A stretch of 48,898 bases of DNA. Source: an uncultured Granulosicoccaceae bacterium (GTDB taxonomy: Bacteria; Pseudomonadota; Gammaproteobacteria; Granulosicoccales; Granulosicoccaceae). Positions 1 to 48,898 of this stretch are shown here, one piece after another. A model generated the notes under the pieces. It saw only the letters and a list, made by a program, of their open reading frames with translations. It made no database searches and was not told where the DNA came from. How positions within the stretch are numbered: the stretch's first letter is position 1; the number at the start of each line of letters is the position of its first letter. A program made the translations under genes and the position numbers. The DNA lies in NCBI GenBank assembly GCA_938003855.1, contig CALKXD010000110.1, positions 1 to 48,898 on the forward strand. The letters run 5' to 3'.

Positions 1-26
1 ACTGCGTACCACTCAGACACGCGATC

Positions 27-86
27 TTTTGCCGACCACATGTAGTTACTTAAGAACAACTAAGCGCCTACATGTGGTAGGCAAAA
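27..86. repeat. 19-bp-arm inverted repeat at the left edge
   Basis: Positions 27-45 and 68-86 are reverse complements over 19 bases, with one mismatch (G34 against A79) and a 22-base spacer. The core arm is ACCACATGTAG. Arms are flanked by TTTT outside left and AAAA outside right, the opposite of a rho-independent terminator, so a simple terminator is unlikely on either strand. It could be an operator for two dimers, a recombination or mobile-element end, or a cruciform-forming element. I noticed no second copy in the window. Positions 1-307 contain no convincing gene; this repeat is the only structure I see there. Confidence 0.6.
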
Positions 87-307
87 TCTCACGCACCTGA
101 ATGATCCTCGCGACACCCTGTTTCTGGATAGGCACTAGCTAATTTGAATGTGTATTGCTGCGTGCCCTGCTGTTGGCGTCCGGTGACGGCTGTGTGTTTT
201 ATTGCAGCCGATCAGCCGGTGACAGCCGCACTATATTACCCTTATTGAGCACCGTCGTCGCTGTGCCAGTCCGCGGAGGTGATCGCGGCCGGATTGCGCA
301 GCAGGTG

Positions 308-1777
308 TCAGCGTGCCCTGAAGCCGAAAAATCCGTCGGCTTTGATTTTTTCTGCGGTTCCCTCCGGCAGAAGTGACTCCCAGCCTCCGGCACCCTGATC
401 CATCTGCCGGAGCACTTCCCGTGAATAGATAGTAAACAGTGAATTGTCACTGCAGTTGATGCCAAAGATATACTGGTTTTCCAGCAGGTGCTGATACAGA
501 AAGCGAAGATGCTCCGGCACCATAATGGTGGTGAAATCGCGTACTTCGTTGTGTTCATTTAATTCCGGATAAACAAACAACCGGGTGTTGTCGGGAAATA
601 ATTTGCCGAAGCCTTCAAGTATGCCGCCTTCGACGCCCTGGTAGCGATCTTCGTCAAAAATCTCTTTGATGTTGATCATCCCCAGCACAATACCGATCTG
701 CAGTCGGGTATACTGACGGAAGTAGGCGCGAAGGGAGAAATAACGTGTGTAGCTCGATACCATAACGCTGTAGCCGAGAGCATTTAGTAGTTCTACTCTG
801 GAAATGAGATCTTCTTCGGGCACCATGAGGTCAGCCCCCCGTGCATCGTTAAGCGAGATCTCAGCCAGCACCAGAGTGTTGTCTTCAGAGACGTCGTCAA
901 GTTCACTGAAGGATTTACTGCCTTGCTCGATCATGTCGACATTCAGGCGTGTGACAGGCCGGAATGATCCCCTGATGGTCAGTACGTTTTTTTTATAGAG
1001 TATTTCGGCCGGCACCGCGATGCGGCCATCGGGCTTGTACATGATGGCGCGAGTCTTGGCGCTGCGGATTAAATGCAGATTAATCGCACGATTGTCTGTT
1101 TCTTCGAAGTAGGGGCCGGAGAAACCAATGGAGTCTATCTCGATACGATTGGGGGTTAAGTTGTCGGTCAGGGATTCAATTATTCGTTTGGGGTTTTCGT
1201 AATAATAGTAGGCCGCATAAATTAGATTGACGCCGAGTGTGCCGAGTGATTCCTGTTGTTGTTCGGGGGTGTTGTCGAGCATGCGAACGTGCATAATTAT
1301 CTCTGAGGGCTCTGCCCCCGGATACATTTGCAGGCGAATGCCGCACCAGGCATGGCACTCGTTGTTTTTGTTATAGCTTTTCGCAGACACCGTTGCCGCA
1401 TAGGAAAAAAAACGAGATGACTTCGAGCGTGTCTCTGCCACCCGGTTCAGAACCAGTGCGAATTCTTTTTCCAGCATGGCCTGCACCCGGGACTCACTGA
1501 CATAGCGACCACCTTCCTGTGTGCCATAGATAGCATCGGAGAATTGCATGTCGTAGGCCGAGATAGTTTTTGCCACAGTGCCGGCTGCTGCACCGGCAAG
1601 GAAGAAATGTCGGGCTACCTCTTGACCTGCGCCGATTTCGGCTATGGTGCCGTATTTTTTTTCGTCAAGGTTAATGCGCAGAGCTTTATTGCTTGTGGAA
1701 CGGCTGCTGACGTTTTGCGATTGCTCTTCTATGGTGTTCAAGGGAGGTCTTCCTTTGGCGTGATGTGCGGTCTGCAT
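308..1777 (-). CDS. Conserved protein of unknown function, 489 aa
   Basis: I recognise the family from its N-terminal block DEKKYGTIAEIGAGQEVARH and the later blocks FSDAIYG and RGSFRPVT, but I know of no established function. Databases sometimes give such proteins unrelated names (TonB receptor, nucleotide adenylyltransferase), which should not be trusted. There is no signal peptide and no clear membrane segment, so it is probably cytoplasmic. The first 12 residues may not be translated: a TTG at 1741 is preceded by a GGAAG ribosome-binding motif and gives a start beginning MNTIEEQ. The gene is followed by no same-strand partner inside the window. The next gene upstream on this strand is the BCCT carrier, about 220 bases away, so it is probably transcribed alone. 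Confidence 0.75.
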   Translation of the reverse strand: MQTAHHAKGRPPLNTIEEQSQNVSSRSTSNKALRINLDEKKYGTIAEIGAGQEVARHFFLAGAAAGTVAKTISAYDMQFSDAIYGTQEGGRYVSESRVQAMLEKEFALVLNRVAETRSKSSRFFSYAATVSAKSYNKNNECHAWCGIRLQMYPGAEPSEIIMHVRMLDNTPEQQQESLGTLGVNLIYAAYYYYENPKRIIESLTDNLTPNRIEIDSIGFSGPYFEETDNRAINLHLIRSAKTRAIMYKPDGRIAVPAEILYKKNVLTIRGSFRPVTRLNVDMIEQGSKSFSELDDVSEDNTLVLAEISLNDARGADLMVPEEDLISRVELLNALGYSVMVSSYTRYFSLRAYFRQYTRLQIGIVLGMINIKEIFDEDRYQGVEGGILEGFGKLFPDNTRLFVYPELNEHNEVRDFTTIMVPEHLRFLYQHLLENQYIFGINCSDNSLFTIYSREVLRQMDQGAGGWESLLPEGTAEKIKADGFFGFRAR

Positions 1778-1995
1778 AGCTCAGGAAACTATGCAGACCA
1801 GCGCTAGACACCTGCTGTGATTTGTGGCGTTGTCGTGGTGCTTGCCAGCACGCACCACGAATAGTCAGGTTACACACGGCTTCGCTTAACTACAGTCAAC
1901 GGTTGGGTCGTTCGTGCCGGCTTGCGGCACGAACCCGGTTTGCGATGATGGCTGTCACTGTGAGCGAACGTCCTTTTTCGTTTTCCGTACAGACA

Positions 1996-3576
1996 CTAGC
2001 GTGGCTCGGATTGGAGTGCCTTAAACAGTGTGTAGCACATCAGCAGTACCACGACGGTAAACGGTATCCCGGTTGAGACGGCGGCTCCCTGCAGCGCAGA
2101 CAGCCCACCACCAAGCAGTAGCGCGATGGCGACCAGTCCTTCCAGGGTGCACCAGAATACCCGTTGCACGGCAGGTGCATCCATTTTGCCTCCCGCGGTG
2201 ATGGTGTCGATGACCAGTGACCCGCTGTCTGACGAGGTAACAAAAAATATGATAATCAGTACCAGTGATATCGGTGCGATAATGCCATAGAGAGGGAGTT
2301 GATCCAGAAAGCGAAACAGGGAGATCTCGGGTTTGTAGGTGTCGACAACGACGCCGGTGATACCGGTGCCGCTACCTGATTCGATCATGTCTATAGCAGC
2401 ACCGCCGAAGGTTGACATCCAAAGAGCGCAGACCAGAGTCGGGGCAATCAGAACGCAGATAACAAACTCCCTGACGGTTCGACCTTTGGAAATACGCGCG
2501 ATGAACATACCGACAAACGGTGACCACGCGATCCACCACGCCCAGTAAAAGGTGGTCCAGCCATGGAAATAGCTGGTATCTTCACGACCGAACGGGTTCG
2601 ACAGCGGCACCAGTTGTATTACGTACTGCGTCATGACATCGGCGTATCGTGTCAGTGCGACGCCGGCACCGGTAACAAAAAAGACGAAGAAAAACAGCGC
2701 AACCGCCATCACCATATTAATTTCTGAAAGTCTTTTGACGCCCTTGTCCATACCGGCCAGTACCGAGCCCAGGGCAATGATAGTAATGCCGACGATCAGC
2801 AGGACGACTACCGTGTTGGTGGGTTCGATGCCAAATACATCGTTTAAGCCAGCGGCGATTTGCTTCGCGCCCAGGCCTAGAGAGGTAGTCAGGCCAAACA
2901 AGGTGGCGAATACGGCCAGCGTATCAATGACATGGCCGGGCCACCCCCATATTTTGTCACCCAGTATCGGATGGAACGCAGACCTCAGTGTCAATGGCAG
3001 ACCTTTGTTGTAGCAGAATATAGCCAGGCTTAGACCGACGACGGCGTATATTGCCCAGCCGCCAAGCCCCCAGTGGTGCACCGTGCCGACAATACCAATG
3101 TTTGCATTGCCGGGGGATTTGGGATCTATTCCGAGCGGGTTGGCAGCTCCGCCTTCGGCGTAGGTATAGTAGACGGGTTCAAGGACACCAAAAAACAACA
3201 GCCCTATACCGATACCGGCTGCAAACAGCATGGCGATCCATCCGGCGTAGGAGTAGTCGGGTGTGGCGTTTTTACCGCCAATGCGGACCGACCCTAAGGG
3301 GAGGAAAATAAGCACAAGGCAGAACAGCAACATGATGTCGACGGCAATCACTAAAAACCAGTCGAATTCGCGGGTAAGGAAGGGGCGTAGCCAGCCGAAT
3401 AATTCGGCGGAGGCTTCCTGATACATGAGTGATAGCACAACAAATAGTACAATCAAACTGGCTGACACCAAAAAGACCGGGTTGTGGATGTCCAGTCCCA
3501 ACGGCCTTATGTTGTCACTTCCCATCTTATAATTTGTGATTGGCTTTCCATGAGACTCTTCATCTTCTAATGCCAT
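1996..3576 (-). CDS. BCCT-family betaine/carnitine/choline-type transporter
   Basis: A 526-aa inner-membrane carrier of the betaine/choline/carnitine transporter family, expected to take up a quaternary-ammonium or sulfonium osmolyte (glycine betaine, choline, carnitine or DMSP are the family's usual substrates). About twelve hydrophobic segments are visible. The glycine motif reads AAGIGIGLLFFGVLEPVYY, and the tryptophan-rich signature is WTTFYWAWWIAWSPFVGMF in the second half. The glycine stretch has Ile where sodium-coupled BetP has Met (GMGIG), so coupling ion and substrate cannot be read directly. It starts at ATG 3576 behind AAGGTGA with good spacing. The short cytoplasmic tail (ending KALQSEPR) lacks the long charged C-terminal osmosensing helix of BetP. 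It stands alone, with 380 bases of non-coding DNA upstream. Confidence 0.93.
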   Translation of the reverse strand: MALEDEESHGKPITNYKMGSDNIRPLGLDIHNPVFLVSASLIVLFVVLSLMYQEASAELFGWLRPFLTREFDWFLVIAVDIMLLFCLVLIFLPLGSVRIGGKNATPDYSYAGWIAMLFAAGIGIGLLFFGVLEPVYYTYAEGGAANPLGIDPKSPGNANIGIVGTVHHWGLGGWAIYAVVGLSLAIFCYNKGLPLTLRSAFHPILGDKIWGWPGHVIDTLAVFATLFGLTTSLGLGAKQIAAGLNDVFGIEPTNTVVVLLIVGITIIALGSVLAGMDKGVKRLSEINMVMAVALFFFVFFVTGAGVALTRYADVMTQYVIQLVPLSNPFGREDTSYFHGWTTFYWAWWIAWSPFVGMFIARISKGRTVREFVICVLIAPTLVCALWMSTFGGAAIDMIESGSGTGITGVVVDTYKPEISLFRFLDQLPLYGIIAPISLVLIIIFFVTSSDSGSLVIDTITAGGKMDAPAVQRVFWCTLEGLVAIALLLGGGLSALQGAAVSTGIPFTVVVLLMCYTLFKALQSEPR

Positions 3577-3956
3577 TGCAGTTCACCTTAATTAATTATC
3601 AGGATTGTTTTTTTGTCAGTATTAAGGGCAGTGCTCGTCCGCTGTTGATGGAACGACTCAGGTGCCCGTTAAATCGATAACTCTGTACTCCGTTTTTTAG
3701 TGGCTGTGCACTTGTCATTAACACTGTGTCGCGGCACAGGCTCGGGAAATACTATCACACATTCCTGAGGGAGCGCGGTTCGGCCAACGTGCCAATCCGT
3801 TTGTACCGCCACCAACATGCGTTAGTGACACGGCAGGAGCGCAGCACAAGCTAAGTTGCCTGTACGGCGACAGGCTTTTCTATAAACGGATACACCGGCG
3901 CTACAGATTTGCTGGTGATGTAAACGCTTGCATTGATTCTGCGGCGGAGGCGGGTG
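3577..3956. other. Intergenic region with possible plus-strand RNA hairpins
   Basis: This 380-base gap lies between the BCCT start and the end of the DUF2059 gene and contains no convincing ORF. On the plus strand an imperfect hairpin is formed by CTCGGGAA and TTCCTGAG (about 3742-3770). A perfect 6-bp hairpin, GCCTGT(acggcg)ACAGGC at 3858-3875, is followed directly by TTTT. The latter has the shape of a rho-independent terminator, yet no plus-strand gene precedes it. A short unannotated RNA is one explanation; chance is another. The minus strand must hold the BCCT promoter, which I could not pinpoint. Confidence 0.3.
3858..3879 (+). terminator. Terminator-like hairpin without an upstream gene
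   Basis: GCCTGT, a six-base loop, ACAGGC and then TTTT. The U-tract is only on the plus-strand side. The neighbouring genes both lie on the minus strand, so this would terminate an unannotated plus-strand transcript if it is real. Confidence 0.35.
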
Positions 3957-4475
3957 CTACTTTTTTGCATCCTGATGTGCGGTGCGCATTTCAATGGCCA
4001 GTGCCTGTATCTTCGGCATAATAGCTGTCAGTATGGTTTGCGATATTTTTACCGTGTCGGCAATGGCAAGCGGCATGGTCTCGACGGTTTTTCTGCCCAG
4101 ATCGCTTTGGTAGAACGCGATCAGTCCCTGCATTTCTGTATCAGTGAAGTGGCTGGAGTACATCTCAATGATCGGGCCTTTGACTTTTTCCCAGCCCATT
4201 TCTGCTTCGAGCAGCGTATCGAGAGAGCCCAGATACTTTTTCAGTACCGGGTCTTCTTGGTCAGTGATACCAAGTTGTCGCGCCATGTCTGTGTAGAGCG
4301 ATATCACCTGTGCAAAGCCAGCCTCAGTGAGTTGCCGGGCGTCAGTGAGCTCGAGAAATGTTTCGACGGAGGCTGGTGATGCCGGTTGATCTGCTTTAGC
4401 GTTTATGCTGATAGCCAGCAACAGCACGACGGCGAGTTTTGATTTCAATGTAACGGTTCCCGGGAGATTTGTCAT
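3957..4475 (-). CDS. Exported DUF2059-domain protein
   Basis: A 172-aa protein with a signal peptide (hydrophobic LAVVLLLAISINAKA, predicted cleavage after the Ala-Lys-Ala region near residue 28) and a mature helical part. The C-terminal half carries the DUF2059 pattern FTDTEMQGLIAFYQSDLGRK followed by a conserved PLAIAD stretch. Family members are small periplasmic proteins with no agreed function. The first 10 or so residues are longer than usual, so an internal start is possible, but no later Met precedes the signal sequence. It is transcribed alone, divergently from the nitrilase-like gene that starts 121 bases away. Confidence 0.75.
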   Translation of the reverse strand: MTNLPGTVTLKSKLAVVLLLAISINAKADQPASPASVETFLELTDARQLTEAGFAQVISLYTDMARQLGITDQEDPVLKKYLGSLDTLLEAEMGWEKVKGPIIEMYSSHFTDTEMQGLIAFYQSDLGRKTVETMPLAIADTVKISQTILTAIMPKIQALAIEMRTAHQDAKK

Positions 4476-4596
4476 AGGTAGGTGAGTGGTTAGTGAGATG
4501 TCGGTGGTTTATCCATCAGTGCCAGTGCGGTACCGTAACAGGCTCTATTGGTTGTTTTGGTTGGCCGATGCTGCAGCAAGGAAGGTGCATTAATTT

Positions 4597-5331
4597 ATGA
4601 GTACGCTATGGGTTTCAATTTGGAATTGTACAGGTTCTAGCTCGGTGGAATGGCAGAAGGCCGGGTTTAAGGACCGGCTTCGCGGCTTTGAAGAGGCGGT
4701 CGGACTGTCAGTGGCGCGATTTCCCGCCCCCGCTGGAACATCTGACAACCTGCGTGCCGTGTGCGTCGCGCCGGAGTATGCGTTTGCCGGAGTTGATGAT
4801 GGTAATCCTGTGCCGGCTGAGCCGGCGTCATTGGCAGAGATGCTGCTGCTGATGAACACAATGGAGCGTCTTTCACGGGAGAATCCGGGGCTATTGTTAA
4901 TTCCGGGGTCATTTCTGTACACCAGCGATACCGGCTCTGTGCAAAACCGATCTGTCGGATACTTTAATGGTGAGTCGATCATCTATGTTGGAAAACGGCA
5001 TGGTGTTGGTGAGGTTGATGATAACGGAAATAAGCAGTTTGTCGCCGGAAACGGAGGGGCGAATGTCGTTTTGTCAGGTGTCAGTATTTCGCTTCAGATT
5101 TGTCGCGATGCGACCCAGCACAGTGATTTAAATCGTGGGGATATTCAGGTCATTGTGGGTCAGGGTGTTGGCAATGCAGCGGTGGTAGGCGCGGCCCCTG
5201 AACATGCTCGAATCATCGCCGACCCCGGTAATTCGGAGGTGATCGGCTACAACAACACCACTGTAACTACGCATAGTGGATTGCGACAACGAGATATAAT
5301 TGATATCAGCTTCTATGAGATATCGTACTGA
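4597..5331 (+). CDS. Divergent carbon-nitrogen hydrolase (nitrilase superfamily)
   Basis: A 244-aa protein with the three catalytic residues of the nitrilase superfamily in the correct order: Glu60 in VAPEYAF, Lys133 in VGKRHG and Cys169 in LQICRDA. It should therefore hydrolyse a C-N bond in an amide or nitrile. It is divergent: the sequences around Lys and Cys differ from the Nit, amidase and NAD-synthase branches, and I cannot assign a substrate. The start at ATG 4597 has only a weak upstream purine stretch (GGAAGG about 18 bases away), so the start is provisional. There is no signal peptide. It stands alone on the plus strand between two minus-strand exported proteins. Confidence 0.7.
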   Translation: MSTLWVSIWNCTGSSSVEWQKAGFKDRLRGFEEAVGLSVARFPAPAGTSDNLRAVCVAPEYAFAGVDDGNPVPAEPASLAEMLLLMNTMERLSRENPGLLLIPGSFLYTSDTGSVQNRSVGYFNGESIIYVGKRHGVGEVDDNGNKQFVAGNGGANVVLSGVSISLQICRDATQHSDLNRGDIQVIVGQGVGNAAVVGAAPEHARIIADPGNSEVIGYNNTTVTTHSGLRQRDIIDISFYEISY

Positions 5332-5409
5332 AGCGACTGGATTTCCGGTAGTCCTTATCAAGCAGGTCTTTGTATAGATTAGCGGGAGATAGCCTGGAGT
5401 ATCTGACGG

Positions 5410-6165
5410 TTAGCTGTTTGCCAGTAACCGGTATTCAATGTTGCTGCCGTCCTCACCTTTAAACGCCAGCTTGATCCAGCGGCCGTTGGTATCGAACCAG
5501 ATGTCAGCGTTGATGTTACCGCTGTAGCGATAACGGTTTGTCTTTACTGTTTCAGGGCCGATCGTCAGGTATTCATCGGCAACCGGGGCGACGGTAATCC
5601 TGCTGGTTTTACCGTTGATGGTATTGAACAGTGTTGTGGCATTGATGACACCTGCATACCAGTGATTAGAGGCATGTCTGACTCGTGGCACGGTGGTTGT
5701 GCGGCCGTCAGGTAACGTTACAACTGAACGGTCGGCAGTCGACTGCAGTTGCACACGGGTGGTTGTCGAGTTTTCAGTGGTGGTAGCGATGACTGATATC
5801 AGTTCATCGCCCTGCCATTTTTCAGTGGCACGATAGTCAAAACTGAACACCGGGATTTTCAGAACCGTGACCCGAATTTTTGATGTGACGTTGACTTCGA
5901 GCAGATCGTTGGTTCTGGCGAAATCAAGGGTGTGTGTCCCGATGCGTTTACCTTTGCGGGTAATCGCGTAGTGCGCGGTGTCACCATAGCGCGCTGCCAG
6001 AACCTGCGCCCCGGCCTGCGCAGCGCTGGCCGGGGTGACAGCCAGTAACGCGATAACCGTAAGCACAGTGGCGATCATCTGGCAGAGGGTACCGGCTACC
6101 GGGCCGGTTTGCTGAATCTGAGTCGAGGGCACGGGTAGCTCCTGCGGCAGTAGGGGTAGCGACAC
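5410..6165 (-). CDS. Exported DUF6134/DUF3108-like protein
   Basis: A predicted exported protein of up to 251 aa. A signal-like segment MIATVLTVIALLAVTPASAA begins at Met30, so the true start may be ATG 6078 rather than 6165; neither has a strong ribosome-binding site. The mature part is predicted to be beta-rich, with HYAITRKGKRIGTHTLDF near the start, then KIPVFSFDYRATEKW, then a C-terminal NADIWFDTNGRWIKLAFKG. This matches the general pattern of DUF6134/DUF3108 proteins, which are periplasmic and of unknown function, perhaps lipid-binding barrels. No operon partner is evident; the IclR gene lies 136 bases upstream on the same strand. Confidence 0.6.
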   Translation of the reverse strand: MSLPLLPQELPVPSTQIQQTGPVAGTLCQMIATVLTVIALLAVTPASAAQAGAQVLAARYGDTAHYAITRKGKRIGTHTLDFARTNDLLEVNVTSKIRVTVLKIPVFSFDYRATEKWQGDELISVIATTTENSTTTRVQLQSTADRSVVTLPDGRTTTVPRVRHASNHWYAGVINATTLFNTINGKTSRITVAPVADEYLTIGPETVKTNRYRYSGNINADIWFDTNGRWIKLAFKGEDGSNIEYRLLANS

Positions 6166-6300
6166 AATTACGGGTAGTGTGCACCAGGGTGGCTTAACCC
6201 GGTATGAATGGCGCTTAAGTCTGAATTCGAAAATAACCGGATGGCGGTCAACATCGTGTGAATGTGGCGTGTGTCGACTGTGTGTCGTGTGCTGCAGTTG

Positions 6301-7053
6301 TCAGTTGTGCTGTGAGAAATTAATGGATGCGCTGATAGTACCGGCCACGTCGATCAGGTTTTTCCCCAGTGCTCTGCGGTGCTTTGCGGTAAATCGGCGG
6401 ATCGGACCGATGGCACCGACGCTGAATACCGCACCTGCACTTTCGATATGGACCGGGGCGGCGACACTTGATACACCGATTTCTATTTCTTCAACACACT
6501 CAGCAAAACCGTTTTTAACAATTGTGGAGAACTCTTTTTCCAGATCGTGACGCACCGTGTGGGTTTGATCGGTGTAGGCCTTCATGGGCCCGTTGAGAAT
6601 AAGTTCACGGAAGGCGTCATCCGCAAAAGCCGCAATGACTTTCGAGCACGAGCAAGCGTGCATTGGCCGATAGCCGAGACCGGGATGAATGTAGGAGATC
6701 GACGGGTCAGCGGGTGTTTCCACGTGAATAATGCTGACGCCGTTTTTGCGAAAGCGCGACAGGAACACGGCTTCACCGAATTCGCGGGTTGCTTCTTTTA
6801 GCACTGGTGCTGTGACGGCGCAGACATCGGCATCCGTTTTGGCGAGAAAGGCAATGCGCACCAGACGCTCGCCGATAACGTAGCGATTGTTAGAGTCGGG
6901 GTCTTCCAGCAGGCGCTGCTCTTTGAGTAACTGGAGCAATCGGTAGCAGGTCGGCAGTGGCAGGCCAGTCATCTCCTGAAGCTCGTTTGCCGCCAGTGGT
7001 CGCCCGGCAATGGCGATGGCTTCGAGCACGGATATCAATCGTTCAAGATGCAT
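6301..7053 (-). CDS. IclR-family transcriptional regulator
   Basis: A 250-aa IclR-type repressor/activator. Residues 1-65 form the winged helix-turn-helix (RLISVLEAIAIAGRPLAANE, then LPLPTCYRLLQLLKEQRLL). Residues 80-245 form the effector-binding domain, with the typical HACSCSKVIAAF block. It starts at ATG 7053 and is transcribed away from the selenium-binding/methanethiol-oxidase gene, whose start lies 123 bases off. This divergent arrangement, with a perfect inverted repeat between the two genes, implies that it controls that operon and perhaps itself. The effector is unknown; a sulfur metabolite is a reasonable guess from context only. Confidence 0.93.
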   Translation of the reverse strand: MHLERLISVLEAIAIAGRPLAANELQEMTGLPLPTCYRLLQLLKEQRLLEDPDSNNRYVIGERLVRIAFLAKTDADVCAVTAPVLKEATREFGEAVFLSRFRKNGVSIIHVETPADPSISYIHPGLGYRPMHACSCSKVIAAFADDAFRELILNGPMKAYTDQTHTVRHDLEKEFSTIVKNGFAECVEEIEIGVSSVAAPVHIESAGAVFSVGAIGPIRRFTAKHRRALGKNLIDVAGTISASINFSQHN

Positions 7054-7078
7054 CAGTGATTCTCATTATGTGGACAAT

Positions 7079-7097
7079 ATTATCATATGGTGATAAT
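7079..7097. promoter_or_regulatory. Candidate IclR operator between divergent promoters
   Basis: ATTATCA and TGATAAT form a perfect 7-bp inverted repeat with a five-base spacer (7086-7090), in an AT-rich patch. A TGGACA at 7071-7076 and the GATAAT inside the right arm (7092-7097) could be the -35 and -10 of the plus-strand operon, although the 15-base spacing is short. An IclR dimer bound here would overlap that promoter. IclR sites are usually short AT-rich palindromes, which fits. Confidence 0.55.
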
Positions 7098-7176
7098 TTA
7101 TTTGTGCGCTTCGACCATCGCCGGATGATTGTCCGGCGTGTTCACAGGACCCTTGCCGATCTCTCAGGAGTATATC

Positions 7177-8541
7177 TTGTCTGAAAACGCTATCGCGCCT
7201 TGTTGTGGCCCCGGTTATGAGTCGCCGGCTCATGCTATGCAGGCTCCGCGTGAAAAGTTGCTCTACACCATTGCCATTTACGTGGGAACCGGTATCCAGA
7301 AGCCCGATTACCTGGCCACAGTTGATGCTGATCCGGACAGCGATACCTACTCGCAAGTAATAGCGCGCTGCGAGATGCCCGGTATCGGAGACGAGTTGCA
7401 CCACATGGGCTGGAATGCCTGCTCCTCCTGCCATGGCGATGGTGGCATGGAGCGCAAGTACCTGATTGTGCCGGGTGTTCGCAGTTCCAACCTGCACATT
7501 ATTGACTGCGGTACGGATCCACGTAACCCGACATTGCACCGGGTCGTCAGCGGTGACGAGATCAAGCAAAAGACCGATTTGTCCGCGCCGCACACGGTGC
7601 ATTGCCTCGGGTCCGATATCATTATCTCTATGCTGGGTGATGCAAAAGGCAATGCTCCCGGTGGCTTTCTGCATTTGAATAAAGATTTTGAAATCGTCGG
7701 ACGCTGGGAGAATGATCTCGGCGGTATGAAATTCAATTACGACTTCTGGTATCAGCCGCGTCATAACGTGATGGTCTCCAGCGAGTGGGCGGCACCAAAC
7801 ACGTTTATGCCCGGCTTTGATCTGGAAGAGGTGGGTCATCTGAAGTACGGTCGCGAAATTCATTTTTGGGACTTTGAAAAAAAGACCGTGGAAAACACCG
7901 TGTACCTCGGAGAAGACGGACTGGTACCACTGGAAGTTCGGTTTCACCACAACCCGGATTCCACACATGGCTTTGTCGGTGCAGCGATGTCGTCGAACAT
8001 CATTCACTGGTACAAAAAAGACCAGGAATGGATTGTTGAGAAAATAATTGATGTTGAAAACGAAAAGCATCCCGAGTGGCCTATACCGCTGCCCGGATTG
8101 ATCACCGTTATTCTGATATCAATGGATGATCGCTTTCTCTATTTTTGCAATTGGCTGCATGGTGATATACGCCAGTACGATATCTCCGACCCGCACAATC
8201 CTGTATTGACCGGACAGGTATGGATGGGCGGTATGTTGAAAAAAGCGCCCACGGTCAATGGCGTTGATATTGCCGGCGGGCCGCAAATGATTCAGCTGAG
8301 CCTCGATGGAAAACGCTTATACGTGACAACCTCGTTGTTCTCGACCTGGGATAACCAGTTTTATCCGGAGATTCGCCACAAGGGCGGTGTGATGCTGATG
8401 GTGGATTGCGATACCGATAGCGGTGGGATGGAAATCAACAAGGATTTTATCGTGAATTTTGGCAACGAACCCAATGGTCCTTCGCGATGCCACGAGACCC
8501 GTTACCCCGGCGGCGACTGCACATCCGATATCTGGCTTTAG
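7177..8541 (+). CDS. Selenium-binding protein SBP56 / methanethiol oxidase family
   Basis: About 454 aa, closely following the SBP56 pattern: CCGPGYESP near the N-terminus, DELHHMGWNACSSCHGD, PHTVHCL, YDFWYQPRHNVMVSSEW, PLEVRFHHNP, GGPQMIQLSLDGKRLYVT and the C-terminal GGDCTSDIWL. Bacterial members (MtoX) oxidise methanethiol to formaldehyde, sulfide and hydrogen peroxide using copper; the His-rich segments are the expected metal sites. I place the start at TTG 7177 because AGGAG at 7166-7170 sits six bases upstream; a TTG at 7129 lacks such a site. There is no signal peptide, whereas characterised MtoX is periplasmic, so the cellular location may differ. It heads a unit with a CoA-binding protein and a ferredoxin. 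Activity on methanethiol is inferred from the family. Confidence 0.88.
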   Translation: MSENAIAPCCGPGYESPAHAMQAPREKLLYTIAIYVGTGIQKPDYLATVDADPDSDTYSQVIARCEMPGIGDELHHMGWNACSSCHGDGGMERKYLIVPGVRSSNLHIIDCGTDPRNPTLHRVVSGDEIKQKTDLSAPHTVHCLGSDIIISMLGDAKGNAPGGFLHLNKDFEIVGRWENDLGGMKFNYDFWYQPRHNVMVSSEWAAPNTFMPGFDLEEVGHLKYGREIHFWDFEKKTVENTVYLGEDGLVPLEVRFHHNPDSTHGFVGAAMSSNIIHWYKKDQEWIVEKIIDVENEKHPEWPIPLPGLITVILISMDDRFLYFCNWLHGDIRQYDISDPHNPVLTGQVWMGGMLKKAPTVNGVDIAGGPQMIQLSLDGKRLYVTTSLFSTWDNQFYPEIRHKGGVMLMVDCDTDSGGMEINKDFIVNFGNEPNGPSRCHETRYPGGDCTSDIWL

Positions 8542-8584
8542 CATGAGTGCGCTTTTCAGTCGAAAGCGGCGCTGAGGAAACAAC

Positions 8585-9034
8585 ATGAATCACAGAGAAG
8601 AATATCCGTCCGAGTATCTGGCCGGCATCCTGTCGGAGGCAAAGACAATTGCCATGGTCGGCGCCAGTCCTGACCCCACCAAATTCAGCTACGGCGTACT
8701 GAGGGTGTTGCATGAGCAGGGCTACACAATGTTGCCGGTGAACCCGAAACAGGCGGGCAATGAAATTCGAGGCCTGAAGGTCTACGAATCACTTGCCGCG
8801 ATTGATCAGCCGGTCGATATGGTGCAGGTGTTTCGTGCCTCGGAAGCGCTACCCGGTATCGCACGCGAGGCGGTCGGGATTGGTGCTAAAATTCTTTGGG
8901 GACAAATTGGTGTCTACAGCGACGAGGCTGCCGAAATCGCGGAGGAGGCTGGCTTGCGAGTAGTGATGGATCGCTGCCCTAAAATAGAATTGTTCCGGCC
9001 ATTCTGGAAACCGAAACTCGGGCAGAGTATCTGA
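8585..9034 (+). CDS. CoA-binding domain protein (YccU-like)
   Basis: A 149-aa single-domain Rossmann protein of the CoA_binding family. The nucleotide-loop pattern TIAMVGASPDPTKFSYGV lies at residues 21-38, followed by PVNPKQAGNEIRGLKVY, then DMVQVFRASE, and a C-terminal DRCPKIEL. Such proteins resemble the N-terminal domain of succinyl-CoA synthetase alpha and bind CoA, but their physiological role is not established. It starts at ATG 8585 behind GAGGAAAC, 43 bases after the selenium-binding gene, and is followed one base later by the ferredoxin start. The three genes are almost certainly one transcript. Confidence 0.87.
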   Translation: MNHREEYPSEYLAGILSEAKTIAMVGASPDPTKFSYGVLRVLHEQGYTMLPVNPKQAGNEIRGLKVYESLAAIDQPVDMVQVFRASEALPGIAREAVGIGAKILWGQIGVYSDEAAEIAEEAGLRVVMDRCPKIELFRPFWKPKLGQSI

Positions 9035-9035
9035 C

Positions 9036-9395
9036 GTGGCTGCCAGCACCTATCGTATAGAACTGCGCAATGCCGGGGTCGTGCTGGACGTGGCAGACGA
9101 TCAGTCTATTTATCAGGCGGCACTTGATGCCGGTGTGCAGTTACCGATAGGCTGCAACTACGGCGGTTGCATCACATGTGCGGCTAAGCTGCTTGAGGGA
9201 TCGGTGCGACAGCCGGGGGCAACCGCACTGAATAAAAGGCAATCTCAGGCAGGTTATATATTGTTGTGTGTAGCACAGCCGAAAAGCGACTGCGTGATTG
9301 AGGAGGGCGTTGAATCGCACGATTCGCTGTATGAAAATCCATTTACCGGTGCGTTGTCTGATATTAACGGTCAGAATCCGGCGCGCAAAGAATAA
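9036..9395 (+). CDS. Plant-type 2Fe-2S ferredoxin
   Basis: A 119-aa ferredoxin with the four cluster ligands in the plant-type arrangement: Cys40, Cys45 and Cys48 in GCNYGGCITC, and Cys78 in LLCVAQP. It carries one electron, presumably to or from a partner oxidoreductase. It uses a GTG start at 9036, one base after the TGA of the CoA-binding gene, so translation is coupled. A tail of about 30 residues after the fold is rich in polar residues. No ferredoxin reductase or oxygenase gene is adjacent, so its partner is not shown by the sequence. Confidence 0.9.
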   Translation: MAASTYRIELRNAGVVLDVADDQSIYQAALDAGVQLPIGCNYGGCITCAAKLLEGSVRQPGATALNKRQSQAGYILLCVAQPKSDCVIEEGVESHDSLYENPFTGALSDINGQNPARKE

Positions 9396-9529
9396 TGCAG
9401 TTTTTCGACACCACAGCGATTGGCGGTGTGAGTCGCGCGGGAGTTTTATTCGGCGAAGTCATCTTCCTTCTATGGTCGGTGGTGGTCCTGCACAGCAGAT
9501 CGCCTTGATACTTCCGCTCCAGACCTTAA

Positions 9530-10276
9530 TCAGTCTTCAGGTGGGTTTTCTAAAGCCAGGTATTTGTCGGCCGGAATTTTATAAAGACCGGCAATACCTA
9601 GTATTTTCCGGTCGATGGCGGAGAGTTCATTGATAGCACCGTCGACTGCCTTGAAAATAGCGTCTGCATTCATCCCGGTTGAGGTGATATACGGCAGGCC
9701 GGGTGTCGGCTCTGTCCAGTCCAGCACCTGCAAGCCTTTGGCAAACGGTTCGTATTGCTTAATCAAGCGCCAGGTGACCGCATCGACGGCCGCGATGTCT
9801 ATCTGTCTGTCGGCCACAGCACGTGCAGAATTAAGATGGGAGTGAGTTTGATGGCGATTCCGGAACCAGAATCCGAGCGCCGCTGTGTGTGTATAGATGG
9901 CGGCGTATCCTGACTGCGAGATAGTCTGGTTGTAACCGAAGGTGGCGTTTTCAAAAGCCGTAACATCGCGACGACTATCACTGCAACGTGCGATGATCGC
10001 ACTGCGGTAGTAGCCCGGTTCACAACCGTCCAGCGCGTAATCGGGGGTACCCACCAGTTGAACCCCGCCGTGCAGGAATTTCCGGTAGGGCATGCCGCAG
10101 GTCTGACTCAGGACCAGCTGTGGGTCCCGCCAGACGGAAAATTCCTCGGCATCCTGCGACAGCGAAGCCGGGCTGTCGATGCCTGCCGCTGCCAGGTGTC
10201 GGCGAATGTGGTTCCAGTAGTTTGTATGTGCGTCTGCCAGTTCAGGTCTGGCATACATCATCAGATTTGCAATCAT
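9530..10276 (-). CDS. PhnD-like substrate-binding protein lacking a signal peptide
   Basis: A 248-aa periplasmic-binding-protein-type domain resembling the phosphate/phosphonate ABC binding family (PhnD): LSQTCGMPYRK near residue 60, GYYRSAIIARCSD, then ENATFGYNQTISQSGY and SHLNSARAVADRQIDIAAVD. It begins directly with the folded domain (MIANLMMYARPEL) and has no signal peptide, so it may stay in the cytoplasm and act as a sensor or binding module rather than in transport. No permease or ATPase is next to it. Its ATG overlaps the TGA of the upstream TPR gene (ATGA), so the two proteins are translationally coupled and probably work together. Confidence 0.75.
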   Translation of the reverse strand: MIANLMMYARPELADAHTNYWNHIRRHLAAAGIDSPASLSQDAEEFSVWRDPQLVLSQTCGMPYRKFLHGGVQLVGTPDYALDGCEPGYYRSAIIARCSDSRRDVTAFENATFGYNQTISQSGYAAIYTHTAALGFWFRNRHQTHSHLNSARAVADRQIDIAAVDAVTWRLIKQYEPFAKGLQVLDWTEPTPGLPYITSTGMNADAIFKAVDGAINELSAIDRKILGIAGLYKIPADKYLALENPPED

Positions 10277-12006
10277 ATCAGTGTGTGTTTTACCGGTGGA
10301 TCACCCATGCGGCCGGGATGAGAACCGGGGGTTGAATCAGATGCGGATTTGTCTTGTCGACACATGCACGAAGAGGTAATTGATATATCGGTATTGGCCA
10401 GCGCCGTTTTTAATTTTGCCTGCAGTGCCGGTGTTTCAGTATTTTCACCACGTGCCTCCAGGCATTCAAGCAGACCATGCATTGACCACACGTTGTCCGG
10501 ATGCTGAGCGCAACGTTGTAATTTGTTGTTCAGGCCCAGGTCTGTGCGGTAAACCTGCTCGGCTTCTTCGTAGTGGTTTTGTGCGGCCAGCAGTGCGGCC
10601 AGAGCATGGCGCGGTGGATGCATCCAGGCCCAGGGTTCCGAGTACTCGAGTGCGTCGTCTCTTTGTACGCTTTCGCGCAGGTGCTCAAATGCTTCATCGT
10701 AGCGGCCCTGATGATAGGCAATCTCCCCGGCAAGCATTTTTTCAGCGACCCCCAGAGTGCTTAGCGCACTGTTGTTGAAAAATTTCCGTGGTGGCGGAAT
10801 ACGCGTTAATGAATCATAAAAAAGCTGCTGCTCTGCGACGGCGGCTTGCGCTTGCTGCAGTGCGGCATGTGCGATACCTCTGGCGTAGTGGTGCATGGCT
10901 ATCGATACGCAATACAGTTGGGGATCGTCGGGCAGGGAGGTGTCGAGTATCTGTTGCCAGCGGCCGAAGCGCACCAGTACATGCATTTTCATTGCATGGT
11001 ATCCCTCCATGGTGGTGGCCAGTTGCGGGCGACCCTGTACCGAGAGTACATCGTGACTTAGCGTTTCGCAGATCTGCTCTGCGGCTTCCATGGCTGGCTC
11101 GAAGCGGCCAGACAGCATGCAGGTGTACATCATTAAATGCAGGTCGTGGCAGCGTGCGGTCGTATAGAAATTATAGGGGCCGGCGTAGTCGAGGTATTTG
11201 TTGTCGGCACGTATTGCCTTGATGCTGGCCAGTCTGGCTTTTTCGTAGTCACCGCATAGAACATAAATATGTCCGGACATATGGTTTAAATGACCGGCAT
11301 CGGGGCAGAGATCCTGCAGTAGATCGGCGGAGCGTTGCGCCTGTTCAGGGTGATTGGACATTTCCACTGCATGTATGTGCAAATGCAGCAGCGCTGGATG
11401 TGGTGGGCTTGCCTGTTGCTCAAGGTGTTTTATTGCGCTTTCCAGTACCTCGATAATTTCTAGGGTGTCGGTATTCTCTGGCGGTTTACCGGTATGGACA
11501 TTCCATAGTTTCCAGGGCGTGCGTGTCATCATCGCCTCACAGAACAATGCGGCAACGTCAGGGTCGTGTGGGTGTTGCTTATAGACAAGGCGCATGGCAT
11601 TACTGTAGTCATCATCCCAACGGTCAAACTCTGCCTGCGATACACTGTGCGGCTTTTGAAAGCGACTGGCCAGCGCCGTGATCAGTTGTTGCTCAACCGC
11701 TGTTGCATCAGCGGCGCACTGTTGTGCCTGCTGGACATGGTGGTGGCACAGGCGGGTACAGCGGTTTGCTTCGTCATCACTGAAGTCACACCAGGCATAG
11801 TTATAGAAAGGACCCGCAGCATAGGCAACTCCCCAGTGCGCCATGGCGCATCGAGGGTCAAACTCGAGTGCTTTTTGAAAGCAGGCGACGCCTTCTTCCT
11901 GATTAAAGCCGTAGCACCAGTTCAGTCCGTAGTTAAACCAGTATTGAGCTTGTTCGGAAGTTGTGCTTATTGATTTTGTGTGTACCCCCAGATCAAATCG
12001 ATCCAT
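10273..12006 (-). CDS. TPR-repeat protein
   Basis: A 577-aa protein made mostly of tetratricopeptide-like helical pairs. The first is clear (WFNYGLNWCYGFNQEEGVAC followed by FQKALEFDPRCAMAHWGVAY), others are around residues 260-300 and 400-480. It is soluble, with no signal peptide. The first 160 residues contain several Cys and His residues (for example RCTRLCHHHVQQAQQCAA), which might bind metal, though I see no formal motif. It starts at ATG 12006 behind GAGG. TPR proteins of this form are widespread but uncharacterised; they usually act as protein-binding scaffolds. It overlaps the PhnD-like gene by four bases, which is the best clue to its partner. Confidence 0.82.
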   Translation of the reverse strand: MDRFDLGVHTKSISTTSEQAQYWFNYGLNWCYGFNQEEGVACFQKALEFDPRCAMAHWGVAYAAGPFYNYAWCDFSDDEANRCTRLCHHHVQQAQQCAADATAVEQQLITALASRFQKPHSVSQAEFDRWDDDYSNAMRLVYKQHPHDPDVAALFCEAMMTRTPWKLWNVHTGKPPENTDTLEIIEVLESAIKHLEQQASPPHPALLHLHIHAVEMSNHPEQAQRSADLLQDLCPDAGHLNHMSGHIYVLCGDYEKARLASIKAIRADNKYLDYAGPYNFYTTARCHDLHLMMYTCMLSGRFEPAMEAAEQICETLSHDVLSVQGRPQLATTMEGYHAMKMHVLVRFGRWQQILDTSLPDDPQLYCVSIAMHHYARGIAHAALQQAQAAVAEQQLFYDSLTRIPPPRKFFNNSALSTLGVAEKMLAGEIAYHQGRYDEAFEHLRESVQRDDALEYSEPWAWMHPPRHALAALLAAQNHYEEAEQVYRTDLGLNNKLQRCAQHPDNVWSMHGLLECLEARGENTETPALQAKLKTALANTDISITSSCMCRQDKSASDSTPGSHPGRMGDPPVKHTLI

Positions 12007-12116
12007 CAGCGACCTCGCAGTTGTCAGCGATTGAGTATAAGTGTTGTGACCCGGTTGTGAATAGCGTTAACGGCGGTGATGGTCATTGACTCCGTGGCCG
12101 TTGTCGGTACGATTGG

Positions 12117-13172
12117 ATGGTGACGGCTGACGAGAGAAGTGCTGTGGATAGGCGAAAAACTACCTTTATGGTATTGGCCGGGTGGTTGTTTTTGCACCCG
12201 GGTACAGTGTTGGCCGCCGACGCGGCAGCGGTTGCCGGGGAGCTACAGACAGCGTTTAACAGCTGGATGAAGAAACATCGCATCAAAGCGGGTGCTATTG
12301 CGGTGTCGTATCAGGGCAGGCCGGTGCTGACCGGCGGTAAAAAAAGAGACGCCCGAACACCGGCCAGAGTGGCATCACTGTCCAAAACGATTACCGCGCT
12401 GTGTGCATTGGAGGTATTGCGACAGTCCGGCAAGTCAGTGGAATTGACCCTGCAGGAGGTGATTCCGCAATCGCTCGCGGCTGTGCGGCTTGCCGATCAG
12501 CGATACCGAACCATTTCACTGGCACAGTTAATCAGCCATAACAGCGGAATACAGTCGCGCTACCATCAGAGCCAGTTAGGGCAACTGGCATCCTTTGCGC
12601 AGGAGAGCAAAGCCTGGCAGTTAGCGCGTGTACTTGCCGAGCCACTGGCGTCTGATCCGGGTAGCGGCTATCACTACAACAATGCCAACTATCTGGTGCT
12701 CGGGGTGGCGATCGAGGCGCTTTCAGGAGAATCCTACGAGCGCACTTGTCAGCGGCAGTTGCTGTCACCGCTGGGTATCAGTAGTGCGGCACTTGATCGC
12801 AACTGGCGGGTGATGACTGCGTGGGGAGGCTGGCGAATATCGGCGGCGGATTTTCTGGCGCTGATTGATCACAGTTTTCCGGATAACACTATTCTCGGGC
12901 GTGCCCCTGAGAGTACCATCGCGCTGTGTGATGTTGGACGCGGTGCCAGTTACGGGCCGGGGACGCTGTTGCGCAAGACCCGTCAGGGGTACAATTTCTG
13001 GCATGCAGGCTCCTGGCGCTGGAAGGGCAACCAGCGCAATGACCGGTTTGGTGCCTATTTTGCCGCCTACGATAACGGCTACACCGTTGTGGTTAACTAC
13101 GATCACGATGCCTATGACGGTCAGCAGGCAGAGCTTGACGGCCTGTTTTACCGTATTACGCATCCGCGTTGA
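12117..13172 (+). CDS. Serine hydrolase of the beta-lactamase/class C PBP family
   Basis: A 351-aa exported protein with a signal-like stretch at residues 15-34 (FMVLAGWLFLHPGTVLAADA). The catalytic SxxK tetrad is Ser87-Leu-Ser-Lys90 in VASLSKTITAL. A second-motif candidate is YNN in GSGYHYNNANYLVLG, and a third-box HAGSW lies near residue 300. This places it with serine beta-lactamase-like esterases and DD-peptidases; which one cannot be read from sequence. A true resistance beta-lactamase is unlikely because the KTG box is replaced by HAG, as is typical of class C-like esterases. The start at ATG 12117 is weakly supported by GGATGG; a shorter start is possible. It stands alone, divergent from the TPR gene. 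Confidence 0.85.
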   Translation: MVTADERSAVDRRKTTFMVLAGWLFLHPGTVLAADAAAVAGELQTAFNSWMKKHRIKAGAIAVSYQGRPVLTGGKKRDARTPARVASLSKTITALCALEVLRQSGKSVELTLQEVIPQSLAAVRLADQRYRTISLAQLISHNSGIQSRYHQSQLGQLASFAQESKAWQLARVLAEPLASDPGSGYHYNNANYLVLGVAIEALSGESYERTCQRQLLSPLGISSAALDRNWRVMTAWGGWRISAADFLALIDHSFPDNTILGRAPESTIALCDVGRGASYGPGTLLRKTRQGYNFWHAGSWRWKGNQRNDRFGAYFAAYDNGYTVVVNYDHDAYDGQQAELDGLFYRITHPR

Positions 13173-13255
13173 GTACTTGCCGGTCGTTAATGGTGATTGC
13201 TTTTTATCGCAGTACGCATTCATAGTAGGGTATTTACTCAATACTCCTAATTGTT

Positions 13256-13924
13256 ATGTCTGACTCCCATCGATTTGTACCGCTGCAGTACCAGGCTAAA
13301 ACCGGACAGGAGTTGATCGACTGCTCCGCACAGTTCTACGAGTCTATGCGTCAGCGACGAACCGTCAGGAATTTCTCGGATACACCGGTGCCGTTGCAAT
13401 TGATCGAGAATGCGGTTGCCGCAGCGGGTACCGCCCCGAGTGGTGCGAATCAGCAGCCCTGGCATTTTGTCGCAGTGAGCGACGCGGATACCAAGCGGAA
13501 AATCCGGGTTGCCGCCGAAATTGAAGAGCGCGAACTGTACGAGCGCAGAGCATCTGACCAATGGCTCGAGGCGCTGGCGCCGCTGGGCACTAATGCCGAT
13601 AAGCCGTTTCTCGAAACCGCGCCCTGGCTGATTGCCGTGTTCGGGCAGAAATTTACCATCGATGCAGAAGGTCGCAAGCTCAAGCACTATTACACGCAGG
13701 AGTCTGTTGGCATTGCCACCGGCATATTGATTACCGCGTTGCATCAGTCCGGTCTTGTGGCGCTCACGCATACGCCGAGCCCGATGGGCTTTTTACGTGA
13801 AGAGCTCGACAGACCGATTCACGAAAAGCCCTTTTTACTGCTGGTGGTCGGGTATCCCGCGGATGACGCGATGGTGCCGGATATCGACAAAAAACCGCTC
13901 GGTGATATTTTATCGATCAGGTAG
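13256..13924 (+). CDS. Nitroreductase-family FMN oxidoreductase
   Basis: A 222-aa flavin enzyme of the nitroreductase superfamily. The FMN-phosphate segment RQRRTVRNFSDTPVP lies at residues 33-47, the APSGANQQPWHFV block at about 60-72, and the C-terminal LTHTPSPMGFL and GYPADDAMVPD blocks are present. The closest pattern is the subgroup that includes iodotyrosine deiodinase and BluB relatives (long insertion, TQESVGIATGILITALH), but the substrate is open. It starts at ATG 13256, 83 bases after the serine hydrolase, and could share its transcript. There is no signal peptide. Confidence 0.88.
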   Translation: MSDSHRFVPLQYQAKTGQELIDCSAQFYESMRQRRTVRNFSDTPVPLQLIENAVAAAGTAPSGANQQPWHFVAVSDADTKRKIRVAAEIEERELYERRASDQWLEALAPLGTNADKPFLETAPWLIAVFGQKFTIDAEGRKLKHYYTQESVGIATGILITALHQSGLVALTHTPSPMGFLREELDRPIHEKPFLLLVVGYPADDAMVPDIDKKPLGDILSIR

Positions 13925-14030
13925 TCAATGACAAAAACGGGCATCGCTTAGTCGCTTACACGGAAAGCTCTTGGATTGTTTATCACTACCTCGTAGACTC
14001 TCGCTGTCTTTGTCACTGTTGAATCACGTC

Positions 14031-14864
14031 ATGGCCGAACCAGGAAAAATGAATCAACTTACCGTGTGCCGGATCAGTCCCTACGGTACTTTTCTGGAGG
14101 GCGGTGAGCTGGGTGAAATAATGCTCATGAAGCAGTCGCCCCCGGTGATCCGGAAAGAGGGGGATTCAGTAGATGCTTTTGTCTTTATCGACAGCGATGA
14201 TACGGTAGTGGCCAGTTTCACACGGCCACAGATTGTGGCGGGTGAGTGTGGATGCCTGACTGTCACCGCACTCACCGACAGTGGTGCGTATCTCGACTGG
14301 GGGTTGAAGTCAGATCTGTTTGTGCCACGCTCTCATCAGATGGGTGATATGGCCATTGGCAGTCGCTGTGTGGTAATGGCGATGGTCGATGACATCAGTG
14401 GTCGCATGATAGCCACAACCCGGCTTTATGAGTATCTGGAAGATGAAAACGACGATGATTTTACCGTTGGTCAGAAGGTTGATCTATTGATCTGTCAGAA
14501 CACCGACCTCGGATTCAAAGCGGTGGTCGACGGCACTCATCTAGGGGTGCTGTATCGCAGTGAAGTGTTTCAGCCGATTGCTATCGGTGACCGGGTCAGC
14601 GGCTTTGTAAAAGCCACCCGGGACGACCTAAAAATAGACCTGGCTCTGCAGTTGCACACAGCCGAGGCGAGAAGCGAAATAGAGGCGAAAATTCTTCAGC
14701 ATCTGCGTGATAACAATGGCGTATCAACACTGACTGATAAGAGCCCGCCGGAAGATATCTACCGTGTCTACAAGGTTAGTAAAAAAGTCTATAAGCATGC
14801 TATTGGCGCATTGTACCGAAGCCGGCTGATTGCTCTGACTAAAGAAAAAATCAGTCTGGTGTAA
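14031..14864 (+). CDS. CvfB-like S1 RNA-binding protein
   Basis: A 277-aa protein with S1-like OB domains and a C-terminal winged helix, as in CvfB/YitL. The first OB domain (SPYGTFLEGGELGEIMLMKQ) is followed by DSGAYLDWGLKSDLFVP, a classical S1 signature around residue 85, then a third domain (GFKAVVDGTHLGVLYRSEVF). The C-terminal helix-turn-helix begins near residue 215 (NNGVSTLTDKSPPEDIY). I choose ATG 14031 because MAEPGKMNQL lines up with the N-terminus usual for proteobacterial relatives (MAxxGxxNxL); an ATG at 14049 has a nearby AGGA and is the alternative. CvfB proteins bind RNA and influence virulence-gene expression in Staphylococcus; the role in proteobacteria is not defined. Confidence 0.87.
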   Translation: MAEPGKMNQLTVCRISPYGTFLEGGELGEIMLMKQSPPVIRKEGDSVDAFVFIDSDDTVVASFTRPQIVAGECGCLTVTALTDSGAYLDWGLKSDLFVPRSHQMGDMAIGSRCVVMAMVDDISGRMIATTRLYEYLEDENDDDFTVGQKVDLLICQNTDLGFKAVVDGTHLGVLYRSEVFQPIAIGDRVSGFVKATRDDLKIDLALQLHTAEARSEIEAKILQHLRDNNGVSTLTDKSPPEDIYRVYKVSKKVYKHAIGALYRSRLIALTKEKISLV

Positions 14865-14988
14865 CAGCGGTGCTCTGATAAGCAGTGTTACACACCGGAG
14901 CCGTTATCGCGCCGGTGTGTGGTGGCCTGCCTCAGTGGCTGCCGTGTGGCTGTGTCGGTAGCGCGAAGCCGGACCAGCGTGAGTCAGA

Positions 14989-15351
14989 TCAGAACGGGAT
15001 ATCGTCCGAAAATTCTTCAGTGGCAGCATTCATGGTCGGGTAGTCGGCATCCGATTGCGGTGGCGCTGAGGCTTTGTCGCCGCCGGCTGCCGCTTCAATG
15101 CGCCAGGCATTCAGGTTGGTGAAGTATTTGTCGTTCCACTCGCGACCACGCAGGTCGAAGTGAACGGTAATCTGATCACCTTCACGGTGATCGTCGATCG
15201 CCTCGCATTTGTCCTGAGTGAGCTGAAACTTAATCATTTGCGGAAACTTGCCGTCGGTGACTTCGATGACAAATTCCCGTGCGCGGAATTTCTCCGACTT
15301 TTGCTCGGTATTGAATATTTTGTGAACGGTGCCGTCGATCTGAAAAGCCAT
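14989..15351 (-). CDS. DUF3127 protein with an SSB-like C-terminal tail
   Basis: A 120-aa small OB-fold-type protein of the DUF3127 family: FQIDGTVHKIFNTEQKSEKF, REFVIEVTDGKFPQMIKFQL, then FDLRGREWNDKYFTNLNAWR. After a short linker it ends in EEFSDDIPF, which matches the acidic DDIPF tip of single-stranded DNA-binding protein SSB, the peptide that recruits repair and replication enzymes. This suggests a nucleic-acid-associated role and binding to the same partners, but this is inference. The gene stands alone; starts at ATG 15351 behind an AGGACCCC purine stretch. Confidence 0.85.
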   Translation of the reverse strand: MAFQIDGTVHKIFNTEQKSEKFRAREFVIEVTDGKFPQMIKFQLTQDKCEAIDDHREGDQITVHFDLRGREWNDKYFTNLNAWRIEAAAGGDKASAPPQSDADYPTMNAATEEFSDDIPF

Positions 15352-15547
15352 TTGGGGTCCTGTGTGGATCGCTGAAAAATTTCGTGCGTAAAACAGGAGC
15401 GAAAGTCTAACCGATTTTGCCCCGCGAATAAGCGTCGATTTAAATCAAAAAACGTGCGGATGGAAACTTGTAATGCAACCAGATTGCTTGCCTGACAATC
15501 TGTTGCAGCTTAATTACATGCGCGCCGGATGTGCTGCCCGGGTTTGG

Positions 15548-16798
15548 TCAGTTTCCGGCGGCGTCAGCCTCTGCCGACGCCAGCTTTATACAGCAGGCAA
15601 CAATTTCCATGGCGGGTTCGATTTCCTCGATTGGTGGTCGGGTGGGTGCCAGACGGATGTTTTTGTTGTCTGGGTCAATGCCATCGGGGTAGGTGGCGCC
15701 AGTCGGGGTAAGTGCCAGGCCGGCCTGTTTGGCGAGTTCAACCACCCGGCTTGCCACCGGCCGGTTAGTATCGAGACTCACAAAATAGCCGCCGCGGGGT
15801 TGCGTCCAGGTGGCCAGGTCGAGGTTGCCAAGTTCGCGGTTCAGTACTTCCTGCACGCGGTCGAATTTGGGTTTTAGGATTGCCGCGTGGGCCCGCATCA
15901 GTCCGCCTATGCCACCCGGATAGTTGCGCAGAAACAATACATGGCGCCATTGCTCTGCTTTGTTTGGTCCGATAGTTTGTGCGCTCATCGCCCTGGACCA
16001 GTACCCGATATTGTCCGTGCTCATACCGGCAAGGCCAATGCCGCCACTGGCAAATGTTACTTTGGAGGTCGAGCCAAATAAAATGACGCGCTCTGCGTGG
16101 CCGGTTTCTTTGGCGATTGCCAGTAGGTTCGGTGCCGGCGACGGGTTGTCTTCGAGGTGGTGAACCGAGTAGGCATCGTCGGCGAATATAGTGAAATCAG
16201 CGGCGGCCGCGTCAATGGTGATCAGTCGTCGTGCAAACGCCTCTGACAGAGTATCGCCTGTGGGGTTGCTGTAGGTCGGAACAAAATAGATGCCTTTGAT
16301 TGAGGCGTCTTGCTTCACCAGTGCTTCGACGGCGTCCATGTCCGGGCCGCTCGGGGTCATGTCGACTGTGACAAGCTCAAAGCCCAGCGCTTTGGCTAAC
16401 AGGAAGTGGCGATCATACCCGGGCACAGCGACGATCAGTTTGGGGGACTGGCTGACCCAGCCGGACGCACTGCCTTTGACGCCGTTGAGCAGCGCCCAGG
16501 TTAAAAACCGGCTCATGAGTTCGAGGCTTGAATTGTTGCCGAGCATTACCTCGTCGGCGCTGACGTTCAATTGTTCGCAAAACATTTCGCGCGCTTCCCG
16601 CAGGCCCAGAACACCGCCCGGGTAGTTGCGGATGTCTACGCCGCTGTCGGTGATGTAGTTGGTTTCGTTGACGGCGCTGAGAATGGGCAGGCTTAAATCA
16701 AAGTTGCTGTCAGAGGGTTGGCCGCGCTCCATGTTCAGTGTCAGGCCGCGGGATTTATATTCTTCAAACTGTGCCTGAAGCGTCTTGAGGTTGCTCAT
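15548..16798 (-). CDS. MocR-type class I aminotransferase (aspartate aminotransferase-like)
   Basis: A 416-aa stand-alone PLP aminotransferase of the Aminotran_MocR type, related to the unusual aspartate aminotransferases of actinobacteria and others. Key features are NYPGGVLGLREAR (residues 58-70), Asn178 in YSNPTGDTL, DDAYSVHHL around 207, and the Schiff-base Lys246 in FGSTSKVTFASGG. There is no DNA-binding domain, so this is an enzyme and not a regulator. It likely moves an amino group between an amino acid such as aspartate and 2-oxoglutarate. Start ATG 16798. It is transcribed alone, divergently from the MFS exporter. Confidence 0.88.
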   Translation of the reverse strand: MSNLKTLQAQFEEYKSRGLTLNMERGQPSDSNFDLSLPILSAVNETNYITDSGVDIRNYPGGVLGLREAREMFCEQLNVSADEVMLGNNSSLELMSRFLTWALLNGVKGSASGWVSQSPKLIVAVPGYDRHFLLAKALGFELVTVDMTPSGPDMDAVEALVKQDASIKGIYFVPTYSNPTGDTLSEAFARRLITIDAAAADFTIFADDAYSVHHLEDNPSPAPNLLAIAKETGHAERVILFGSTSKVTFASGGIGLAGMSTDNIGYWSRAMSAQTIGPNKAEQWRHVLFLRNYPGGIGGLMRAHAAILKPKFDRVQEVLNRELGNLDLATWTQPRGGYFVSLDTNRPVASRVVELAKQAGLALTPTGATYPDGIDPDNKNIRLAPTRPPIEEIEPAMEIVACCIKLASAEADAAGN

Positions 16799-17149
16799 AG
16801 TGGGTGCCCGGATAAAAAATTGGTGATCTGAAAAACGCGCGTTGTGAGTGTCGTTACCAGACTGGCTGTAGGTGACAGGACTGGCGGTCGGCGGTAGTTT
16901 ATCAATACCGCTTGTTCTTCGTAAGGAGAATGATCGGTCAGGCGCATCGTCGGGGTCTATTCAGGCTTGCGACCCGATTGGCCACTTTACCTGAAAAACG
17001 GCGTACTATGGAGTGTGCGGGTTACAACAGCCGTGACGTGTATTGCTGATTTACGGCGGTTTGCGTTTGATTCCAGTCGCGCGAGTGTCAGTGTTTCCTG
17101 GTTTTTTAATCCCATTATGAGTTTAAGCGTATGTGCGTGATAGCAGTCC
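16799..17149. other. Divergent intergenic region
   Basis: These 351 bases lie between the aminotransferase start (minus) and the MFS start (plus) and must hold both promoters. I found no ORF with coding character, no strong hairpin and no clear -35/-10 pair. Confidence 0.4.
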
Positions 17150-18346
17150 GTGTCTGACCGGCTTCCGGTAAAATTTATTGCCCTGATGGCGGCGATGTCA
17201 GCGCTCGATGCGTTTTCGATTGACGGCATGTTGCCGGCACTTGAAATCATCGGGCAGGATCTGAATGTGGCGGTGGCCAACCACCGGCAATATGTGGTGA
17301 CTGCACTGTTTGCCGGTTTTGCCGTTGGTGTACTGATCTATGGCTTTGTTGCTGATCATGTCGGCCGCCGGAAACCGGTGATCGCGGGTTTTTGCATTCA
17401 CCTGGCGGGGTCGCTGTGTTGCTGTCTGGCGGAGACGTATCCCCTGTTGCTTTTCGGGCGGGTGCTGCAGGGGCTCGGGGCAGCAGGTCCCTATGTGTTA
17501 TCACTGGCGATTGTGCGGGATACATATCAGGGGCGTGGTATGGCGCGTATTCTGTCGTTGATCATGATGGTGTTTATCGGTGTGCCGATGATCGCACCGT
17601 TTATCGGTCAGGGCATTCTGCTGGTTGCCGGGTGGCGCAGTATTTTTCTGGTGCTGGGTTTATTTTGTGTACTGGTGTTGGTTTGGTTCTGGTTAGCGCA
17701 GCCCGAAACACTAAAGCCGCAAGACCGTGTTGTGCTATCGCTTGCCGCCGTCCTCGACTCCAGCGTTCAGGTGACAACCCATCAGCAGACTGTCAGATAT
17801 CTGCTTGCCATTGGCGCTGTGACCGGTGCGTTTATCGCCTACCTCAGTACCTCGCAGCAGGTTTTTCAGAATATCTATTCACTGGGACAATGGTTTCCCG
17901 TGGTGTTTGCATCGCTGGCCGGATTGCTTGGTGTGGCTGCGTATTTCAACTCCCGCTGGGTTGAAAAAATCGGCATGGCGCGACTGGTGCACCTGGCGCT
18001 GACGGCGATTGTGCTCACGTCAGGGGCCTACTATTTGTGCTATCTGCTGTTTGCTGTTGTGCCGTCTCTGTGGTTTTTTCTGGCCTATATGGTGGTCGTG
18101 ATGTTTTGCTTTGCGCTGCTGTTCGGCAATCTGTCGTCACTGGCGCTGGAACCCATGGGGCACATCGCCGGTTCTGCCGCGTCACTGGTAAATTGCCTGA
18201 GTACCCTTATAGCGATTGCGCTGGCCTATTTGATTGGCAGTCAGTTGGAGGCTAACCCGATGCCGGTGATTGCCGGCTTTGGTGTGTTGTGCGGTGTGGC
18301 CTGGCTGCTCAATTATCCACAGCTTGGAAAACGCGCTTCGCAGTAG
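17150..18346 (+). CDS. Bcr/CflA-type MFS drug exporter
   Basis: A 398-aa major facilitator with about twelve hydrophobic segments. The family signature DAFSIDGMLPALEIIGQDL is at residues 20-38, the loop 2-3 motif GFVADHVGRRKPVI near 65-78, GRVLQGLGAAGPYVLSLAIV near 103-122, and the motif C-like GVPMIAPFIGQGIL near 143. This is the pattern of DHA1-family Bcr/CflA proton antiporters, which export small drugs, sulfonamides or amino acids such as cysteine. It starts with GTG at 17150 without a clear ribosome-binding site. It stands alone; a MaoC pair follows 160 bases later. Confidence 0.9.
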   Translation: MSDRLPVKFIALMAAMSALDAFSIDGMLPALEIIGQDLNVAVANHRQYVVTALFAGFAVGVLIYGFVADHVGRRKPVIAGFCIHLAGSLCCCLAETYPLLLFGRVLQGLGAAGPYVLSLAIVRDTYQGRGMARILSLIMMVFIGVPMIAPFIGQGILLVAGWRSIFLVLGLFCVLVLVWFWLAQPETLKPQDRVVLSLAAVLDSSVQVTTHQQTVRYLLAIGAVTGAFIAYLSTSQQVFQNIYSLGQWFPVVFASLAGLLGVAAYFNSRWVEKIGMARLVHLALTAIVLTSGAYYLCYLLFAVVPSLWFFLAYMVVVMFCFALLFGNLSSLALEPMGHIAGSAASLVNCLSTLIAIALAYLIGSQLEANPMPVIAGFGVLCGVAWLLNYPQLGKRASQ

Positions 18347-18506
18347 CCAGCGGGTGTCGTGTCACGGCGGGGTGGGCGGGTTGCCACAGCTGTCCGTCGC
18401 AAGGCAAACTGTGACTCTGTGATGACCCGAGAGAGGCAGTTGATATGCAAACAGGAGCGACACCGGTGAGCGATGAGCGCCACTACCCGCCCGGAAGCCG
18501 GACCCG

Positions 18507-18965
18507 ATGAGCTACTGGGAAGATATAGATATCGGTCGGGTCTTTCAAACCGGTGAAATCACCGTGAGTGCCGACGACATCATCGACTTTGCGAGCAACT
18601 TTGATCCGCAGCCCTATCATCTCGATCCCGCCATTGCCGAGCAATCGATCTTTGGCGGTCACTGCGCCAGCGGCTGGCAGATTTGTGCTCTGATGATGCG
18701 GTTGCTGGTCGATACCATGAATCGCGATGGCGTGCGCTCGGTGGGGTCTGCGGCGGTGGAATCGCTGCGCTGGCATCGGCCTGTGTTTGCTGACGATACC
18801 CTGCATGCTCAAATTACCGTCACCGGTCATAAGGCATCGTCGGGTTATTCAAGGTATGGACTGATTGATTGCGCCATCGAAGTCGCCAACCAGTCCGGAG
18901 ACAAGGTCATCTCGCTCACCACCGATATGCTGGTTGAACGCGGCGAGGTGGCAGCCGATGAGTGA
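18507..18965 (+). CDS. MaoC-like hot-dog dehydratase, first of a pair
   Basis: A 152-aa hot-dog-fold protein: YWEDIDIGRVFQTGEITVSA, then DDIIDFASNFDPQPYHLD (the hydratase-2 motif with Asp and His), FGGHCASGWQICALMMRL. These residues make the R-specific enoyl-CoA hydratase active site. The true substrate may be an acyl-CoA from an alternative carbon pathway. It starts at ATG 18507; its last eight bases overlap the start of the second MaoC gene. Pairs of this kind may form a heterodimer or a two-domain hydratase. Confidence 0.88.
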   Translation: MSYWEDIDIGRVFQTGEITVSADDIIDFASNFDPQPYHLDPAIAEQSIFGGHCASGWQICALMMRLLVDTMNRDGVRSVGSAAVESLRWHRPVFADDTLHAQITVTGHKASSGYSRYGLIDCAIEVANQSGDKVISLTTDMLVERGEVAADE

Positions 18966-19452
18966 GCCTGAGCAGTTCTTTCGCAGCCGCTGGTTTGAAG
19001 ATATACCGGTCGGTGAATTTCACGTCTTTGGCAACCATACGTTTGGCGAAAAAGAAATTATCGATTTTGGTCGCGCCTACGCACCGTATCCGATGCACAC
19101 AGATTTTGACGCCGCCAGAGACAGTTTGCATCAGGGGTTGGTGGCATCGGGCTGGCATGTCTGTGCGGTATGGATGCGCTTGATGGTGACCTATATGGAG
19201 CGTTATGCAACGGGGGTGCGGGACGGCCGCCGCAATGGTGCCGGAATTGGCTTTCGCAACATGAAATGGCTGAAGCCGGTGCGCCCCGGTCACAACCTGA
19301 CCTACACTTATGAGATCATCGAAAAACCCGACAAGGTAATTCGTGGCAAGTGGGGGATCATCCGCAGTCGCAATGAAGCCTATAACCAGAACGGTGAGTT
19401 GGTGTTTACCTTTGAGATTGATATTCTCGCCGAGCGCAGGCCTGACTCATGA
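18958..19452 (+). CDS. MaoC-like hot-dog dehydratase, second of a pair
   Basis: A 164-aa paralogue of the preceding gene: WFEDIPVGEFHVFGNHTFGE, EKEIIDFGRAYAPYPMHTD, HQGLVASGWHVCAVWMRLMV. It retains the aspartate and histidine of the hydratase motif in a slightly altered form (DFGRAYAPYPMH), so it may be catalytic or a structural partner. ATG 18958 lies inside the upstream coding region (8-nt overlap), which argues for coupled translation and a complex. The ORF continues upstream to 18865, but that part only mirrors the first gene in another frame. Confidence 0.87.
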   Translation: MSEPEQFFRSRWFEDIPVGEFHVFGNHTFGEKEIIDFGRAYAPYPMHTDFDAARDSLHQGLVASGWHVCAVWMRLMVTYMERYATGVRDGRRNGAGIGFRNMKWLKPVRPGHNLTYTYEIIEKPDKVIRGKWGIIRSRNEAYNQNGELVFTFEIDILAERRPDS

Positions 19453-19514
19453 ATGCCCCGCCGCGTTCTGTTGGCGAAACGGCTATCGTTCCGGCAAAAC
19501 TATAACAGCGCCCT

Positions 19515-20153
19515 ATGCAGAAACCCGAAAAACTAGAAGATATTGTCAATCACCTGGTGAGTGCTACCGACCCCGATGAGGTGCGCCAGTTGTATCAGCA
19601 ATGGTCTGACAGCTACGACGATGATCTGGATTCGTTTGGCTATGTGGCCCCTGAGATTGGTGCCGGACTGTTTGCAGAGACGGTGAAGGATAAGGCCGCA
19701 AAAATACATGATGCAGGCTGTGGAACCGGGTTGGTCGGTGCGTTGCTCAAACGACTGGGCTATAGCAATATTCATGGTAGCGACTTCTCTGCCGGCATGC
19801 TGGATCGCGCGCAGCTAACAAACTGCTATAAAACACTGGAACTCGCAGATTTCTCACAACCATTGAGTATTGCCGACAATACCTTTGATGCCGTGATTTC
19901 TATCGGGGTGTACACCAAACGCTTCAAGCAGATTTTTCTGACCGAGGTGCTGCGCACGCTTAAACCGGCAGGCTCAGTGGTGTTTACCTGTCGAGAGCTC
20001 TATTTTGACGAGGTTGCGGATACAGTGAAACAGATGCATGCTGACAAAATAATCTGCAAATCCTCCGTGCAGTTTAATGACTACATGACTGGCCAGAACG
20101 CGAGTGCGTTTTATGTTGTGCTTGAGAAGAGTCGGGAAAATTCCGGCGAGTAA
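19515..20153 (+). CDS. Class I SAM-dependent methyltransferase
   Basis: A 212-aa methyltransferase. Motif I is HDAGCGTGLVGALL at about residues 65-78, followed by GSDFSAGMLDRA (motif II region), a motif-IV-like FDAVISIGVYTKRF, and LRTLKPAGSVVFTCRE near 150. The N-terminal LYQQWSDSYDDDLDSFGY is typical of the small methyltransferases related to the human WBSCR27 group. The substrate is unknown. It begins 62 bases after the second MaoC gene and is followed eight bases later by an exported protein, so all four may share a transcript. Confidence 0.87.
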   Translation: MQKPEKLEDIVNHLVSATDPDEVRQLYQQWSDSYDDDLDSFGYVAPEIGAGLFAETVKDKAAKIHDAGCGTGLVGALLKRLGYSNIHGSDFSAGMLDRAQLTNCYKTLELADFSQPLSIADNTFDAVISIGVYTKRFKQIFLTEVLRTLKPAGSVVFTCRELYFDEVADTVKQMHADKIICKSSVQFNDYMTGQNASAFYVVLEKSRENSGE

Positions 20154-20161
20154 GCCGCAGG

Positions 20162-20815
20162 ATGAATGAACGGATAGTCGCTGCAGGGAGTCGGTTAGGG
20201 AGCAAGATTGCCAATGTCATTTATTGTCTATGTGTGTGCATACCTTTGGGGCGTCCTGTCAGTGCGCACGGTGAGATCGAGCAGATATCACCGGAAGTGA
20301 TCTGGCAAGAGGAGGTAATTGCTACTGAACCGGAGCCCGCCCCTTTACAAGTAGTAGCCGCACCGACCGATGTTTTTGATGTGTTCAATGGTGTGTCTGG
20401 AGCCACCGGTGCCGGTGTCGGCATCTCTGTGAGCCGCTTTGGGGTAAGCGGGGGCAGAGAGTATTTGGTCAGCAGTGATGTGCCCGGCTATTTTCTGTTA
20501 GTGCTGTCTAGAGCCGACGGGGAGATGGATCTTATCTACTCTCATAACAACCCCACGTCGCAACTGCCGGAAAGATGGTTTAACTTCCGGGATGAAATAC
20601 CGGCAGAGTCCGGGCCATTGAGTGGTCAGGGGCGGGTCGGGCTGGAAACAGTCTATGCGGTTTACTCTGAGCATCTACTGCTGCCAGCTGGTGATGAGTC
20701 AGCGTCGGGTGGTTCGCACAGTAATTTGCTGGTGTTACAGCAGGTGGTCGCATCATTGCAGAAGCAATCCGGTGCAGTTGACTACACCCGCTACCAGCAC
20801 ACGGTGGATTGGTAA
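20162..20815 (+). CDS. Exported hypothetical protein, DUF4384-like
   Basis: A 217-aa protein with an N-terminal hydrophobic segment (ANVIYCLCVCIPLGRPVSAH, residues 17-36) that should be a signal peptide or anchor. The mature part has an acidic, Pro-rich stretch (EVIATEPEPAPLQVV) and then a beta-type segment YLVSSDVPGYFLLVLSRADG with NNPTSQLPERWFNF, which recalls the DUF4384 fold in which a periplasmic protein displays a rigid body-like domain. I do not recognise a named family with confidence. It starts at ATG 20162, eight bases after the methyltransferase stop. Confidence 0.6.
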   Translation: MNERIVAAGSRLGSKIANVIYCLCVCIPLGRPVSAHGEIEQISPEVIWQEEVIATEPEPAPLQVVAAPTDVFDVFNGVSGATGAGVGISVSRFGVSGGREYLVSSDVPGYFLLVLSRADGEMDLIYSHNNPTSQLPERWFNFRDEIPAESGPLSGQGRVGLETVYAVYSEHLLLPAGDESASGGSHSNLLVLQQVVASLQKQSGAVDYTRYQHTVDW

Positions 20816-20924
20816 GGCGGCAGGTGTGCCGCTGTTAGCTGTCGATTGTCGCTGTTGCCTGCTGCCCGTCAGTTGATTCTGCTAACCTGTCTATAGCCGT
20901 GAAATTTAATACGGTGTTCGATGT

Positions 20925-21863
20925 CTAGGAGAACATTTGCTCTTCCAGGCTTCTGCCTTTGCTAAGCCGTCGGTATTCAATGCCTTGTTCAGACAGTGTG
21001 ATCAGCAAATCAATATCCATTGTCGGGTGAGAGCTGCTATCGAATTCAATGATTAGTTCTGTCGGGCCTTTTTGCTCAATGCGGGTAACACCCGGTACCT
21101 GCGTCAGGGTGTCAACGGTGGCTGCACCGGCATGGCCCTGTCGCATTGTTAACGTTATATAGCCATCGTTTGCGGCAGCATCTATAGCGTTAATACCCTG
21201 TAGCTGACCGTTGGCCAGGTGGACCACTGTGGTACATACTTTTTCCAGTTCATCAAGGTTGTGTGAGCTGATAATAAAAGTGGCATTGCCAGCTTCGGTG
21301 GCGATCAGTTCCCGAATTATTTTTACATTCGGTGGGTCAATGCCTGCGGTGGGCTCGTCGAGCAATATTAATTCGGGCTGGCCGATCAGTGCCTGCGCAA
21401 TCATGATACGTTTGCGCATGCCATGGCTGAGTTGATCCGGTTTGCTGTTGGCACGGTCTGCCAATTGCACTAACTCCAGCACACGCATGGTTTCTGTCCG
21501 TGCCTGTCTGCCGGATAAACCTCGCAGTTGTGCGTAGTGGCGCAACTGACGGGCGATGTTGAAGGCGGGGTCCAGCCAGGCGTCCTGTGGCAGTGCCGAT
21601 ATTTTTTGAAGTGCAGCGGCACTGCCCGGGGCCTGTCCAAGAATTTTGACCGATCCCTGTGATGGTCGTACAAAACCGCACAGTAGGCTCAAAAAGGTCG
21701 TTTTGCCAGCGCCATTCGGGCCGATCAGCGCAATAGGCGACCCGGCTTGCAGGCTCAGACTGACGTCTGCTAGTGCCTTGGTTTTTCCGTAGTTTTTTGA
21801 CAGGTTGCTGCACTCAATGACGGGTGCACCGGTTTGGCTGACAGAGCTGTTGGTAGAGTTCAT
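20925..21863 (-). CDS. ABC transporter ATP-binding protein
   Basis: A 312-aa ATPase of an ABC-2 exporter. Walker A is GPNGAGKTT (around residue 45), the signature is LSHGMRKRIMIAQAL (with His replacing the usual Gly2), Walker B is LILLDEPTAGID, and the switch His is in SSHNLDELE. A C-terminal domain of about 80 residues is like those of drug- and antibiotic-export ATPases (DrrA/CcmA group). The true start is ATG 21863; the open frame runs further upstream but overlaps the permease. The permease stop lies eight bases upstream, so the two form one transcript. Substrate unknown. Confidence 0.9.
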   Translation of the reverse strand: MNSTNSSVSQTGAPVIECSNLSKNYGKTKALADVSLSLQAGSPIALIGPNGAGKTTFLSLLCGFVRPSQGSVKILGQAPGSAAALQKISALPQDAWLDPAFNIARQLRHYAQLRGLSGRQARTETMRVLELVQLADRANSKPDQLSHGMRKRIMIAQALIGQPELILLDEPTAGIDPPNVKIIRELIATEAGNATFIISSHNLDELEKVCTTVVHLANGQLQGINAIDAAANDGYITLTMRQGHAGAATVDTLTQVPGVTRIEQKGPTELIIEFDSSSHPTMDIDLLITLSEQGIEYRRLSKGRSLEEQMFS

Positions 21864-21871
21864 TATCGGGC

Positions 21872-22684
21872 TCACAGATCGCGTCGGTTGATGATGAACC
21901 AGCCCGCAACCAATAATACGGTTGCCTGTACGACGGGTACTATAGCGAGCTGCAATGCCTGCCAACTGTTGTGATGCAGCAGGGAGGTAATATGTGCGCC
22001 CGGCACCAGCCAGCGTAAATTGGCGGTTTCGGGATATCTGTGTGCCAGCCACGAAAGCAACACGGTTAGCGCAATCCATATAATGGTCGCCCAGGTGGTC
22101 GCCTGGCGGGCTGAGCCTGCAAACAGCGAGATCACTGCCATTGCTGCGGTGTAGGCGGCAATGAGCAGCAATAGATTGACAAAAACCATAGCAGCGGTAT
22201 CTAGCGCCGGCACCAGCAGTGCCTCATTGCGTACAACTGCCAGCATTAAGGTGGCAGCGGTTACCAGTGCCAGCAACAGGGCCTGCACAATCATCGCTCC
22301 GGTAAAGCGACCCAGGAACAGGCTGGTGCGCGTGGTGTGCAGGCTCAGTAGCCGCAGTGTCCCGCGGGTACGATCTGCGGCTGTCTGATCGGCAGCAAGC
22401 ATCAGGCACAGCAGTGGAAATAAATAAAGCCCGATCACCCAGAATACCGAGAATTCCGGGACCTGCCACCCGAGAAGTGATTCGATTAAACGGGAATTGA
22501 AAAACGAGCCGACCAGAACCCCTTCGCCGTTCGCCAGCCAGCTTGCCGCACCTTTTACCAGATACCAGAGGATCAGGGCCCAGACCAATAGAAATGCCGC
22601 GACAACCGTCAGTCCCCTGGGGGTGCTGAAGGTGCGTTGCAATTCGAGGTTGCTGATAATGAAAATGTTTTTGATAAAAGTCAC
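21872..22684 (-). CDS. ABC-2 type permease
   Basis: A 270-aa integral membrane protein with about six hydrophobic spans (for example VVAAFLLVWALILWYLV, VFWVIGLYLFPLLCLMLAAD, LLALVTAATLMLAVV). The pattern LMLAADQTAADRTRGTLRLL is typical of ABC-2 permeases of the NosY/YhfC sort. It pairs with the ATPase directly downstream and exports or handles an unknown substrate. It starts at ATG 22684; the intergenic hairpin at 22796-22821 lies upstream of it. Confidence 0.87.
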   Translation of the reverse strand: MTFIKNIFIISNLELQRTFSTPRGLTVVAAFLLVWALILWYLVKGAASWLANGEGVLVGSFFNSRLIESLLGWQVPEFSVFWVIGLYLFPLLCLMLAADQTAADRTRGTLRLLSLHTTRTSLFLGRFTGAMIVQALLLALVTAATLMLAVVRNEALLVPALDTAAMVFVNLLLLIAAYTAAMAVISLFAGSARQATTWATIIWIALTVLLSWLAHRYPETANLRWLVPGAHITSLLHHNSWQALQLAIVPVVQATVLLVAGWFIINRRDL

Positions 22685-22795
22685 TAGCGTTACCGTGGGT
22701 GGTGTAGTGATAGACAGGCTCGTCGCAACGGGAATGGTAGCAGGTCCGGTCGCCGTCGATTTTGTACAGCTTTGTCAGATAGCCTGCGCAAACGA

Positions 22796-22821
22796 AAACA
22801 GCCGGCGATTGCCGGCTGTTT
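22796..22821. terminator. Bidirectional rho-independent terminator
   Basis: AAACAGCCGGC, a four-base loop GATT, and GCCGGCTGTTT form an 11-bp stem with an A-tract on one side and a T-tract on the other. It lies about 30 bases beyond the stop of the GH12-like gene on the minus strand and cleanly separates it from the ABC permease. Confidence 0.85.
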
Positions 22822-22852
22822 TTATCATAGGTCTAACGGATGGTGCAGTTGA

Positions 22853-24376
22853 CTATCTGCTCTGGTTGATTGTCCAGGTATTAAAATTTACATCACCAGC
22901 GCCCCAGAAAATCTCGGTGCCGACAATGATGTTCGCCATACACCAGTCGTCCTGAATCTGATCAGAGTTACTGGCAGCACCGAATCGTTGCTTAACCTGA
23001 TGGGCGTTGTCTTTTGCCCAATCGACAAAGTCGTTCCAGTAGACAGTGCCGCTGAGTTGCGGGTTTTGTGCAACAAAGGCGACATAACGAGTATCAGAGC
23101 CTTTGGTGTATACCTTGTAGGCTTCACCGCGAATGTTCAGGTCAGCGACAAAGTCGCCAGGGCCCGCTGGCAGACGCTCGGCACCCGCATCAAGCCATAC
23201 CATTACTTCGTAGACGTGGTTGGATCCGCCGGAACGCTTGACGATGTCGGTGTTGCATTGACCGGTTTCGTCTTCGTAGAAGAATGATTCAATGGCAACG
23301 TTGCGCTCGCCCTGGATAGTAGAGCCATTCGGGAATCGGGCATTGTTAGAAGCATCAACAATTCGCTCTCCACCGTATTGCGGGCCGGTGTAGGCGTAGT
23401 CGATGGAGATGTTTGGCATCTCGCTCAGCTTAACGGGCAAGCCGGTTTCGTCCTTTGGTGCGCTGGTGCGGAATTCGTCTTTGACGCCGAATATCAGCTC
23501 CGGGTAAGAGCGTACATAGTAGTCGCCGGATGCCTGGCTGTTGCCGTTGATTCCGGTGCGGCCAGGGCCCCAGTCGTAGTTCCAGCCGATCTTCGCACCA
23601 TTGGTGTTTGTAGTGATGCACTGTGACCATTCGTAGCCCGGGAATGCACGCCAGGGACGCCAGGCATTGTTGTGCAGGATGAAGTCGCCCACGCGTGTGT
23701 CTGAGTAGTCATTGCGATCATCAAGAGTCGTGCAAATGCTCTGCTGTGCGACAACTGGCAGTGCTGATGTGCGGAATACGGTGCCGCCACTGTTGTCCGA
23801 GGTGAAATCGCCGGCATCCGTGTCGCGCTCACCAGTGGTGTCGTTGTCATTGCTGTTGTCACCGCCATCTGAACTGCTGCTGCCGGAATCGTCGCCGTTC
23901 TGGCCGCCATCGGAGGTGCTGCTGCCGGAGTCGTCGCCGTTCTGGCCGCCATCAGAGGTGCTGCTGCCGGAGTCGTCGCCGTTCTGGCCGCCGTCAGAGG
24001 TGCTGCTGCCGGAATCATCGGTGTTTTGGCCGCTATCAGAGCTGTCGCTTCCGGAGTCATCGGTGTTTTGGCCGCTATCAGAGCTGTCGCTTCCGGAGTC
24101 ATCGGTGTTCTGACCGTTGTCAGAGTTGCCACCGTCAGCGTCATCGTTGTTCTGTGTACTGTCATCGCCACTGGCATCATCGTTTGTGCTGTCGCCGTTG
24201 TCAGTCGTATCCGTACCGTTGTCACCACTGTCGGTGTCGCCACCCTGTGGAATAACCGGAGTACCGGTGTCCGTAACCCCGGTTTCTGTGCCGGTGTCCA
24301 TTGGCGTAACCAGGGAGTCACTGTCGCAAGCGCTAAGTGACATGATAATAAGACTGGCAAGTAAACTTCTTTGCAT
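22853..24376 (-). CDS. Lipoprotein with a GH12-like endoglucanase domain
   Basis: A 507-aa predicted lipoprotein. Signal peptide and lipobox are MQRSLLASLIIMSLSAC with the acylated Cys17. Residues 18 to about 205 form a low-complexity Asp/Ser/Gly/Asn/Gln linker. The C-terminal 290 residues fit glycoside hydrolase family 12: YVRSYPELIFG, NISIDYAYT, NHVYEVMVWLDAGAERLPAG with candidate nucleophile Glu390, and IIVGTEIFWGAG with candidate acid/base Glu488. It should cut beta-1,4-glucan or xyloglucan at the cell surface. The start ATG 24376 follows AGAGG, and an upstream in-frame Met at 24433 would spoil the lipoprotein signal. The family assignment comes from motif reading, not a search. Substrate uncertain. 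Confidence 0.75.
   Translation of the reverse strand: MQRSLLASLIIMSLSACDSDSLVTPMDTGTETGVTDTGTPVIPQGGDTDSGDNGTDTTDNGDSTNDDASGDDSTQNNDDADGGNSDNGQNTDDSGSDSSDSGQNTDDSGSDSSDSGQNTDDSGSSTSDGGQNGDDSGSSTSDGGQNGDDSGSSTSDGGQNGDDSGSSSSDGGDNSNDNDTTGERDTDAGDFTSDNSGGTVFRTSALPVVAQQSICTTLDDRNDYSDTRVGDFILHNNAWRPWRAFPGYEWSQCITTNTNGAKIGWNYDWGPGRTGINGNSQASGDYYVRSYPELIFGVKDEFRTSAPKDETGLPVKLSEMPNISIDYAYTGPQYGGERIVDASNNARFPNGSTIQGERNVAIESFFYEDETGQCNTDIVKRSGGSNHVYEVMVWLDAGAERLPAGPGDFVADLNIRGEAYKVYTKGSDTRYVAFVAQNPQLSGTVYWNDFVDWAKDNAHQVKQRFGAASNSDQIQDDWCMANIIVGTEIFWGAGDVNFNTWTINQSR
23862..24113 (-). repeat. Six 42-bp tandem repeats in the GH12 linker
   Basis: Six imperfect 42-base units, each coding a 14-residue block such as SSTSDGGQNGDDSG or SDSSDSGQNTDDSG. 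Three neighbouring units are nearly identical, which points to recent duplication. The repeat lies in the linker between lipid anchor and enzyme domain, so changes in unit number would alter linker length in multiples of 14 residues without shifting frame. Confidence 0.9.
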
Positions 24377-24712
24377 GGGAGTGCCTCTCTGTTTCATCTG
24401 GTTCGAGTCAGCTAATCCGGCTGGCTTGAACAAGAAGATGGTGTAGTGAAGTTGGGCCGATAGTAGCCGTTTCGGTGTTTCTAAACTGTGTTAGGCGTAA
24501 CTTTTTTGATACAAATGCATTTTTGATTCTGTCGTGCCGGATGGAAATTTGAACCAGTTCCGTTTTGTGGCTGAAGCGTGCCACAGTGGCAGTCTGACTG
24601 CGACCGATAGCACGGGAAAAAGTGCCGGATATTTCGGATCAGTCAGGGTATACCGGGCGAATAATGCGCAGGGCTGATGTCACCGGATGGCCGGGCGCCG
24701 GTGATCCGGAGA
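24377..24712. other. Gap upstream of the GH12-like gene
   Basis: These 336 bases contain no credible ORF. The GH12 promoter should lie here on the minus strand, but I cannot place it. A hairpin CACCGG...CCGGTG at about 24682-24702 follows the end of the interrupted gene on the minus strand and could act as a weak terminator; it has no U-tract. Confidence 0.35.
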
Positions 24713-25186
24713 TTATCGGGTTAATGTGACTGTTGAGTTTATCGGAGTGTTGTTGAGAACAAGCTCACTGTGGTCGTTCGCGCTTAAAGTGACACGCATT
24801 GTGTGAGTGCCGGCAGGGACTTTGTTGATGTGATACCAGTCGCCGTACAGCCGTGCCAGCTTTTTCCCGTTGAGGTAGAGGTGCGCATGCGCTTCGTTAT
24901 CCAGAGCTTCAGCAACTACGTTTTGCGAGGTTAAGCGGAAAGTTTCTGTGGAGATCTGTACGTTTCAGCCGGCCAATGGGTCCTGGCTCGCCTTGAGTTC
25001 TACGGTTGGAATGGTGGCGAAACCGGAGACCTCTTGCGATGCATGGTGATGTGCATCACCGAGGTCCATTTTATGTTCAACGTTGTGGTTTTCGTTCGCT
25101 GTGTAGTGCTCCATAGGATTAGAGCAATTCGACATTTGAATAAGTAGTAGAAGCGCTGGTAGTGCTTTGCCGAAGGAAATAGCCAT
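24713..25186 (-). pseudogene. Small exported protein interrupted by an in-frame UGA
   Basis: Reading from ATG 25186 (AGGA upstream), the frame gives a short lipoprotein-like signal (FGKALPALLLLIQMSNCSN), a His-rich part and PTVELKASQDPLAG, then TGA at 24965-24967. The same frame continues without interruption from NVQISTETFRLTS, through HAHLYLNGKKLARLYG and VPAGTHTMRVTLSANDHSE, to a TAA at 24713-24715. The downstream part is the conserved half of the family as I remember it, where the interrupted position is usually Trp in an xGWN context. One base change, TGG to TGA, explains it. It is therefore a recent nonsense pseudogene, a sequencing error or, much less likely, a recoded gene. Confidence 0.75.
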
Positions 25187-25409
25187 CGGTATCCTATGGT
25201 TAAGTGTGCTAATCAGCACCGACTCTGCAGAGTAGAGAAAGTGCTGCTGTGCGCATTGACGATCTTTGTGATTTTGTAATTTCCTCGGTTGATCAATCGG
25301 CGATACGCGGCGTAGATGCGCTCGGCGTTGTTCTATCGATCTTGCATCGATGTCCCGTTGCGCGAATGAATCTGGCATTATTGTAGGTCGACCTTTCAAA
25401 GTGCTTCCA

Positions 25410-26342
25410 ATGTCTGACATTATTCTTCACCAATATCCGCAATCTCCTGTCGCTGAAAAAGTCCGTGTTGGCCTGGGTATTAAGAAGTTGCACTGGCGTT
25501 CTGTGGAAATTCCGCGGATTCCACCCAAGCCTGATCTGATTCCGCTTACCGGGGGTTATCGCCGCACACCGGTTATGCAGATCGGCGCTGATGTGTATTG
25601 TGATAGTCAGTGCATTCTGCGTGAGCTTGAACGGCGTTTTCCGCAACCGGGGTATTTTCCCGAGCGCGGCGGTGGTCTGCCGTGGGCCATATCGCGCTGG
25701 ACTGATGATCGCTTTTTTGCAGACACTATTAAGCTGGTGCTTGCCGGGCAGGGCGATAAGCTACCGGCAGATTTTGCTGAAGATCGAGGACGCCTCTATA
25801 TGGGACCCGACTGGCAGCAGGCCTTGCTGGAGGCTCGCTCGGAGTTGGCCCATCTGTCAAGCCAGATACGCGGGCAGTTAGCGTGGCTCGACGACTGGCT
25901 GTCGAGCGGTGACGACTTCATCGCTGGCAGTACCGCCGGTGTCGCCGATGCTTGTGTGTATTATCTGGTGTGGTTTGTCCGTGGTCGCTATGACGGCGGC
26001 GCGCAGTTACTTTCCGAGTTTGCGACCTTGCAGGAATGGGAGCAACGGGTAGCGGCTATCGGGCATGGCAGCAGTAGCGACATGAATCCGCAGGATGCGC
26101 TTGCCATTGCACGGGACAGCGAAATCGAAACCGTCGAACGCTATGACGACAATGATCCGCAGCATCTGGCGCCGGGCATGACGGTTTCTGTAAGGCCGGA
26201 TGTTAATGCCGGTGAGATGGCAGTGAGCGGAGTTGTTCGAGCGGTCAGCAGTGATACGATTTCGCTAGTGCGGGAAAGTGAACAGACAGGCCAGGTGTGT
26301 GTGCATTTCCCGCGTATCGGGTATCGCGTAGACCCACAGTAG
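25410..26342 (+). CDS. Glutathione S-transferase-like protein with a C-terminal extension
   Basis: A 310-aa protein. The N-terminal thioredoxin-like domain (MSDIILHQYPQSPVAEKVRV, TPVMQIGADVYCDSQCI) and the helical GST C-terminal domain are both present. The last 65 residues add a beta-rich segment (GMTVSVRPDVNAGEMAVSGV) unusual for GSTs. I start at ATG 25410; the open frame begins 60 bases earlier without a ribosome-binding site. Its promoter region faces the interrupted gene. The substrate is unknown, and no glutathione-specific residue can be named with certainty. Confidence 0.85.
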   Translation: MSDIILHQYPQSPVAEKVRVGLGIKKLHWRSVEIPRIPPKPDLIPLTGGYRRTPVMQIGADVYCDSQCILRELERRFPQPGYFPERGGGLPWAISRWTDDRFFADTIKLVLAGQGDKLPADFAEDRGRLYMGPDWQQALLEARSELAHLSSQIRGQLAWLDDWLSSGDDFIAGSTAGVADACVYYLVWFVRGRYDGGAQLLSEFATLQEWEQRVAAIGHGSSSDMNPQDALAIARDSEIETVERYDDNDPQHLAPGMTVSVRPDVNAGEMAVSGVVRAVSSDTISLVRESEQTGQVCVHFPRIGYRVDPQ

Positions 26343-26418
26343 TCTATGAGCTGGCGCGTCTGATCCGCAGTACCGTGCCGGCTGCTTTTTTTACGAGTTG
26401 TTCCATTGTGAGTGTGTT

Positions 26419-27504
26419 ATGCAAGCAACCATTCGAGAGATTCTGATCCGCCCGGTAGTGGTGCCTATGTCGGTGCCGCTGCATACGGCTACAGGGGCTG
26501 TTGAACAGGCCGCACTGGTACTTATAGATATTACCACCAGTGAAGGTGTTGTTGGCCGTAGCTATCTATTTGCGTTTAACGATTACATTCAGCGGTCGGT
26601 GGTTTCTCTGCTTGAGGGCATGGCGGGGATGATTCTCGGTGACAGCGTGGCACCTTTCGAGATAGAACAAAAGCTGCGATCAAAGCATGTATTGCTGGGT
26701 CTTCACAATGTGGTGTTGTTTGCGCAGTCGGGCATTGATATGGCGCTCTGGGATGCTTGTGCGCTTTCACAGCAACAGCCATTGGTGCAGTTGCTGGGGG
26801 GCGAGGTAAAACCGCTACGGGCCTATAATTCAAAGGGTCTTGGCATCATGTCACCGGATAAAGCGGCAAGCGAGGCGTCGCAATTACTCGAAGAGGGTTT
26901 TAATGCGGTAAAAATGCGACTTGGCCGGGACAGTGCGCAACAGGATCTGGCAGCTGTGCAGGCCGTAAAAAGGGCAATAGGCTCCGATGCCACGCTGATG
27001 TGTGACTTCAACCAGGCACTTAGTGTCAACGAGGCAATTCTCCGTGGCCGTATGCTTGATGAAGAGGGCGGGCTGTACTGGATAGAAGAGCCCACCCGTG
27101 CCGAAGACTATAGTGGCATTGCTAAAATTACCGCTGCAGTCGATACACCGATCTCTATCGGAGAGAACTTTATGGGATCGGAGCAGATGGCAGAAGCACT
27201 GCGTCTACACTGTTGCGACTACGTGATGCCTGACGTTCAGCGCATTGGCGGGGTTAGCGGCTGGATGCGGGCAGCGGCCATGGCGCAGATGGCGGGAATC
27301 GAAATGTCCTCCCATTTGTTTCCTGAGTTCAGCTGCCATTTACTAGGGGTAACGCCGACGGCTCACTGGCTGGAGTATGTCGATTGGGCAGCGCCTGTTC
27401 TGCAACAGCCGTTAGGGGTTGAGGACGGGATGCTCTCTATACCGGACCGGTCTGGTGTCGGCATGGTCTGGGATGAAGCGGCAGTAAAGTGCTATCGGGT
27501 CTAG
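26419..27504 (+). CDS. Mandelate racemase/muconate lactonizing-like enolase-superfamily enzyme
   Basis: A 361-aa enzyme of the mandelate racemase subgroup. Metal ligands appear as Asp196, a Glu of the IEEP segment at about 223 and Glu249. The general acid/base pair is Lys165 in a KxR motif (VKMRLG, Arg167 replaces Lys) and the Asp272-His299 dyad (VMPDVQRIGG; SSHLF). Numbering is almost identical to that of mandelate racemase. The Lys-to-Arg change in KxK may move the activity from racemisation to dehydration or another outcome. It should act on a carboxylate with a proton alpha to the acid. It starts at ATG 26419 behind a GTGAGTG purine stretch. Confidence 0.88.
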   Translation: MQATIREILIRPVVVPMSVPLHTATGAVEQAALVLIDITTSEGVVGRSYLFAFNDYIQRSVVSLLEGMAGMILGDSVAPFEIEQKLRSKHVLLGLHNVVLFAQSGIDMALWDACALSQQQPLVQLLGGEVKPLRAYNSKGLGIMSPDKAASEASQLLEEGFNAVKMRLGRDSAQQDLAAVQAVKRAIGSDATLMCDFNQALSVNEAILRGRMLDEEGGLYWIEEPTRAEDYSGIAKITAAVDTPISIGENFMGSEQMAEALRLHCCDYVMPDVQRIGGVSGWMRAAAMAQMAGIEMSSHLFPEFSCHLLGVTPTAHWLEYVDWAAPVLQQPLGVEDGMLSIPDRSGVGMVWDEAAVKCYRV

Positions 27505-27967
27505 CCCACGTTATTCATAAGGTGACTAGATGAATTGACTCTATGGCTCCACCTGCCGGGTTTGCCGCTCAATTAGGGTGACGTACAACTAAACACACTG
27601 CCTATTTGACCTCAGAGGTTAATATCGCGTCACATCTTGCCCGATCCCTCCCGGCATGTGGCGGGCCTCGCTTCTCAAGCGATAGAGCGACCTGTTTAGC
27701 GCTATTGACCCTGAATGCCGAATTCGCATGAATACTACAGGCTAGGTCGCGTCGAGAGACAGTTGTCTGCTGTTGCAACGGCGCACGGAAGAAGCGGGTG
27801 CACCACAACCCCGGGCAGAGAGATGACTGTGGGTGGTAAGGCTTGCTAAGCAACACTGTCCTGAGACTGTCGACGCGCGGGCAACCAGTCTTTTTAAATC
27901 AATGCAGTGATGATTTCAAAAACCGAGTAAAGTGCAGTACTGGTGCACTCAAACCCCGGAGAAACTC
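27505..27967. other. 463-base intergenic region
   Basis: No convincing gene. An 84-codon minus-strand frame (27602-27856) has no homology I recognise and lacks a ribosome-binding site. Near the right end, GTGCA (27932-27936) and TGCAC (27944-27948) form an inverted repeat around the palindrome CAGTACTG, 20 bases before the next gene, which could be an operator. The rest shows no repeat or terminator. Confidence 0.35.
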
Positions 27968-28810
27968 ATGGCAACCACAGTGGCCGCTTTGCAAACAAGC
28001 CCGCAGGCGACTATGTCAGCAGCGCTGGATGAAACTCTGACGCTGGCCGCTGAAGCAGTGGCTGCGGGGGCGGTGTTTCTGGGGACGCCCGAGTACTGTG
28101 GCGGACTTGTCTCTGATGGGCCAAAGTTGATCCCGCCTCATGCGCATGAGGATGAGCACGCCTACCTCAATGGACTGAAACGCTTTGCTGCGGATAACGG
28201 TGTCTGGTTTCTGGTCGGCTCTGTGGCGATAACCGCGTCGGAGGGCCGCATTTATAATCGTGGATTTCTGCTCGATAACACCGGCCGGGTGCGCTCTCGT
28301 TACAGCAAGATTCACATGTTTGACATACAACTCTCGCAGGCGGACGTCTATCGTGAAAGTGCGTCAGTCACAGCGGGTTCAGAAGCAGTATGGATGGACA
28401 CACCGGTTGGCCGGATAGGGCATACCATCTGCTATGACCTGCGGTTCCCGCATCTGTACCGCGAGCTGGCGCAGGCAGGCGCACAGATCCTTGCGGTGCC
28501 GGCGGCGTTTACCCGGAAAACCGGTGCGGTTCACTGGCATGTATTAAACCGCGCCCGCGCAATAGAAAATGGTGCCTACGTTTTTGCGCCCTGTGCGGTG
28601 GGCGCGGTACCCGGTGGTGGTGAAGCCTATGGACATTCGTTGGTTGTTGATCCCTGGGGCGCCATTGTTGCCGAAGGTGGCGAGCAACCCGGTGTCGTGC
28701 TTGCACAGCTGGATCTTGCGCGGTCTGACGATGCCCGTAAAAATATACCCGCGCTTGCACATGATTGTGCGTTTTCTATAAGCGCGGGGGATGCAACTGC
28801 GGTTACCTGA
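27968..28810 (+). CDS. Nit-type carbon-nitrogen hydrolase (omega-amidase/deaminated-glutathione amidase-like)
   Basis: A 280-aa nitrilase-superfamily enzyme with a standard catalytic triad: Glu42 in GTPEYCGG, Lys114 in RYSKIHMFDI and Cys155 in HTICYDLRFP. The surrounding blocks (RYSKIHMFDIQLSQADVYRE and FTRKTGAVHWHVLNRARAIE) match the Nit1/Nit2 branch, which repairs deaminated glutathione or cleaves 2-oxo acid omega-amides. The start ATG 27968 has GGAG six bases upstream; the frame starts 36 bases earlier but without such a site. It is convergent with ectC. The substrate within the branch is uncertain. Confidence 0.88.
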   Translation: MATTVAALQTSPQATMSAALDETLTLAAEAVAAGAVFLGTPEYCGGLVSDGPKLIPPHAHEDEHAYLNGLKRFAADNGVWFLVGSVAITASEGRIYNRGFLLDNTGRVRSRYSKIHMFDIQLSQADVYRESASVTAGSEAVWMDTPVGRIGHTICYDLRFPHLYRELAQAGAQILAVPAAFTRKTGAVHWHVLNRARAIENGAYVFAPCAVGAVPGGGEAYGHSLVVDPWGAIVAEGGEQPGVVLAQLDLARSDDARKNIPALAHDCAFSISAGDATAVT

Positions 28811-28896
28811 AGCGGGCCGGCAGTGTACCAGTGGGCTGCAATGGCATAGCGGAATTTGTAACACCACAGCCGAACCCGGCTGCCGGCGTTGTCTGA

Positions 28897-29280
28897 TTAT
28901 AGAATCGGGTAGGATCCGTCTTCATCATGGGTCTCAGCACCCGTCAGTGCCGGAGTAAAAACGCACACCAGGCGCAAATCGGTTCTGGCGTGAAGTCGGT
29001 GTTTGTCGTGTTTGTCGAGGGTGTACATATCACCGGGCGCCAGTTGATAGACAACGCCTGATTGGTGATCTGTCAGTTCGGCCTCTCCGCTGATCAGCAG
29101 GTTGGCTTCGACATGATTTTTATAGTGCATCTCGATAGTTTGGCCGGCAGACACGGTGGTTTGCGTCATTGTGAATCCAACGTTGTCGTCGCGCAGTAAG
29201 TATCGCGCGCTGCTCCAGTGGCCGGCTTTTTCGGCATAGCCACCGGTGGATTTCAGTTCGTCCAGGGTGCGTACAATCAT
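28897..29280 (-). CDS. ectC: L-ectoine synthase, orphan copy
   Basis: A 127-aa cupin enzyme closing the ring of N-gamma-acetyl-diaminobutyrate to make the compatible solute ectoine. Diagnostic blocks are MIVRTLDELK, MHYKNHVEAN, GDMYTLDKHDKHRLHARTDL and the end TGAETHDEDGSYPIL. The iron ligands are present as Glu58, Tyr86 and His94. No ectA or ectB lies nearby, so the substrate must come from elsewhere in the genome, from uptake or from a side reaction; orphan ectC genes are known in other bacteria. The start ATG 29280 follows AAGG and a tandem repeat. The neighbouring GST and EamA transporter may be co-transcribed. Confidence 0.95.
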   Translation of the reverse strand: MIVRTLDELKSTGGYAEKAGHWSSARYLLRDDNVGFTMTQTTVSAGQTIEMHYKNHVEANLLISGEAELTDHQSGVVYQLAPGDMYTLDKHDKHRLHARTDLRLVCVFTPALTGAETHDEDGSYPIL

Positions 29281-29294
29281 AGTGTGTGCCTTGC

Positions 29295-29318
29295 GGGTTT
29301 GGTGACGGGTTTGGTGAC
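29295..29318. repeat. Two tandem 12-bp repeats in the ectC leader
   Basis: GGGTTTGGTGAC occurs twice without a gap (29295-29306 and 29307-29318), with a partial third copy (GGGGTTG) after it. It sits just upstream of the ectC ribosome-binding site. It may be a regulatory site or a slippage product. Confidence 0.75.
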
Positions 29319-29372
29319 GGGGTTGTCTGGCAACCGGATTGCAGTAACCCGGTGCCAGAGTGGTGCTGTCGA

Positions 29373-29984
29373 TCAGGCTGCGCTGTCACGCTGTGACACG
29401 CGCGCAAACCAGGCGACTATCTGGGTATGTTCGGGGTTCATCGGCTGGCCGACTTTCGCCGCAAAGCCCACAAAGCAATACAACAGGATATCGGCCAGAG
29501 TAAACCGATCGCCACAGATGAATTGTCGCGATCCCAGATCATTGTTTAACCAGGCCAGATTATCTTGCGCTATCGCTTTTAATCCGTCGGCGGCTTCGGG
29601 CAGTACACGAAAGCGATCTTTAAACATTTCATAGCCCTCGCTGGCGCGGAATCCATTGGCCATCGGTTCGCAAATACCCAGGTCCAGCCGACGCACCCAC
29701 ATGCGGGTTTCAGCGCGCTGCTCCGGGTTGCTGCCAATCAATGCAGGGGACGGGTGTTTTTCCTCGAGGTATTCGCAAATGGCGGTAATCTCGCAGATGT
29801 GGCTGCCGTCGTCTATTTCCAGTGCCGGTGATTGGCCGCGACTGTTTACGTCAGTCAGATACGGAGGCTTGCGATTGTCACCGGCCCGGATGTCGATTTT
29901 TTCAATGGGTAACTCGATGTTTTTTTCGGCAAGGAACATTCGCACGACATGCGGGTTTGGTCCGACAGAGGTATACAGTTTCAC
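29373..29984 (-). CDS. Glutathione S-transferase
   Basis: A 203-aa canonical GST. The N-terminal domain reads VKLYTSVGPNPHVVRMFLAE and RGQSPALEIDDGSHICEITA (the SxxI/ET loop that contacts the glutathione gamma-glutamyl group). The helical domain ends with GDRFTLADILLYCFVGFAA. I start at GTG 29984 because translation further upstream would run over the end of the EamA gene. It may act in detoxification or as a reductase. It lies 63 bases after the EamA gene and 92 before ectC on the same strand. Confidence 0.87.
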   Translation of the reverse strand: MKLYTSVGPNPHVVRMFLAEKNIELPIEKIDIRAGDNRKPPYLTDVNSRGQSPALEIDDGSHICEITAICEYLEEKHPSPALIGSNPEQRAETRMWVRRLDLGICEPMANGFRASEGYEMFKDRFRVLPEAADGLKAIAQDNLAWLNNDLGSRQFICGDRFTLADILLYCFVGFAAKVGQPMNPEHTQIVAWFARVSQRDSAA

Positions 29985-30046
29985 GGCTTTTTCCCATAGT
30001 GGTTGTGGTGTGGATGGTGTGGCGTTGTTTTTTTTTTGTGTCCCGC

Positions 30047-30928
30047 TCAGGTGCCATCGGTGGTGATGCGGATCTGTTGCTCGCGGTAGAATATATACAG
30101 ACCGCTGGTGACGATCAATGTGGCACCGATAAGCGTCCACCGGTCGGGCAGGTCGTTAAAAATTATATAACCAAACAGCGTGGCCCACAGTAGCGCAGAG
30201 TAAGTATAGGGTGCGACGGTTGAGGCGGGCGCAAGCGAAAATGCACGTATCAGGCAAAAGTGACTGGCGGCGCCGAGGAAACCCATCGTCAGAAATAAAA
30301 GCCAGGCCAGTGCATCGGGTGTCTGCCATTGGCTGGATACAGTGGCAGAGGTAAACAAAGCGCCCACCAGTGCCGAATAAAGCAGTGAAGTCATGGCGTG
30401 ATCGCGTGCCCGCACTTTGCGGGTAATAATCTGATACATGGCGTTGCTGATGGCGGCACCAATGACAAGCAGGTGCCCGGTGGCAATGGACCCTGTATCG
30501 GGACGCACAACGATCAACGCACCAGTGAACCCGATCAGTATACCCATCCAGCGTCTTATCCCGACTTGCTCTCCCAGCAACGGGATAGCCAGCATGGTGA
30601 CTACAATCGGTGACAGAAACATAATCGTGGCTGCGGTGGCAAGCGGAGTGACGCGCAAGCCGGTGAAGAACATAGTGGTGGCGAGCAATAAAAAGGTTGA
30701 ACGCAAAAGCTGCAACTTTAAGTTTTCGGTGCGGATAAGCGTAAAAAGAGAACCCCGCAGTAGAATGAGCATACAGAGAATATGAAAGTTAAACCGCGCC
30801 CAGACCACCTGCGGGGCGGGTATTGTCTGAGTAAGAAACTTGGCGATAGTATCCATGCTGATAAACAGGCACATGGTACCCAGCATCCACATTATGCCGA
30901 GCGCTATATTTTCCTTGCTTTCAGTCAT
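30047..30928 (-). CDS. EamA-family (DMT) transporter
   Basis: A 293-aa membrane protein with ten hydrophobic segments in two homologous EamA halves. Signature pieces are FISMDTIAKFLTQTIPAPQV and VWARF near the start, and GTHAAT-like positions in the middle (TPLATAATIMFLSPIVVTML). I start at ATG 30928 (MTESKENIALGIMW); the frame extends upstream for 19 residues of non-membrane sequence and is unlikely to be used. It may export metabolites or amino acids. It heads a possible unit EamA-GST-ectC. Confidence 0.88.
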   Translation of the reverse strand: MTESKENIALGIMWMLGTMCLFISMDTIAKFLTQTIPAPQVVWARFNFHILCMLILLRGSLFTLIRTENLKLQLLRSTFLLLATTMFFTGLRVTPLATAATIMFLSPIVVTMLAIPLLGEQVGIRRWMGILIGFTGALIVVRPDTGSIATGHLLVIGAAISNAMYQIITRKVRARDHAMTSLLYSALVGALFTSATVSSQWQTPDALAWLLFLTMGFLGAASHFCLIRAFSLAPASTVAPYTYSALLWATLFGYIIFNDLPDRWTLIGATLIVTSGLYIFYREQQIRITTDGT

Positions 30929-31104
30929 TGGTGCGCCACGTGTGCGGCGCGCAAGCGTTCTGCTTGAGAAAAACGTACATGGCAAGCCTGAAGTATTATC
31001 GACGTATTAGGGTGCATCGAAGAATACGCTGCAACGGGTATTTTCGATAGCTGTTTAATACGCTGATGAAAGCCTCGGTAACGGGCCGACCGGGGCCGGT
31101 GGTA

Positions 31105-33018
31105 TCAGTGATTAAATTGCATTGATGCCAGCCGCGAATATACACCGTTGTTGCGACTGAGCTGGTCGTGGGTGCCGGTTTCGGCCAGCCGGCCTTGATC
31201 CAGCACAATTATCCTGTCGGCGTTTACGATAGTGGCGAGTCGGTGTGCGATCACCAGCGTGGTGCGTCCGCTCATGGCGCGCTCCAGTGCATCCTGCACT
31301 TTGTGCTCGCTTTCGGCGTCGAGTGCGCTGGTGGCTTCATCAAGCAGTAATAGCGGCGGGTTTTTAAGCAGTGCGCGGGCAATGGACAGGCGCTGACGCT
31401 GGCCTCCGGATAGCCGTGTGCCGCGCTCGCCGACGTAGGTGTGGTAGCCATCAGGCAACCGGCGGATAAACTCATCGGCCTGCGCATCAATTGCAGCAAG
31501 GCGCACTTGCTCTTCAGTGGCGCTAAGATTGCCATAGCGAATATTGTCGAGTGCACTGGCCGAGAACACCACGCTCTGCTGTGACACCAGGCCGATTGCA
31601 TTGCGCAGTGAGTCGAGACTGAGCGCCGGCAGCTCAGTGCCATTGATGCGAATCACACCACTGACGGGATCATAAAAGCGCAGCAGCAGTTGTAGCACGG
31701 TGGTTTTACCGGCACCGGACGGGCCCACCAGGGCAATGGTTTCACCGGGATTGGCGGTGAAGCTGATCCCTTGCAGTGATTTTTCCTGTGGTCGGCTGGG
31801 GTAGCTGAAGCACACGTTATCGAAGTGGACGTGCGCGCCGGTGAAGTCGGCTATTGATTGTGTGCTGTCAGCGGTGGTGATGGCTGCCTTGCCAGAGGTA
31901 ATCGAGGGTGTTGCATGCAGTAGTTCGAGTAGACGGGTGGTGGCACCGGCGGCGCGCTGTATATCGCTGTACACTTCTGCAGTGGCAGCACCGGAGGTAC
32001 CGACAATTGCGGCATAAAGCATAAACTGGGTAAGCAGACCTGCCGACAAGCTGCCGCTGACGACGGCGTTGGCACCAAGCCACAGCACAAACACAATCGC
32101 GCCGAAGATCAGTACAATGGCCATCGCAGTCAGGATCGAGCGGGATTTATTGCGTTGAATGGCGGAGTGGAAGGCCTGGTTAGTCGCCTCCGTGTAGCGA
32201 TTTGTTTCAAATCGCTCGCGCACAAACGCCTGCACGATATCCATCGCGTTGAGTATTTCACCGGCCATTGCACTGCTGTCGGCAAGTTTGTCCTGACTGT
32301 CGCGCGACAAGCGTCGCACGCGTCGTCCAAAGAGCATGATCGGGATAATCACCAGCAACAACAAGCCGACGATTATGCCGGCCAGTTGCAGATTGGTGAT
32401 CAGCATCATGATCAGCGAGCCGACGAAAAGTATCGCGTTGCGCAAGCCGAATGAAATGCTCGACCCGACCAGTGATTGTATCAGGGTGGTGTCGGCTGAC
32501 AGGCGTGACAGTACCTCGCCGGTTTTCAGGTCTTCAAAAAACTGCGGGTCCTGGGTCAGCACCTGCGAAAAAACGTCGTTGCGCAGATCAGCGGTAATGC
32601 GATCGCCAAGCCACGAGACACAATAGAAGCGCAGCGCTGTACTGAGCGCCAACAGAGTCGCGAGTGCGAAAAGTGCGAGAAAGACCGTGTCAACATAGCC
32701 CGGGCTTGACCCGGTGATACCACCGGAGGTGAAGCCCAGATCAATCAGATAGCGAAAAGCGACCGGCATCGCTAAGGTGGCCGCTGCTGCCACCAGCAGA
32801 GCGGCCAGACTCACCAGTACTCTGGCCCGGTACTTTTGCAGATAGGGGGCAAGCTGGCGCAGAATAGCCCAGTTGCCGGTTTTGTCTGCTGTGGTGCGCT
32901 CGGTATTGATCAGCTTGCCATTGGGTTGCGAGGTTTTCTGCCTGAAGGCAGGCCCGCTGCTCTGCGGCAGCGTGATCGAACAGTTACTTCTGCCGGGTGC
33001 GTGCGGCGAGGATATCAA
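31105..33018 (-). CDS. MsbA-like ABC half-transporter (fused permease-ATPase)
   Basis: About 637 aa if started here. The membrane domain begins near [20 protein letters not shown], with six spans, followed by the ATPase: Walker [10 protein letters not shown], signature [16 protein letters not shown], Walker [14 protein letters not shown] and switch IAHRL. It should act as a homodimer exporting lipid, drug or peptide. The start is unclear: no in-frame ATG, GTG or TTG lies between the stop of the upstream gene at 32984 and the first membrane segment. The TTG at 33018 would overlap the UPF0114 gene by 35 bases. Two short hairpins (32938-32951 and 32956-32971) lie in the leader or N-terminal region, so a non-standard start further in is possible. 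Confidence 0.85.
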
Positions 33019-33484
33019 GAGCCCCCATTGCGAACGCCGAAACCACAAAGGTAATATGCAGAACGACGTACCAGAGAATTTTGTCATTCTCGGTATTGGT
33101 GGCATTCATAAAAACTTTCAGCAGATGTATTGACGATATCGCAACGATGCTCGCGGCTATTTTTGCTTTCAGAGATGACGAGTCCATTTTGCCGAGCCAG
33201 CTGAGTTTTTCTTCTCCCTCTTTGACATCAAGGGTGGAGACAAAGTTTTCGTAACCGGACATCATCACCATGACGATCAGTCCGCCGACCATCGCCATGT
33301 CAATCAGTGACAATACCACCAGCACCATGTCGGCTTCTTTCATGGCAAAGATGTGCAGCATCAGGTGCGCGACTTCCTGAAAGAATTTTGCGCCGAGCGC
33401 CAGTAGCGCAAGACTCAGTCCGAGATAAATCGGTGCGAGTATCCAGCGTGCTCGATAGAGCAAACGCTCCAGAATTTGTTCCAT
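32984..33484 (-). CDS. UPF0114 membrane protein (YqhA-like)
   Basis: A 166-aa membrane protein of the TIGR00645/UPF0114 family: [20 protein letters not shown], then [20 protein letters not shown] with MSGYENFVS, and [20 protein letters not shown]. It has about four membrane spans and no known function. ATG 33484 starts the conserved N-terminus; the frame upstream has no family character. It overlaps or abuts the MsbA-like exporter on the same strand, which suggests joint expression. Confidence 0.88.
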
Positions 33485-33866
33485 ACAGGGGTCCTGACCG
33501 GGGGATTGCTGTGGCACTGCGATGGGTGCCGGGAAGGGTGACATGCAAAAACATGATTGTAGGGTTTTTTGCAAGGTTTCCAATAGCCGGAGGCGTTCTT
33601 CTGTGCCTGTCTGCCTGCCTGCCTGTCTGGCATGCGGCAGCGCTTGTGCTTGTGGTGTTGATCGGCGTGTTGTGGCTGTCCTGCCGACGGGGCGTGGTCG
33701 TGGCCGCGATGAAAAGTTCGGCGTAGACCCGCCCCTGGACGCTGGCTTCAGCAGACGCACTGGCTGGCAGGGATACATATTGATACACAGTGGAAGTGAC
33801 GGCTGGCCTATAACGTCTCTGTTGCTGCAGTCATCGATGTGGCGCCTATCAGGGATACTCTAAAAA
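33485..33866. other. Gap with a short tetranucleotide repeat
   Basis: About 380 bases between the UPF0114 start and the TonB-receptor start. A run of TGYC-type tetranucleotides (33604-33630) stands out as a possible slippage site. No ORF has coding character. The two divergent promoters must lie here but I cannot place them. Confidence 0.4.
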
Positions 33867-35888
33867 ATGATCAGGAAAATACCTTCGGTGTGTGTCTATG
33901 CGCTGCCGACCCTGTTGCTTGGCACTGTAGCGGGGAGCGTTGTTGCCGTTGAAGATCCAACGCAACTGGACCCGATTAATGTCGAGCACGCAGAAGCGCC
34001 CACGGCCAGGCATCCGCTGGGTATTGGTATTCGTGGTGAAACCTTGTCTAGTGCGCCGGGTTCCGGTGGTGATCCGTTGCGTGGTTTGCAGAGTGTTCCG
34101 GGTATGGTGTTCAATGAAGACGAGTCGGCGGAGCCTGCGGTGCGTGGATCACGACCGGGAGATAACTATTTCCAGACTGACTTCGCACCGACCAGTTACC
34201 TTTTCCATATGGGCGGAGCAATCAGTGTTTACAACGCCGATCTTGTGAAGTCGTTTGACATCTATCCCTCGGCATACGGACCGGAGTTTTCAGGGGTTAC
34301 CGGTGGTGTGTTTGATGTTGAGTTGCGAGACCCACGCACGGATCACTTTCAAACAACACTCGATGTCAGCTTTCTGCAGGCTGGCTTTCTGGTTGAGGGG
34401 CCGCTGAATGACCGTCAGTCGTTTTATCTGGCCGGACGCCGCAGTTATCTGGATCTGTTTGTGAAAGATTTAATCGATGAGCCAGATATAAAGTTCACGG
34501 ATTTCCCCAACTACACCGACTATCAGGGTAAATATGTCTGGCAAGTTTCTGAGGGGTCAACGCTTCGGTTTAGTGCCAATGGAGCGACTGATGATTCTGA
34601 CCTGATATTGTCGGAGGATTCTGAAGACATCGCGACGGATCCGGTGTTCGCCGGGCGCATCTATGAAGCGCTCTCGTTTAACGAGCAGTCGCTGGTCTGG
34701 GATAAAAATCTTGCCCCGACTAGCAGTATTCGGTCGATCGTTACGCACAATACACTGGCTGCCACAGAGCTGGCGGGCGGGGCGGGATCGATTGACGTGG
34801 ATGAAGAAAGCTGGCTGCTGAAAAGCCACCTGACTCATAGCTTGAATGATCAGCATGAGGTTACCGTAGGCGCTGAGTTGTCGCAGACGGATATCTCGTT
34901 TGATATCGCTTTGAACGCCCCCGCCTGCACAGAGTTTGAACCTGACTGCCTGTTTACTGGCGCTGAGAGGCTGGAGGTCACTGAGACTGCGAAGATCACA
35001 GCTTTAAAAGCTTTTGCTAAAGATACCTGGTTTGTGAATGACCGGCTCACACTGTTTTCCGGTCTGGCGCTGCAGCGTGAAAACTATCTGGATAAGCAAT
35101 TTGTCGAGCCGCGACTGGCGTTGGAGTATGCCCTGCGCGACGATCTGCTGCTGACCGCCGGTATGGGTGTGTACCATCAGATGCCGGATATTGATCAGGT
35201 TAACCGGGTATTTGGCAATCCCGAGCTCGATTACATTCGTGCCAGGCACGCCAGTGTCGGTTTGCAGAAATCGCTGGGCGACGGTTGGAGTGTGTCGTCA
35301 GAGTTGTATTATAAAAAGCTGGATCAACTGGTCACCAGCGATGAGGAGACCCGCTATCAAAATAATGGTGTGGGGGAGGCCATTGGTCTGGATACACTGG
35401 TGCGCAAGCAGTTGACGGATAAATTATCCGGTTGGTTGTCGGTGTCACTGTCCGAGGCGACACGGCGCGATCTGCGCACCGGCCGGCAGTTTGACTTTGA
35501 GTACAACCAGCCGGTCAATGCCACTTTGGTAGCCAGGTATCAGTTCTCGCCGAAATGGTCGGTGGGCGCGAAACTATGGGCGCACAGTGGTGCACCCTAT
35601 ACACCGATCACCGGGGCCACGCCCGACCCTGTGGTTGACGGTCTCTATCAACCGCAATACGGCGATCTCAACAGCAAGCGTCTGCCGGTCTATAAGCGAC
35701 TTGACCTGCGAGTCGATCGTGCGTTCAAGCGCAAGGGCAAGCGCCAGACAACGGCTTATTTCGAGGTGTTGAATATTACCGGAAGCCGCAATATCTCCGG
35801 GTATTCCTATAACGCTGACTACAGTGAGCGCACCGCCGAAGAGCAGCTGCCCGGCTTTTTCGGGTTTGGTATTAACACCACATTCTAG
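33867..35888 (+). CDS. TonB-dependent outer-membrane receptor
   Basis: A 673-aa receptor with a signal peptide (YALPTLLLGTVAGSVVA). The plug domain spans about residues 50-160 (LRGLQSVPGMVFNEDESAEP, AVRGSRPGDNYFQTDF, ITVYNADLVKSFDIYPSAYG-like segment). The rest is a 22-strand-type barrel ending in FFGFGINTTF, with a terminal Phe as in outer-membrane proteins. The mature protein begins VEDPTQLDPINVE, a TonB-box-like segment. There is no N-terminal signalling extension, so it is not a transducer for an anti-sigma factor. The transported ligand cannot be deduced. It heads an operon with its own exbB, exbD and tonB, so it probably has a dedicated energy supply. Confidence 0.92.
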   Translation: MIRKIPSVCVYALPTLLLGTVAGSVVAVEDPTQLDPINVEHAEAPTARHPLGIGIRGETLSSAPGSGGDPLRGLQSVPGMVFNEDESAEPAVRGSRPGDNYFQTDFAPTSYLFHMGGAISVYNADLVKSFDIYPSAYGPEFSGVTGGVFDVELRDPRTDHFQTTLDVSFLQAGFLVEGPLNDRQSFYLAGRRSYLDLFVKDLIDEPDIKFTDFPNYTDYQGKYVWQVSEGSTLRFSANGATDDSDLILSEDSEDIATDPVFAGRIYEALSFNEQSLVWDKNLAPTSSIRSIVTHNTLAATELAGGAGSIDVDEESWLLKSHLTHSLNDQHEVTVGAELSQTDISFDIALNAPACTEFEPDCLFTGAERLEVTETAKITALKAFAKDTWFVNDRLTLFSGLALQRENYLDKQFVEPRLALEYALRDDLLLTAGMGVYHQMPDIDQVNRVFGNPELDYIRARHASVGLQKSLGDGWSVSSELYYKKLDQLVTSDEETRYQNNGVGEAIGLDTLVRKQLTDKLSGWLSVSLSEATRRDLRTGRQFDFEYNQPVNATLVARYQFSPKWSVGAKLWAHSGAPYTPITGATPDPVVDGLYQPQYGDLNSKRLPVYKRLDLRVDRAFKRKGKRQTTAYFEVLNITGSRNISGYSYNADYSERTAEEQLPGFFGFGINTTF

Positions 35889-35979
35889 TTGCAATACTTC
35901 TTGCGGCTCTGCAGATCAATTCAGTCTATCAGCAGTGGGCGCCGGGAAGCATCGTATTTACTCATTATCTGGAGCACCG

Positions 35980-36438
35980 ATGGAACTATTAGAGCGTTAC
36001 CTGGATATTTCGATTTTTTCTGTGCTGGGGTTTATGAGCTTTCTGGCGCTGGCCCGATTTATCGAGAGGCAGGTTTTTTACAGTCGTGTGCAGGTACAGC
36101 GCTATCGCGAGTCCGGGAGCCTGAAAATTGACCTGCAGTATGGTCTGGTGACGCTTGCCACGGTCGCATCGAACGCACCTTACATCGGTTTGCTGGGGAC
36201 AGTATTTGGCATCATGCTGACCTTTCACGACATCGGTACATCAGGGCAGATTGATACCGCTTCGGTGATGTCGGGACTGGCGTTGGCGCTAAAAGCGACA
36301 GCGCTCGGGCTTGTGGTGGCGATCCCTGCAATGATCGCTTACAACGGCCTGGCGGCAAGGGCAGAGCGCCTGATGCTGCAATGGGATATCGAAGATCAGC
36401 GCTTGCGGCGGCGTGCCGGGGTGAATCGCTATGACTAA
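35980..36438 (+). CDS. exbB: ExbB/TolQ-family proton channel subunit
   Basis: A 152-aa protein, shorter than typical ExbB (about 240 aa). Three membrane segments are visible. The conserved ion-path residues Thr74 (YIGLLGTVFGIM) and Thr107 (LALKATALGLVVAIP) are present. With ExbD it forms the proton channel in the inner membrane that drives TonB. ATG 35980 follows GGAG with a five-base gap. Its last eight bases overlap the exbD start, and the short length suggests a compact, dedicated ExbB variant. Confidence 0.9.
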   Translation: MELLERYLDISIFSVLGFMSFLALARFIERQVFYSRVQVQRYRESGSLKIDLQYGLVTLATVASNAPYIGLLGTVFGIMLTFHDIGTSGQIDTASVMSGLALALKATALGLVVAIPAMIAYNGLAARAERLMLQWDIEDQRLRRRAGVNRYD

Positions 36439-36808
36439 ATTTGACAGCATTAATGTTATCCCGTTTGTTGATATCATGCTGGTATTACTGGCGATTGTAT
36501 TGACGACGGCCACTTTCGTCAGTAATAGCCAGCTTGACATTACCCTGCCGGTGGCTGATACCGAAGCCAGTGAGGCTCCTGTCGACTCTATAGAGATCGC
36601 CATTGATCGGGAAAATAACCGGTACGTTGACGGGCGTGCGACCGATGCACAGGCGTTAAAGGTTCAGTTGTCTATGCTCTCGGCTGACACGCGGGTAGTA
36701 CTGCGTATAGATGAGTCAGTTGAATTTCTTCAATTTGTCTCTCTGATTGACGTGCTGAAAACGCATTCGCTGGATAACGTTTCTATAGAGACACGGATGA
36801 CACCGTGA
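36431..36808 (+). CDS. exbD: ExbD/TolR-family subunit
   Basis: A 125-aa protein with one N-terminal membrane helix. The conserved proton-path aspartate is in [20 protein letters not shown] (Asp13), followed by the periplasmic domain ([17 protein letters not shown]...). It partners with ExbB. It starts at ATG 36431 inside the exbB reading frame end, and its stop overlaps the GTG start of tonB by four bases. Confidence 0.92.
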
Positions 36809-37758
36809 GGGGGACTGTCACGGGAGTGCTGGTTTCAGCGGTGCTGCATCTGGCGTTGGTAGCGGTTCTGCTCGGCGGCAATAGTCCTGAGTTAACGCAA
36901 CTGCCGTCGGTTGAAGTCATTGAATTGAACCTGTCACTGTTCGACGTTGAGCAGGCTCCACCGGACCATGCGCAGAAAGATGCCGATGTCACCGTGGAAC
37001 CACCGGATGCGGCGATAGAGCCCCTGTCGGAAATACCACTGGATAACCCACCGGAAACACCGGTAGCTCCCGCTGCAGTAATTGCGACAAACGATCTGAC
37101 TGAACCCGAACCCGAACCCGAACCCGAACCCGAACCCGAACCCGAGCCTGAACCCGAGCCTGAGCCTGAACCTGAACCTGAACCTGAACCTGAACCTGAA
37201 CCTGATCCTGAACCTGAACCTGAACCTGAACCGCTGGTATCGGCTGAGGGTGACCCGCGTGCAGTACCGGAGCTGCCCTCCATGCCTCTAGAACAGGAGG
37301 TACTGGAAGAAGTCGAAGGTGCCCATGTTGATGAGGTGACCTTTGTCGAGTCCGTAGTGGAGGCGCACATAGAGCCGGTTAAGCTGACTGAGCACGCGTC
37401 AGTGCCGGTTATAAAGCGCGATCAGGTCGCGCCGGCTGAGGTGTCGGCAGCGGCGTCAACCACCGCAGATTCAGTGGAAGAGCGCAATTATTCAGGTAAG
37501 GTGCGAGCGGCGGTAGTGGCTCAGCGTGTGTATCCGCGTCAGGCCCGTCGTCGTCAAATTACCGGAGAGGTCCGGGTCGGCTTTACCTTGCAGAACAATG
37601 GCCGGCTGATGACAGCAGACATTGTGCGGTCGTCAGGCGTGGCGGTATTGGATGATGCAGCGCTGGCTGCGGTAAGCCGGGTGCGGCAATTTGACGCTTT
37701 TCCGGCGACTGTCACCAGAACCGAATGGGACTTCGAGGTCGTGCTGGTGTTCCGGTGA
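36805..37758 (+). CDS. tonB: TonB energy transducer with an expanded Glu-Pro linker
   Basis: A 317-aa TonB. The N-terminal helix [17 protein letters not shown] contains the conserved Ser-x3-His pair (Ser11, His15). A rigid linker of 22 Glu/Asp-Pro dipeptides comes from a hexanucleotide repeat. The C-terminal domain ([37 protein letters not shown]) contacts the receptor TonB box. It uses a GTG start at 36805 overlapping the exbD stop. Position directly after its receptor and ExbBD indicates a dedicated system. Confidence 0.93.
37102..37233 (+). repeat. 132-bp GAACCY hexanucleotide repeat within tonB
   Basis: 22 consecutive hexamers of the type GAACCC, GAGCCT or GAACCT encode Glu-Pro dipeptides, with one GATCCT (Asp-Pro). 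The first block is pure GAACCC and the later block is GAACCT, showing two separate expansions. Length changes stay in frame if they are in multiples of six, and would vary the reach of TonB across the periplasm. Confidence 0.95.
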
Positions 37759-37767
37759 TAAATGGCT

Positions 37768-38523
37768 TCAGGCGCTGGAATTGAGAATTGACTCAAGCAG
37801 TCTCTGATAGCCATTGATAAACAGCTTGGTGGTGCGGAAATGTGCGGTGTCTTCGTAGTGGACCGGGTCAATACCCGACTCTGTTATCTGCAGTATCCGG
37901 GCATTGGGGTAGGCCATTATGATAGGCGAGTGGGTGGCAATGATAAATTGTGACTCGTCCCCTGCCAACTGATGCATTCTGGACAACATGGCGAGTTGTC
38001 GGTCTGGCGACAGCGCGGCTTCCGGCTCGTCGAGAATGTACAGTCCTTTGCCGCCGAATCGATGCAGCATCAGCGAAAAAAAAGACTCCCCGTGCGATTG
38101 ATGGTGGAGCGACTGGCCACCGTAGGAGTTCTTAACCGGCGCACCGGGACCCGGTTCTTCATCCATCGCATCGATGTTGCTGGCAACATTGTAAAAACTC
38201 TCGGCTCTCAGGAAAAATCCGTCCTTTGGCCGCTTGAAACCTTTTGATAGTCGAACTTTCTGCCAGAGATCAGAATGTGATGAACGCGTTGTAAAGTTAA
38301 AGTTCTGTGTCCCGCCTTCAGGGTTAAATCCCCAGGCGGTGGCAATTGCCTCCAGCAACGTCGATTTTCCAGAGCCGTTCTCGCCGACAATAAATGTCAC
38401 CTGAGGATGGAATTCGAGGGTGTCAATGTTCTGGATAACCGGCAGTGAATACGGGTAATCGTCAAACGATTCCACTCTGTCTCGCAGTAACTGCATTTTG
38501 ACTAAATAGTGCGTGTTTAACAC
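37768..38523 (-). CDS. AAA-type ATP-binding protein (SMC/RecF-like)
   Basis: A 251-aa ATPase with Walker A GENGSGKSTLLEAIA near residue 48, a signature-like SHGESFFSLM, Walker B LYILDEPEAALS and a switch His in IIATHSPIIMAYP. It resembles small predicted ATPases of the AAA_23/ABC-ATPase group found as solitary genes or in toxin, defence or transporter neighbourhoods. No partner (such as an HNH or TOPRIM protein) is adjacent, so no defence role can be claimed. It is convergent with tonB, with nine bases between stops. Confidence 0.88.
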   Translation of the reverse strand: MLNTHYLVKMQLLRDRVESFDDYPYSLPVIQNIDTLEFHPQVTFIVGENGSGKSTLLEAIATAWGFNPEGGTQNFNFTTRSSHSDLWQKVRLSKGFKRPKDGFFLRAESFYNVASNIDAMDEEPGPGAPVKNSYGGQSLHHQSHGESFFSLMLHRFGGKGLYILDEPEAALSPDRQLAMLSRMHQLAGDESQFIIATHSPIIMAYPNARILQITESGIDPVHYEDTAHFRTTKLFINGYQRLLESILNSSA

Positions 38524-38918
38524 CTGCGCCCCTTTTTCGAGAGTCCGCGGTGGAGCATAACCGGATGTGCCGCCTGATCCAAAGTTTGCGGTGGTTCCCG
38601 GAGCCGGGTGGCGATCGGCTGGATCAAGATGTCCCCGGAGGTGCTGAGGCGCTTGTCCCGAATCGGAGAATCACCACTGTCAGCCGCCCGTTTGATCGGT
38701 CAAATTGCTGGACATCGGCGAATTCGCCAATGTTCCGGTGAGCCGCGGCGTGTCCCTTCCCAGCGTTATCTTTTCGTTCGAGAGTTGTTAGAAAATCGGG
38801 ATAAGTTGGATAAAACGATCCGAAAAACCGCCGGTCTATTTATGCAACACCGACGACGGTGGTGATGTTTCAGCTTTTCACAAATAGATCACTCAAATAG
38901 ACCACTTAGGGGACAACC
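38524..38918. other. Leader region upstream of the bufferin cluster
   Basis: 395 bases between the AAA ATPase start (minus) and the YHS gene start (plus). No credible ORF; an 85-codon plus-strand GTG frame (38608-38865) lacks a ribosome-binding site and any homology I know. The right part contains repeats described separately, and the AGGGGA ribosome-binding site at 38908-38913. Confidence 0.4.
38833..38903. promoter_or_regulatory. Three-copy AAATAGAYC motif upstream of the bufferin genes
   Basis: AAATAGATC (38882-38890) and AAATAGACC (38895-38903) form a direct repeat with a 13-base period. A reversed copy, GGTCTATTT, lies at 38833-38841 and is a perfect inverted repeat of the 38895 copy. 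All three lie within 90 bases of the first start codon. They could be operators for a metal-responsive regulator. Confidence 0.5.
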
Positions 38919-39452
38919 ATGTTTAAAAAATTACTACTCGCATCAGCGTTGACAATGGCCAGCAGCTTATTATACGCCGGCGATCAATATGTTGATGAAT
39001 CCGGCTATGCCGTCAGTGGCTACGATGTCGTGGCTTTTTTCAACCTTGCGCAATCTGCAGTCGGCCAGAAGCAACCGGAAGCGGTACCTGGTAAAAAGGC
39101 GATAACGGCGGAATACAACGGTGCCAAGTGGGCATTTTCTACAGCGGAAAATCGCGATGCCTTTCTGGCAAGCCCGGCTAAATTCGCGCCCCAGTTTGAT
39201 GGCCATTGTGCCTATGGCGTTTCTCAAGGTGGCAAGGTGCCGGCCAACCCGAACTTGTGGCGCATCACCGACAACAAGCTCTACCTCAATATTAATCCAC
39301 CGGTCGTCGGCTTTTTTGAAGAAGACATCCCCGGCCATCTGTCTGCCGCAGCAGGTAACTGGACCAAGCTCGAAGGTGAGGCGGCTTCATCCAAAAGCTG
39401 GAAGGCACTGAAAGCCAACAACGGCACCTACACCATGGAAAGCCCGCAGTAA
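38919..39452 (+). CDS. Exported YHS-domain protein of the bufferin cluster
   Basis: A 177-aa exported protein: signal peptide MFKKLLLASALTMASSLLYA, then the YHS domain with VSGYDVVAFFNLAQSAVG, TAEYNGAKWAFSTAENRDAF and HCAYGVSQGGKVPANPNLWR, ending in a FFEEDIPGHLSAA tail. YHS domains are associated with metal-handling proteins; this periplasmic type is common beside copper or metal genes. AGGGGA lies five bases before ATG 38919. It precedes the bufferin precursor by 90 bases and is probably co-expressed. Role inferred, not known. Confidence 0.85.
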   Translation: MFKKLLLASALTMASSLLYAGDQYVDESGYAVSGYDVVAFFNLAQSAVGQKQPEAVPGKKAITAEYNGAKWAFSTAENRDAFLASPAKFAPQFDGHCAYGVSQGGKVPANPNLWRITDNKLYLNINPPVVGFFEEDIPGHLSAAAGNWTKLEGEAASSKSWKALKANNGTYTMESPQ

Positions 39453-39542
39453 CCCGTTTTTATCTGATGGCGGCCTTTTCGGGTGCCGGAGCATTTTCGC
39501 TGAAACCCGATTCCACTACCAACGACACAAAGGAAATTAATC

Positions 39543-39878
39543 ATGACTGAAAAAACATTGGACACACGCACTCTGTTACTGGCTGGCTCGATCGCGCTGG
39601 CGGTGTCGCAGACAGCAATGTTGCCGAACGCGCAAGCGGGTGCTAAAGAGAAGTGCTACGGCGTTTCACTGGCCGGTCAGAATGACTGTGCCGCCGGACC
39701 GGGAACCACATGTGCAGGGACCTCGGAAGTTGACTACCAGGGCAATGCCTGGACACTGGTACCGAAAGGTGATTGTGCAAAGTTCGGTGTCGAAGAGACA
39801 ATGGCTGAGTATGAACTGCCGGGAGATCGCGTCGGATCACTGGAGAAGCTGGATCGGGATCTTCCGGTAAGCTCGTGA
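39543..39878 (+). CDS. bufA: Bufferin-type RiPP precursor (BufA1, DUF2282)
   Basis: A 111-aa precursor. An N-terminal export signal ([20 protein letters not shown]) is followed by a core with four cysteines: Cys38 and Cys49 in [13 protein letters not shown], Cys57 in [10 protein letters not shown] and Cys78 in KGDCAKF. DUF2282 members of this form are bufferins. Their central cysteines are modified by the DUF692 enzyme to sulfur heterocycles (5-thiooxazoles reported) that bind copper or other metals in the periplasm. It starts at ATG 39543 behind AAGGAAATTA and overlaps the next start by four bases (GTGA), giving strong coupling. Confidence 0.9.
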
Positions 39879-40816
39879 ATAATCAGCGCTCTATAAATGC
39901 GGCACTCGTCAGTCCTGTGACTGACGAGCGTTGTGGTCGGCGGACGATCTCTGGTGGTTCGTCCTGCTTACCCCGACGTGGTGGTGTCTGCCTGAAACCA
40001 CAACACTACGATGAGATCCTGAAGCAGTCGCCGGATGTCGGGTGGTTTGAGGTACATGCCGAGAATTACCTGGGGGCCGGCGGTCCGCCGCTTCGCTACC
40101 TGGAGTTGATCCGCCGTGACTACCCGCTATCCGTTCACGGGGTCGGGATGTCGATCGGCTCAGCCGACGGACTGGATGCCCGGCATCTTCAACGGGTCGC
40201 GGCACTGGTTGATCGGTTCGAGCCCGAATCGTTCAGCGAACATCTGGCCTGGTCTACCCATGACAGTGAATTTTTCAGTGATCTGCTGCCGGTGCCCTAC
40301 AACAAGGCGGTCGAAGATCTGGTATGTGAGCATATAGATCTGGTGCAAACCACGCTGAAGCGGCAGATGCTGCTGGAAAATCCATCAAACTATCTGTCAC
40401 TTGAAAACAGCACGATGTCTGAGACGGCGTTTTTAAACAACATAGTACGGCGCACTGGCTGTGGTCTTTTACTCGATGTGAATAACGTCTACGTCTCTGC
40501 GATCAATTGCGACTATTCGGCAGAGGAGTACATCAATGAGCTGCCTTTGGATTGTGTGGGCGAGATTCATCTTGCGGGTCATGCCACAGACAATAGTGAC
40601 CCGGACGAGTTGCTGCTTATCGATGCCCATGATCGGGAAGTGGCTGATCAGGTATGGTCGTTATTTGAATACACTCTTAGCCACAGTGGGCCGCGTCCTT
40701 CACTGATTGAATGGGATGCATCAATTCCGTCCCTGACCACATTGCTGGCCGAAATGCACAAGGCCGATAGCGCGGCAAACATAGTGGCGGGGGATGCCAA
40801 TGTCATCGCTCGGTGA
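39875..40816 (+). CDS. bufB: Multinuclear non-heme iron oxidase BufB (DUF692, MNIO)
   Basis: A 313-aa enzyme with the DUF692 TIM-barrel blocks: [65 protein letters not shown] and [11 protein letters not shown]. The His, Asp, Glu and Asn in these blocks are the expected ligands of two or three iron ions. It oxidises cysteines of the precursor. It uses a GTG start overlapping bufA by four bases, and its end overlaps bufC by 23. An N-terminal extension of about 35 residues precedes the barrel. Confidence 0.93.
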
Positions 40817-41579
40817 CTTTCAATCTGCAATGCGTGCGTCATTGCACGACAGCGCTGCGGCTTGCCCCGGGCAGGTGGTCGAGCAGGGAACGGACCGTCA
40901 ATCGCGGCGCTTTAATATCTACCGTAATAACCGCATGGTCAGTCTTATAGATAACCTGACGGCGGCGTATCCGACAGTGCATCAGCTGGTGGGTGATGAT
41001 TTTTTTCGGGCAGTGGCCAGGCTCTATATTCAGAAGACTCCGCCGCGCAGCCCGGTGATGGCCGAGTATGGTGGCGACTTTGATCGATTTCTGGATGCGT
41101 TCCCTAATACGCAGGGCGTCCCCTACCTTGCCGACATAGCCACACTGGAGTGGTGCCGGTTGTGCTCGTATCACGCACAGGATGCAGCGGCGGTCAGGGC
41201 TGAGGTGTTGTCTGAAATCTCTCCTGAATCGCTGGAATCAACCTGCTTTTCGATGCACCCGTCGTTGTTTTTAGTTTCGTCGCAATGGCCTGTTGGCAGT
41301 ATCTGGTCGGCGATTGCCAACAATGCTGATCAGCCCGTGGTTGATATGAATCGTGCCGAAGAGGTGATGGTGGTGCGGGCGGAGCATACCGTATCGGTGC
41401 AGATTCTGCCGGCGGATGGTGCTGAGCTGTTAAAACAATTAAGGGATGGCAAACCGCTGCTCGCTGCTGTGGAAATTGTCACCCGACGTTTTCCGGATTT
41501 TGATCCGGGAACACATCTGCAGGGACTGTTTGGTCTCGGTATATTTAATGCAATTTACCAACGAGGAGTAAGCCGGTGA
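40794..41579 (+). CDS. bufC: DUF2063 partner protein (BufC)
   Basis: A 261-aa protein of the HvfC/BufC DNA-binding-domain-like family: SRRFNIYRNNRMVSLIDNLT, AYPTVHQLVGDDFFRAVARL, and YLADIATLEWCRLCSYHAQD. Known members act with the DUF692 enzyme, delivering the precursor to it; despite the family name it is not a regulator. The ATG at 40794 or the second one at 40800 starts it, in the overlap with bufB. Its TGA overlaps the GTG of the DoxX gene by four bases. Confidence 0.92.
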   Translation: MPMSSLGDFQSAMRASLHDSAAACPGQVVEQGTDRQSRRFNIYRNNRMVSLIDNLTAAYPTVHQLVGDDFFRAVARLYIQKTPPRSPVMAEYGGDFDRFLDAFPNTQGVPYLADIATLEWCRLCSYHAQDAAAVRAEVLSEISPESLESTCFSMHPSLFLVSSQWPVGSIWSAIANNADQPVVDMNRAEEVMVVRAEHTVSVQILPADGAELLKQLRDGKPLLAAVEIVTRRFPDFDPGTHLQGLFGLGIFNAIYQRGVSR

Positions 41580-42145
41580 TTACCGCTATACGAAATTTAC
41601 ACGACTCAACTTTTGATTTTATACAGCGGCTGCTGCAGGACTGGTTTCCCGGGTTGCTGGCCCGGTTTGTTTTTGCCGCTGTATTATTTATGTATTACTT
41701 TAATTCGGCTAAAACCAAAGTGGGTGATGGTCTGGCGGGGTTTCTGACTATAGATGATGGTGCCTATATTCAGATACTGCCTACGGTGATGGAGCAGTAC
41801 GGCTATGATGCATCTCAGATTCCGGCGTTTCCGTATCAGCTGATTGTTTATGCGGGTACTTACAGTGAATTTATACTACCAGTGCTGATTGTAGCCGGGT
41901 TGTTTACGCGACTGGCGGCAGCGGGTATGGTGGGGTTTGTGGTTGTTCAGAGCTATGTTGATATCACCGCTCACGGTGCCGATGAAAAAACTATTGGCGC
42001 ATGGTTTGACCGTGTACCCGATGCCGCTATCCTCGATCAGCGTGCTCTGTGGGTGTTTTTATTAACCTACCTGGCAATCTATGGTGCGGGTAAGGTGTCT
42101 CTGGATCATGTACTTGGCGGCAACCGCAACAACCATTACCGCTAG
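41576..42145 (+). CDS. DoxX-family membrane protein of the bufferin cluster
   Basis: A 189-aa membrane protein with about four spans of DoxX type: LLARFVFAAVLFMYYFNSA, LPVLIVAGLFTRLAAAG, VFLLTYLAIYGAGKVSLD. DoxX proteins are frequent at the end of bufferin operons and may help assemble, transport or redox-support the modified peptide. The GTG start at 41576 overlaps bufC by four bases, and GAGGAG lies upstream. Convergent with the PfkB kinase gene. Confidence 0.88.
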   Translation: MITAIRNLHDSTFDFIQRLLQDWFPGLLARFVFAAVLFMYYFNSAKTKVGDGLAGFLTIDDGAYIQILPTVMEQYGYDASQIPAFPYQLIVYAGTYSEFILPVLIVAGLFTRLAAAGMVGFVVVQSYVDITAHGADEKTIGAWFDRVPDAAILDQRALWVFLLTYLAIYGAGKVSLDHVLGGNRNNHYR

Positions 42146-42157
42146 TACCCGTTACCG

Positions 42158-43198
42158 TTAGATAGCTGCGGCAGGCTTGGAGGCACTTTGCGCGAACTCC
42201 AGGCAGGCTTCTACGGTGTCTACTGATCCGACGGTGGTTGACGAGCGCAGACTGGCTGCCGCCGCTGCGTGTGCAAGCTGAAGTGAATCGTCGAGTGACC
42301 ACGACTGATGAATGCCGTACAACATGCCGGCGGCAAAGGCATCGCCGGCTCCCACAGCGCCTTTTATCCATGAGGGATCAACGCGAAAGCTGTTGGTGAA
42401 TTTTGTTTCGCCGTCGGCAGTTACTGCGATCGCGCCACCCGGGTAGTGCACTACCACCAGGGACATGGTACCCATTGATAAAACAGCCTTTGCCGCTTTT
42501 TGACACAGGTCGGGCTGGACGGTGCCGTTGGCATCACATACCGATGTTGCAGCCAGAGCGCTGAGCTCGTACTCGTTGATGATCAGCGTATCCAGGTAGG
42601 CCAGGCATGGCGTGGCGATTAATTGTATTTTCTCCTCGGCAATAGAAACCAGTTCCAGGTTGGTGGCGATACCTTCTGCCTTTGCAGCGGCGAGCACGGC
42701 CACCCAGCCGTTGGCGTACTCTTTCCATGGTGAGTCCATGGTTTTGTGTAACCCCAGTAAACCGAGGTGCAGTAGTTTTCCGTTGCAGCGTTTGAAGTCG
42801 AAATGATCCGGGCACAGCAGGTCGCTGGTGCCGGGGTGGTGAAAAAATGTACGCTTGCCTGTGGCGGTATCGGTCATCACATCAGTGAACGAAGTGCCTG
42901 CGCAGTCAGTGCGGTGCAGTTGTGTGGTATCTATACCTGTGGCAACCGCCTGCTGAAAGAGGAAATCCCCCGCGGCATCGTTGGAGGTTAATCCTATGGC
43001 CTCGACGGGAACTGTCGGGTCGAGTTTTCGGATATCGATGGCCACATTGTGACCACTGCCGCCGCCCTGACTGTCTGTTGCGCTAATGATGGCGAGGTGT
43101 TCCTCCTGCGGCCACCCATCGATCAGTTTTATCCGATCATGGGTCCAGGTGCCGGCGCTGATCACACCGTGCCGTTGTGTGTCCGTGATAGATGTCAT
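42158..43198 (-). CDS. PfkB-family sugar kinase
   Basis: A 346-aa ribokinase-like enzyme: substrate-loop DSQGGGSGHNVAIDIRKLDP, and the catalytic GAVGAGDAFAAGMLYG with the base Asp near residue 286. It phosphorylates a sugar or sugar phosphate. It starts at ATG 43198, which overlaps the last base of the upstream aldolase stop (TAATG), so the two enzymes are made together, most simply a kinase followed by cleavage of the product. Substrate not readable. Confidence 0.88.
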   Translation of the reverse strand: MTSITDTQRHGVISAGTWTHDRIKLIDGWPQEEHLAIISATDSQGGGSGHNVAIDIRKLDPTVPVEAIGLTSNDAAGDFLFQQAVATGIDTTQLHRTDCAGTSFTDVMTDTATGKRTFFHHPGTSDLLCPDHFDFKRCNGKLLHLGLLGLHKTMDSPWKEYANGWVAVLAAAKAEGIATNLELVSIAEEKIQLIATPCLAYLDTLIINEYELSALAATSVCDANGTVQPDLCQKAAKAVLSMGTMSLVVVHYPGGAIAVTADGETKFTNSFRVDPSWIKGAVGAGDAFAAGMLYGIHQSWSLDDSLQLAHAAAAASLRSSTTVGSVDTVEACLEFAQSASKPAAAI

Positions 43199-44181
43199 TA
43201 GCCTTTCAGACTGTCATCGGTAATTTGGTTGTCAGTAGACAGCGGTCGTTGTGGCTCGATGTGGTGTTCCGATAAGTGCTCATGGTAGGACTGCACCGCC
43301 TGTTCGCAGGTTAACTGTTTTTCGATCACCGCTCTCATCAGGCGTACCAGCTCCAGAGGTGCTTCGGCCAGATTGATTTTACGGCCAAACAGCGCAACGC
43401 GCGCACCGGCTTGTTCGGCCTGGCTGGCGAGTTCAAAGGTGTCCCGGGTGGTGCCGGCCGCGCCACCTAGAATGCCCACGACCAGGCGTTCGGGGTCATA
43501 ACTGCATAGATCAGCCATCGCTCTGTGGCCATTAAACTGCATCTTTAAAAACAGCGGCGCGTCGGCGGAAGATACCCCGGCCAGTGTTTTTAAAATCATG
43601 TCATTGATGTAGTCTCCGAGTGACGCGTTGTCGAGATTGATGTCAAACGCCGGATTAAATACTTCGAGGAAGTGCTGCATACCGGTGTCACGGGACGCCA
43701 GTCGAAAGCGACGGTATTGCTCCAGTGATTTTAAATCGGCATCACGCTGATTACTGAATGTGACTGAGTACAGGCCCAGGCTGCATTCCTTTGAAGCCGC
43801 TTCCAGGTCGGCGGTGTAGAAGGGTTCGGACGGGCTGAGTCTATACGTTGAACCACGAGCCGACCAGATATCGGTGGTGTCGTTCAGTCGCACGGCTGGA
43901 GTCACGCGGGTTTCGCTCCAGAGCTCTGTTTTACGTAATACCTCGGCTGATGAGAGTGACATCAGTAGTATGTCGATCAAGCCGCTCCTGGCCATTGCTG
44001 TCATGGCGTTGAGGTAGTCCGCGCGGGTTTTGTAGTGTCCGTCGCCACTGCCGTCGGGGCCGGGGGCAGGGATACCGAATGCCATATCGCCGTCTTTGGC
44101 ATCGGCAATAATAAAATCAGTGGGCTGGTAGGTGCCAGCGGTTATTTTGTCGAGTTTATCCTTCAGGCGCTGATTGATCAT
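43198..44181 (-). CDS. Class I aldolase-like protein (DeoC/FbaB/LacD superfamily)
   Basis: A 327-aa TIM-barrel protein. Segments consistent with class I aldolases are FLKMQFNGHR (candidate Schiff-base Lys in LFLKMQF), LVVGILGGAAGTTRDTFELA, and the terminal GARVALFGRKINLAEAP with a LxGRxI motif for phosphate binding. The first third contains TDFIIADAKDGDMAFGIPAP. I start at ATG 44181 behind GGAGG. Coupled with the PfkB kinase. The cleavage substrate is not known; the assignment to aldolase is moderately secure. Confidence 0.65.
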   Translation of the reverse strand: MINQRLKDKLDKITAGTYQPTDFIIADAKDGDMAFGIPAPGPDGSGDGHYKTRADYLNAMTAMARSGLIDILLMSLSSAEVLRKTELWSETRVTPAVRLNDTTDIWSARGSTYRLSPSEPFYTADLEAASKECSLGLYSVTFSNQRDADLKSLEQYRRFRLASRDTGMQHFLEVFNPAFDINLDNASLGDYINDMILKTLAGVSSADAPLFLKMQFNGHRAMADLCSYDPERLVVGILGGAAGTTRDTFELASQAEQAGARVALFGRKINLAEAPLELVRLMRAVIEKQLTCEQAVQSYHEHLSEHHIEPQRPLSTDNQITDDSLKG

Positions 44182-44336
44182 GGGTTCCTCCAACCGCAGT
44201 CGATGAGCTGATAATGACAGGCGCGGCCACATCTGAAAAGGTGGCTGTGCGAATCAATTGAGTGACAAGTGTTTACCTGAAAACATACGGCACTATTGTC
44301 TTATCCGTGGTGGTTATTTGCAGCCGGGCACAAGTG

Positions 44337-44360
44337 CGGCAGCGTGCTATGACGCTGCCG
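44337..44360. terminator. Hairpin beyond the transaminase gene
   Basis: CGGCAGCGT, a six-base loop GCTATG, and ACGCTGCCG form a perfect 9-bp stem. It lies 45 bases beyond the transaminase stop on the minus strand, with no U-tract, and before the aldolase start. It may end transcription of the transaminase gene. Confidence 0.5.
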
Positions 44361-44404
44361 GTAGTATTCAATGCCGGATACGGTTGACGCAAAGAGTGCT
44401 GTGT

Positions 44405-45766
44405 CTAGACAAGTAGTTGATGCATATCGTTGAGTGCGGCTTCCAGCCGGTCAAAGACCAGAGCGAGTTCTTTATCGTCAATGATCAGTGGCGGACACAG
44501 TGCCACACTGTCGCCCGGAGTAGGGCGCAGGATCAGGTTGTGGTTACGGGCAAAATTGGCAATCTGCGCGGCGACTTTATCACCAGCCGGGTATTGTTCT
44601 TTAGTTTCCTTGTTGCGGACGATCTCCAGTGCGCCGATAAGTCCGGCGCCGCGTCCCTGACCGACCAGCGGGTGCTCTGCCAGGCGCTCAAGTCCGGCCT
44701 GGAACTGACCAGATAAACCCTTGACGTGATTGACGATGTCGCGCTCCTGGTAGATGTTTAGTGTCTCAACAGCCACTGCCGCGGCCACCGGATGTCCGCC
44801 GTAGGTATTGCCGGTACCAAACATACCGTATTGATCACTGCCTTTCTGCATCGCCTCGTAGACTGCTTCGGTCAGCAGCACACCGCCGATGGGCAGGTAC
44901 GCCGAGGACAGTTGCTTGGCGACGGTCATTAGGTCGGGCTGCGCATTGAAGGTGGTACTACCGAACATCTCACCGGTGCGGGCAAAGCCACAGATGACTT
45001 CATCGCAGATAAGGAGAATATCGTGCTTCTTCAGCACCGCCTGAATCTTCTCGAAATAGCCAGCGGGTGGGACGATTACGCCACCGGCGCCCATGATCGG
45101 CTCGGCAATAAACGCGGCGATGGTATCTGGATCTTCAGCTTGAATTTCGGTTTCCAGAATGGTCGCCAGACGGGTGGAGTAATCGTCCTCGGACTCGCCC
45201 GGTAGTCCTTCGCGGTAATAATGGGGTGTGGCTGTGTGCATCACCGGGATGGCCGGCAGATCAAAGCCGTCCTGAACGTAGGGCAAACCGGTCAGGCTTC
45301 CTGCCGCTACGGTGATACCGTGATAGGCTCGCTTGCGGGCGATGATTTTTTTCTTTTTTGGGCGTCCTAGTGCGTTGTTGTAATACCAGACCATCTTGAT
45401 TGCCATATCGACGGCTTCAGAGCCTGAATTAACCAGGAACGCACGAGCCATATTATCCGGTGCAATGCTGACGAGTTTTTCAGACAGTTCGATGGCCGGC
45501 TCGGTGGATCGATGACTGAACAGATGCGAGTAGGGTAGCTTCTGCATCTGCCGGGTGGCGGCCTCGGTCAGTCGCTGTTCACTGAAACCCAGTGAGGCGC
45601 ACCACAGACCGGACATACCCTCAATCAGTTTGTTGCCTTTGTCGTCCCAGACGTAGATGCCCTCGCCATGTGTAATAATAAAAGGGTCAAGCGTCTGGTG
45701 AGCACTCAGGTTGGTGTAAGGGTGAAGCACGTATTGCTTATCACTTTCTACGTAGGAATTTCGCAT
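44405..45766 (-). CDS. Class III omega-amino-acid:pyruvate-type aminotransferase
   Basis: A 453-aa PLP enzyme. Key pieces: GMSGLWCASLGFSEQRLTEA near residues 50-69, the phosphate-binding LVNSGSEAVDMAIK near 111-124, AYHGITVAAGSLTG, Asp255 in LLICDEVICGFARTGEMFG, and the Schiff-base Lys284 in TVAKQLSSAYLPIGG. It most resembles the beta-alanine/taurine/omega-amino-acid:pyruvate group. It starts at ATG 45766; the open frame upstream runs over the divergent HutZ-like gene's leader and is not used. Substrate range not readable. Confidence 0.92.
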   Translation of the reverse strand: MRNSYVESDKQYVLHPYTNLSAHQTLDPFIITHGEGIYVWDDKGNKLIEGMSGLWCASLGFSEQRLTEAATRQMQKLPYSHLFSHRSTEPAIELSEKLVSIAPDNMARAFLVNSGSEAVDMAIKMVWYYNNALGRPKKKKIIARKRAYHGITVAAGSLTGLPYVQDGFDLPAIPVMHTATPHYYREGLPGESEDDYSTRLATILETEIQAEDPDTIAAFIAEPIMGAGGVIVPPAGYFEKIQAVLKKHDILLICDEVICGFARTGEMFGSTTFNAQPDLMTVAKQLSSAYLPIGGVLLTEAVYEAMQKGSDQYGMFGTGNTYGGHPVAAAVAVETLNIYQERDIVNHVKGLSGQFQAGLERLAEHPLVGQGRGAGLIGALEIVRNKETKEQYPAGDKVAAQIANFARNHNLILRPTPGDSVALCPPLIIDDKELALVFDRLEAALNDMHQLLV

Positions 45767-45839
45767 TTGATTTTGGCCTGGTTGATCCCATTCGGTAATT
45801 ACGGGCGCGAGGTTGGCGCCATGGATACGAGCACTATAT

Positions 45840-46310
45840 ATGTCAAATGATTCCAATCACAGTCAACTAGTGGACGAGATCCATCAGCTTGTAGCGGGGT
45901 TCCGTACTGTTCTGATGGCAACTGCAGCGGCAGATGGCGAGCCGGAGATCAGTTATTCACCCTATGTTATTGATGACGGGAGCCTGTACGTTTTTGTCAG
46001 TGACCTGGCGCTGCATACAGGAAACCTGAAAGAAAATCCCAGAGCCAGTGTGCTGTTTGTCGAAAACGAGGAGGGTTGCGAAAATCTGCACGCCCGACGT
46101 CGGGCGACGTTTCGCTGCCGCGCTGGCCTGATAGCGCGTGAAGATCCGCGTTGTGATGTGGTGCTGGATAAAATGACAGAGCAATTTGGTGACATCATTC
46201 CGGTGATCAGGTCGTTGTCCGATTTTCATCTGTTTGCCTTGCGCCCGCTGACGGTTGTATTTGTGAAGGGCTTTGCCAATGCGCATACGCTTGATTTCAG
46301 TTCTTTTTGA
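45840..46310 (+). CDS. HutZ/HugZ-like heme-utilisation protein
   Basis: A 156-aa split-barrel protein. The sequence FRTVLMATAAADGEPEISYS, YVFVSDLALHTGNLKENPRA, SVLFVENEEGCENLHARRRA and the end DFHLFALRPLTVVFVKGFAN follow the HutZ/HugZ heme-degrading family rather than the pyridoxamine phosphate oxidases of the same fold. It could release iron from heme. It starts at ATG 45840 with a weak ribosome-binding site, divergent from the transaminase with 73 bases between. No heme receptor is adjacent. Confidence 0.82.
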   Translation: MSNDSNHSQLVDEIHQLVAGFRTVLMATAAADGEPEISYSPYVIDDGSLYVFVSDLALHTGNLKENPRASVLFVENEEGCENLHARRRATFRCRAGLIAREDPRCDVVLDKMTEQFGDIIPVIRSLSDFHLFALRPLTVVFVKGFANAHTLDFSSF

Positions 46311-46418
46311 GACAATATGTCTCGTTGACACAAGTCTCTTCTGGTGCAAACCCTGAGTTTCACTTAGTATGCGTTGGTGGCACGCGTGACTTTGTGTCGC
46401 GTAACGAGCGCATCTCGG

Positions 46419-46447
46419 TTGACAATAACTTGGGCGCTGAGCATAGT
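46419..46447 (+). promoter_or_regulatory. Candidate sigma-70 promoter for the TRAP operon
   Basis: TTGACA at 46419-46424, a 17-base spacer and CATAGT at 46442-46447 make a good -35/-10 pair, followed after about 70 bases by the binding-protein gene. A short GAGAC/GTCTC hairpin (46309-46323) directly follows the HutZ-like stop and may separate the two genes. Confidence 0.55.
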
Positions 46448-46521
46448 GGGACGTTGCCTTTACGAAGCACTGGCAAACTATTCACCTGCTAATTATTTAA
46501 AAATATCTCTGTGGAGGGTTC

Positions 46522-47616
46522 ATGAAATTATCTCAATTATTCAGCACAACCGTGCTGGGTGTGGCGATGTTGGTGGGGTCGGCAAACGCTGAAACCACAA
46601 TTCGTGTGCAATCGGTGCTGTCAGATACAGCAGACGAAGTATTCATGCTGAAAGAATTTGCCAAAGACGTCGATGCGCTTACCGGCGGCTCGCTGAAGAT
46701 TGAAGTACTGCCAGCTGGCGCTGTTGTTGGCCCACGCGACATTATGGACGCGGTTGACGCCGGCCTTGTTGAAGCGGGTTTTGCATGGACACACTACTGG
46801 GGTGGCAAGCACGTTGCGGCAAACCTGTTTGGTGCTCCCGTTGCCGGTGCTGGTGTTGGCATGGACAATATCGCGTTCCTGAGCTGGTTTCAGTACGGCG
46901 GTGGTAAAGAGTTATATGATCGCCTGTGGGGCGAAATGGGTGTGAACGTCAAAGGTTTCATGCTGCAGCCTGTCGGTCCGGAAGCACTGGGTTGGTTCCC
47001 GAAGCCCATCGAATCCATGGATGACTTCCGCAAGATGCGCTTTCGTGCACCTCCGGGTATGGTTGGTGCTGCCTACGCTGACATCGGTGTTCCAGCCGTT
47101 GCCATGGGGGGTGGAGACATTCTGCCAGCCCTGGAAAAAGGCACAATCGATGCTGCAGAATGGTGCTGCCCGAAGCCTGACTCGGTATTCGGCTTCCAGA
47201 AAGTTCTGAAGCATTACTATCTTCAAGGCCTGCACCAGGTGGTCGTGAACGCTGACATGTATCTGAACCTCGACGTCTACAACGATCTGACCGATGTTGA
47301 AAAGAAGGCTCTGGAAGTTGCTGCCAATGCCTCACTGTCCAAGTCTATGTCCTACCGCATCTATGAAAACGGTAAGGCACTGAAAGACCTGACAGACAAC
47401 CACGGCGTTATATTGGAAGACACTCCAGCGGAGTACTTTACTGAGTACATGGCCGCTGCACAAAATGCGTTGCAGGCAGCTGCAGACGATAATGAGTTCT
47501 TCGCAGAAGCCTGGCAGTCGCAAAAAGACTTCGCTGACATTGCGGTTCCATTCTGGGCCGGTGCACAGGCCTCAAACGCCAGTCTGGGTAAAGCACACGC
47601 AGACACACTTAAGTAA
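46522..47616 (+). CDS. TRAP transporter solute-binding protein (DctP/TakP-like)
   Basis: A 364-aa periplasmic protein with a signal peptide (MKLSQLFSTTVLGVAMLVGS). The DctP fold carries MRFRAPPGMVGAAYADIGVP with the binding Arg, and the TakP-type MGGGDILPALEKGTIDAAEW and FGFQKVLKHYYLQGLHQ. TakP-type members bind 2-oxo acids or lactate, and this protein's pattern places it near them, so a monocarboxylic 2-oxo acid is the best guess. GGAGGG precedes ATG 46522. It sits upstream of the fused permease with a double-hairpin spacer. Confidence 0.93.
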   Translation: MKLSQLFSTTVLGVAMLVGSANAETTIRVQSVLSDTADEVFMLKEFAKDVDALTGGSLKIEVLPAGAVVGPRDIMDAVDAGLVEAGFAWTHYWGGKHVAANLFGAPVAGAGVGMDNIAFLSWFQYGGGKELYDRLWGEMGVNVKGFMLQPVGPEALGWFPKPIESMDDFRKMRFRAPPGMVGAAYADIGVPAVAMGGGDILPALEKGTIDAAEWCCPKPDSVFGFQKVLKHYYLQGLHQVVVNADMYLNLDVYNDLTDVEKKALEVAANASLSKSMSYRIYENGKALKDLTDNHGVILEDTPAEYFTEYMAAAQNALQAAADDNEFFAEAWQSQKDFADIAVPFWAGAQASNASLGKAHADTLK

Positions 47617-47625
47617 TTCAGCGCC

Positions 47626-47654
47626 GCACGGACCCCGGTGGGTCTGTGCGTTTT
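47626..47654 (+). terminator. Attenuating terminator between binding protein and permease
   Basis: GCACGGACCC (47626-47635), loop CGGT, GGGTCTGTGC (47640-47649) with one G-U pair, then GTTTT. It lies ten bases after the binding-protein stop and should let part of the transcripts end there, giving more binding protein than permease. Confidence 0.7.
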
Positions 47655-47676
47655 GCTGAAGTCTTTCAGTTCAGTG

Positions 47677-47696
47677 CGGGCTCTTTATAGAGCCCG
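47677..47696 (+). other. Second hairpin in the TRAP spacer
   Basis: CGGGCTCT, loop TTAT, AGAGCCCG, a perfect 8-bp stem, 90 bases before the permease start. It has no strong U-tract directly after it; it may stabilise the 3' end of the binding-protein message or form part of the attenuator. Confidence 0.6.
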
Positions 47697-47785
47697 TTCG
47701 TTCTAGTTTTCGAAGCGCCAGGCACTGACGTTTGGAAAAACAGAACGCGGATTTCACGTCCAACGTCCAGCGAAGGAAACCCCAT

Positions 47786-48898
47786 ATGGCTGAAGAACCG
47801 AATCCAGAAGATCTGGAAATCGCGGACGAGCTTATTGCCGAACGACGCGCCGAAGCCCCGGGTGAAACCCCCGACGACATGACTCCCTGGCAGCGCCCGA
47901 TCACGGCCGCCATTGACCTTATTAACTATCGCGCAGGACAGATCATTGCACTTTTGCTGGTGCCTTTGATCGCGGTGGTCGTCTTCGAGGTAATCTCGCG
48001 CAACTCATTTTCAATTCTGCAAAACGCAGGCTTCGAAGACCTGGCGCGTTCTCTTAATCTGGGTCCGACGCTTTGGGTCTATGACACCAGCCGGATGATT
48101 GCTGGTGTGCTGTTCATGGCGGCCGCCGGTTACGGACTAATGCGTGGTGTGCATATCCGGGCAGACTTTCTGTATCGGTTCTGGTCTGACAAGACGCAGG
48201 CTACCGTCGATGCAACGCTGTACCTGTTGTTCTTCATCCCGTCGATGATCTTCTTTACTATTGTCTCGGCAAAATTCTGGTGGCTGGCCTTTTCGACTGG
48301 AGAGACCATGCAGGTCGACAGCGCCTGGGGCCCCTTGCTCTGGCCTGCACGACTGGCGATGCCGGTTGGTGCTTTCCTGTTGACACTCCAGGGCATTCCC
48401 GAGATTTTTCGTGCTCTGCATAAAATGGGCAAAGAACGCGAACGATTGTTTGTGCGGGCGCTGCCAATATATCTGGTTATTCTGACTTGGCTGGTTCTGG
48501 CTGTTTTTGTACCGGATATCGTACCGGGCGGCGCGTGGTTCACCGATGTGATGAGCGCACGGCCGAACCTCGACAAACCGATCATCGGCTTGATCATGCT
48601 CGGGGCGATGCTGTTTGTGATCTTCATTGGTTTCCCCATCGCGTTCACGCTGATCTTCCTCGCCTTTGTGTTCGGCATCTGGGGTGCGAATTTCAAACTG
48701 ACCACGCTTCTGATGACGCTGAACACGAATTCCACCATGCTGAACGATCAGCTCATGGCCGTGCCGCTGTTCGTCTTGATGGGCATCGTAATGGAGGCGG
48801 CCGGATTGATGGAACGGCTGTTTGCGTCGATTCAAATGATCATGGCCCGCGTGCGCGGCGCTCTGTTTATCGCGGTGTTGATCGTCTCCACCATCTTT
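47786..48898 (+). CDS. Fused DctQM TRAP permease (partial, runs off the right edge)
   Basis: The frame is open for 371 codons to the window edge. A soluble acidic N-terminus (MAEEPNPEDLEIADELIAER) precedes a DctQ-like membrane region (IIALLLVPLIAVVVFEVISR, GVLFMAAAGYGLMRGVHIRA) and a linker. From about residue 265 comes the DctM start (IIGLIMLGAMLFVIFIGFPI) with QLMAVPLFVLMGIVMEAAGL. Fusion of the small and large TRAP membrane subunits is known in the family. ATG 47786 follows AAGGAA. The missing part would be the rest of the DctM domain, several hundred residues. Confidence 0.92.
   Translation, partial: MAEEPNPEDLEIADELIAERRAEAPGETPDDMTPWQRPITAAIDLINYRAGQIIALLLVPLIAVVVFEVISRNSFSILQNAGFEDLARSLNLGPTLWVYDTSRMIAGVLFMAAAGYGLMRGVHIRADFLYRFWSDKTQATVDATLYLLFFIPSMIFFTIVSAKFWWLAFSTGETMQVDSAWGPLLWPARLAMPVGAFLLTLQGIPEIFRALHKMGKERERLFVRALPIYLVILTWLVLAVFVPDIVPGGAWFTDVMSARPNLDKPIIGLIMLGAMLFVIFIGFPIAFTLIFLAFVFGIWGANFKLTTLLMTLNTNSTMLNDQLMAVPLFVLMGIVMEAAGLMERLFASIQMIMARVRGALFIAVLIVSTIF

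Follow-up and report, generated by a model that had tools for sequence, protein, structure and literature searches.

A small gene for an exported, histidine-rich protein of an uncultured Granulosicoccaceae bacterium is split by an in-frame TGA at its 74th codon. The reading we favor, at a probability of roughly two in three, is that a nonsense substitution at a conserved aromatic codon truncated this accessory exported protein, leaving a nonsense allele or a young pseudogene. The feature is real but ordinary: either an accessory gene cut short by a nonsense mutation or a one-base error in the sequence. The window (the whole 48,898-nucleotide stretch of DNA that was analyzed) carries the gene on its minus strand, with the following parts.

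24713..25186, minus strand: the whole broken frame, 158 codons with both stops counted, for a small His-rich exported protein
24967..24965, minus strand: in-frame TGA, codon 74, at a site where most of 45 homologues have Trp
24968..25186, minus strand: part before the TGA, 73 codons, with hydrophobic N-terminal segment, His-rich linker and first domain strand
24716..24964, minus strand: part after the TGA, 83 codons, with the conserved family core (HAH, Y114, H139)
24926..24964, minus strand: the 39 bases directly after the TGA, MFE 0, without a SECIS-like hairpin

Results

The Interrupted Frame

The frame opens with an ATG at 25186 and closes with a TAA at 24715..24713, and between the two there is neither a frameshift nor any in-frame stop besides the TGA. 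A preliminary description made from the sequence had placed the gene at 24713-25186, with the same frame running on past the TGA and no other lesion; these coordinates are exact and the frame behaves as described, to which we add the strand, which had not been given. The signal sequence of the first part is a by-eye call on the hydrophobic N-terminal segment.

The 83 codons after the TGA have a coding score of 10.9 bits, a value attained by 3.4% of wrong-frame segments (mean -16.0, sd 13.1), while 27% of real coding segments (mean 15.1, sd 8.5) lie at or under it. Judged from homology across the TGA, invariant columns on both sides and this coding-like codon use, the second half is part of the interrupted gene. 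A separately translated second half was considered as a candidate and rejected: no ATG, GTG or TTG occurs past the TGA before codon 130, so that the second half has no usual start codon of its own.

Homologues Aligned Across the Site

In tblastn searches with X at the stop, homologues align straight across the TGA in the same frame, with E values of 1e-27 to 2e-23 for seven of them and 5e-13 for L014. The relative L007 is 47-48% identical over residues 57-155 and L009, a Loktanella plasmid protein, is 41% identical. An alignment of the window sequence with eight homologues (A1; whole-protein identity 26-43%) has invariant columns on either side of the TGA, and the family profile matches the window gene with E 1.7e-59, a profile that includes this gene's own sequence. 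By conserved-domain similarity the gene belongs to the exported His-rich beta-domain family defined by A1; the complete open frame of that family is broken by the TGA at codon 74, and the gene is a truncated member.

The residue at the TGA site was read in 45 homologues. Eight are those of A1, and ten come from a phylum-wide search that hit 11 of 398 genomes, the window's own genome among them. The other 27 were added by searching a single alphaproteobacterial family, represented by 198 genomes; 50 of these gave 55 matches in all, and the site was read in the 30 that came with a locus, three of which were already counted. Tryptophan stands at the site in 31 homologues, followed by Tyr (7), Phe, Leu and Val (2 each) and Met (1), and Cys in none; these counts are not fully independent, as L009, L012 and L178 are mutually close and so are L182 and L184. 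One further locus, L006 in the congener G012, does not span the site. The preliminary description had proposed a single TGG-to-TGA change in a protein with a conserved C-terminal half; the downstream part is indeed present in homologues, both by tblastn and in A1, and Trp in 31 of 45 fits a Trp-to-stop substitution.

None of the ten foreign matches of the phylum search contains a stop, and one of the 55 alphaproteobacterial matches does, a TAA (G477:C14:14016-14369). A search of genome contigs found one relative, L007, and viral contigs held none.

UGA as a Stop, as Tryptophan or as Selenocysteine

Stop usage was counted in 965,487 bases, roughly 14% of the genome, made up of the window and 60 further stretches. 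The 684 open frames of at least 200 codons end in TGA 270 times, in TAA 214 times and in TAG 200 times, making TGA the commonest stop, and exbD, bufA and other genes of the window also end in it. Since TGA is a working stop, a variant code in which UGA means Trp throughout is effectively out, as had been argued from the neighboring genes. In agreement, the only tRNA with a UCA anticodon among the scanned loci was tRNA-Sec, in a recovered tRNA set that is incomplete and in which no tRNA-Trp was found. A tRNA-Trp with a 4-bp anticodon stem reads UGA according to the excerpted text of PMC13092985; tRNA-Trp pattern matches in the congeners G012, G010 and G007 have, by eye, a 5-bp stem.

A scan of the same 0.97 Mb for stops between coding-like halves of one frame flagged 9 of 3182 stops, of which the window's is the sole convincing split gene, the other eight being judged same-frame neighbor genes or unclear. 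The scan missed a further interrupted gene, the PrdB-like one described next, whose codons past the UGA scored close to 0; its sensitivity is low, and to call the window's stop an isolated event is therefore a weak statement.

The genome does encode selenocysteine machinery. On contig C130 lie selA (590 bits) and selB (381.8 bits, whole protein), and on C107 a tRNA-Sec (75.8 bits, also found by ARAGORN). Between selA and selB (locus L049, genome G000, C130 6359-11251) stands a PrdB-like gene on the minus strand with an in-frame TGA at 8476. Its similarity to PrdB (E 5e-16) is under the family cut-off, and its frame continues through the TGA into a U-x-x-C motif; the excerpted text of PMC2398784 names PrdB, a proline reductase, among abundant marine selenoprotein families and gives UxxC as its motif. 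This gene is very probably a selenoprotein of the organism, and selA, selB, tRNA-Sec and the UGA-containing PrdB-like gene together indicate that the organism very probably makes selenoproteins. The preliminary description had taken the normal TGA stops nearby as an argument against selenocysteine and had suggested a search for selA and selB; both are present, along with tRNA-Sec, so that this argument no longer holds.

With the PrdB-like gene the window gene shares an in-frame UGA and the selA/selB/tRNA-Sec background, and a genome that holds this machinery and a genuine-looking PrdB-type UGA gene speaks for selenocysteine at the window's UGA. Against it stand the absence of Cys at the site in all 45 homologues, the absence of any Cys downstream of the TGA in the window frame, and the lack of a SECIS-like hairpin, which had been noted by eye and is borne out by folding. 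The 39 bases past the TGA have an MFE of 0, and all 200 shuffles are equally good; the 42 bases after the PrdB-like UGA reach -10.7 kcal/mol, an illustrative control only, which does no better than its own shuffled versions (z -0.60). Rfam gave no match for the sequence after the TGA. Of the marks of a bacterial selenoprotein, the Sec machinery is thus found in the genome, whereas the window gene lacks Cys homologues, a U-x-x-C or similar motif and a post-UGA hairpin. With neither a Cys homologue nor a hairpin after the TGA, insertion of selenocysteine there is very unlikely, little short of excluded. Our literature search on selenocysteine in Granulosicoccus found nothing.

Genomic Setting

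The gene has one copy in the genome. Among 13 congeners no clear homologue was found, only one weak match of 29% identity in G012 at another place; a closer homologue (38%) occurs elsewhere in the taxonomic family, in G061. G012 is also the closest congener examined, as measured by the neighboring GST protein (84% identity), and its upstream lipoprotein-like gene is 44% identical to the counterpart in the window. These two genes face apart across about 450 bases in G012 as against 1033 in the window, and the orthologous gap of G012 has no similarity to the interrupted gene. Because the gene is absent from this orthologous place, it is either an insertion in this genome or a deletion in G012, and it is probably dispensable in the genus. 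A promoter and terminator scan found nothing.

Two neighbors carry conspicuous repeats. The lipoprotein-like protein at 22853-24376 (minus strand) contains a long Ser/Asp/Gly/Asn-rich repeat (SDGGQNGDDSGSS units) and has no Pfam match; its relative in G012 (L129), at the same place, has fewer repeat units. A long Glu-Pro repeat (EPEPEP...) marks the TonB-like protein at 36805-37758 (plus strand), whose gene adjoins exbB/exbD-like and TonB-dependent receptor-like genes (names by eye).

Discussion

Nonsense Mutation, Sequence Error or Readthrough

We propose that a single substitution would have turned codon 74, Trp in most relatives, into TGA. Normal termination there would yield an exported stub of 73 residues with the signal segment, the His-rich linker and one domain strand; the conserved beta domain would not be produced, and its loss would be tolerated if, as seems probable, the gene is dispensable. 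The base is presumably real in the organism and the stub without function. As in a pseudogene, the TGA stands at a site where 45 homologues have none and removes the conserved domain. In favor of the nonsense reading count the frame and homology continuing through the TGA, Trp in 31 of 45 homologues, the absence of an early restart and of a hairpin, the place of TGA as the commonest stop of long frames, and the gap without the gene in G012; against it count the absence of a second lesion, the 15 of 19 conserved columns that are kept, the mixed relative rates and L199, an intact homologue with just as many departures as the window gene. In view of the 83 codons free of a second lesion, the coding-like codon use and the 15 columns kept, any decay of the gene must be young. 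Nonsense alleles and young pseudogenes, as treated in the excerpted text of PMC7918605, resemble the window gene, in which a single in-frame stop, at a site where Trp prevails among relatives, is the sole flaw in a frame that still looks coding. In-frame stops are described there as widespread in bacterial genes, often short-lived and with dN/dS below 1; unlike those surveyed, the window gene is known from one strain.

Conserved columns, defined as those with the same residue in at least 85% of the other sequences, offer a view of selection after the stop. Of the 19 such columns after the TGA the window gene differs at 4, and of the 3 before it at none; position 99 is Ala in the window gene and Gly in 45 of 45 others. 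Among similarly identical homologues most lose 0 to 3 conserved columns, L199 lying at 4 of 19 and the most divergent at up to 6. Relative to L008, changes unique to the window after the TGA are higher with 7 of 11 outgroups and lower with 4. These comparisons give a weak hint that selection may have been relaxed after the TGA.

It is this hint, through the four lost conserved residues, that speaks against an error of sequencing, consensus or assembly, or a minor strain variant in the consensus, behind which the true gene would be intact. Such an error would leave one altered base and a frame free of other damage, as seen here, the assembly is a draft of 312 contigs, and a miscalled base fits most of the evidence for a nonsense mutation equally well. 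That the window's stop is the sole convincing split among the nine flagged points the same way, although a rare true mutation would be expected to be just as isolated. We regard an error as improbable, yet a contender to be taken seriously.

A further candidate is low-level readthrough, tolerated or useful, in which tRNA-Trp would misread the UGA so that small amounts of the complete protein are produced. The base after the TGA is A, and UGA followed by A is described as prone to misreading by tRNA-Trp in Escherichia coli in the excerpted text of PMC5289835; in this leaky context, small traces of the complete protein, carrying Trp at codon 74, may arise. Trp is, moreover, the residue that the family prefers at the site, and the widespread in-frame stops with dN/dS below 1 would suit such a process. 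The extent of UGA readthrough varies between hosts, from about 12% in E. coli to 0.08% in P. putida and 0.04% in P. aeruginosa (excerpted text of PMC9481147). On the other side, the TGA is known from one strain only, and an interrupted frame is no family trait, the window's being the only stop among the 11 matches of the phylum search and the single one among the 55 elsewhere being a TAA; the tRNA-Trp of congeners looks ordinary as well. Readthrough of this kind is distinctly unlikely, and recoding beyond the basal level has no support. Still more doubtful, and at best a slim prospect, is that UGA-A is a selected leaky stop giving mostly a metal-binding 73-residue stub and, by Trp readthrough, a minor amount of the full domain; if true, a single gene would have two products, their proportions fixed by how efficiently translation terminates.

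The Family and Its Possible Role

Sequence searches of Pfam, NCBIfam and the PDB placed the window protein in no family above cut-off; of the nine A1 sequences, one matches the copper chaperone family PCu(A)C and another, weakly, CusF. Structure prediction gave a poor model (mean pLDDT 58, from two sequences), whose best PDB matches are weak and Fn3/Ig-like (TM 0.32 for the first); no conclusion here draws on it. Plasmid proteins of Roseobacteraceae, Paracoccaceae and Stappiaceae, annotated as "hypothetical protein", share G-[WYF]-N, HAH-x-Y and H139 with the window protein. The window copy differs in being broken by the TGA, and Gly precedes HAH in 45 of 45 others where the window has Ala.

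Six of 21 plasmid records were examined, and in three of these six loci the homologue comes after CbtB and CbtA genes; the window gene, in contrast, lies between the Ser/Asp-rich lipoprotein-like and GST-family genes. In L010, L011 and L013 the homologue follows CbtB and CbtA directly, with DUF1636 genes near; these genes may form a cluster for handling metals, in which the exported His-rich partner is so far unnamed. In L007 the homologue follows a gene for a DoxX-family membrane protein. These gene neighborhoods, taken with the linker rich in His and with the HAH conserved across the family, suggest that the intact family may act in metal handling outside the cytoplasm; the papers listed for CbtA, CbtB and DUF1636 showed nothing on the His-rich beta-domain family.

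The case carries a caution for annotation, in that a lone in-frame TGA, even in a genome that very probably decodes selenocysteine, should be read as such only when a homologue with Cys and a SECIS support it. For the family, the nonsense mutation that we favor would mean that this lineage can do without an exported, possibly metal-linked protein, one that occurs in 50 of the 198 genomes searched in a single alphaproteobacterial family.

Follow-up and report, generated by a model that had tools for sequence, protein, structure and literature searches.

An ordinary type-1 bufferin operon with an additional first gene for a probably secreted, single-cysteine YHS protein

Type-1 bufferin (Buf1) clusters, their chemistry and their copper role have already been published (PMC12452194, PMC13097082). 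The core cluster, as the main text of PMC12452194 describes it, comprises a peptide precursor, an MNIO protein, a DUF2063 protein and DoxX, with other conserved genes present in an extremely low proportion. The closest described counterpart of the locus studied here is the sigF-linked Buf1 cluster CC3254-CC3257 of Caulobacter, which has a four-Cys precursor, an MNIO maturase, a DUF2063 partner and DoxX in the identical order (PMC3511200, PMC12452194). Our locus differs from it in having an extra YHS gene in first position and no adjacent sigma/NrsF pair. The YHS protein leads to a second described system, NF041384, a family listed in a review as selenoproteins with the motif GxU (PMC13188914); a YHS selenoprotein had already appeared in an ocean survey (PMC2398784).

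The window analysed is a stretch of 48,898 nt from an uncultured Granulosicoccaceae bacterium, and the features of the locus are given in Table 1. An earlier note on this DNA had recognised a bufferin cluster, and family matches (DUF2282, MNIO_BufB, DUF2063, DoxX) identify it as bufferin-1. It encodes a four-Cys DUF2282 precursor, a BufB-type MNIO (376.7 bits against NF050167 MNIO_BufB, cut-off 310; alignable to the MNIO structures 3BWW, 8HCI and MbnB), a DUF2063 partner and DoxX, whose gene is common, not universal, in bufferin-1 clusters. The four BufA cysteines (C38, C49, C57 and C78) are invariant across an alignment of 14 sequences, and the hydrophobic N-terminus, which by eye ends AQA/G, is a putative signal peptide. 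The gene order first reported (YHS, bufA, bufB, bufC, doxX), the strand and the coordinates were all correct, as were the overlaps at every junction after bufA (4 nt for bufA/bufB, 23 nt for bufB/bufC and 4 nt for bufC/doxX). YHS and bufA are likely to be co-transcribed as well, because the 90-bp gap between them contains no sigma-70-type promoter and no clear terminator (at most a weak terminator-like stem), and a search of the gap for a terminator or attenuator gave nothing unusual (fold z-score 0.08). We conclude that the locus is an ordinary type-1 bufferin operon plus an extra first gene for a single-cysteine, probably secreted YHS protein. Upstream of the cluster, at 36805-37758, a gene that follows an ExbD gene encodes a TonB-like protein whose sequence includes a long Pro-Glu repeat.

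Table 1. Positions of the features of the YHS-bufferin locus in the window
Feature	Coordinates	Strand	Details
Putative promoter, ECF-like	38812..38841	+	-35 AAAAC 38812-38816, 17-nt spacer, -10 GTCT(ATTT) 38834-38841
Tandem duplication, 13 bp, CAAATAGAYCACT x2	38881..38906	+	predicted mRNA leader
Shine-Dalgarno-like AGGGGA ahead of YHS	38908..38913	+	sequence
YHS, NF041384 (seleno)protein family member, 177 aa	38919..39452	+	NCBIfam match
bufA (bufA1 precursor, DUF2282), 111 aa	39543..39878	+	PF10048, 83.3 bits
bufB (MNIO bufferin maturase), GTG start, 313 aa	39875..40816	+	NF050167
bufC (DUF2063 RRE-containing partner), 261 aa	40794..41579	+	PF09836, 81.3 bits
doxX, GTG start, 189 aa	41576..42145	+	PF07681, 27.4 bits, cut-off 23.6

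The earlier note had considered YHS a non-standard first gene, which proved right, and had proposed a survey of bufferin loci for linked YHS genes. The source genome has one DUF2282 gene and one NF041384 gene, and the two are adjacent. DUF2282 is present in 13 of 48 genomes of the host family; in seven of the 13 a YHS orthologue lies directly upstream, in the same-strand order YHS-bufABC-doxX, and the other six linked proteins are 64-78% identical to that of the window. Two of the 13 carry another YHS paralogue, after which come genes for an OmpR-type regulator and a histidine kinase and then the buf genes; one has a contig that stops just upstream of bufA (YHS was not found in that 80%-complete genome); and three have no YHS link. 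The set of second YHS paralogue, OmpR-type response regulator and histidine kinase was seen before buf genes in L072/L073, and also in L083/L084, there without buf genes.

We then scanned the YHS alignment against 84,980 species genomes, took the best 80 relatives and inspected their 5-kb flanks. A bufA gene was found within the flanks at 31 of these 80 nearest loci, where we estimate the chance expectation to be well under one. YHS, bufA and bufB lie on one strand in 29, most of which also have bufC and doxX where the contig permits, and in other orientations in two more. Many of the same-strand loci are alphaproteobacterial (Kiloniellaceae, Pelagibius, Denitrobaculum, Geminicoccaceae, Oceanibacterium), and at the Roseovarius locus L208 the YHS and buf genes are divergent. 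Family f140 has another form: YHS precedes bufA, sometimes with a thioredoxin gene in between, and at all four of its loci an AraC-type gene is a neighbour. This AraC-type gene (Cupin_6) is divergent from or near the YHS-buf loci (L229, L230, L231, L135). L229 and L135 are the loci with the intervening thioredoxin gene, AhpF/AhpC-like genes lie near one f140 locus, and no bufB or bufC gene was seen from bufA to doxX in L229.

Since the host family and Alphaproteobacteria both show this order repeatedly, the YHS link is no local accident. Though conserved and recurrent, the YHS-headed form is a minority, found in 3 of 97 DUF2282 genomes in a class-wide sample and in 4 of 102 in a phylum-wide one (3-4%). 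Moreover, YHS orthologues stand alone in relatives with no DUF2282 match, so the protein has a bufferin-independent use and is not strictly tied to bufferin. One stand-alone orthologue (G017:C3:58208-58570, L080) contains an in-frame TAA. It is possible, if rather doubtful in our view, that YHS serves in the periplasm as a general stress protein, is in the operon only for co-regulation and makes no contact with the bufferin peptide. The lone orthologues of several DUF2282-free relatives have the same upstream GGAAC-N17-GTCT dyad as the linked genes (see below), and the neighbours of stand-alone YHS genes in Thalassospira and Ruegeria vary, as this explanation would predict; however, linkage has recurred with more than one YHS paralogue and more than one regulator, which exceeds what a single co-regulation event would give.

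The YHS protein scores 119.8 bits against NF041384 (cut-off 70) and 26.2 bits against Pfam YHS (PF04945), under the curated cut-off of 30.3. An alignment of 48 relatives contains a single invariant Cys, Cys97 within DGHCAYG, at the same position as the Sec of GxU in NF041384 homologues. The window protein therefore resembles this family in its above-cut-off score and its Cys at the GxU position, and differs from the Sec-containing homologues in having Cys, not Sec, and in heading a bufferin operon. Classical YHS domains carry a Cys pair, which by eye is not present here, one Cys being left. Also judged by eye, the protein is probably secreted via a Sec signal peptide. Its AlphaFold model is confident (mean pLDDT 92.3); fold searches with the model returned only weak matches, to cilia proteins and toluene monooxygenase hydroxylases, and no resembling structure of known function, and the YHS profile found no useful relative among PDB sequences. 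Thiol chemistry or thiol-metal exchange seems to us more probable than a metal site of the classical YHS kind, because the Pfam score is below its cut-off and the one invariant Cys occupies the Sec position. For the same reasons, the initial suggestion of a YHS domain that supplies the peptide with metal, or stores metal for it, is unsupported. Such a role would agree with the name YHS, with the copper context and with a His96-Cys97 pair conserved in the bufferin-linked subfamily, but the low Pfam score and the missing Cys pair make it highly unlikely.

The earlier note had also described three AAATAGAYC motifs upstream of YHS and proposed that a regulator binds them. Three exact sites do exist within 71 bp (38833, reversed; 38882; 38895), but they do not make up a three-copy motif. 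The reversed copy lies in a stretch that is also conserved in the same-genus relative and looks like the -10 element of an ECF-like promoter that is itself conserved, whereas the two direct copies are the single 13-bp tandem duplication, which is above chance (0 of 300 shuffles) and absent from the nearest, same-genus relative (L065/L145). Comparable sets, with at least three near-copies of some 9-mer, arose in 44 of 60 shuffles of the 395-bp region, in a test made post hoc. Of the three, the reversed copy alone is kept across relatives, within the -10. Despite the three exact copies inside 71 bp, it is thus extremely improbable that they are the operators of a dedicated regulator.

The dyad GGAAC-N17-GTCT, at 8 or more of 9 positions, occurs upstream of YHS at 10 of 13 gammaproteobacterial loci, compared to 0.28 expected from dinucleotide shuffles, with a signal only at spacer 17; this statistic is partly circular, as the dyad was first spotted by eye in part of the tested sequences, and the arguments for a real element are the sharp spacer preference and two independent loci, L147 and L151. 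The window promoter, AAAAC-N17-GTCTATTT, scores 7/9. In genome G098, where YHS and bufA are on separate contigs, GGAAC-N17-GTCA precedes YHS and TGAAC-N17-GTCA, by itself not significant, precedes bufA. Alphaproteobacterial loci do not share the gammaproteobacterial promoter. A different conserved dyad, GT[CA]AC-N15-CGTGAWTTG, was seen upstream of YHS in a subset of the alphaproteobacterial loci (L155, L167, L168, L169, L177, L198), and CTCAC-N15-CGTCATTT upstream of YHS in Thalassospira.

As had been stated from the outset, no sigma/anti-sigma pair lies beside the cluster: tblastn with the eight ECF proteins of the source genome, a search of limited sensitivity, gave no ECF match in the searched flanks, and an NrsF search of that whole genome gave nothing at threshold. 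The locus departs from the sigma-F/NrsF-controlled Buf1 subtype in having no adjacent pair and a GGAAC-N17-GTCT-like promoter in place of the Caulobacter sigma-F site GTAACC-N16-CGAA (PMC3511200). We examined the eight ECF sigma genes, one of which is an RpoE equivalog (L087), and none could be tied to the promoter. The E. coli-type sigma-E (RpoE) promoter is GGAACTT-N15-GTCT-like, and the dyad resembles this consensus in its -35 GGAAC/-10 GTCT spacing. However, the source genome shows no enrichment of GGAACTTN15GTC (4 matches, compared to 19 for the pattern reversed as a control), and no such promoter precedes the RpoE gene itself, so RpoE was not assigned as the regulator.

We lean, with somewhat better than even confidence, towards a YHS-headed bufferin-1 copper-stress operon whose exported YHS protein most likely acts with the mature peptide. 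YHS-bufABC-doxX would be transcribed from AAAAC-N17-GTCTAT by an ECF-type sigma factor whose gene lies at another place in the genome. By analogy with the family, BufB and BufC would act in the cytoplasm, turning Cys residues of the BufA precursor into thiooxazoles by oxidation, and the modified BufA would then be exported and chelate copper in the periplasm. YHS, presumably exported too, would most likely be a periplasmic single-Cys thiol or metal-exchange partner of the mature peptide, perhaps keeping thiooxazole thiols usable or passing on Cu(I). The family matches, the same-strand linkage, the other arrangements, the paired dyads of G098, the promoter statistics, Cys97 at the Sec position, the thioredoxin gene between YHS and bufA at two f140 loci and the nearby AhpF/AhpC-like genes speak for this explanation. 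The minority linkage, the occurrence of YHS without DUF2282, the lack of an informative fold match, the failure to find the responsible sigma factor and the RpoE gene without a matching promoter count against it. The more specific proposal of a dedicated role for the YHS (seleno)protein, as a periplasmic Cys/Sec redox or copper-exchange partner of mature bufferins acting on the thiooxazole peptide after its export, is tentative, and we consider it unlikely.

YHS is not mentioned in the main texts of PMC12452194 and PMC13097082, and our literature search found no paper with both DUF2282 and 'YHS domain-containing'; the pairing of YHS with bufferin in several bacterial lineages is not described in the papers searched. 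A recurrent gene for a probably secreted Cys/Sec-family protein, in several lineages and under different regulators, is a candidate for a step after export. Such a step on the thiooxazole peptide is absent from the bufferin literature searched, as represented by main texts. To our knowledge, the upkeep, loading and unloading of exported bufferins have not been described. The YHS-headed loci also define a bufferin subtype that can be searched for by genome mining.

In a BufB tree with 61 rows, 8 changes are needed to explain the label 'YHS-linked', compared to 20.6 for shuffled labels, and at least five of the eight are forced by starred branches. One clade of 43 rows (99/94) contains 30 of the 31 linked rows. 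As the changes are fewer than for shuffled labels, yet several, the YHS-bufferin link is clustered but has been gained or lost several times. One locus titled Mesoflavibacter (Bacteroidota; L198) has an alphaproteobacterial-looking cassette, and its title is probably a mislabel. The BufA of our locus ends in the C-terminal tail ELPGDRxGSLExLDRDLP. We rejected this tail as a YHS-specific trait, since it follows the BufA clade, which is mostly YHS-linked, and is also present without YHS; as ELPGDRxGSLExLxRDLP (39543-39878; L145-L219) it is the mark of one BufA/BufB clade. At L136, the YHS-linked Buf1 cluster is directly adjoined (3330-5321) by another MNIO/DUF2063 pair, accompanied by a small precursor that is Cys-rich and Buf2-like.
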